Shown: positions 1 to 35,483 of the stretch, piece after piece
How the letters are laid out: every line of letters starts with the position of its first letter
Numbering within the stretch: position 1 is the stretch's first letter
Made by a program: the position numbers and the translations under genes
NCBI GenBank assembly: GCA_030690945.1
Contig: JAUYFM010000009.1
Location: forward strand, 1-35,483
Direction: 5' to 3'
Source: Smithellaceae bacterium
GTDB taxonomy: Bacteria > Desulfobacterota > Syntrophia > Syntrophales > Smithellaceae
Length of the DNA stretch: 35,483 bases
The notes under the pieces: model-generated
Database searches by the model: none
Told to the model about the DNA's origin: nothing
What the model saw: only the letters and a program-made list of their open reading frames with translations

Positions 1-672
1 TGTCCGCGCAACATCCGTCGTATCCGCCCAATCGACAATTCTAAACCCCGCTTGATGGAGAAGTTCACGCAGCTCGTCTGGTGTTACCACAAAGCTTGTT
101 TCCGGCAGACGAGCCCAGGGTACGGGAAAGAGCACCGGACCAGACGGACCGGCGAGGATGTCATAGAGTGCCAGCGTCCCTCCAGGGTTGAGCACTCTGA
201 ACATTTCGCGATAGAGCCGGGTCTTGTCCGGGATGTTCATCGCGACGTGCTCTGTCCACACGACGTCGAACGTCCTGTCCGGAAACGGCAGATGAAGGGC
301 ATCCCCTTGCTGATAACTGACAAGCGCAGACAATCCGACTCTCTCGGTGAGCATCGCAGCAACGCGGCAGTATTCGTCGGTAAGATCTATGCCGGTGACA
401 CGGCAACCGAACTCGCGCGCAAGACAACGTGAAGAACCGCCGATACCGCTGCCGACGTCAAGAACGTGCATCTTTGAATCAATGCCTGCGGCCCGCGCAA
501 GCTCGAGGGTAGCGACGCGGCCTCGAATATGGAATTCATCGACTGGCGCCAGGTCTTCTGGCGTGAGCTGGTTTATGTCTTTACCGGCTTTTTCGAGTGC
601 GGCAAGGATCAGCCGGCCGAGATCAGGCCTGGTGTAGTGTTCCTGAATGTTCTGGTTCAACCCGGTTGACAT
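1..672 (-). CDS. Class I SAM-dependent methyltransferase, partial (C-terminus beyond the window edge)
   Basis: Translating the minus strand from the ATG at 672 gives 224 open codons that run off base 1, so the stop is outside the window. The protein begins MSTGLNQNIQEHYTRPD and has a Rossmann-type SAM-binding motif I (VLDVGSGIGGSSR, about residues 70-82), an acidic residue after strand 2 (TGIDLTDEY), a GDALHLPFPDRTFDVVW segment typical of motifs II/III, and a conserved ALYDIL strand. This is the UbiE/Methyltransf_11 architecture. The substrate cannot be told from sequence; small-molecule methylation in the cytoplasm is the most likely role. The start is supported by a GAGGGGTG ribosome-binding site 4-10 bases upstream. 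A short ORF with an SDR-like N-terminus overlaps this start. Confidence 0.85.
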   Translation of the reverse strand, partial: MSTGLNQNIQEHYTRPDLGRLILAALEKAGKDINQLTPEDLAPVDEFHIRGRVATLELARAAGIDSKMHVLDVGSGIGGSSRCLAREFGCRVTGIDLTDEYCRVAAMLTERVGLSALVSYQQGDALHLPFPDRTFDVVWTEHVAMNIPDKTRLYREMFRVLNPGGTLALYDILAGPSGPVLFPVPWARLPETSFVVTPDELRELLHQAGFRIVDWADTTDVART

Positions 673-755
673 CGTTCACCCCTCATTTTTAAACCATCCA
701 TAACAACTTCGCAGGTTCCGCCCGTTACCACAACCACTTTCCCTGCTACGTTCAT
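657..755 (-). pseudogene. Remnant of a short-chain dehydrogenase N-terminus
   Basis: A 32-codon minus-strand ORF starts at 755 behind a GGAG ribosome-binding site and begins MNVAGKVVVVTGG, which looks like the first beta strand and the start of the glycine motif of a short-chain dehydrogenase/reductase. The expected GIG completion is missing; the reading continues as TCEVVMDGLKMRG and stops inside the methyltransferase start. I infer that an SDR gene was lost by deletion, leaving its translation start. It is only about 13 recognisable residues, so a chance resemblance is possible. Confidence 0.4.
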
Positions 756-910
756 TGCTTCTACTCCAGAGCGCTTTTATTGCGGAGGATATAATACATC
801 TGTTTTATTACCGCCAGCTATATATGGAGCAAACCCGATGGATTTGTCAATCCAATGACGATCCGGATGGCCATGATATCTTTTTCCAATTCTAAATCAA
901 CACTTTGTTT

Positions 911-1010
911 AATCCCGCTGTTGCGGGACGAGTGTCAATTCTCCGCAGCGAGCTCGCGATATAATGACGTTCATTTCATACCTCGACAGCGAGCTGCGAG
1001 GTGGTTGATA
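911..1010 (+). repeat. Composite palindromic (REP-like) repeat, copy 1
   Basis: About 100 bases that recur at 11930-12030 in the same orientation with roughly 90% identity and one indel. The unit holds three small inverted repeats in a row: TCCCGC-TGTT-GCGGGA, a CTCCGCAGCGAGCTCGCG segment, and CCTCGACAGCGAGCTGCGAGG. Both copies lie in gene-free DNA. The structure is typical of dispersed extragenic palindromes; no transposase is near. Confidence 0.8.
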
Positions 1011-1029
1011 CCTTTTGGGTAAGGTTTAT

Positions 1030-1147
1030 AAACCCCGAAGGGGTTTCACGTCTATAGCTAATTGTGTCAACATACGTGCGACCCCGATGGGGTCGTAGAT
1101 TGTTTTTGGGTATGTATTTCTATAAACCTATTATCCCTATGGGATAA
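1030..1147 (+). repeat. Array of three spaced CCC-GGG palindromes
   Basis: Three short perfect hairpins follow each other with centres about 50 bases apart: AACCCCGAAGGGGTT (1031-1045), GACCCCGATGGGGTC (1080-1094) and TTATCCCTATGGGATAA (1131-1147). The spacers share a TCTATA element (1051-1056 and 1120-1125), so this looks like a degenerate tandem array of a hairpin-plus-spacer unit of about 50 bases. It lies downstream of ilvD (minus strand). Together with the repeat at 911-1010 it fills most of the gene-free stretch 756-1229; nothing else was recognised there. Confidence 0.65.
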
Positions 1148-1229
1148 AATGGATTTTTCAAGAAACAGACTATTGGTCTTGGTAAGTAAGACTGCTTCCC
1201 CTGTTTTTAATGTCCCTACTTATGTTTGT

Positions 1230-2891
1230 TTAATCCTTAAATATTGCGCCTGTTGACGCGGACGTGACCATTTTCGCGTAGCGCGCCAGATAGCCGGTGG
1301 TGATGGCCGGTTGACGCGGTTTTAATATTTTCCTGCGTTTATCCAGTTCGGCATCGCTGACTTTCAGATTTAGTTTTTTGGCCGGAATATCGATAGCGAT
1401 AATGTCGCCTTCCTTCACGAGAGCAATTGGACCACCTTCCGCCGCTTCCGGCGAGATATGGCCGATAGCCGCGCCCTGTGTGCCGCCGCTGAAACGTCCG
1501 TCAGTGAGCAACGCAACGGTCTTATCCAAACCCATGCCGACAATCGCCGAGGTGGGCGAAAGCATCTCGCGCATACCCGGGCCGCCTTTGGGACCTTCAT
1601 AGCGGATAACCACAATGTCACCGCCTTTAATCTTTCCACCGAGAATCGCCGCAATGGCGTCGTCTTCGCAATCGAAAACGCGGGCCTTGCCTTCATTTAT
1701 TTGCATGGCTTGAGCCACCGCGGATTGTTTCACCACGCCGCCGTCCGGTGCGAGGTTGCCGTGCAAAATAGCAATACCGCCTTGTTTGGAATACGGATTG
1801 TTTAAGGGTCGGATGACATCATCATTCAAAACGCGGGCGCTTTTTAAATTTGCCCCTACTGTTTTTCCCGATACGGTCATCGCCTTTTCATCAATGATGC
1901 CCAGCGGGCTTATCGTCTTCATCACCGCTTGAATGCCGCCCGCCGAATCCAGATCTTCGATATGGTGATGACCGGCTGGACTCAATTTGCAGATGTTCGG
2001 TGTTTTCTCGCTGATTTTATTGAAGAGATCTAAATCAAGTTTGATGCCTGCTTCGTGAGCAATGGCTGGAATGTGCAAGACGGTATTGGTGGAACAACCC
2101 AGCGCCATATCGACAGCCATGGCGTTTTTAAACGCAGCGAGCGTCGCAATATCGCGTGGCTTGACGCCCTTTTTAAACAAATCCATAATTTTCATGCCCG
2201 CGTATTTAGCCAGGCGATGACGCGCGGCAAGCACTGCCGGAATCGTGCCGTGCCCGGGAAGCCCGAGCCCCAGCGCTTCGGTAACGCAGTTCATAGAGTT
2301 GGCGGTGTACATGCCGGAGCAGGACCCGCAGCCGGGACAGGCGCAGTCTTCCAACTGCTGCAAGTCAGAGGATGTCATCTTTTTGGCTTTCACCGCGCCG
2401 ACGCCTTCAAACACCGAGATGAGGTCAACGGCTTTGCCCTGAAACTTCCCCGCGAGCATCGGTCCGCCGCTGATGAAAATGCAGGGAATGTTGAGCCTGA
2501 GCGCCGCCATCAGCATGCCGGGAATAATCTTGTCGCAATTGGGAATAAAAACGAGCGCGTCAAACGGATGAGCCATGGCCATGATTTCAATGGAATCGGC
2601 GATCAGCTCGCGGCTGGCGAGTGAATATTTCATGCCCGCATGCCCCATGGCAATGCCGTCGCAAACACCGATGACCGGAAATTCCACCGGCGTGCCGCCC
2701 GTCATGCGGATTCCCGCCTTAACATCCTGGGTAATTAAGTCCAGATGGATATGTCCGGGGATAATTTCATTGGCGGAATTAACTACGCCGATCAACGGAC
2801 GCGCAATTTCTTCATCAGTATAGCCCATGGCTTTAAAGAGCGACCGGTGCGGCGCCCGCTCCAATCCTTTTTTCATGAGATCGCTTCTCAT
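1230..2891 (-). CDS. ilvD: Dihydroxy-acid dehydratase
   Basis: 553 residues, full length for IlvD. It dehydrates 2,3-dihydroxy-isovalerate and -methylvalerate to the 2-keto acids of valine and isoleucine synthesis in the cytoplasm, using an iron-sulfur cluster and Mg. The N-terminus [19 protein letters not shown] is canonical. Cluster and active-site signatures are visible: [12 protein letters not shown] in the N-terminal third, [17 protein letters not shown] in the middle, and [24 protein letters not shown] near the C-terminus. It is the last gene of the ilvBNCD operon, separated from ilvC by 191 bases containing a MITE-like repeat. The start at 2891 is preceded by AGGAGATAACC, a good ribosome-binding site. 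Confidence 0.98.
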
Positions 2892-2965
2892 TGGTTATCT
2901 CCTGATTGAACAATTTTAAATTAAAGAGCCACCTTGGGCAAGTCACTCTTCCTAAAAATAAACGG

Positions 2966-3074
2966 GTCATTGCGACGAGTACCCTCGAGTGACCTTTAGG
3001 TCATTAGGGTAGTAAAGCGAAGCAATCTCATGCGATTAGATTGCCACGCAGACCAAGGGTCTGCTCGCAATGAC
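2966..3074 (-). repeat. MITE-like palindromic repeat between ilvC and ilvD
   Basis: 109 bases bounded by terminal inverted repeats, GTCATTGCGACGAG at 2966-2979 and CTCGCAATGAC at 3064-3074. Inside are a nested hairpin (TACCCT...TGACCTTTAGGTCA...AGGGTA) and a second one (GCAGACC-AAG-GGTCTGC). The ends resemble the dispersed GTCATTGCGAG-type repeats common in many bacterial genomes (from memory, not searched). It carries no ORF. It would be transcribed within the ilv mRNA as a strong secondary structure. Confidence 0.7.
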
Positions 3075-3082
3075 AAACCTGT

Positions 3083-4138
3083 TTATTTCTTTCTTTTCTC
3101 CGGTCTCAGCGATCGTACGGCTACGCCCGCCTGCCACAGTTCGGATTCGCGCATTTCCTTGAGTTCGGCATTGAGCTTTTCCTTGTAGTCCGGCGCGCTG
3201 TTCACCCGCAGAACCACTTCGGTTTCCTTGCCGATTTCAACGGAATTATAGAGTTCGGCGAAGACAGGCTCCACCGCTTTGCGGAATTTGTGCCGCCAGT
3301 CCAGAGCGCCGCGCTGCGCGGTAGCCGAGCAGTTGGCGTACATCCAGTCCATGCCGTTTTCGCCGACCAGGCGGATCAGGCTCTGCGTGAGTTCCTCCAC
3401 CGTCTCGTTGAAGGCTTCACTGGGTGTGTGGCCGTGACGCCTAAGTTCGGCGTATTGCGCCTCCATCATGCCCGCAAGCGCACCCATGAGAACACCGCGT
3501 TCGCCGGTCAGGTCACTGTAAACTTCCATCTGGAAAGTCGTCGGGAAAAGAAAACCCGAGCCGATGGCGATACCCAAAGCCAGCGTGCGTTCCATCGCGC
3601 GGCCGGTTGCATCCTGATGAACAGCAAAGCTGGAGTTGATACCGCTGCCGTCAACAAAATTACGGCGGACGCTGGTTCCCGATCCCTTGGGCGCGACCAG
3701 AATCACATCGACAAAATCAGGCGGAATGACACCTGTCTGTTCTTTATAAACGATGGAAAAGCCGTGCGAGAAGTAGAGCGCATCGCCTTTTTTCAGGTGC
3801 GGCTTGACTTTCGGCCAGAGGATCATCTGCGCCGCGTCGGAAACCAGATATTGAATAATGGTTGCTTTCTCCACCGCTTCTTCAATCGGGAAAAGCGTCT
3901 GGCCGGGCACCCAGCCGTCGGCGATGGCCTTATCCCAATATACTTTATCTTCCTTGGTCTGGCCAATAATGACGTTGACGCCGTTGTCTTTCATATTAAA
4001 AGCCTGCGCGGGACCTTGAACCCCATAACCCAGCACCGCGATCACTTCTTTTTTAAGGACTTCCTGTGCTTTTTTCACCGTGAACTCTTCTGAGGTCACC
4101 ACATCTTCCATCGTACCACCAAAATTAATTTTTGCCAT
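3083..4138 (-). CDS. ilvC: Ketol-acid reductoisomerase
   Basis: 351 residues from the ATG at 4138 (MAKINFGGTMEDVV), which is preceded by a G-rich ribosome-binding site (AGGGGGG); a GTG 24 bases upstream is in frame but would put that site inside the gene. The enzyme isomerises and reduces acetolactate and acetohydroxybutyrate with NAD(P)H. Visible signatures are the dinucleotide-binding GYGVQGPAQA (about residues 39-48), SHGFSIVY, APKGSGTSVRR, and the metal/substrate region SDLTGERG and EELTQSL. The segment MYANCSATAQRGALDW and the C-terminal ELWQAGVAVRSLRPE match the Bacteroidetes and fungal Ilv5-type branch rather than the short proteobacterial class I form (recognition from memory). It lies 52 bases after ilvN. 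Confidence 0.97.
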   Translation of the reverse strand: MAKINFGGTMEDVVTSEEFTVKKAQEVLKKEVIAVLGYGVQGPAQAFNMKDNGVNVIIGQTKEDKVYWDKAIADGWVPGQTLFPIEEAVEKATIIQYLVSDAAQMILWPKVKPHLKKGDALYFSHGFSIVYKEQTGVIPPDFVDVILVAPKGSGTSVRRNFVDGSGINSSFAVHQDATGRAMERTLALGIAIGSGFLFPTTFQMEVYSDLTGERGVLMGALAGMMEAQYAELRRHGHTPSEAFNETVEELTQSLIRLVGENGMDWMYANCSATAQRGALDWRHKFRKAVEPVFAELYNSVEIGKETEVVLRVNSAPDYKEKLNAELKEMRESELWQAGVAVRSLRPEKRKK

Positions 4139-4190
4139 AACCCCCCCTGTTCTTAATATCACTATTGGTTATTATTGTTGAATGTTTATT

Positions 4191-4676
4191 TTAATCTTCC
4201 AATTTCAAGGCGATGAGGCCTGTTCTGGTTATATCCGTAATGCCAAGCGGCTCCAGGCGTGCCAGAGAAAAATCGATTTGTGTTTTATCTCCCGTTATTT
4301 CGACAATAACATACTTGTCGCCCGACACTATTACTTTCCATTTATTCATGTCAATAGCCTTTTTTACCGGTTCTGAATTCTGGGCCGTCAGATTCAGCCG
4401 GACCAGAACCATTTCGCGATAGATCGATTCAACATTGGTCAGGTCATTGACGGAAATGACATCAACCAGTCTTTGCAGCTGATTTTCAATCCGGGTGACG
4501 GTCGCTTGTGACCCCGCGGTGGTCATCACAATTTTCGATATGTCGTTTTGTGTTGTCGTATTCACGCAAAGGCTATCAATGTTATAGCCTTTGCCGCCTA
4601 ATGTGCCGGCAATTCTGGCCAGCACATCGGGTTTATTGTGCACCAGAATTGAAATGACATGCGCCTTTTTTTCCAT
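4191..4676 (-). CDS. ilvN: Acetolactate synthase small (regulatory) subunit
   Basis: 161 residues, the usual length of IlvN/IlvH. An N-terminal ACT domain (HVISILVHNKPDVLARIAG, then a GYNIDSL loop) is expected to bind valine for feedback inhibition, followed by the ALS small-subunit C-terminal domain ending in GLIALKLED. It partners with the IlvB catalytic subunit. It starts 27 bases after ilvB behind AAGGAAAAAAGGA, so the two genes are almost certainly co-transcribed and produced together. Confidence 0.96.
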   Translation of the reverse strand: MEKKAHVISILVHNKPDVLARIAGTLGGKGYNIDSLCVNTTTQNDISKIVMTTAGSQATVTRIENQLQRLVDVISVNDLTNVESIYREMVLVRLNLTAQNSEPVKKAIDMNKWKVIVSGDKYVIVEITGDKTQIDFSLARLEPLGITDITRTGLIALKLED

Positions 4677-4703
4677 TCCTTTTTTCCTTCCTATCTATTA
4701 AAT

Positions 4704-6407
4704 TTAATTGATTATTTCTCTCGATCCCAGCGTCATCTGGCTGATCGACTCGCCCGGACGCACCATGGGATAGACGCATTCCTCTCGTGACACACGGAAA
4801 TCCATCAATACGGGCTTGTTGACGGAAAGTCCTTGCTTCAACACAGCTTCCACTTCGGACGGCTTGGTTGCGCGCAGGCCGATGATGCCAAAAGCCTCCG
4901 CCAGCTTCACGAAATCCGGCGCGTAAGTCATATCGGTATGTGAATAGCGTTTTTCATAAAACAATTCCTGCCACTGACGCACCATTCCCAGATAACCGTT
5001 ATTTAACAGGACAATCTTCACGGCGATATTATACTGGGCGGCCGTCGCCAGTTCTTGAATATTCATCTGGATGCTGCCGTCGCCGGCGATATCCACCACG
5101 TGCTTATCAGGGAAAGCGCATTTGACGCCGATAGCCGCGGGCAGTCCAAACCCCATGGTGCCTAAGCCCCCGGAAGAAATAAAAGAATTAGGACGATCAA
5201 ACTGGAAAAACTGCGCCGCCCACATCTGATTCTGGCCGACTTCCGTTGTGATCAGGGCATCGCCGCAGGTGAGTTTATGCAGCGTTTCGATAACGTATTG
5301 CGGTTTGATGACCTCGCCGTTCTGACAGTAAGTCAGGGGTACTTTTTCACGCCATTCGTCAATTTCGTCAAGCCACGTTTTCCTTGATACAGTATCCTGC
5401 GCATAGTGATGTTCTTCGAGAAAGCGCAGGAGATCCTTGAGCGTCGCTTTGGTATCGCCGATAATCGGCAGATCAACGGTAACATTTTTATTAATGGAAG
5501 AGGGATCAATATCAATATGGACAATCTTGGCGTTGGCGGCAAAAGTTTCAATCGTGCCGGTCACGCGGTCGTCGAACCTGACGCCCACGGCCAGCAGGAA
5601 ATCGCAGTGGCTGACCGCCATATTTGCGTAATACGTGCCGTGCATGCCCAGCATGCCCAGCCACAAGCCATCACTGCCCGGAAACGACCCGAGGCCCATC
5701 AGTGTGCCGGTCACGGGAATCTGGTATTTTCGCGACAAATGGGTTAATTCTTCCGATGCCTTGCCGAGGATGACGCCGCCGCCGGTCATAATTAATGGTT
5801 TTTTAGCGGCTTGGAGCATATCAAACACTTTGGCCATTTTTTTGGGCGCCGGTTTGTACGCTACTTCATAATTGCGGAATTTGACATTAGCCGGATCATA
5901 ATCGGTTTGCGTAGCCATGACGTCTTTGGGCAAATCAACCAGCACCGGTCCCGGTCTTCCGGAGCGGGCGATATGAAAAGCTTCTTTAATCGTCGAGGCC
6001 AGTTCTTCAATGTTGCGCACCAGAAAATTGTGTTTGGTGCAGGGCCGCGTGATGCCGGTAATATCGCATTCCTGAAACGCATCGTTCCCGATGAGGCCGG
6101 TCGGCACCTGTCCGGTAAAAACCACCAGGGGTATGGAATCCATATTCGCCGTGGCAATGCCGGTGACGGTATTGGTGGCGCCCGGGCCGGATGTTACCAG
6201 ACAGACACCGACCTTACCGGTTGCGCGTGCGTAGCCGTCGGCGGCATGCACCGCGCCCTGTTCGTGACGCACTAAAATATGTTTGAGGTCGCTTTTATAT
6301 AGTTGATCATAAATGTCCAGGACCGTCCCGCCCGGATAGCCAAAGATAATGTCAACATTTTCTTCTTTAAGCACCTCCAGCAGGATTTGCGTGCCTTTCA
6401 ACTTCAT
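4704..6407 (-). CDS. ilvB: Acetolactate synthase large (catalytic) subunit
   Basis: 567 residues, full length for the ThDP-dependent acetohydroxyacid synthase. It condenses pyruvate with a second pyruvate or 2-ketobutyrate, the committed step to Val/Leu/Ile. The catalytic Glu lies in VRHEQGAVHAADGYAR (Glu49). The PP domain carries GDGSIQMNIQEL followed by LLNNGYLGMVRQWQ, the ThDP/Mg motif, and a FAD-binding middle domain is present. The start at 6407 has GGAGGAGT upstream (ATGATGGAGGAGTC). It is the first structural gene of the operon and sits behind the leader-peptide attenuator at 6468-6663. Confidence 0.98.
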   Translation of the reverse strand: MKLKGTQILLEVLKEENVDIIFGYPGGTVLDIYDQLYKSDLKHILVRHEQGAVHAADGYARATGKVGVCLVTSGPGATNTVTGIATANMDSIPLVVFTGQVPTGLIGNDAFQECDITGITRPCTKHNFLVRNIEELASTIKEAFHIARSGRPGPVLVDLPKDVMATQTDYDPANVKFRNYEVAYKPAPKKMAKVFDMLQAAKKPLIMTGGGVILGKASEELTHLSRKYQIPVTGTLMGLGSFPGSDGLWLGMLGMHGTYYANMAVSHCDFLLAVGVRFDDRVTGTIETFAANAKIVHIDIDPSSINKNVTVDLPIIGDTKATLKDLLRFLEEHHYAQDTVSRKTWLDEIDEWREKVPLTYCQNGEVIKPQYVIETLHKLTCGDALITTEVGQNQMWAAQFFQFDRPNSFISSGGLGTMGFGLPAAIGVKCAFPDKHVVDIAGDGSIQMNIQELATAAQYNIAVKIVLLNNGYLGMVRQWQELFYEKRYSHTDMTYAPDFVKLAEAFGIIGLRATKPSEVEAVLKQGLSVNKPVLMDFRVSREECVYPMVRPGESISQMTLGSREIIN

Positions 6408-6467
6408 GTTTTTGACTCCTCCATCATATTTTACTTATCAATTGTATCCAACAGCCTTTAAAAACTG

Positions 6468-6504
6468 AAAAAGCCGCCAGTTTCTTTTAGGAAAAAGCGG
6501 CTTT
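6468..6504 (-). terminator. Second terminator hairpin of the ilvB attenuator (arms C:D)
   Basis: On the minus strand AAAGCCGC (6504 to 6497) pairs with GCGGCTTT (6477 to 6470) across a 19-base loop and is followed by a run of five T. It lies just before ilvB. Its 5' arm (C) can also pair perfectly with the 3' arm of the first terminator, so the two hairpins compete. Confidence 0.7.
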
Positions 6505-6510
6505 GTGTCT

Positions 6511-6548
6511 ATAAAAACAAAGCCGCGGGCTTTTCGGGGCCCGCGGCT
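6511..6548 (-). terminator. First terminator hairpin of the ilvB attenuator (arms A:B)
   Basis: Minus-strand AGCCGCGGGC (6548 to 6539) pairs perfectly with GCCCGCGGCT (6530 to 6521) across an 8-base loop and is followed by TTGTTTTTAT. This is a very stable GC-rich intrinsic terminator placed 14 bases after the leader peptide stop codon, the normal location of a ribosome-mediated attenuator. Confidence 0.9.
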
Positions 6549-6561
6549 GATATCTTTTTTC

Positions 6562-6663
6562 TTAAAGATACCGGGCGGCAGACCCCATAAGTACGACTAC
6601 TACGAGCAATCTTACGTAGGCTTGTATTTGAATTCTGCCACTGTCTAAATCTTTAAGAAACAT
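6562..6663 (-). CDS. ilvB operon leader peptide (attenuator peptide)
   Basis: A 33-codon ORF too short for most gene callers. It starts at ATG 6663 behind AGGAAG and ends TAA at 6562. It contains 13 branched-chain residues, including Ile11, Ile13, Val17 and the run LLVVVVL at residues 19-25 (codons TTG CTC GTA GTA GTC GTA CTT). It stops 14 bases before the first terminator stem. The layout matches the known ilv leader peptides, in which ribosome stalling at Val/Leu/Ile codons when the charged tRNAs are scarce prevents termination. Function of the peptide itself is not expected. Confidence 0.88.
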   Translation of the reverse strand: MFLKDLDSGRIQIQAYVRLLVVVVLMGSAARYL

Positions 6664-6689
6664 AATGACTTCCTGATAAATTTGTCTTT

Positions 6690-6718
6690 CTTTTAACGAA
6701 AAAAGCCCCGCTTGTCAA
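6690..6718 (-). promoter_or_regulatory. Predicted sigma-70 promoter of the ilv operon
   Basis: Minus-strand TTGACA (6718-6713), a 17-base spacer, then TAAAAG (6695-6690). Transcription would start about 20 bases before the leader ATG. The -35 is perfect; the -10 is weaker, but the same TTGACA/TAAAAG pair also precedes the tRNA gene at 23907. Confidence 0.6.
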
Positions 6719-6723
6719 GAGGC
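6699..6723 (-). terminator. Possible weak terminator of the PBP1A transcript
   Basis: Minus-strand GCCTC (6723-6719) can pair with GGGGC (6709-6705), with one G-T pair, and is followed by six T. The loop contains the TTGACA of the ilv promoter, so end and start of transcription would overlap. The stem is only 5 bp, hence low confidence. Confidence 0.35.
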
Positions 6724-6745
6724 ATTCTCAGTTCGATGTATAATT

Positions 6746-8830
6746 TTATCGGAATAATTCTTCTTTTTCTTCAGTTACATCGTCTTCTTTTTCGCCGGGC
6801 AACGCGTTATCCAGAAAACATTCATAGATGGTTCCTGCCCCCGATCCTTGCGTCGGCCGTCCGGTTTTGTGATCCACCTTGACAAAAACAATGCCTTCCG
6901 GAACGGGGAAGGTCTCCACCGGCGTGCCCTGCAGGGCTTTTTCCATAAAATAGAGCCAGATCGGCGCTGCGGCGCGACCGCCCACTTCATGTTTTCCCAG
7001 AGTTTTTTCCTGATCAAAACCGATCCAGACGCCGGTAATCAAAGATGGTGTAAACCCGACAAACCAGGCATCACGGATATCATTAGTTGTTCCCGTCTTG
7101 CCCGCAACCGGTCGGCCGATGCTTTTCACTCTGCGGCCCGTGCCGCTTTCCACGACGTCCTGCATTACATAGGACGTCATGAAGGCGATGCGGGGATCAA
7201 TCACTTGCTCCGAGAGCAATTTGGTCTCTTCAAAAACATTGCCGGTGCGGTCAACAATTTTGCGGATAAAGTAAGGTGTGACTTTTTTACCCGAATTGGC
7301 CAGAACGCCATAGGCACGAACCAATTCTTGTAAGGTAACGCCCGACGATCCCAGCGCGAGGGAGAGATTCCTGGACAGCGGAGATTCAATGCCCATATTG
7401 GCAGCGTAGGACGTGGCGTAATCAATACCGATATCCTGTAAAATTTTAACGGTTACAACATTTCGGGATTGTACCAGAGCCGTCCTCATGGTAATCGGCC
7501 CCAGGAATTTTTCGTCAAAGTTCTTCGGTTTCCACAGACCATCTTCCTGCGACGGGTCTGGAAAGACAATCGGAGAGTCCACAAACCGCGTGGACGGATT
7601 CAGGCCTTTATCAAACGCCGCCGTATAGATCAGAGGTTTGAAAGCGGAACCCGGCTGACGGCGCGACTGAATCGCCCGGTTGAACTCGCTTTTGCTGAAA
7701 TCGCGTCCTCCGACCAGAGCGCGAATTGCGCCGGTTTTAACATCCATGCAATAAAGCGCGCCCTGCACCAGACCTTTCTCGTATTTGCCCCGTTCTTCCA
7801 TTTCCGTCAAACCCTTGATGAGTGCGTCGCGGGCCGCTTTTTGCGCCGATAAATTCAGGGTTGTGTAGATGGTTAACCCTTCCTTGTAGAGCACGTCCGC
7901 GCCGTATTTCTCCTGCACATAACGGCGGACATGTTCGACAAAATAGGCGGCGACTTTGTCCTTTGGCTTCATGGGTCTTAGTTTCAGAGGAGCGGCGACG
8001 GCTTTATCCATTTGTTCTTTGGTAATAAAACCGTCTTCCTTCATGCGGGTCAAAACATAAACCTGCCTTTGTTTCGCGCGGTCGAAATAAAGAAATGGGG
8101 AGTAGGTGGTGGGCGCTTTCGGCAAACCGGCGAGTAGCGCGGCTTCCGGCAACGTCAGATCCTTGGCGCTTTTGCCGAAGTAACCAATCGACGCCGATTC
8201 GATGCCGTAGGTGCCGTGACCCAAATAAATCTGATTAAGGTACAAACTCAGAATTTCATCCTTGGTCAGATATTTGTCAATTCGATAAGAAAGAATGGCT
8301 TCCTTGAATTTCCGGATGTATTTTCTTTCCGGTGTCAGATACATCAGCTTGGCGACTTGCTGTGTAATGGTGCTGCCGCCCTGCACGATTTTACCCGCTT
8401 CCACATTTTTAAACATGGCGCGGAAAATACTTTGCAGGTCGAACCCCTGATGGTGATAAAACCTTGAATCCTCGGCTGCGACAAAAGCAACCTGAGCAAT
8501 TTTCGGAACGTCGGTAATCTTAACCATCTTTCTGTCTTCCAGAAAGAATTCATCAATCAGTTCATCATTTTCGGCAAGGACACGGGAAGCAATGCGGGGC
8601 CGGTAATCCTTAAGTGCGTCAATTCCCGGCAGGTCCATGGTCATGACGTAGTAGGTAACGGTTCCGCCGATGGTGGTCAGCAAAATTAAAAAAAACACAA
8701 CGAATAAAATTTTGAGTGTTTTGGACCGCTGGACACCTTGCCCCAAGTGTCTCCTGAATAAAACTTTGAGAGTTTTGAACAGCTTGACGCCTTGCCCCGA
8801 TTGTCCCCTCTTTTTTTTGCGTTCAGGCAT
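6746..8830 (-). CDS. mrcA: Penicillin-binding protein 1A (bifunctional transglycosylase/transpeptidase)
   Basis: 694 residues. A basic cytoplasmic N-terminus and one membrane anchor (about 40-62) precede a GT51 transglycosylase domain (EDSRFYHHQGFD with catalytic Glu120; GGSTITQQ at 151-158) and a penicillin-binding transpeptidase domain with SAFK (nucleophile Ser395), SRN (454-456) and KTGT (577-580). It polymerises and cross-links peptidoglycan in the periplasm. The N-terminal tail contains an 18-residue tandem duplication (residues 12-29 and 30-47) encoded by a 54-bp repeat. It starts 10 bases after tatC, so it is probably the third gene of a tatB-tatC-mrcA transcript. The last 40 residues are acidic and probably unstructured. 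Confidence 0.95.
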   Translation of the reverse strand: MPERKKKRGQSGQGVKLFKTLKVLFRRHLGQGVQRSKTLKILFVVFFLILLTTIGGTVTYYVMTMDLPGIDALKDYRPRIASRVLAENDELIDEFFLEDRKMVKITDVPKIAQVAFVAAEDSRFYHHQGFDLQSIFRAMFKNVEAGKIVQGGSTITQQVAKLMYLTPERKYIRKFKEAILSYRIDKYLTKDEILSLYLNQIYLGHGTYGIESASIGYFGKSAKDLTLPEAALLAGLPKAPTTYSPFLYFDRAKQRQVYVLTRMKEDGFITKEQMDKAVAAPLKLRPMKPKDKVAAYFVEHVRRYVQEKYGADVLYKEGLTIYTTLNLSAQKAARDALIKGLTEMEERGKYEKGLVQGALYCMDVKTGAIRALVGGRDFSKSEFNRAIQSRRQPGSAFKPLIYTAAFDKGLNPSTRFVDSPIVFPDPSQEDGLWKPKNFDEKFLGPITMRTALVQSRNVVTVKILQDIGIDYATSYAANMGIESPLSRNLSLALGSSGVTLQELVRAYGVLANSGKKVTPYFIRKIVDRTGNVFEETKLLSEQVIDPRIAFMTSYVMQDVVESGTGRRVKSIGRPVAGKTGTTNDIRDAWFVGFTPSLITGVWIGFDQEKTLGKHEVGGRAAAPIWLYFMEKALQGTPVETFPVPEGIVFVKVDHKTGRPTQGSGAGTIYECFLDNALPGEKEDDVTEEKEELFR
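8702..8809 (-). repeat. 54-bp tandem duplication inside the PBP1A gene
   Basis: Two imperfect 54-bp units (8702-8755 and 8756-8809) encode GQGVKLFKTLKVLFRRHL and then LGQGVQRSKTLKILF, keeping the frame. The duplication lengthens the basic cytoplasmic tail; the second copy merges into the membrane segment. Confidence 0.75.
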
Positions 8831-8840
8831 AACCTAATAC

Positions 8841-9617
8841 CTATGCTTCATGTTCTTCATGATCGTCTTCATTGGATTCAGGGCTCTCTTTTTTTTTGGC
8901 GGCAAACTTTGCCACAAATATGCTCACTTCATAAAGAAACATTAAAGGGACGGCCATCAATAGCTGGCTTAGGGCATCGGGCGAAGGCGTTAAAATCGCG
9001 GCAACAACGAATATGATCAAGATGGCATACTTTCTGTTTTTGGAGAGCATTTTGTTGTTGACGATGCCGAGTTTTGCCAAAAAGAAAATTAAAATCGGCA
9101 ACTGGAAGGACATGCCGAAACCCAGCAAAAATGTTACTAATAATGACAGATAATCACTAAATGAAATCATCGCGTGCAAATACTGATTGTTGAAACTGAC
9201 AAAAAATTCAAAGGCCGGTGGCAGGACGACGAAATAGCCGAAAGTAACGCCGCTCAAAAAAAGCAGTGTGGAAAAAAAGACAAAAGGCACCGCATACTTT
9301 TTTTCTTTGGGAAGCAGGGCCGGCGAGATAAATTTCCATACCTGATAGATAATGAAAGGGCTGGTTAGAATCAGGGAAGCAAAAAAAGCGATTTTCATAT
9401 AGGTGAAAAAAGCCTGCGTCAAACCGGTGTAAATCAGATAACTGCTTTTCGGCAGAGCGTCGGTCAAAGGTTTCGTAAGGACGGAGAATAACCAGTCCTT
9501 AAAATAATAGCAGACGAAGAAGCCAAGCCCCAAGGCAATCAACGAGTTAGTCAGTCTTTTGCGCAATTCAATCAGATGTTCAGTCAAAGACATTTTTAGA
9601 TCTTCGTTGGGTTCCAT
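8841..9617 (-). CDS. tatC: Twin-arginine translocase subunit TatC
   Basis: 258 residues with six predicted membrane helices, the normal TatC size. TatC is the receptor for twin-arginine signal peptides in the inner membrane and builds the export site with TatA/TatB. The N-terminal TEHLIELRKRL contains the conserved Glu (Glu17, matching E. coli Glu15), and SPFIIYQVWKFISPALLPKEK carries the loop Glu105 (matching E. coli Glu103). The TPSPDALSQ loop is also conserved. The C-terminus is charged and disordered. It follows the TatA/B-type gene by 36 bases and precedes the PBP1A gene by 10. Confidence 0.96.
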   Translation of the reverse strand: MEPNEDLKMSLTEHLIELRKRLTNSLIALGLGFFVCYYFKDWLFSVLTKPLTDALPKSSYLIYTGLTQAFFTYMKIAFFASLILTSPFIIYQVWKFISPALLPKEKKYAVPFVFFSTLLFLSGVTFGYFVVLPPAFEFFVSFNNQYLHAMISFSDYLSLLVTFLLGFGMSFQLPILIFFLAKLGIVNNKMLSKNRKYAILIIFVVAAILTPSPDALSQLLMAVPLMFLYEVSIFVAKFAAKKKESPESNEDDHEEHEA

Positions 9618-9653
9618 AATGTGCCGTTTTGCTGGATACTTGAGTTGTAGAAG

Positions 9654-9944
9654 TTATGTTGGATTTTGTTTTTTCCTGGCAGCATCAGCGGATGCTTCAT
9701 TTTTTGTATCTTCCGGTTCGGACTTTTTTAACAGAAGAGAATCTTTCAAACCATCATCGGGTTTGGGTTTATCTTCTTCTTTCAAGGCGTCTTTCAAATC
9801 CTCGGTGACGCCGTCGGTTGCGTTTTTGAAATCTCTAAAGCCTTTGCCCAGCGTTTTAGCCAGATCAGGCAGTTTTTTGGGTCCAACGATCAAAAGCGCG
9901 ATGATCGCGATGATAATCAGTTCCTGAACTCCGATACCAAACAT
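9654..9944 (-). CDS. tatB: Twin-arginine translocase TatA/TatB family protein
   Basis: 96 residues: a short N-terminal helix (MFGIGVQELIIIAIIALLIVGPKKLPDL), a hinge, an amphipathic helix (AKTLGKGFRDFKNA) and a charged tail. Glu8 in the membrane helix and the GP hinge (rather than the FG of TatA) favour TatB, but in this size range single TatA-type proteins can look similar. It works with TatC in export of folded proteins. It begins a likely tatB-tatC-mrcA operon, with AAGGAGCTGTCC upstream of the ATG. Confidence 0.88.
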   Translation of the reverse strand: MFGIGVQELIIIAIIALLIVGPKKLPDLAKTLGKGFRDFKNATDGVTEDLKDALKEEDKPKPDDGLKDSLLLKKSEPEDTKNEASADAARKKQNPT

Positions 9945-10131
9945 GGATGGACAGCTCCTTTAAATATTGAGACCTACCTATATATTGATTACTGTTTTTG
10001 TCAATGTTTTTCACAAACGTCGAATGCCGTGACGGACAGCACTCATATAAGATCAATTTTTAAACAGAAAAAATGTCAAGCCATCATTTTTGCACCTTGA
10101 CGGTACTTAATCTATCTTATATCTCATTCCC

Positions 10132-10635
10132 ATGGCCCTTGATGAACAAATTGCCGAATTGACCCGGATGGGATCGGGTAAAATAATGCATCTGGCGCGT
10201 CCGGGCGTTTTGGTGTTAACGGCTGGTTTAGTACTGGCCGGCGCGATAACCTGCAATCCAGTTTTTTATGGGATTGCACTGGCTTCTGCTCTCATCGCGT
10301 TCGCCATCTGGCAGATCACCCCGCATATCAGTAATGCCGCCAGAGGTTTAAAGGAGGGCCTAAAACAGGACGGCGCCGTCGAGATCAGCATTCATCAGTG
10401 GACAGACGCGGAATCAAATCGCCATGACTCGTATTGGGGATTGATTTCAATGGATAACCAGCCTCTATGGCAAATGGAATTTGTGACGCCTCAAAACTGG
10501 CAACTCGGAGAAGGCAAACATTCTGCTCAGTTAGCCTTTATTCGTGGCGTGGCGTGGCCGGTTGTTGTTCTGACCAGCGAGGGCCTGTTGTATCCCCGGT
10601 TAAAGCCCAGGCGCGCATCGGGCGCTCAAAGATAA
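10132..10635 (+). CDS. Hypothetical membrane protein with two transmembrane helices
   Basis: 167 residues, not recognised. A short hydrophilic N-terminus is followed by two closely spaced membrane helices (about residues 23-41 and 45-61, GVLVLTAGLVLAGAI and FYGIALASALIAFAIW) and a soluble C-terminal domain of about 105 residues with several Trp (SIHQWTDAES, DSYWGLIS, GVAWPVVVLTSEGLLYP). It is divergent from tatB. There is no clear ribosome-binding site before the ATG, so it may be translated from a short leader or start elsewhere. Base composition is like its neighbours. Confidence 0.7.
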   Translation: MALDEQIAELTRMGSGKIMHLARPGVLVLTAGLVLAGAITCNPVFYGIALASALIAFAIWQITPHISNAARGLKEGLKQDGAVEISIHQWTDAESNRHDSYWGLISMDNQPLWQMEFVTPQNWQLGEGKHSAQLAFIRGVAWPVVVLTSEGLLYPRLKPRRASGAQR

Positions 10636-10649
10636 CTCCGTTTTTTGTC

Positions 10650-10677
10650 TTGACAATATTATGACCATTAATATAAC
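10650..10677 (+). promoter_or_regulatory. Predicted sigma-70 promoter for the 3-hydroxybutyryl-CoA dehydrogenase gene
   Basis: TTGACA at 10650-10655, 16-base spacer, TATAAC at 10672-10677. It would give an untranslated leader of about 160 bases before the ATG at 10843, in which I see no known riboswitch. Confidence 0.6.
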
Positions 10678-10842
10678 GATAGATTTCTGCTCATTGAATT
10701 TCCATCAATATCCGGCTTATTGAAGAAGGAAAACAGAGGTCTTCCAGCCGGGAACAGACCACGATAAAGAGCTGTCAGGGTAAGGGCCATTATTAAAAGA
10801 GGCTTATTGTATAAAATTATTAACTGAAAGTGAGGATGAAAC

Positions 10843-11712
10843 ATGAAGATTGAAGATGTAAAAAATGTATGTGTCGTTGGCGCAGGTAACATGGGTCACC
10901 AGATTTCCCTGCAATGTGCTCTCAGCGGGTACAAAGTTATTTGCACGGATGTTATCCCGGCGGTTCTGGAAAAAGCCGAAAAGTTTGTCGACAGCTACCT
11001 GGCCGGTCGCGTACAGAAAGGCAAAATAACGGAAGAGGTCGCGAAGGCTACCCGCGCGAATATCTCATTCACCGGTGATCTGAAAGTAGCCGCCGGTAAT
11101 GCCGATGTCGTCATTGAAGCCGTTCTGGAAAGAATCGACCTGAAGCGCAAAATTTTTGCCGATCTGGACAAGATTGCTCCGGCTAAAGCAATTCTGGCCT
11201 CCAACAGCTCTTTCATTGTGAGCTCAAGAATTGCCAGTGCCACCAATCGTCCCTCTCAGGTATGCAACCTGCATTTCTTCAACCCGGCCCTCGTTATGAA
11301 ACTGGTTGAAGTGGTGCAAGGTCCCCATGTTTCGGATGAAACGGCGCAGTGTATGATGGCCTTCTGTCTGAAGATTGACAAGGTGCCCATTTTGATCAAA
11401 AAGGAAGTGGACGGCTTTGTTCTGAATCGTATTTTCAGCGTCATTTCCAAAGAAGCCCTCTGGATGCTCGAAATGGGCGTTGCGTCGGCCGAAGATATCG
11501 ACAAGGCTTGTGTCTATGGCGCCGGTCACCCCATGGGTCCCTTCCGCCTCAACGACCTGACAGGCATCGATCTGACCTACGATATCTGCATGAGCCATTT
11601 TTATGAGTCCGGCAATCCGGCAGACCTCCCGTCCCCCAGTGTCGTCAAGAAGTACACCGAAGGCAAATTCGGCCAGAAGACCGGCGAAGGCTGGTACAGC
11701 TATAAGAAATAA
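10843..11712 (+). CDS. hbd: 3-hydroxybutyryl-CoA (3-hydroxyacyl-CoA) dehydrogenase
   Basis: 289 residues, the usual length of the single-function enzyme. It interconverts 3-hydroxyacyl-CoA and 3-oxoacyl-CoA with NAD(H). The NAD-binding motif GAGNMG is at 13-18 and an acidic residue ends strand 2 (CTDV). The catalytic dyad is His144 (LHFFNP) and Glu156 (MKLVEVV), with Ser/Asn of ASNSS at 119-123 and the C-terminal domain motif DGFVLNR. It starts behind GTGAGGATGAAAC. It stands alone between its own promoter and terminator. In syntrophic or fatty-acid-using anaerobes it would serve beta-oxidation or butyryl-CoA formation; the direction cannot be told here. Confidence 0.95.
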   Translation: MKIEDVKNVCVVGAGNMGHQISLQCALSGYKVICTDVIPAVLEKAEKFVDSYLAGRVQKGKITEEVAKATRANISFTGDLKVAAGNADVVIEAVLERIDLKRKIFADLDKIAPAKAILASNSSFIVSSRIASATNRPSQVCNLHFFNPALVMKLVEVVQGPHVSDETAQCMMAFCLKIDKVPILIKKEVDGFVLNRIFSVISKEALWMLEMGVASAEDIDKACVYGAGHPMGPFRLNDLTGIDLTYDICMSHFYESGNPADLPSPSVVKKYTEGKFGQKTGEGWYSYKK

Positions 11713-11765
11713 ATTCTTAAAGGGCGCCCACCTAGACTATTTTGGTCTTACGGGCGATTATAAAG

Positions 11766-11801
11766 AAGACGCCCCGAAGTTGAAAAACTCCGGGGCGTCT
11801 T
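11766..11801 (+). terminator. Terminator after the 3-hydroxybutyryl-CoA dehydrogenase gene
   Basis: AAGACGCCCCG (11766-11776) pairs perfectly with CGGGGCGTCTT (11791-11801); inside, AGTT/AACT extends the stem over a GAAA loop. The T run after it is short (CTTTGC), but stem strength and position 53 bases after the stop support a terminator. Confidence 0.8.
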
Positions 11802-11819
11802 TGCAATGATCAAATTCAA

Positions 11820-11855
11820 ATCAGTGGAGACGTTGCATGCAACATCTCCACTGAT
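11820..11855. repeat. 36-bp near-perfect palindrome
   Basis: ATCAGTGGAGA-C-GTTGCA reads back as TGCAAC-A-TCTCCACTGAT, with one mismatched pair in 18. It lies between the terminator and the composite repeat, in the gene-free stretch 11713-12080, and resembles short GAGACGTTGCATGCAACGTC-type palindromes scattered in other bacterial genomes (from memory). Confidence 0.75.
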
Positions 11856-11929
11856 CCCACGGCACATCCGGGAACAATAAATAACCTTACAAAACGCCTG
11901 ACTCTCTTTGCCGCTTACTGAACGTATTG

Positions 11930-12030
11930 AATCCCGCTGTTGCGGGACGAGCGTTAATTCTCCGCAGCGAGCTCGCGATATAATGATGTTCATTTTATAC
12001 CTCGACAGCTTGCTCGCGAGGTGGTTGATT
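11930..12030 (+). repeat. Composite palindromic (REP-like) repeat, copy 2
   Basis: Second copy of the unit at 911-1010, same orientation. Differences are mostly transitions (for example GTGTCAATT against GCGTTAATT) plus a one-base insertion in the last hairpin. Besides the terminator, the palindrome and this copy I see nothing else in 11713-12080. Confidence 0.8.
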
Positions 12031-12080
12031 ATTTGCAAGCAATGGATTATATAACCGGCAAACCTTAAGGAGTCTCCCGT

Positions 12081-12572
12081 ATGCCGATTTACGAATTTTA
12101 TTGCAGAAAATGTAACACGATATATAATTTCTTTTCCAAATCGGTCAACACAAGCCTTGTTCCTTCCTGTCCGACATGTAAAAACGTAACGCTTGTGCGC
12201 CAGATGTCCGTGTTCGCGGCGATTACCGGCTCAGGAAAAAACGATGCCACAGATGATTCCTTGCAAGGCTTTGATGAACGCAAAATGGAAAAAGCCATGA
12301 TGCAGTTCGCGGCCCAAGCGGAAAAAATGAAAGATGACGATCCGCAAGCCGCAGCAAAGCTGATGCGAAAATTGTCGGAAACGACAGGGATGAAACTGGG
12401 CGATGGGTTTCAGGAAGCCTTGCAGCGTCTGGAGGCGGGTGAAGACCCGGATAAGATCGATGAAGAAATGGGAGATATTCTTTCGGGTGAAGATCCATTT
12501 GGGAAAAAGCAGGGCGGCAAAATGCCTGTTTCGCGAAAACCTCGCAAAGACGAAACGTTGTATGACCTCTAG
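12081..12572 (+). CDS. FmdB-family zinc ribbon protein
   Basis: 163 residues. The N-terminal MPIYEFYCRKCNTIY with Cys8/Cys11 and Cys30/Cys33 (CPTC) forms the FmdB/CxxC_CXXC_SSSS zinc ribbon (PF09723). The rest is a charged, helical, Met- and Glu-rich region (about 65-163) without a known domain, with a basic C-terminus. The family is often called a putative regulatory protein, but its role is unproven. It starts behind AAGGAGTCTCCCGT, a strong ribosome-binding site. Confidence 0.85.
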   Translation: MPIYEFYCRKCNTIYNFFSKSVNTSLVPSCPTCKNVTLVRQMSVFAAITGSGKNDATDDSLQGFDERKMEKAMMQFAAQAEKMKDDDPQAAAKLMRKLSETTGMKLGDGFQEALQRLEAGEDPDKIDEEMGDILSGEDPFGKKQGGKMPVSRKPRKDETLYDL

Positions 12573-12622
12573 CCGGCTGAAAGCGGGTCTTTGTTGTGGT
12601 GGTCACAACGGAATTTAAATCC

Positions 12623-12653
12623 GTAAAACGTCCGGTTATTTGGCCGGTTTTAC
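12623..12653. terminator. Putative bidirectional terminator between convergent genes
   Basis: GTAAAAC (12623-12629) pairs with GTTTTAC (12647-12653), with CCGG/CCG pairing inside and A/T runs on both sides. It sits between the FmdB gene (plus) and the cysteine-rich gene (minus), which converge. Confidence 0.55.
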
Positions 12654-12673
12654 CGATCGATGACTGCCGTTTC

Positions 12674-12952
12674 TTATTTAAATAAGACTTCCAGTTTTTC
12701 TTTGGGATCAGCAGGCGGTGCAGCGGATTTTCCCGGGTTCACTTTGAATTGGAAGTAGTCGCAGAAATTGGAGCGGCTTTTATCCAGGACTCTCTCGGCC
12801 TGCCCCTCCCGACAATCATTATAGGCGCCGCGTTCATAAAAAACGCAGTTGAGGCAGCTATGAAGATCGGTTCCGCAAAAAGGACATTGCCCCTGCCTGC
12901 CGACAAACCAATCGGCGGGAATTTCTTTTTTACAGCTCTGGCAGATTTTCAT
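12674..12952 (-). CDS. Small cysteine-rich (zinc ribbon-like) protein of unknown function
   Basis: 92 residues with eight cysteines: CQSC (4, 7), CPFC (23, 26), CLNC (33, 36), Cys47 and Cys64. The first two pairs look like a rubredoxin/zinc-ribbon knuckle. The third pair with Cys47 and Cys64 could hold a second metal. A Pro/Ala/Lys tail follows (about 72-84). I do not recognise a named family with certainty. It is cytoplasmic by appearance. Convergent with the FmdB-type gene, so two zinc-ribbon proteins lie end to end. Confidence 0.75.
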   Translation of the reverse strand: MKICQSCKKEIPADWFVGRQGQCPFCGTDLHSCLNCVFYERGAYNDCREGQAERVLDKSRSNFCDYFQFKVNPGKSAAPPADPKEKLEVLFK

Positions 12953-13096
12953 GGTTGTAAAAATACAGGCAATGCATGATTCTTGTCAAGGGACTTTCAT
13001 GGGTTCGTCCGTCTCGTTAAACCTCCCTGTCATTTAAACGTGAAATTCCAAACTGGATGTGATATGGGATGCATCACTATTCCTCCGGAGGTTGCT

Positions 13097-13570
13097 ATGG
13101 CGGATAAGTCGAAACTCGGCATGGAGTTCCCACTTTATTCCATTAAAGTTGCAGAAAACAAGATCGCAGAATTTGCCGCGGCTGTCGCACAGAAAGAAGA
13201 CACGGATCACATCAAAGAGATTTATCGCGATGTCGAAGCGGCCAAAAACGCCGGTTATGAAAACATCCCTATCCCGCCTACTTTTCCCACCAGTTTTGCA
13301 TTCTGGACGGGCGGTGGTTTGCTGGCCACCATCAACGCGGTGGGCGCTGATTTGAACAAACTGCTGCACAGTGAAGAAGAATACGAATATTACGCGCCGA
13401 TCTGTGCGGGGGATGTCATTACCCGCAAAATGAAGGTTGTGGATATGTATGATAGAGGCAAACCGGGGCGAAAAGGCTGGCATGTCCAGGTGACGATTCT
13501 GGAGACGGAATTAATCAACCAAAGAGGGGAATTGGTTCTCAAGGCGCGCACGACTTTTATGGAAAAATAG
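13097..13570 (+). CDS. MaoC-like hotdog dehydratase, non-catalytic (FAS1-like) subunit
   Basis: 157 residues from the ATG at 13097, chosen because TCCGGAGG lies 6 bases upstream; the frame stays open upstream to an ATG at 12983 without support. The sequence (MEFPLYSIKVAENKIAEFAAAV, then IPIPPTFPTSFAFWTGGG, YEYYAPICAGDVITRKMKV) is that of the FAS1-like dehydratase domain (PF13452, MaoC_dehydrat_N). The catalytic Asp/His motif is absent here and present in the next gene, 10 bases downstream. The pair looks like a split (R)-3-hydroxyacyl hydratase/dehydratase such as HadA-HadB. Confidence 0.85.
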   Translation: MADKSKLGMEFPLYSIKVAENKIAEFAAAVAQKEDTDHIKEIYRDVEAAKNAGYENIPIPPTFPTSFAFWTGGGLLATINAVGADLNKLLHSEEEYEYYAPICAGDVITRKMKVVDMYDRGKPGRKGWHVQVTILETELINQRGELVLKARTTFMEK

Positions 13571-13580
13571 GCCTGACGAT

Positions 13581-14030
13581 ATGATGATTAATTTCGATGC
13601 GATTGCAGTTGGAGATGCGATACCGGTCTATACGGCCGCGCCTATCACGCGAACGCAACTTGTGCGCTATGCCGGTGCATCCGGCGACTTCAATCCCCTG
13701 CATCACGATGAGACCTTTGCCAGGATGATCGGTATGGATAATGTTATTGCCCATGGCATGTTTATTATGGGTATCGCGGGTGAAGCCATCACCTCCTGGA
13801 TTGACAACAAATATTTGAGAAAATTTTCCGTGCATTTCCTGGGTATGACCCAACCGGTTGATCTGGATGATTTTGAGAACACAAAAGGCCGGGCAACCAT
13901 AACCGTGAGAGGCAAAGTCATTGAAAAGTACGAAGAAAATGGCGAGAAAAGAATCCGTTGCGATATCATTGCCCAGGACGCGCAAGGCAGCAGAAAGCTC
14001 ACGGGTTTTTTCGTGGTCGCGCTGCCCTGA
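13581..14030 (+). CDS. MaoC-like (R)-specific enoyl-CoA hydratase/dehydratase, catalytic subunit
   Basis: 149 residues, single hotdog domain. The hydratase-2 motif YAGASGDFNPLHHDE gives the catalytic Asp36 and His41, followed by IAHGMFIMGIAGEAI. It hydrates trans-2-enoyl thioesters or dehydrates (R)-3-hydroxyacyl thioesters. With the preceding subunit it probably forms a heterodimer. The start may be the first or second of two adjacent ATG codons; no strong ribosome-binding site is visible, which suggests translational coupling to the upstream gene. Its stereochemistry would be opposite to the (S)-type usual for the 3-hydroxybutyryl-CoA dehydrogenase upstream. Confidence 0.88.
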   Translation: MMINFDAIAVGDAIPVYTAAPITRTQLVRYAGASGDFNPLHHDETFARMIGMDNVIAHGMFIMGIAGEAITSWIDNKYLRKFSVHFLGMTQPVDLDDFENTKGRATITVRGKVIEKYEENGEKRIRCDIIAQDAQGSRKLTGFFVVALP

Positions 14031-14066
14031 CATTTTTTCCCCTCGCAAAGCATGGCCGGTGTTTTT

Positions 14067-15398
14067 ATGAAAGCCCGCATATTAGTCATTGATGACGACG
14101 CTGTCGCTTGTGAATTTCTCCAGGAGGTTCTGCTGCGCGACGGCTATGATGTCGCCGCGTTTACCTCCGCTCTGGCCGCTCTTGAACAAGACCTGTCCGA
14201 ATATGATTTATTGATGTCTGATATTCGTATGCCCGGTATGGACGGCTTGCAATTCTTAAACGAAGTTCAAAAAAAATGGCCGAACCTGCCCGTTATCTTG
14301 ATGACCGCGTACGGGTCTCTGGAAACCACCATGGAGGCGATCAGTCTGGGCGCTTGGGATTATATCAGCAAACCTTTTTCCCCGGAAGATTGCCGCGCGC
14401 TTGTTAAAAAAGTCTTGGAAGTGCGGGAGTTACGCGAGCGACGGTCGAATGGGCCCCCGGAGGCCATCGAAGAAGCGAAGATGATTGGCTCTTCATCCAC
14501 GATGGTTGAGTTCTATAAACAAATTGCCCGTGTTGCCGATTCCCAGGCCAGTGTGCTCATTGAAGGCGAAAGCGGCACCGGCAAAGAACTGACTGCGCGG
14601 TCCCTGCATTCTATGTCGTTGCGCCGCCTTAAACCTTTTGTGGTCGTGCACTGCGGCGCTATCCCTGATAACTTACTCGAATCGGAGCTTTTCGGTTACG
14701 AGCGAGGGTCCTTTACCGGCGCGGATCATCAGCATACGGGACTGATTGAATCCGCGCAGGGTGGCACCATTTTTCTGGATGAAATCACGGAGATGTCCAC
14801 GGCGCTGCAAAGCAAACTCCTGCGGTTCATGCAGGATGGAGAAGTGCGCAGAATCGGCGGACATGAAGTGCGCCACGTCGCGGTTCGCGTGGTCGCGGCC
14901 GCCAATAAAAATATTGATGAAGAGGTAGGTTTTGGCCGTTTCCGCCTGGATCTCCTTTATCGCTTCATTGTGCGTCTGCGCATTCCGCCATTGCGGGAAC
15001 GGCGGGCGGATATCCCTCTGCTGATCGAAGCTATGCTGAAGAAATTGGGCTATCCCGGCGTGCGTGTTTCGGTGGAAACCATGGAGCTACTCATGGCCTA
15101 TGACTGGCCGGGCAATGTGCGCGAGCTGGAAAATGTCTTGCAGCAGACTCTGCTGCTTTCTCCTTTTGTGGTTATTCTGCCGGAAAATTTGCCGGACCGG
15201 TTCCGACAAAAGGTGGAAACCAAAAAAGGCATCGATCTGCCGGAGATGACGCCGCTGGAAGAAGTGCAAAGGGAGCAAATTCTCCAGACCCTCAAAGCAA
15301 CCTCCTGGAATCAGTCCAAAGCCGCCGAGATTCTGGGCATTGACCGCAAAACATTGCGCATGAAAATCCGCCGTTATGGCCTGCAAGATGAAAAATAA
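14067..15398 (+). CDS. Sigma-54-dependent response regulator (NtrC family)
   Basis: 443 residues from the ATG at 14067 (MKARILVIDDD); an ATG five codons earlier is also possible. Receiver domain: acidic Asp9-11, phosphoacceptor Asp52 (LLMSDIRMPGMDG), Thr80, Lys102 (SKPF). AAA+ domain: Walker A GESGTGKE (167-174), sigma-54 contact loop GSFTGA (214-219, where GAFTGA is usual), Walker B TIFLDE, and the R-finger region FRLDLLYR. C-terminal Fis-type helix-turn-helix NQSKAAEILGIDRKTLRMKIRRYGL. It should activate sigma-54 promoters when phosphorylated. The likely partner kinase is convergent, 12 bases away. Confidence 0.95.
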   Translation: MKARILVIDDDAVACEFLQEVLLRDGYDVAAFTSALAALEQDLSEYDLLMSDIRMPGMDGLQFLNEVQKKWPNLPVILMTAYGSLETTMEAISLGAWDYISKPFSPEDCRALVKKVLEVRELRERRSNGPPEAIEEAKMIGSSSTMVEFYKQIARVADSQASVLIEGESGTGKELTARSLHSMSLRRLKPFVVVHCGAIPDNLLESELFGYERGSFTGADHQHTGLIESAQGGTIFLDEITEMSTALQSKLLRFMQDGEVRRIGGHEVRHVAVRVVAAANKNIDEEVGFGRFRLDLLYRFIVRLRIPPLRERRADIPLLIEAMLKKLGYPGVRVSVETMELLMAYDWPGNVRELENVLQQTLLLSPFVVILPENLPDRFRQKVETKKGIDLPEMTPLEEVQREQILQTLKATSWNQSKAAEILGIDRKTLRMKIRRYGLQDEK

Positions 15399-15410
15399 CA
15401 GTTTTTTGCC

Positions 15411-16955
15411 TTAATCGATCATCTCATCCGTCATCCGCAGGTAAAGGATGACGGAAGTTCCACTATCAAGCGTACTTTGAATTTCCATCTGACCGCCATG
15501 CGCCTTGACGATATCACGAACAATGGCCAGCCCCAGGCCGCGCATTCCTTCATCCTTATGGGAGCTGAAGAACGGTTCGCAGACTTTTTTCAGAAGATCA
15601 GCGGGAATGCCCTGTCCGTCATCGGCAATCAAGATTTTGATGGTTTTTGTTGCACGGTCATCTTCGGCGGATATGGTGATTTTACCGCCGTCCGGCATGG
15701 CATCGATGGAATTTTGAATGATATTTAGAAGCGCTGTCTGAATCCGGTAACGATCAACGTATAAAGATGCAACAGATTGGTCAATATTTACATCGATGAT
15801 TACATGGTTTGTTTGTATCAGAGGCTCGACCAGCGGCAATGTGTCACTTAATATTTTATGAACGGTCATCAATTCAAAATGAGGTTCCGGAAGGCGCGTG
15901 GCTTTACGAACATTTTGAATGACGTTGTCCAGCCTTTGTGTCTGTTCGACAATCAAACTTAACTTATGCACGACATCGGGCGGCCAGCCTTCCCGCTCCA
16001 GCATCAGTTTGGCGAGTCCCGCAATGGAATGAAGCGGCGTCCCTAAGTCATGAGCCAGATTGGCCGTTAAATGTCCCAGGGCGGTTAATTGCTTCAAATC
16101 ATCAACTTGTTTTTGCAATTGAACCACATTGAGCGTCTCTTCGCGGACACGCTCTTCCAGATGTCTGGTCAGATCAAGATTCCTGGCCATAACATTTTGA
16201 ATTTCGTCGGCCATCTGATTGAAATGATCGGCCAGCTGCCCCCACTCATCCTCTCGGATGATGGGAATACGTTCCACGTATTGTCCTTTCTGAAATGCAT
16301 CAATGGTTCCGATAATTAGCTTGAGCGGTCTGCCGATTATCCAGCCATAGCTGATTCCCAACAACAAAAGGATGGCCAGCAAAAGTCCGGCACTGCTGAA
16401 AAACAGCAACTGCCGTGCGCGGCTCATGATTTCCGTGTTCGCCCGTGAAAAAGCAATGATACCGACAATAATGTGGGAATCCCTGGTTTCTCCGGAAACG
16501 GGATAGAGCAGCCCCAGCGACGGTCCTGCCTCTGTTTCCAGTTTGACATAACGGGATTTGCCTTTGGCTCTGACTTCGGCTACGATACTATCCGGCCACT
16601 CATATTGAACGCGGCTGGCGCCGGCGATATAATCGACATTTTTACTCCGGATATCAAAAATATCGATTCTGGCCAGACGCACATCGGATTGGATGTGGTC
16701 TTTCAGCGCGGAATCGAGGGTGGCAATGCCTTGTCTGGTCGGAAAGCGTTGATAAAATGTACTGACGGTTTCGGCGACGCCTTCGAGCCTTTTAACTTGT
16801 TGATCGACCAGAATTCTGTTTAAGGCGGTCAGCTGAATAATGCCCCAGATGGCCATGGTCACGGCGAGACCTGCGACCGTCAACGCAATGACCCTGACGC
16901 GGACAGTCAAATTGCTATTATAATCGATAATTTTTGCCAGCAAATTTTTCAACAT
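15411..16955 (-). CDS. Membrane sensor histidine kinase (NtrB-like)
   Basis: 514 residues from the ATG at 16955; the frame is open upstream but would run into a terminator hairpin, so the inner ATG is preferred although no clear ribosome-binding site is seen. TM1 at about 22-43, a periplasmic sensor of about 135 residues, TM2 at about 182-206, a HAMP domain, a short coiled coil, a HisKA domain with phospho-acceptor His302 (LTANLAHDLGTPLHS), and an ATPase domain with N-box QNSIDAMPDGG, G1 DDGQGIP and G2 GMRGLGLAIV. It probably signals to the adjacent sigma-54 regulator. The stimulus is unknown. Confidence 0.93.
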   Translation of the reverse strand: MLKNLLAKIIDYNSNLTVRVRVIALTVAGLAVTMAIWGIIQLTALNRILVDQQVKRLEGVAETVSTFYQRFPTRQGIATLDSALKDHIQSDVRLARIDIFDIRSKNVDYIAGASRVQYEWPDSIVAEVRAKGKSRYVKLETEAGPSLGLLYPVSGETRDSHIIVGIIAFSRANTEIMSRARQLLFFSSAGLLLAILLLLGISYGWIIGRPLKLIIGTIDAFQKGQYVERIPIIREDEWGQLADHFNQMADEIQNVMARNLDLTRHLEERVREETLNVVQLQKQVDDLKQLTALGHLTANLAHDLGTPLHSIAGLAKLMLEREGWPPDVVHKLSLIVEQTQRLDNVIQNVRKATRLPEPHFELMTVHKILSDTLPLVEPLIQTNHVIIDVNIDQSVASLYVDRYRIQTALLNIIQNSIDAMPDGGKITISAEDDRATKTIKILIADDGQGIPADLLKKVCEPFFSSHKDEGMRGLGLAIVRDIVKAHGGQMEIQSTLDSGTSVILYLRMTDEMID

Positions 16956-17026
16956 AATAGAGAACTTATAACAGAAAGAAATAAAATAAACCACGATGAC
17001 TTTTCGGCAGTGGTGTTTCACGAATA

Positions 17027-17061
17027 AAAAAAGGGATGGATTTTCATCCATCCCTTTTTTT
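17027..17061. terminator. Bidirectional intrinsic terminator
   Basis: GGGATGGAT (17033-17041) pairs with ATCCATCCC (17046-17054) over a TTTC loop, with A and T runs on either side. On the minus strand it ends the transcript of the Lys/Ala-rich gene just before the kinase gene. Confidence 0.85.
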
Positions 17062-17084
17062 GCATTATATAAGTCGTAATAAAC

Positions 17085-17453
17085 TTATTTTGCTGCGGGA
17101 GCCGGAGCTGCTTCTACTGCCTTCTTGTCGGCCTTTGCTTTCTTGTCTGCTGCTTTCTTGTCGGCCTTTTCTTTCTTATCTGCTGCCTTCTTGTCGGCTG
17201 CTGCCTTCTTGTCGGCTGCTTTCTTGCCGGCTACTGCCTTCTTGTCGGTTGCTGCTTTCTTGTCATCAGCTTTCAGATCGGCGGCTGCTTTCTTGTCATC
17301 AGCTTTCAGATCGGCGGCGGCTTTCTTATCATCAGCCTTTTTCTCAACCTTTGCTGCATCTGCTTTTGCGGGGGCGACAACCTTGTCAGCGGCGATTACT
17401 GCGGTGCTGAATGCGAACATCAATGCTACAACTAACAATACTAAACGTTTCAT
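17085..17453 (-). CDS. Exported Lys/Ala-rich repeat protein of unknown function
   Basis: 122 residues: a signal peptide (MKRLVLLVVALMFAFSTAVIAA, cleavage probably after AIAA-like VIAA) and a mature part made almost only of Lys, Ala and Asp. An 11-residue unit KADDKKAAADL occurs in two near-identical copies encoded by 33-bp direct repeats (17259-17291 and 17292-17324), then shorter (K)KAADKKA units, ending in VEAAPAPAAK. It is expected to be a long, positively charged, helical or disordered periplasmic chain. It resembles TolA-like or histone-H1-like low-complexity segments only in composition. Strong ribosome-binding site AGGAGGATTTTAAG. Likely ends at the terminator 17027-17061. Confidence 0.8.
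   Translation of the reverse strand: MKRLVLLVVALMFAFSTAVIAADKVVAPAKADAAKVEKKADDKKAAADLKADDKKAAADLKADDKKAATDKKAVAGKKAADKKAAADKKAADKKEKADKKAADKKAKADKKAVEAAPAPAAK
17259..17324 (-). repeat. 33-bp tandem direct repeat within the Lys/Ala-rich gene
   Basis: Two copies differing at about one base, encoding KADDKKAAADL. A degenerate third copy begins at 17325. Such exact repeats suggest recent slippage and a length-variable protein. Confidence 0.8.
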
Positions 17454-17488
17454 CTTAAAATCCTCCTAGTTAATAGTTTTTTGATTAA

Positions 17489-17508
17489 CCCTTAAATTTT
17501 TTTAAGGG
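17489..17508. terminator. A/T-rich hairpin between two exported-protein genes
   Basis: CCCTTAAA pairs with TTTAAGGG over a TTTT loop, between the genes at 17085-17453 and 17538-17933. No T run follows on the minus strand, so it may be an mRNA-stabilising or processing hairpin rather than a true terminator. Confidence 0.4.
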
Positions 17509-17537
17509 ACTCCACCTATCGAAAGGCATCGCACAAA

Positions 17538-17933
17538 TTACTTCATAGCGGATGCTGGTTTCTCTTTTGTCTGCTTTGGTCCATTTTTACCGGAATTTTT
17601 TGCTGCTCCCGGCTTGGCCACTCTGGATGCCGTCAACTTCCCGTCTTTAACGCTGTAATCAATTTTTACGGAATCGTTTACCACGATATCCTGCACCGGG
17701 TTTTCCAGAGCGAATTCCATGATCTCTGCATTGCCTTTAATACTTCGTTCGATCTTAATGGCCGTGCTGGAAATTTCTACAACCTTCCCGCTGGCATTCA
17801 TTTTAGCCGTTTTGACGTTAGCCGTTTTCAATCCAGCGCCTTTGTTTGCCTCTGCTGCAGGCTTATCGGCGGCATAACTAAACGCGGCCAAAATACAAAT
17901 CAGTCCTGCTATGCAAACCAAAGCTTTTTTCAT
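17538..17933 (-). CDS. Small exported protein with a DUF5666-like beta domain
   Basis: 131 residues. A signal peptide (MKKALVCIAGLICILAAFSYAA) is followed by a low-complexity Ala/Lys linker, a compact beta-rich segment (ASGKVVEISSTAIKIERS ... IVVNDSVKIDYSVKDGKLTASRV, about residues 47-105) and a Lys/Pro/Gly tail. The beta segment resembles the OB-like repeats of DUF5666-type secreted proteins; the match is by eye and weak. Function unknown. It shares with the next minus-strand gene a signal peptide and a Lys-rich composition and may be expressed with it. Confidence 0.7.
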   Translation of the reverse strand: MKKALVCIAGLICILAAFSYAADKPAAEANKGAGLKTANVKTAKMNASGKVVEISSTAIKIERSIKGNAEIMEFALENPVQDIVVNDSVKIDYSVKDGKLTASRVAKPGAAKNSGKNGPKQTKEKPASAMK

Positions 17934-18123
17934 AAATTACGATCTCCCAACCCTTGCTGCCCGTCAAATAGCAATGAGCATGCCAACTTCAGAATCGGCC
18001 TATTTGTTGTCTATACTCATGTAATTATTGATTAAATATTTAAAGCAGTTTTCTGCTTATTTGTAATGGCCTGCCAAGGGGGGGAATAACTCCTCAGGCG
18101 ATGGAGAAAAATGCATCAGTTGA

Positions 18124-19179
18124 TCACGTTAGCCTGCGATAAATCCAGCAGTGCAGATAAAAGAAAAATGCTTCGCTCCCGCCCAGGCTCAACAGTTTTT
18201 TGGAAATGATCTGAACGTCTTTTTGCCGGGAGACTTTATGATCGGCGAGATAGATGCTCAGGAGACCGCGGGTAATTAAATGATGAAATTTTGCGTTGGG
18301 CAAACTCGCAACGCTCGCTTGCGCCTGGCCGTAAAAATGACTGAGTCGGCAAGACAGGTGTTCGCTGTCTTTATAGTAAGAGCAAAAGTTCAAATCCGAC
18401 CCGGTGCGGTCTTCCTCCTGGTCAATCAGATAATCCAACAGGATGTGCAATCCCTGAACCCAGGGGAAATAAGCGTTTTTGATTCTGCCAATAAGCTCGG
18501 CAGTCGTTGCCGGATTGAACAGTTGCGAGACGATGCAAAAAACACCCAGCGTTGAACCGGCGCAAGCGGCAAATTCATACCAGGCCATCTGAGGCAAGCC
18601 TTTTTCGTACCCGGCAAACCATGCCTGCAGCCTAGGCAGGCGCTCATCTTTTCGAACATGCTTGTGCACCTGCAAATCAATATAGACACTCGCCAATTCC
18701 TGGAGGGCCGCCGCGCCCAGATGATAGCTGGAAAGACGCCCGAGGACTTCCCTGCAGGTCTGTACCAAAGCGGCCAGATAGCCGCCGTCATCTTGTTCCC
18801 GCCGGAAACGGTAATAGGCGGTAAGCGGTGCGTCCGGCGTCAGGGCGTGCAGCATGGATTCATGCAATGCGCGGAAATCTTTCGGGTCCTGCGATGTGCT
18901 GCGGTCGCAAAGATTATCGAGATAATCGCTGATGGTTTGATAGGCGACAATAAATTTGATCGCGTCTTTATAATGATGACCTGCCAGCAACCCGTAAAGA
19001 GAGCCGCCTTCGCAGTGAAACGCTTTGGTTGCAATACTGGCAAGCGCCTGTCTGCGCAATTCCGGATCGGGAATTTTTTGGGCCCGTTCCTTCCATTGCC
19101 GCAGACATGTATGTGTCACCGGCTGTACCTTCAGGATCATTTTAGTCGTCAGCGATATGAAATTGGTCGGTACCTGCAA
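18124..19179 (-). CDS. Tetraprenyl-beta-curcumene synthase-like terpene enzyme (DUF2600/YtpB family)
   Basis: 351 residues, close to the size of Bacillus YtpB. The characteristic first Asp-rich motif YQTISDYLDNLCDR has Asp85, Asp88 and Asp92, and a second motif HILLDYLIDQEEDR has Asp249, Asp253 and Asp257; both would bind Mg-pyrophosphate. AFHCEGGSLYG near residue 53 is also typical of the family. In Bacillus the enzyme cyclises tetraprenyl diphosphate to a C35 sesquarterpene; here the substrate is unknown. AAGGAGCGGGACTTGC precedes the ATG. There is no prenyl synthase or squalene-hopene cyclase in the window. It is divergent from the YhiN-like flavoprotein gene. Confidence 0.82.
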   Translation of the reverse strand: MQVPTNFISLTTKMILKVQPVTHTCLRQWKERAQKIPDPELRRQALASIATKAFHCEGGSLYGLLAGHHYKDAIKFIVAYQTISDYLDNLCDRSTSQDPKDFRALHESMLHALTPDAPLTAYYRFRREQDDGGYLAALVQTCREVLGRLSSYHLGAAALQELASVYIDLQVHKHVRKDERLPRLQAWFAGYEKGLPQMAWYEFAACAGSTLGVFCIVSQLFNPATTAELIGRIKNAYFPWVQGLHILLDYLIDQEEDRTGSDLNFCSYYKDSEHLSCRLSHFYGQAQASVASLPNAKFHHLITRGLLSIYLADHKVSRQKDVQIISKKLLSLGGSEAFFFYLHCWIYRRLT

Positions 19180-19318
19180 GTCCCGCTCCTTTTGTCTTGG
19201 TCATTACGTTGGCAAGTCTTTAGCACAGGCGCGCTCGTATAACAAGACCGGGCAAATTGATCAATTGACCGTTCTTGCCGATCTGTGATAGCTGTCACGC
19301 CAATGGTGTGAAAATTCA

Positions 19319-20665
19319 ATGAATAATGAAACAGGCATAGATGCCGATGTTGTGGTCATCGGCGGGGGCGCGGCAGGTCTGATGGCTGCCGGACGGTCCG
19401 CCCAGCTGGGCGCCCGCGTGTTGCTTTTGGAAAAAACGGACGGCTGCGGTAAAAAGATCCTGGTCAGCGGCAAGACGCGCTGTAATCTGACCAATGCCGC
19501 CGAACTCAAAGCGTTCATTGCCATGTACGGGCAAAATGGCCGTTTTCTGCACAGCGCATTTTCCCGTTTCTTCCGTCCGGAACTGCTGGCCTTTTTTGAA
19601 CATTATGGCGTGACCACAAAAGTGGAACGTGGCGGCAGAATATTTCCCGTTTCCGATGATGCCCGCGACGTGGTGCGTGTTTTTCAAAAATATCTGGCTG
19701 AAAATAAAGTACGTACTATTTTCAATGCCCGGGTCAGTTCCATCATCCCGGACAAAAATTCCAGATTCGTCGTTCAAACAACGAGTGGTCGTTATCTTTC
19801 CCCGTCCGTTATTATCGCCACCGGCGGCGCCTCCTGGCCTAGCACCGGTTCCGAGGGCGACGGCTATAAAATTAGCGCGACGCTTGGCCACACCATCGTT
19901 TTGCCCAAGCCGGCATTGATTCCTCTGGTTGTCCTCGAGCAAAAGCTGGCCAAGTCCATGCAGGGCGTCTCTTTGCGCAATGTCCGCGCCACCGCGTGGC
20001 AGAAAGAGGCCGCGACGGTTGACTCCGCGCTCACGCCCGGTTGCGATTATGGACGCGGCGAAAAGAAAATTCCTCGGTTACCTCTTCTTGAGAGCCGTTT
20101 CGGTGAAATGCTCTTTACGCATTTCGGTCTGGGCGGACCGATTATCCTGCTCATGAGTCTGGCCGTGGTTGTTGCTCTGGCAAACGGACCTGTTTCCATC
20201 CTGATTGATTTAAAACCCGCCTTGACGAAAGAACAATTACGGAAACGGTTGCAGTCGGATTTAAACAATTTCGGCAAAAGAAAGATCGCGAGTATTCTGA
20301 AAGAATATCTGCCGTCGAAAATGATCGACCCTTTTGTTGTTCTTTCCGGTATGGACGAAGCAAAACTGGCGCACCAGGTCAGCGCCGGCGAGCGGGAAAA
20401 AATGATCGATCTTTTCAAAGCACTGCGTTTCAACGTAAAAGCCCCCCTGCCGCTGACTAAAGCTATCGTGACGGCGGGCGGCGTCGCTCTTGATGAAATT
20501 GATCCGCGCACTCTGGCGTCCAAAAAACGACCGGGCCTTTACTTTTGCGGCGAGGTGATGGATATTGATGCGGACACGGGCGGCTATAATTTGCAGGCCG
20601 CTTTTTCGACAGGCTATGTGGCAGGCGAAAGCGCCGCCGGGCATATTGCGTCGCTGCGCCTATAA
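19319..20665 (+). CDS. FAD-dependent oxidoreductase of the HI0933/YhiN (BaiN) family
   Basis: 448 residues. N-terminal FAD motif DVVVIGGGAAGLMAAGRSAQLG (GGGAAG 15-20) with the family signature KILVSGKTRCNLTN, a middle motif ATGGASWPSTGSEGDGY, and a C-terminal signature TAGGVALDEIDPRTL ... GLYFCGEVMDIDADTGGYNLQ. The family is a widely conserved flavoprotein of uncertain substrate; one member (BaiN) acts on bile acid intermediates, which need not apply here. No strong ribosome-binding site is seen before the ATG at 19319. It converges with the MFS gene, 29 bases apart. Confidence 0.93.
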   Translation: MNNETGIDADVVVIGGGAAGLMAAGRSAQLGARVLLLEKTDGCGKKILVSGKTRCNLTNAAELKAFIAMYGQNGRFLHSAFSRFFRPELLAFFEHYGVTTKVERGGRIFPVSDDARDVVRVFQKYLAENKVRTIFNARVSSIIPDKNSRFVVQTTSGRYLSPSVIIATGGASWPSTGSEGDGYKISATLGHTIVLPKPALIPLVVLEQKLAKSMQGVSLRNVRATAWQKEAATVDSALTPGCDYGRGEKKIPRLPLLESRFGEMLFTHFGLGGPIILLMSLAVVVALANGPVSILIDLKPALTKEQLRKRLQSDLNNFGKRKIASILKEYLPSKMIDPFVVLSGMDEAKLAHQVSAGEREKMIDLFKALRFNVKAPLPLTKAIVTAGGVALDEIDPRTLASKKRPGLYFCGEVMDIDADTGGYNLQAAFSTGYVAGESAAGHIASLRL

Positions 20666-20694
20666 TCCAGAAACAAAGATTTAGTGGATGCTTT

Positions 20695-21969
20695 TCATAG
20701 AATGGAAGATTCTTTGGGATATGTTTCTTTCACCAGAGTACTGGCTACCAGTGCGCCAATGATAGCAATTAAGCAAACCTTGAACACAGCCGAATAAGCA
20801 TCAGCGCTGTATCGACCGTCGATAGATCCAAAAGAATCCAGATACCAGCCTATCAGTGGCTGGCCCAAAGCGGCTCCGGCAAAGGGAAAAATGTTCATCA
20901 AGCCGGTGGCTGTACCTGAAATCTGCTGCGGAAACAATTCCTTGACGGATGAATAGCCCACCGCAGCCATACCTGATAACACAAAGCTGTAAGCAAAACA
21001 CCAGATATAGAGCGTACCCTTGGGAAAATTGCCGGTAAAAAAGGCCAGTGGGATAAACACAAACAGCGCAAGAATCTGGCCGAGAACGATTACTTTTTTA
21101 CGGGAGTGTAATACACTGTCGGAAAGCCAGCTCATGGTCGGAGCGCCAATAATCAGACCAATGGCAAACATTGATAAGACGGCGCCCGCCTGTGCTTTCG
21201 GCATTCCGTAAACATGCATCAAAAAGGGACCGCCCCACAGGCCGACGAAACTCAGAGATACTCCGGCGCCTAAAAAACTACATAATGCCAACGGCCAGAA
21301 CCAAGGCATTTTGATCACCATTACAATTCCCTTCAGTATGCCAATTCTGTCTGTGGGCTTTGTGGATTTTACGGAACCGGTTAAGGGCCGAAAACCTGCT
21401 TCCTGTGGTGTATCCTTGACCAGCAACCATACGGCCACGGCAACAGCCAATGTGACTACCCCGATAAAAATCATACTGCCGCGCCAGCCAACACTATCAC
21501 TCAGTAATGCCAGGGGTGTTGCCGCCGTGTAGGCCCCTACTCCGCCCAGCGACATCAAGAGCCCGCTCATGCGGACGAATTTTTCCGACTCGAACCAGTT
21601 GGTAAGAATCTTCAATGTGGGCACAAAAACCATAGCCACACCGAGGCCCACCAAAACCCGGGCGGCAATTGCCATGCCCACGGTTTGTGCAAAACCCAGA
21701 ACAACTGATCCTACTGCGGCAAAGATGAAAAAGAAGGTTACCGACCGGCGCGGGCCCCAGGAATCGGATAACAGGCCCGCGGGAATCTGCATCAAAGCAT
21801 AGGAATAAAAATAGGCAGATGACAGAACGCCCATCAACGCACCGCCGGTTTTTAAATCACGCATCATGTCCACGGCGACTATCGCCGGCGCAAGCCGGTG
21901 GAAAAAAACAAGCATATAAGCGGCACCCAGAATGCCGAATATCAGATAGCGGTATTTAACAAAGCTCAT
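20695..21969 (-). CDS. Major facilitator superfamily transporter
   Basis: 424 residues from the ATG at 21969 (MSFVKYRYLIFGILG); a TTG 39 bases upstream in frame is possible. Twelve membrane helices with a central cytoplasmic loop (TPQEAGFRPLTGSVKSTKPTD). Signature A-like segments appear between TM2 and TM3 (GLLSDSWGPRRSV) and TM8 and TM9 (SWLSDSVLHSRKKV). It resembles organic-anion/hexuronate-type permeases; substrate unknown. It is downstream of prfC on the same strand by 127 bases, with no obvious functional link. Confidence 0.9.
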   Translation of the reverse strand: MSFVKYRYLIFGILGAAYMLVFFHRLAPAIVAVDMMRDLKTGGALMGVLSSAYFYSYALMQIPAGLLSDSWGPRRSVTFFFIFAAVGSVVLGFAQTVGMAIAARVLVGLGVAMVFVPTLKILTNWFESEKFVRMSGLLMSLGGVGAYTAATPLALLSDSVGWRGSMIFIGVVTLAVAVAVWLLVKDTPQEAGFRPLTGSVKSTKPTDRIGILKGIVMVIKMPWFWPLALCSFLGAGVSLSFVGLWGGPFLMHVYGMPKAQAGAVLSMFAIGLIIGAPTMSWLSDSVLHSRKKVIVLGQILALFVFIPLAFFTGNFPKGTLYIWCFAYSFVLSGMAAVGYSSVKELFPQQISGTATGLMNIFPFAGAALGQPLIGWYLDSFGSIDGRYSADAYSAVFKVCLIAIIGALVASTLVKETYPKESSIL

Positions 21970-22096
21970 ATGAATTATCCGTATAGGAGAATCTGTTTTG
22001 CCAGTCAATGAAATAAATGTAAAATCGCGGTTATCACAGTTTCGGGGTCACCTGATGGCCCCAGGCAGGGACGACTCTAAAGCCACAACGAATATT

Positions 22097-23683
22097 TCAG
22101 CTTTTTTCCATGGTCTTGTGGAATTGTATCTGCGGCCATTCTTCCATGGTATGGGAAAGCCGCCAATCGCTCATCGCCAGATAAACCAGATTCCCTTCCG
22201 TATCCATCGCCAGGTTCATCAGATTTTTTTTCTGAAAGTCTTCCATTTTTCTGGCATCGTCACAGGTGACCCAGCGGGCGGCGGCATAGTCCGTCTTTTC
22301 ATAGTCGGCATAAACGCTGTACTCGTTTTTCAGCCGTGACATGGTCACATCAAATTGCAGCGCGCCGACGGCGCCCAGGATATTATCCGATCCCCATAAA
22401 GGTTTAAAGACCTGAATCGCGCCTTCTTCGGAAAGCTGCGTCAGTCCTTTCTGCAAATGTTTCAGACGCAACGGGTCTTTGAGCCGCACGCGGCAGAAAT
22501 GCTCCGGGGCAAAATGCGGAATGCCGGTGAATTTGAGCGGTTCCTTTTGTGTGAACGTATCGCCCACTTTGATGGTGCCGTGATTGTGGATGCCGATGAT
22601 GTCGCCGGGATAGGCTTCGTCGATATTGGTCCGGTCCTGCGCCATAAAAATAGTGGCGTTGGATAAGGAGATTTCCTTGTCGATGCGGTGATGCATCACG
22701 CGCATGCCGCGCTCGAATTTGCCCGAACAAATCCGCATAAAGGCGATGCGGTCACGGTGCGCCGGGTCCATGTTGGCCTGAATTTTAAAAACAAAGCCGG
22801 AAAAATCGTCTTCATCCGGACTGACTTGCCTCGTGGTTGTGGGGCGCGCGACCGGCGGCGGGGCGATTTCCACAAAGGCGTCGAGCAGTTCCTTGACACC
22901 GAAGTTATTGATGGCGCTGCCGAAAAAAACCGGTGTCTGACCGGCCTTTAAATAGTCTTTAATGTCAAAAGGATTGGCCGCGCCTTCCAAGAGGGCGATT
23001 TCCTCGCGGAGTTCTCCGGCCTGGCTGTCCAGCAGTTCATCGAGTAACGGATCGGACAAATCGCTGATCACAACCCCGCCTTCCGAACGCTTTGCCTTGC
23101 CCGGGGTGAAGAGATGCAGCTTTTTGTCGTACAGATTGTAGACGCCTTTGAAGCGCTTGCCCATGCCGATGGGCCAGGACAGAGGGGAGCATTCAATCTG
23201 CAACTTATCTTCGATATCCGCCAGGATGTCCAGTGGCGCCAGGCAGTCGCGGTCCATTTTGTTGATAAAGGTGATGATGGGTGTGTTGCGCAGACGGCAG
23301 ACTTCCATGAGCTTCTGTGTCTGCGTCTCTACGCCTTTGGCGCCGTCGATTACCATCAGCGCGCTGTCTACTGCGGTGAGCACGCGAAACGTGTCTTCGG
23401 AAAAGTCCTGATGGCCCGGTGTGTCCAATAGATTAATTTCGCAATCGGCATATTCAAACTTCATAACGGACGATGTGACGGAAATGCCGCGTTCCTTTTC
23501 AATAGACATCCAATCACTCAGTGCGTGTTTTGATGCTTTACGGGCTTTTACCGCGCCGGCCATCTGGATGGCGCCGCCGAAAAGCAGCAGTTTTTCAGTA
23601 AGCGTCGTCTTCCCCGCGTCGGGATGGCTGATGATCCCGAAGGTACGCCGCCGTTCGATTTCTTTTTGCAGTTGCTTACTCAA
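22097..23683 (-). CDS. prfC: Peptide chain release factor 3
   Basis: About 528 residues from a TTG at 23683, chosen because AAAGAGGT lies just upstream and RF3 homologues begin close to [24 protein letters not shown]; an in-frame ATG at 23722 adds 13 residues but lacks a ribosome-binding site. GTPase motifs: [13 protein letters not shown] (G1), ERGISVTSS (G2), [11 protein letters not shown] (G3), NKMD (G4). The three-domain length and C-terminal [12 protein letters not shown] fit RF3 rather than EF-G. It recycles RF1/RF2 after peptide release. A terminator-like hairpin lies immediately upstream on the same strand (23729-23753). Confidence 0.95.
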
Positions 23684-23728
23684 AATTACCTCTTTGCCAT
23701 TTAGCTGTAAAAGTTGTGGCATTAAATA

Positions 23729-23753
23729 AAAAAAGCGGGCATATGCCCGTCTT
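23729..23753 (-). terminator. Terminator-like hairpin in the prfC leader
   Basis: Minus-strand ACGGGCATATGCCCGC, a perfect palindrome at its core, followed by seven T that end seven bases before the ATG at 23722. No gene on the minus strand ends here, so it may attenuate prfC transcription. Just before it, a very short frame TTG GTT AAA GAA GGT TAA lies behind AGGAGGG. Confidence 0.55.
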
Positions 23754-23865
23754 TTAACCTTCTTTAACCAATATATTCCCTCCTGTCAACAGGCAAGAAA
23801 ACAAAACCTATCAACTTTCACGCATGTCTCATGCGACCATATGATCGGCTTTCCCTAAAAAATCC

Positions 23866-23893
23866 TTGACAAAAAAAGCATGTTGAATAAAAG
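23866..23893 (+). promoter_or_regulatory. Predicted promoter of tRNA-Gly and perhaps the rimP operon
   Basis: TTGACA at 23866-23871, 16-base spacer, TAAAAG at 23888-23893, 13 bases before the mature tRNA 5' end. The same -35/-10 sequences occur at the ilv promoter. Confidence 0.6.
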
Positions 23894-23906
23894 TCACAGG
23901 CCATGA

Positions 23907-23981
23907 GCGGGCGTAATTCAGTGGTAGAATGTCAGCTTCCCAAGCTGGACGTCGCCGGTTCGAGCCCGGTCGCCCGCTCCA
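23907..23981 (+). tRNA. tRNA-Gly (anticodon CCC), CCA encoded
   Basis: A full cloverleaf: acceptor GCGGGCG/CGCCCGC, D-arm with AGTGGTAGAAT, anticodon stem TCAGC/GCTGG around loop TTCCCAA (anticodon CCC, reads GGG), T-arm CCGGTTCGAGCCCGG, discriminator T and encoded CCA. It is very close to E. coli glyU in pattern. It is the first gene upstream of rimP, the position taken by metY (initiator tRNA) in E. coli. A small AGCCTG/CAGGCT hairpin at 23988-24003 follows. Confidence 0.97.
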
Positions 23982-24086
23982 TTTTTTAGCCTGCGGGCAG
24001 GCTTGCTTTGGCCGGTAAATAGTGCTTGCAATGCCTGTTTGTATATGGTAGTTGCATTTCCAACCATCACTGAAAGTAGTATGCTG

Positions 24087-24110
24087 AAGTGGGCTTTCGC
24101 CCACTTTTTT
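24087..24110 (+). terminator. Intrinsic terminator between tRNA-Gly and rimP
   Basis: AAGTGGGC (24087-24094), TTTC loop, GCCCACTT (24099-24106), then a run of T to 24110 and further ATTTT. Perfect stem. It either ends the tRNA transcript or attenuates read-through into the rimP operon, 20 bases before the rimP start. Confidence 0.88.
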
Positions 24111-24130
24111 ATTTTCTGAAGCGATTGATT

Positions 24131-24616
24131 ATGAGCGATGATTTAAAAGACAAAATATGGCAATTGGCCGAACCGGTTGCGTTCTCCGAAGGGATGGAGC
24201 TGATTCATGTCGAATGCCTGAAAATGCATTCGCGCTGGGTTTTCCGGCTTTTCCTGGATAAAGAAGGCGGTGTTACGCTGGGCGACTGCACCTCGGTCAG
24301 CAATCAACTGGGTGATATTCTGGATGTTCATGATTTGTCCCACGGATCCTATACATTGGAAGTATCCTCGCCGGGCCTCGACCGTCCCATCTCGCGCGAC
24401 CGCGATTTTGAGAGGTTCAGAGGGGCTCAAGTAAGAATCAAGACCCATATAAAGATCGACGGCGTGAAGAATTTTCAGGGGACGCTGGTGGATTACGTGG
24501 AAGAAAACGGCCGGAAGATTGTACGGATTGATTTGGCGGGTAACATAAGCAGTATCCCGAAAAATGAAATCGCCAAAGCTAACCTGATTGATGAAACCGC
24601 TGTGATCTTAGAATGA
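24131..24616 (+). CDS. rimP: Ribosome maturation factor RimP
   Basis: 161 residues from ATG 24131 (MSDDLKDKIWQLAEP); the frame is open further upstream but passes through the terminator. The N-terminal domain carries GMELIHVECLKMHSRWVFRLFLD and the conserved VSSPGLDRPI followed by RDRDFERFRG; an SH3-like C-terminal domain ends in KNEIAKANL. RimP assists 30S subunit assembly. First protein gene of the rimP-nusA-infB cluster. Confidence 0.95.
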   Translation: MSDDLKDKIWQLAEPVAFSEGMELIHVECLKMHSRWVFRLFLDKEGGVTLGDCTSVSNQLGDILDVHDLSHGSYTLEVSSPGLDRPISRDRDFERFRGAQVRIKTHIKIDGVKNFQGTLVDYVEENGRKIVRIDLAGNISSIPKNEIAKANLIDETAVILE

Positions 24617-24678
24617 AAAAAACGCCGACAGGCTGAAATGTGATACAGCCCAAGAGAAGAAAAGGGAGGAATTTGTGA

Positions 24679-25941
24679 ATGTTGCAAGAACTTAAACGTC
24701 TGATTGAGCAGATGGGTAAGGACAGGGGCATCGACAAGCTCATCATTACAGAAGCCCTCGAGGCCGCCATGTTGACCGCGGCGCGCAAAAAACTGGGGGC
24801 CAACGTGGATATTGAAGCACACTACAATGACGACGCCGGAGAAATTGAAGTGTTTCAGTTTAAAACGGTTGTTGATAAAGTGCTCGATCCCGAAACACAA
24901 ATTTCCAAAGAGGAAGCCAGAAAAACCCTCGATGAAGGCGCGGAACCAGGCGACTCTCTGGGCATGAAAATCGAAACCAGTTCCTTTGGCCGTATCGCCG
25001 TCCAGATGGCCAAGCAAATCATTATTCAACGCGTTAAAGATGCGGAGCGTGACAATATCTATGACGAATATAAGGACCGCAAGGGCGAATTAATTAACGG
25101 TTTTGTCCAGCGGTTTGAAGGCGGCAACATCATTGTGAACCTGGGACGCGCTGAAGGCGTGGTGCCCCCCACGGAGCAGATTCACCGCGAAACCTACAAA
25201 CGCGGCGAACGCATCCGGACGTATCTCTTCGAAGTGAAAAAAAATACGAAAGGGGCGCAGATTATTCTGTCGCGTACCCATCCCGCTTTCCTCAAGGCGC
25301 TTTTTGAAGTGGAAGTGCCGGAAATTTCCGAAGGGCTCATTGACATTGTCAGCGTGGCCCGCGAGCCGGGCAAGCGCGGCAAGATTGCCGTGCGGGCCAA
25401 GGATAAGGACATTGATCCGGTGGGCGCCTGCGTGGGCATGAGAGGTTCACGTGTGCAAAGCGTGGTGCAGGAGTTGCGCGGTGAAAAAATCGACATTATT
25501 CCCTATACGGAGGACGCGGCCAAGTTTGTCTCGAGCGCCCTGTCTCCCGCCAAGGTTAATCGCGTGTTTGTCGATGAAGAAAACCGCGCCATGACGGTGA
25601 TTGTGCCGGATGACCAATTGTCGCTGGCCATTGGGAAAAACGGTCAGAATGTTCGCCTGGCAGTTAAGCTGACCGGCTGGAAAATCGATGTGAAGAACGA
25701 AACAATGGCTGCCGAAAAGGACGACGACGGACATAAGGCGCTGATGCAAATTCCCGGTATCGGACCGGCGATGGCGGAAAAACTCTTTGCCCAGGGCATT
25801 AAGAGTATCGCGATGGTGGCGGCGATGGAGCCGGAAGCGCTGTCTGCAATACCCGGCGTCGGTGAAAAGACCAGCACGGAATGGATTGAAGAAGCCGTCA
25901 GGCTTTTGGACGAGGAAATGAACGATAACAAAAAAGCGTAA
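24679..25941 (+). CDS. nusA: Transcription termination/antitermination factor NusA
   Basis: 420 residues. N-terminal RNA polymerase-binding domain, S1 domain (GELINGFVQRFEGGNIIVNLGRAEGVVPP), two KH domains (GACVGMRGSRVQSVVQELRGEKIDII and SLAIGKNGQNVRLAVKLTGWKIDV), and one C-terminal helix-hairpin-helix region (LMQIPGIGPAMAEKL, LSAIPGVGEKTS). It is shorter than E. coli NusA, which carries two acidic repeats. It binds RNA and RNA polymerase and modulates pausing and termination. AAGGGAGG precedes the start. Confidence 0.97.
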   Translation: MLQELKRLIEQMGKDRGIDKLIITEALEAAMLTAARKKLGANVDIEAHYNDDAGEIEVFQFKTVVDKVLDPETQISKEEARKTLDEGAEPGDSLGMKIETSSFGRIAVQMAKQIIIQRVKDAERDNIYDEYKDRKGELINGFVQRFEGGNIIVNLGRAEGVVPPTEQIHRETYKRGERIRTYLFEVKKNTKGAQIILSRTHPAFLKALFEVEVPEISEGLIDIVSVAREPGKRGKIAVRAKDKDIDPVGACVGMRGSRVQSVVQELRGEKIDIIPYTEDAAKFVSSALSPAKVNRVFVDEENRAMTVIVPDDQLSLAIGKNGQNVRLAVKLTGWKIDVKNETMAAEKDDDGHKALMQIPGIGPAMAEKLFAQGIKSIAMVAAMEPEALSAIPGVGEKTSTEWIEEAVRLLDEEMNDNKKA

Positions 25942-25984
25942 TTTTTTTCAGGGACCCAATATTTAACTTGAGGGAGTTTCGGGA

Positions 25985-28654
<2,670 letters not shown>

Positions 28655-28702
28655 TGGTTTCGAATTTTCTCGAAGCCGTGGATTGGGAATCAGGCAAGTA
28701 CG

Positions 28703-29062
28703 ATGAATTTTAAAAGGGCGGATAGAGTAGGCGAATTGATTCTGGCGGAAATGTCCGATATTCTGCTCAAAGTTATTAAAGATCCCCGCCTGCACGCGGT
28801 AACGATCACGGCGGTCAAAATGACGGATGATCTGCGCAACGCCAGGATTTATTTTGTCGAAATGGGCAAAGACGAATTAAACGAAGAGATTCAGTCGGCC
28901 TTGAGTAAAGCCAAAGGATTTGTGCGGCGGGAGTTGGGCCATCGCCTGCAGCTCCGCTTAGTGCCGGATATTGTTTTTGTGCATGACAAGTCGTTCGGCT
29001 ATGGCAACCGTATTGAAAAACTGCTCGCCGAGATCGCTAAACAGGAAGAAGTTAATGATTAA
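28703..29062 (+). CDS. rbfA: Ribosome-binding factor A
   Basis: 119 residues, KH-like fold: FKRADRVGELILAEMSDIL, DPRLHAVTITAVKMTDDLRNARIYF, GFVRRELGHRLQLRLVPDIVFVHD. Cold-shock 30S maturation factor acting on the 16S rRNA 5' end. It lies 48 bases after infB and overlaps nrnA by 8 bases. Confidence 0.95.
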   Translation: MNFKRADRVGELILAEMSDILLKVIKDPRLHAVTITAVKMTDDLRNARIYFVEMGKDELNEEIQSALSKAKGFVRRELGHRLQLRLVPDIVFVHDKSFGYGNRIEKLLAEIAKQEEVND

Positions 29063-30005
29063 AGAAATACTTGCAGCAATTGCTCAGGGAGAAAAATTTT
29101 TAATTACCGCACATGTTCGATTGGATGGAGACGCGCTGGGTTCGGAACTGGCGCTGTATTTGATGTTAAAGGATTTAGGCAAGGAAGCGGTGATTTGCAA
29201 TCAGGATGCCACGCCGTCGCACTACCGGTTTTTGCCGGCGGCTGGGCGTATTGTTCATGAACTGGAGAATGTTGAGAAATACGATGTCGCTTTTATTCTC
29301 GATTGTGCCGAATTGGACCGCGTGGGCAAAATTTCCGGGGACATTGTCCGGGTTAAGACATTGATTAATATTGATCACCACGTGTCCAACGGCGGATTTT
29401 GTCAATTGAGGCTGCTGGATCCGAAGGCAAGCTCCACAGGTGAACTCCTCTACCGTTTGATGCGTAAGATGCACGTGAAGATGACGAAAGATATCTGTAC
29501 GAACCTGTATGCGGCCATTCTAACGGATACGGGCGGTTTCCGCTATTCCAGCACGCATCAGGAAACGCTCCGGGCCGCAGGCGATCTGGTGGAAGGCGGC
29601 GCCAGCCCGCAATGGATTTCCGAAAATATTTATGAAAGCGATCCGCCGGTGAAACTTCAGTTGTTGTCCAGAGTTCTGGAAACATTGACGCTGGATATGA
29701 AAACCAAAACCGCATCACTGGTGGTTACTCAGCAACATTTGCAGGACACAGGCGCGATGATGGAACACACGGACGGCTTTATCGATATTCCCCGGACGGT
29801 TAAAGGGATTGACATCGCGATGCTCTACACGCAAACGGAGGGAAACCATTTCAAACTGAGCCTGCGTTCCAAGGGCAAGGTCAACGTGGAAAAAATCGCT
29901 CGAAAATTCGGCGGCGGGGGACATATCAATGCGGCGGCCTGCAGGGTCGAGGGCAATATTGATGAGATCAAGAGGCGGGTGCTCGAAGCGGTCAGGGAAT
30001 TATAG
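29055..30005 (+). CDS. nrnA: DHH-family phosphoesterase, bifunctional oligoribonuclease/pAp phosphatase NrnA
   Basis: 316 residues from ATG 29055, which overlaps the end of rbfA and follows CAGGAAGAAG. Metal-binding motifs of the DHH family: LDGDALGS (Asp24, Asp26), DCAE (Asp83), DHHVSN (107-109), TDTGGFRYS (Asp158). The DHHA1 domain ends with the GGGGHINAAAC motif (286-296). NrnA degrades 2-5-mer RNAs and 3'-phosphoadenosine phosphate. Its place between rbfA and truB is common outside the Enterobacteria. It links RNA decay by PNPase (downstream) with clearing of short products. Confidence 0.93.
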   Translation: MIKEILAAIAQGEKFLITAHVRLDGDALGSELALYLMLKDLGKEAVICNQDATPSHYRFLPAAGRIVHELENVEKYDVAFILDCAELDRVGKISGDIVRVKTLINIDHHVSNGGFCQLRLLDPKASSTGELLYRLMRKMHVKMTKDICTNLYAAILTDTGGFRYSSTHQETLRAAGDLVEGGASPQWISENIYESDPPVKLQLLSRVLETLTLDMKTKTASLVVTQQHLQDTGAMMEHTDGFIDIPRTVKGIDIAMLYTQTEGNHFKLSLRSKGKVNVEKIARKFGGGGHINAAACRVEGNIDEIKRRVLEAVREL

Positions 30006-30011
30006 ACGCTT

Positions 30012-30953
30012 ATGGACGGTATTGTAGTGATTGACAAACCGGCAGGGTATACGTCCCACGATGTCGTGAGTGAAATCAAAAAAATTCTGGGTGCCCGAAA
30101 AGCAGGACATACCGGAACGCTGGACCCGCTGGCAACAGGTGTTTTGCCGGTCTGTATTAATGAGGCGACAAAACTGGCGCAGTTTTTGTTAGCGGAAAAG
30201 AAAACCTATCTGGCGACCATGTTGTTGGGGATTCGGACGGATACGCAGGATACCGAAGGGAAGGTAACTGAAAAATCGGACAGGGTTGCTTCCGAAGAAG
30301 ATATTCGGGAGGCGCTCAGGCGAATGGTGGGGAAGATACAACAAGTCCCGCCCGCTTACTCGGCACTGAAGCTCAAAGGCAAGCCTTTGTACAAGTATGC
30401 GCGGCGAGGAGAGTTTCCTGAAATATCGGCGAGGAACGTGGAGATATTCAGTTTGAACGTGAGGGACATTTCCTTTCCTTACGTGACGTTTGATATTTCC
30501 TGCTCCAAGGGCACGTATATCCGGACTGTCTGCTCCGATGTCGGTAATGCGTTAGATTGTGGGGCGTGTTTATCCGGTTTGCGCAGACTCCGGAGTGGCT
30601 TTTTTACCGAAGACATGGCTATATCTCTGGACAATAAAGCTCTGGCGGAGAGAAAAAAGGAATTGCTGTTTAAAATGTTGCCGATGGCAAAAGCCCTGCC
30701 CACATTTGCCGCCATTGAAGTCAGTGAATCGCTGGCCGACAAACTGCGTGCAGGATTTCAGCCGGATGTGGAAATGATGCGGCAAAATGTTCTTCCTTTT
30801 CTTGCGGCGGGAGATATGCTAAAGTTCACCACCCCCGGCGGTTATTTGGTGGCGGTGGCCCAAATGCAGATGCCGGCAAGCGAGATGGCTAATCAGGATG
30901 GAAGAACCCCGGCGGCCAGGATACTCAGGGTATTTAAAAGTACGAATAAATGA
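30012..30953 (+). CDS. truB: tRNA pseudouridine(55) synthase
   Basis: 313 residues. N-terminal MDGIVVIDKPAGYTSHDVV, catalytic Asp38 in AGHTGTLDPLATGVLP, KTYLATMLLG, the QVPPAYSALKLKGKPLYKYAR motif and CSKGTYIRTVCSDVG. It makes pseudouridine at position 55 of the T loop. Starts 6 bases after nrnA. The C-terminal PUA-like extension (about 235-313) is of usual length. Confidence 0.96.
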   Translation: MDGIVVIDKPAGYTSHDVVSEIKKILGARKAGHTGTLDPLATGVLPVCINEATKLAQFLLAEKKTYLATMLLGIRTDTQDTEGKVTEKSDRVASEEDIREALRRMVGKIQQVPPAYSALKLKGKPLYKYARRGEFPEISARNVEIFSLNVRDISFPYVTFDISCSKGTYIRTVCSDVGNALDCGACLSGLRRLRSGFFTEDMAISLDNKALAERKKELLFKMLPMAKALPTFAAIEVSESLADKLRAGFQPDVEMMRQNVLPFLAAGDMLKFTTPGGYLVAVAQMQMPASEMANQDGRTPAARILRVFKSTNK

Positions 30954-30994
30954 ACGACTGAAATAAACAAGGAATGAATAGGGAGGAAAGAAGC

Positions 30995-31261
30995 GTGTTA
31001 ACTTTGGAAAAAAGAAAAACATTAATCGAGGACTATCGGCTTCACGAGAAAGATACCGGTTCGCCGGAAGTACAGATTGCTCTTTTGAGCGCCAGAATTG
31101 AATATTTAACTGAGCACTTTAAGGCGCATCAGAAAGATCATCACTCACGGCGCGGTCTGTTGAAGCTCGTCGGCCAGAGAAGAAGATTACTCAATTATAT
31201 CAAAGAAGACGATGTGGAGCGTTACAGAAACATAATCAAACGTTTGGGTCTCAGGAAATAA
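30995..31261 (+). CDS. rpsO: 30S ribosomal protein S15
   Basis: 88 residues from a GTG at 30995, chosen because GGGAGG lies 8 bases before it and the product then has the standard length ([31 protein letters not shown]). An in-frame ATG 21 bases upstream would lie before this ribosome-binding site. Conserved [23 protein letters not shown] contacts 16S rRNA h20-h22. Confidence 0.97.
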
Positions 31262-31270
31262 CAAGAGCCA

Positions 31271-31356
31271 TTCAAGGGCGGAAGGCAAAAGTGTAACCGA
31301 TTGGACAAGTATTGATCAATACCTGCGTCAATCGGCTTTTGCGTTTCGCCCTTGAA
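31271..31356 (+). promoter_or_regulatory. Long stem-loop in the rpsO-pnp intergenic RNA (RNase III-type site)
   Basis: TTCAAGGGCG/CGCCCTTGAA (31271-31280/31347-31356), GCAAAAG/CTTTTGC (31285-31291/31336-31342) and CCGATTG/CAATCGG (31297-31303/31329-31335) pair in order, capped by the palindrome GTATTGATCAATAC (31309-31322). Only small internal loops interrupt it. It lies between rpsO and pnp, where E. coli has the stem cut by RNase III for PNPase autoregulation. Confidence 0.85.
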
Positions 31357-31399
31357 GTTCCTGTTCCAGGCAACAACCAAAAGAAGGTGGAGGAAATTA

Positions 31400-33520
31400 A
31401 TGAGTAACGTATTTAGTACGGATTTTGCGGGGCGTAATTTTTCGATTAAGGCCAATTACGTGGCCGCGCAGGCGGACGGCTCGGCGCTGGTTTATTACGG
31501 CGATACGGTCGTGCTGGTGACGTCGGTCTCTTTAAAGAGCGTCAGGGAAGGCGTAGATTTTTTGCCGCTGACGGTGGATTATCAGGAAAAGACATTTGCG
31601 GCCGGAAAAATTCCCGGCGGTTTTTTTAAAAGAGAGGGGCGGAACAATGAACGCGAAGTTTTAACGTCGCGTATCATTGATCGGGCGATTCGTCCCTTGT
31701 TTCCCAAGGGATATTATTCGGAAACACAGATCGTGGCCACGGTGCTGTCTGTGGATAAGGAAAACGACTCGGATGTCGCGGCGATGATCGGCGCTTCCGC
31801 CGCTCTGGAAATGTCCGATGCCCCGTTTAAAGGACCGATTGCCGGTGTGCGCGTCGGTCGGATTGGAGGCGAACTGGTTGCCAATGCCTCGGCGGAAAAA
31901 ATGCAGGAAAGCGAGATGAACCTTTTCCTGGTGGGACGTAAAGTCACACCTGGTAAAACAGGCCGTCCTTATGACGTGGAACTCGTGATGATGGAAGGCG
32001 AAGCCAAAGAGGTTGCGGAAGACATTATTGTCGATGCCATTAATTTTGGACTGGAAGCTGTCCGTCCGGTCATTGATTTGCAGGATAAGATGCGTGCGGA
32101 GGTTGGCAAAGCTAAGAGACCGGTGGAAGAAGCGGAAGTGGACGAGGAACTCCTCGCGCGTGTACGTGCGCAGGCTCTACCCGGTTTAAAGGAAGGTTAC
32201 AGCATACCGCGTAAGTTGGAACGCTACAGCAAGTTGGGTGATGTTCGAGCAGCCGTTATCAAAAGTATTGGCGATGGAGATGCGGCACTGAGTAAAAAAG
32301 TTGCGGTGATTATCGAACATCTGGAATCCCGAATTCTTCGGGATATGATTCTTCAGGAAAAGAAGAGAATCGACGGTCGGTCTTCAACCGATATTCGTCC
32401 GATCAGTTCGGAAGTCGGTGTGTTGCCCCGTGCTCATGGTTCGGCCTTGTTTAACCGCGGTGAAACGCAGGCGCTGGCTGTACTCACATTAGGCACTTCC
32501 GCCGATGAGCAGCGGATGGATTATATCGCCGGCGAAGAACGGAGATCGTTCATGCTGCATTATAATTTCCCGCCCTACAGCGTGGGTGAAGCCAAATCGT
32601 TGCGCAGCCCCGGCCGGAGAGAAATTGGCCACGGCGCGCTGGCGCGTAAGGCGCTGGTTCCTATCCTGCCGTCTGCTGAAATGTTTCCCTATACCATCCG
32701 TATTGTATCGGAAATTTTGTCGTCCAACGGATCATCATCCATGGCTACCGTCTGTGGCGGCATCCTGTCTTTAATGGATGGCGGGGTCCCGGTGAAGGAC
32801 ATTGTTGCGGGTATCGCTATGGGGCTTTTGAAAGAAGGCGAAGAAGTTGTTATTTTATCAGACATCCTTGGCGATGAGGACCATGCCGGCGATATGGATT
32901 TCAAAGTTTGCGGAACCGAAAAAGGTGTTACTGCCTTGCAGATGGATATTAAAATTGATGGTCTGACCGAGGATATTCTGCGCAAGGCTCTGGCCCAGGC
33001 CAGAGAGGGCCGCATTCATATTATCGGGAAGATCCGCGAGACGATGACCGCGCCCCGCGGAGATATTTCACTTTACGCGCCGCGTATTACGACCGTTAAG
33101 GTGAAGGCAGATCAGGTTCGCACAGTGATCGGTTCCGGCGGCAAGAATATCCGCCAGATCATTAGCGAAACCGGTGTGACCATCGATGTGGAAGACGACG
33201 GTACCGTGACGATCGCGTCCTCCGATGCCGAAGCGGCCGCCCGTGCCGTGGCGATGGTGAAGTGGCTGACCGAGGAAGCTGAAATCGGGAAAATTTACCG
33301 CGGCACCGTGAAGAAAATTGTTGATTTCGGTGCGTTTGTCGAAATTCTGCCCGGAACGGAAGGTTTGCTGCATATCTCACAGATTGCCAAGGAGCGAATT
33401 GCCAAAGTGACGGATATCCTGCAGGAAGGCGACGAAGTCATGGTCAAAGTGTTGGAAGTGGATAAAACGGGCAAAATTCGTCTCAGCCGCAAAGAAGCGC
33501 TGGATGCTGAAGTAAAATAA
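31400..33520 (+). CDS. pnp: Polyribonucleotide nucleotidyltransferase (PNPase)
   Basis: 706 residues from ATG 31400 behind GGTGGAGG. Two RNase PH domains (first: VYYGDTVVLVTSV, FFKREGRNNEREVLTSRIIDRAIRP; second, catalytic: RAHGSALFNRGETQALAVLTLG, SSNGSSSMATVCGG, SDILGDEDHAGDMDFKV), then KH (IGSGGKNIRQIISETGVTI, about 576-594) and S1 (YRGTVKKIVDFGAFVEILPG, about 632-651). It degrades RNA 3' to 5' by phosphorolysis. The long stem-loop upstream suggests post-transcriptional self-control. Confidence 0.98.
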   Translation: MSNVFSTDFAGRNFSIKANYVAAQADGSALVYYGDTVVLVTSVSLKSVREGVDFLPLTVDYQEKTFAAGKIPGGFFKREGRNNEREVLTSRIIDRAIRPLFPKGYYSETQIVATVLSVDKENDSDVAAMIGASAALEMSDAPFKGPIAGVRVGRIGGELVANASAEKMQESEMNLFLVGRKVTPGKTGRPYDVELVMMEGEAKEVAEDIIVDAINFGLEAVRPVIDLQDKMRAEVGKAKRPVEEAEVDEELLARVRAQALPGLKEGYSIPRKLERYSKLGDVRAAVIKSIGDGDAALSKKVAVIIEHLESRILRDMILQEKKRIDGRSSTDIRPISSEVGVLPRAHGSALFNRGETQALAVLTLGTSADEQRMDYIAGEERRSFMLHYNFPPYSVGEAKSLRSPGRREIGHGALARKALVPILPSAEMFPYTIRIVSEILSSNGSSSMATVCGGILSLMDGGVPVKDIVAGIAMGLLKEGEEVVILSDILGDEDHAGDMDFKVCGTEKGVTALQMDIKIDGLTEDILRKALAQAREGRIHIIGKIRETMTAPRGDISLYAPRITTVKVKADQVRTVIGSGGKNIRQIISETGVTIDVEDDGTVTIASSDAEAAARAVAMVKWLTEEAEIGKIYRGTVKKIVDFGAFVEILPGTEGLLHISQIAKERIAKVTDILQEGDEVMVKVLEVDKTGKIRLSRKEALDAEVK

Positions 33521-33530
33521 AATCGTTTAT

Positions 33531-33566
33531 CCATTCCGTGTCCGCAAAAAAGCGGACACGGAATGG
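33531..33566 (+). promoter_or_regulatory. Perfect 15-bp hairpin at the pnp-dut junction
   Basis: CCATTCCGTGTCCGC (33531-33545), loop AAAAAA, GCGGACACGGAATGG (33552-33566). No T run follows on the plus strand, so it is not a standard terminator. It covers an in-frame ATG (33563) and ends 14 bases before the preferred dut start at 33581. Confidence 0.8.
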
Positions 33567-33580
33567 ATTCTTTCATTCTC

Positions 33581-34024
33581 ATGGAAAAAATAAAAGTTCA
33601 CATTCAAAAAATCGCGGGTAACGAGGATATTCCTCTGCCTGCATACATGACCGGACAGGCGGCGGGGATGGACATCTTTGCGGCGGTGCCACTCTCTGAA
33701 ACGATTTTGCCTGGTCAGCGCAAAAAAATCCCGACCGGTATTGCTATTGCCTTGCCCGAAGGATATGAGGCGCAAATCCGACCACGCAGCGGTTTGGCTA
33801 TTCATCAGGGAATCACGCTTCTGAATTCACCCGGCACGATTGACGCGGATTACCGGGGTGAGATCGCTTTGATTGTTATTAACCATGGCGTTGAGTCTTT
33901 TGTAGTTCAAAGAGGTATGCGCCTGGCGCAAATGGTGATCCAGAGAGTTTGTCAGGCCCAATGGGTCGAATCAGCCGAGCTGGATGCAACAACCAGGGGC
34001 AACGGAGGCTTTGGGCATACCTGA
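33581..34024 (+). CDS. dut: dUTP diphosphatase
   Basis: 147 residues from ATG 33581 ([20 protein letters not shown]), which puts motif I ([10 protein letters not shown]) at the usual distance; another ATG at 33563 lies inside a hairpin. All five trimeric dUTPase motifs are seen: [36 protein letters not shown] and the C-terminal RGNGGFGHT, which ends one residue after the usual GFGST-type position. It hydrolyses dUTP to dUMP. It is distal in the pnp transcript or has its own unseen promoter. Confidence 0.95.
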
Positions 34025-34096
34025 GTGTTTCTAGCGTTTTGCATTTGTCTTTAAACAGTGGTATGAAAAACAAAATCGTATCAATAAGACTGGTTC

Positions 34097-35272
34097 ATGA
34101 AAAAACACAAAGTTAAAAAAACATTTCAGGAAATCAATGAAAAGATCAAGCAGGGACGCGCCGTTGTCGTCACCGCTGAAGAAATGATCGATGTCGTGGA
34201 AAAGCATGGCGACGTGGAAGCGGCCCGACGGATTGACGTTGTTACCACCGGAACATTCGGCGCGATGTGTTCTTCGGGGGCTTTTCTGAATTTCGGCCAT
34301 ACCTCTCCGCGTATCCGGGCTTCCAAAGTATGGCTCAATGATGTGCCCGCTTACGGCGGCATCGCGGCCGTGGATTGTTATTTGGGCGCCACGGAAGTGG
34401 TGGAAGGCGATCCGCTCAACAGTGTTTATCCCGGCGAGTTCAATTATGGCGGCGGCCATGTGATTGAAGACTTGGTGGCTGGCAACGCCGTGAAGCTAAG
34501 AGCTGAGGGCTATGGCACTGATTGCTATCCGTCGCGCAAATTTGAAAAGAATATTACCATCAACGATCTGAGGGACGCCGTTTTATTCAATCCGCGTAAT
34601 GCCTATCAAAACTATAATTGCGCCGTAAACCTGTCGGATACCACCATCTACACCTATATGGGCATGCTGCGACCGCGAATGGCTAATGCATCTTATGCGA
34701 CGGCAGGCCAGTTGAGTCCTTTGTTTAATGATCCTTACTACCGCACGATTGGTATCGGCACGCGGATATTTTTGGGCGGAGCGCAAGGGTTTGTGGCCTG
34801 GCCGGGCACGCAGCATAATCCCAATGTGGCAAGAGGTCCTAATGGCGTACCCAAAGAGGGCGCAGGCACCATAGCCGTCATTGGTAATTTAAAGGAAATG
34901 AGCCCCGAGTGGCTGACCGGCGCCAGTATTTTAGGCTACGGTATTTCGTTGTTTGTCGGTATTGGTATTCCCATTCCTATTCTGGATGAAGATATGGCGC
35001 GCTTCACCGCAGTGAAAGACGCAGATATTTACGCTCAGGTTTATGATTACAGTATGGACTATCCCAAAGGCAACCCCAAACCTATAGCGGAGGTCACTTA
35101 TAAGGATCTGCGTAGCGGCGCGATTATCATCGACGATAAAAAAGTCATCACCGCTCCTCTGTCCAGTTATTACAAGGCCAATCAAATTGCCAATATCCTG
35201 AAAGACTGGATCGAAAGCGGCAAATTCCTGCTCGGCGAGCCGCAACAGTGCTTGCCTTCTGTTAATATTTAA
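34097..35272 (+). CDS. Homocysteine biosynthesis (HcyBio, DUF39) protein
   Basis: 391 residues, full length for the PF01837 family: TFQEINEKIKQGRAVVVTAEEM, MCSSGAFLNFGHTSPRIR (Cys58), AAVDCYLGAT (Cys94), GYGTDCYPSRKF (Cys143), GGAQGFVAWPGTQHNP. In methanogens and many anaerobic Deltaproteobacteria this protein helps convert aspartate semialdehyde and sulfide to homocysteine, usually with a NIL/ferredoxin-domain partner (MA1821/MA1822 in Methanosarcina). No partner is visible in the 211 bases after it; it may lie beyond the edge. The three cysteines are candidates for persulfide chemistry. No strong ribosome-binding site precedes the ATG. Confidence 0.9.
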   Translation: MKKHKVKKTFQEINEKIKQGRAVVVTAEEMIDVVEKHGDVEAARRIDVVTTGTFGAMCSSGAFLNFGHTSPRIRASKVWLNDVPAYGGIAAVDCYLGATEVVEGDPLNSVYPGEFNYGGGHVIEDLVAGNAVKLRAEGYGTDCYPSRKFEKNITINDLRDAVLFNPRNAYQNYNCAVNLSDTTIYTYMGMLRPRMANASYATAGQLSPLFNDPYYRTIGIGTRIFLGGAQGFVAWPGTQHNPNVARGPNGVPKEGAGTIAVIGNLKEMSPEWLTGASILGYGISLFVGIGIPIPILDEDMARFTAVKDADIYAQVYDYSMDYPKGNPKPIAEVTYKDLRSGAIIIDDKKVITAPLSSYYKANQIANILKDWIESGKFLLGEPQQCLPSVNI

Positions 35273-35455
35273 TTTCCCGAAGATTCTTTCAAAGCGTGTC
35301 TCTTTTGCCTTAATCCAGTTTCGACATTGTAATTATATTGATACACTACTGTCCGGAATAACCGACAATTAAGATTTGTAAAAGGTTAACATATTTCACG
35401 AAAGATGCAATTTATGTTTGTCTTCGACTTGAAAACGCATAGCGGAATCTGTAAA

Positions 35456-35482
35456 CCTTCCCGAAGAATATTTCAGGGAAGG
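35456..35482 (+). other. Small hairpin at the window edge
   Basis: CCTTCCC (35456-35462) pairs with GGGAAGG (35476-35482) across 13 bases. The final GGGAAGGA could also be the ribosome-binding site of a gene beyond the window. Nothing else is recognised between 35273 and 35455. Confidence 0.35.
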
Positions 35483-35483
35483 A

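Follow-up and report, generated by a model that had tools for sequence, protein, structure and literature searches.

The ilvBNCD locus and its leader

The window, a stretch of 35,483 nucleotides from a Smithellaceae bacterium, carries the genes ilvB, ilvN, ilvC and ilvD on its minus strand (Table 1). The three best named relatives of the window ilvB are one Syntrophaceae and two Smithella records, with 83-87% identity, which places the genome in the Syntrophales. Upstream of the leader are a penicillin-binding-protein gene and tatC. Past ilvD, a minus-strand open reading frame at 1-672, which by eye is SAM-dependent methyltransferase-like, runs off the end of the window.

Between the promoter and ilvB there is a short open reading frame, followed by a series of mutually complementary segments. 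A first-pass annotation, made from the letters of the sequence, had described a promoter, a 33-codon peptide with the LLVVVVL run and four arms, A to D, and all of these are found where it had placed them. The single exception to conservation of the -35 sequence in the window's family, L033, has Ns at that place. The -10 sequence is weak, and a generic promoter scan did not call the TTGACA/TTAAAA promoter. Below both hairpins the promoter scan gave a single consensus match (6450-6423, 9/12). Such matches are at chance level (1 found, 0.9 expected), and a downstream promoter at this site was therefore dropped.

Table 1. Features of the ilvBNCD locus and of its leader, with window coordinates
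Feature	Position	Strand	Basis
Promoter -35, TTGACA	6713..6718	-	Sequence; precedes the leader in 31/32 leaders of the window's family
Probable promoter -10, TTAAAA (16-bp spacer, weak consensus match)	6691..6696	-	Position relative to the conserved -35
Leader peptide open reading frame, MFLKDLDSGRIQIQAYVRLLVVVVLMGSAARYL (33 aa; LLVVVVL = residues 19-25)	6562..6663	-	Sequence
Segment O, GTGGCAGA (leader codons 8-10; candidate protector of P)	6634..6641	-	8-bp O:P in the minimum-energy 5' UTR fold
Control codons LLVVVVL (Val codons 6603-6592)	6589..6609	-	Sequence; length of the Val run varies in relatives
Segment P, GGGGTCTGCCGC (predicted antiterminator 5' arm within leader codons)	6575..6586	-	Folding
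Hairpin H (spans the leader stop codon; enclosed by P:A)	6549..6572	-	Folding
Segment A (partner P or B)	6536..6548	-	Folding, pair counts
Predicted terminator 1, A:B hairpin and T-rich tract	6511..6548	-	Folding, terminator scan
Segment B (partner A or C)	6518..6530	-	Folding, pair counts
Segment C (partner B or D)	6497..6505	-	Folding, pair counts
Probable terminator 2, C:D hairpin and T tract	6466..6505	-	Fold and alignment
Segment D	6470..6477	-	Pair counts; alignment
ilvB ribosome-binding site, GGAGGAG	6416..6422	-	Sequence
ilvB, acetolactate synthase large subunit	4704..6407	-	Pfam TPP enzyme domains
ilvN, small subunit	4191..4676	-	Pfam ALS_ss_C and ACT domains
ilvC, ketol-acid reductoisomerase	3083..4162	-	Pfam KARI_N/KARI_C
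ilvD, dihydroxy-acid dehydratase	1230..2891	-	Pfam ILVD_EDD_N/ILV_EDD_C

Predicted RNA structures and competing states

The pairings that had been proposed between neighbouring arms are all found in the sequence. A (here 6548-6539) and B form 10 perfect pairs followed by TTTGTTTTTAT, B and C form 9 perfect pairs, and C and D form 8 pairs followed by a T run. A terminator scan reports three sites in 401 bp versus 0.4 in shuffles; these are two overlapping minus-strand calls of A:B and the plus-strand image of A:B. C:D exceeds the loop limit of the scan, and termination there is predicted from the fold and from alignment A2, in which D reads GCGGCTTT in 40/40 rows.

The first-pass annotation had also placed a segment that can hold A within the leader codons. 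A competing upstream segment does exist, but the proposed GCCCG:CGGGC register is wrong: the pairing is longer and lies in another register. P is GGGGTCTGC-C-GC (6586-6575) and its partner is GC-C-GCGGGCCCC (6547-6536); they form 11 pairs that enclose hairpin H, whose arms are 6572-6564 and 6557-6549. A sixth segment, O, had been overlooked in the earlier set of A to D and the A-holder. O pairs with the part of P at 6582-6575 (TCTGCCGC) over 8 bp, one of which is G-U. We take O:P, P:A and A:B to be the counterparts of pairings 1:2, 2:3 and 3:4 in the trp leader, with O resembling segment 1.

No family of Rfam release 15, T-box and leader families included, matches the leader at gathering score. 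At that score the window as a whole yields just one match, a tRNA at 23907, and 16 matches at E up to 10 are all far under their thresholds. Membership of an Rfam cis-regulatory family was rejected, as nothing came near threshold at that E-value.

Folding predicts two competing states. The local hairpin energies are -28.1 (P:A), -22.0 (A:B), -14.7 (B:C) and -14.8 kcal/mol (C:D). In a fold of 6591-6466, without O, the combination P:A with B:C (-53.1 kcal/mol) is isoenergetic with A:B and C:D (-53.0 kcal/mol); before B is made, P:A folds at -29.6 kcal/mol. With P hidden the predicted fold is A:B with C:D. When O is free, in a fold of 6690-6466, the terminating state O:P with A:B and C:D is favoured (-76.2 vs -72.6 kcal/mol for P:A with B:C). 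For the whole leader, the minimum-energy form is O:P before A is made and P:A before B is made.

These properties suggest that the leader is a ribosome-mediated transcription attenuator of ilvBNCD that senses charged tRNA-Val and sets two intrinsic terminators through an O-P-A-B-C-D relay, a reading whose probability we put at roughly three in four. The leader peptide probably senses tRNA-Leu as well. As judged from its sequence, the leader has the marks of a leader-peptide attenuator: a run of codons for the end product, a predicted terminator before the first gene, and P:A and A:B pairings that would exclude each other. In the folding model, O:P would protect P and promote termination in the absence of a stalled ribosome, both in the window and in most ilv leaders. 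The central idea of the first-pass annotation, in which a Val/Leu peptide, an upstream competitor for A and a B:C pairing that would disable both terminators precede ilvB, is supported by the folding and by the conservation described below.

The proposed relay would work as follows. When Val is short, the ribosome would stall at the Val codons, which separate O from P, and O could then not hold P. P would then pair with A, and B, left free, would capture C once C is made, leaving D without a partner; neither terminator would form and ilvB would be transcribed. When Val is plentiful, the ribosome would run to the stop codon (6564-6562) and cover P, and A:B would form terminator 1. Without a ribosome, O:P would form and again allow A:B. 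A polymerase that reads through A:B would meet C:D, the probable terminator 2.

Ribosome reach is taken as 12-15 nt from the ribosomal P site (PMC3641672). By coordinates, a stall at the first Val codons would leave segment P free and keep O and P apart, whereas at the last Val codon the ribosome would just reach the start of P. With the ribosome at the stop codon, its edge would lie near 6552, just short of A. If one ribosome position sets two terminators, the off state may be tighter than with one terminator, with the on state kept.

Relation to known attenuators

Attenuators of proteobacteria were reportedly the subject of comparative work by Vitreschak and co-workers in 2004. The enteric leader-peptide attenuators include trp, his, leu, thr, ilvGMEDA, ilvBN and pheA (PMC1183508). 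Like these, the window has a peptide rich in the regulating amino acid and mutually exclusive antiterminator and terminator; unlike them, it adds the C:D hairpin and its T tract, tied to A:B by B:C (PMC1183508).

The his attenuator of Escherichia coli and relatives has stems AB, CD and EF, with DE as an alternative, and is likewise built of more than four segments that can pair in different ways (PMC10989985). Only EF is described there with uridines after it, whereas in the window T tracts follow both A:B and C:D (PMC10989985). An attenuator of the his type, in which the last hairpin alone terminates, was rejected for the window, as both of its hairpins carry T tracts.

The rimP-leader of some Gammaproteobacteria resembles the window leader in having two tandem terminators with inverse stem motifs in a single leader, and possibly an antiterminator (PMC2965389). 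It differs in gene and in signal: no leader peptide is described there, and a protein is proposed, with NusA as the best candidate (PMC2965389). The Salmonella mgtCBR leader likewise has several attenuation steps, one of them by ribosome stalling, but with two open reading frames, two signals (ATP and proline) and stems unlike intrinsic terminators; the window has one open reading frame and two linked hairpins of intrinsic type (PMC3641672). An mgtCBR type was rejected on the finding of a single leader open reading frame with stall codons upstream of both hairpins. The ilvBNC attenuator of Corynebacterium glutamicum precedes homologous genes and has a terminator that overlaps its antiterminator; it is actinobacterial, and its model has three hairpins, namely terminator, antiterminator and antiantiterminator (PMC11857589). 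An ilvB motif of Leptospira is also on record (PMC8632094).

Among the matches listed from the open-licence literature, as judged by title, abstract or selected passages, there is no description of linked tandem terminators behind one leader peptide, nor of attenuators of Syntrophales. Attenuation by a ribosome is known; on the best reading of the sequences, the two linked terminators in one relay appear to be the new part.

Conservation among ilvB leaders

The window's family was searched in 35 genomes, and in two of these (G002 and G018) no close ilvB was found. All 33 ilvB loci read from the family (L001-L033) have P and the A-B-C-D layout, as do 5 of the 17 loci of the first set that come from elsewhere in the order (L034, L035, L038, L039, L045). 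In the remaining 12 (L036, L037, L040-L044, L046-L050) the leader is, by eye, simpler, with one terminator and a Val/Ile run. Across the 50 loci L001-L050, the search for a leader peptide with a V/I/L run succeeded in 48; L049 falls outside the leader selection rule. L010 lacks most of the leader open reading frame, including the start codon and first half, with the Val codons, P and both hairpins kept, which may reflect a deletion or an assembly fault.

A further 40 ilv-type loci, from 13 family codes, were read. Counting both sets, the layout was read before ilvB in 16 of the order's 21 family codes. An acetolactate synthase frame follows directly, by eye, in 35 of the 40. The first long frame of L185 is ilvC-like, L181, L183, L190 and L197 are not cleanly readable, and the downstream frame of L195, which was checked, has a TPP-enzyme N domain. 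At the level of genomes, the ilv leader model R1 has matches in 145/155 order genomes, a second model R2, of trp leaders, in 147/155, and phylum-wide model matches occur in 115/297 genomes, order genomes included; since these tallies take in any leader class and weak matches, and E-values are rough, the counts given here rest on the loci read. Models of these arms served to collect the order and phylum sets, a procedure that biases them towards agreement.

In four genomes a double leader precedes a second, 45-46% identical ilvB nearby. These paired ilvB paralogues (G049:C26, G051:C228, G053:C22 and G055:C149) have a double-terminator leader before one copy and a single-terminator Val/Ile leader before the other.

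Individual leaders bear on the RNA role of the segments. P and H are kept as RNA: over P the reading frame is shifted in L026, L027 and L029, and in L005 and L006 the leader peptide ends before the GTATCTT arm of H. Both arms of P:A change together in L039 (GGGGAC:GTCCCC) and in L045 (GGGTGCC:GGCGCCC). Among the 40 further loci, L195 carries CTCTT where B and D otherwise read CTTT, and AAGAG in C. All seven counted B:C pairs are present in 37/40 of these loci, and L193 and L206 have a single B:C mismatch each. L209 has no second hairpin, and C:D of L216 has only 6/8 pairs.

Pair counts are based on A2, an alignment of 40 distinct ilv leaders. P:A, H and B:C pairs together are 91.0% standard, versus 40-56% when slid, with one P:A position (C opposite C) that is never paired; B:C is standard in 95.8% of cells. 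Changes on both sides are seen in 5/7 pairs of H, 2/11 of A:B, 1/13 of P:A, 1/9 of B:C and 0/8 of C:D, and the one B:C pair concerned, the outermost, is unpaired in 8/39 rows with letters. Covariation of B:C in relatives, on which the first-pass annotation had let its model depend, is thus weak in ilvB leaders and is better in the trpE and Phe leaders described below. Within ilvB leaders alone, B:C is kept but is hardly tested by covariation.

In the window a T run (6496-6492) adjoins arm C. Four to six T's directly after C are found in 31/34 leaders like those of the window's family; two more have the T run after one C, and L032 has TTCTT. B:C, a GC-rich stem of -14.7 kcal/mol, may therefore itself terminate. 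It would then be a third terminator in this family, with partial termination even when the ribosome stalls, a possibility compatible with the relay elsewhere. However, the T run after C is missing from all six other A2 rows and from all 40 ilv loci read in other families, and inspection of the trp and Phe alignments by eye shows none there either. In the window's family the run can pair with GAAA inside C:D and lengthen that stem. Termination at B:C is considered rather improbable, and a role of B:C in disarming the two terminators is preferred.

Trp and Phe leaders of the order

Some R1 matches are Trp-run leaders of trpE. One of them is in the window's own genome, which thus has a second double-terminator leader, L161 (G000:C65:4742-4861), with the Trp-run peptide MKKIAVTLNLNNGWWWNLTGRISRR. 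The gene downstream encodes a TrpE N-terminal domain. In all, 96 trpE leaders from 15 family codes were aligned. Each of the 96 encodes WW or W.W within a short frame, and the R2 model does not include the Trp codons. Phe runs such as FFSFFGFF mark a third class, which comprises 22 loci from 10 family codes, its spread being known only from loci matched by the ilv and trp models (L173, L235, L238, L336-L341, L343-L353, L175 and L335). By eye, 19 of the 22 precede a periplasmic-binding-protein gene of branched-chain-transporter type, and L175 and L335 precede an AMP-binding acyl-CoA ligase gene; L341 is followed by no readable frame. A Pfam/NCBIfam check of one example per gene type gave Peripla_BP_6 and AMP-binding. 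Given these genes, the Phe signal may control uptake or aromatic catabolism.

The presence of three types of stall codon bears on a quite different explanation, in which the double hairpin would chiefly serve to stabilise the ilvB mRNA, or to stop read-through out of the penicillin-binding-protein gene, the leader peptide being incidental. Hairpins at mRNA 5' ends can protect mRNA, and 27 bp separate the end of the upstream gene (6746) from the -35 sequence. However, the stall codons fit the downstream gene, with Val before ilvB, Trp before trpE and Phe before the binding-protein and ligase genes, and this explanation is judged highly improbable.

B:C is paired in the ilv, trp and Phe leaders with different cores, GCCGC in ilv leaders and mostly GCCGTG in trp leaders. 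It folds more stably than dinucleotide shuffles, at z < -2, in 39/40 ilv, 95/96 trp and 22/22 Phe leaders. In the trp leaders, B:C is standard in 98.0% of cells versus 38-56% when slid. Site 1 is A-U in 68 leaders, G-U in 19 and G-C in 7, and another site is U-G in 82, U-A in 6 and C-G in 6. The first-site bases in A, B, C and D are TATA (56 leaders), TATG (12), TGTA (11), CGTA (8), TGCG (4) and CGCG (2); single rows have CATA, which breaks A:B, TAGC, which breaks B:C, and CGCA, which breaks C:D. A in segment B never occurs together with C in segment C (0/70), a combination that A:B and C:D would allow and that B:C would forbid. The Phe leaders show a B:C series like that of trp, and their P:A is paired in 20-22 of 22 leaders at each of 12 sites. 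Pooling of the trp and Phe leaders gives a Fisher's p of 2e-5, without correction for descent and omitting the TAGC row (A in B, G in C). On a tree of TrpE N-terminal sequences (87/96 loci), the B base needs 13 changes and the key C base only three, too few to give a test of coupling any power.

It may be asked whether B:C has any function. An ordinary attenuator, P:A versus A:B, with C:D as a plain back-up terminator would suffice if the likeness of the two hairpins came from duplication of terminator 1. A does resemble C, and B resembles D; C:D is lost or damaged with A:B kept in L209 and L216, and B:C shows almost no covariation within ilvB leaders. However, the linked arms remain complementary across the ilv, trp and Phe classes although their cores differ. 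Furthermore, trp A:B pairs in the stretch shared with B:C hardly vary (at five sites 0-2 of 96 leaders depart, and one further site there runs A-U, G-U, G-C in step with C), whereas the three A:B pairs beyond the overlap vary, with 31, 27 and 12 departures. In Phe leaders, the CGTG stretch of A lies outside the P:A register used and yet is kept. A functionless B:C is thus regarded as unlikely, and a relay in which B:C links the two terminators is the preferred reading.

The classes differ in energetics. The on-minus-off difference without O has a mean of -1.5 in the 40 ilv leaders, 8.4 in trp and 3.6 in Phe leaders, and the two states lie within 5 kcal/mol in 33/40 ilv, 19/96 trp and 13/22 Phe leaders. 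The close balance is thus a trait of the ilv class and not of the platform. The best duplex of upstream sequence with P has z < -2 in 23/40 ilv, 7/22 Phe and 1/96 trp leaders, and z < -1 in 35/40 and 14/22 of the first two classes; in the stretch tested in trp leaders the O signal is absent (z < -1 in 9/96). In several trp rows Trp codons can pair with CCGCC of P, with no excess over shuffles.

Taken as a whole, the window somewhat more probably than otherwise carries one copy of an attenuator platform that is re-used in Syntrophales and found also in other Desulfobacterota. Such a platform would be a six-segment relay in which one stalled ribosome disarms two terminators, the stall codons (Val, Trp or Phe) are swapped according to the gene, and the four linked arms co-evolve through G-U intermediates. 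It would be a natural case of RNA segments forced to change together, and would show how overlapping alternative helices evolve. The layout common to Val, Trp and Phe leaders in one order provides an annotation rule for amino acid regulation in Syntrophales.

Loci outside the order

Among 76 named ilvB loci of the phylum (L055-L130), a strong match to the ilv model is found only in L055 (69.5 bits, next 22.6), and a crude terminator scan of the same loci finds a GCCGCGG-type hairpin only in L055. Loci read outside the order number 24. They lie before trpE-, trpD-, DAHP-synthase- and DhnA-aldolase-like genes, one trpB-like gene and one ilvB-like gene, four of these gene types having been checked by domain search and the others made by eye. 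B:C has 9/9 pairs in 19/24 loci, at least 8 in 22/24 and 7/9 in L376 and L377, an agreement due partly to selection, since these loci are the best-scoring matches of the trp model. L370 has A-T-A-T across the four arms at a core site that is G-C-G-C in the remaining 23.

In L364, L366 and L372, from other Desulfobacterota, Trp-run leaders with linked double hairpins precede DAHP-synthase-like genes (L364 checked). From their sequences, these leaders would bring the aromatic entry step within the range of the platform. L373 and L378 have a comparable double hairpin in front of a DhnA-type aldolase gene (L373 checked), with Phe/Tyr-rich short frames upstream.
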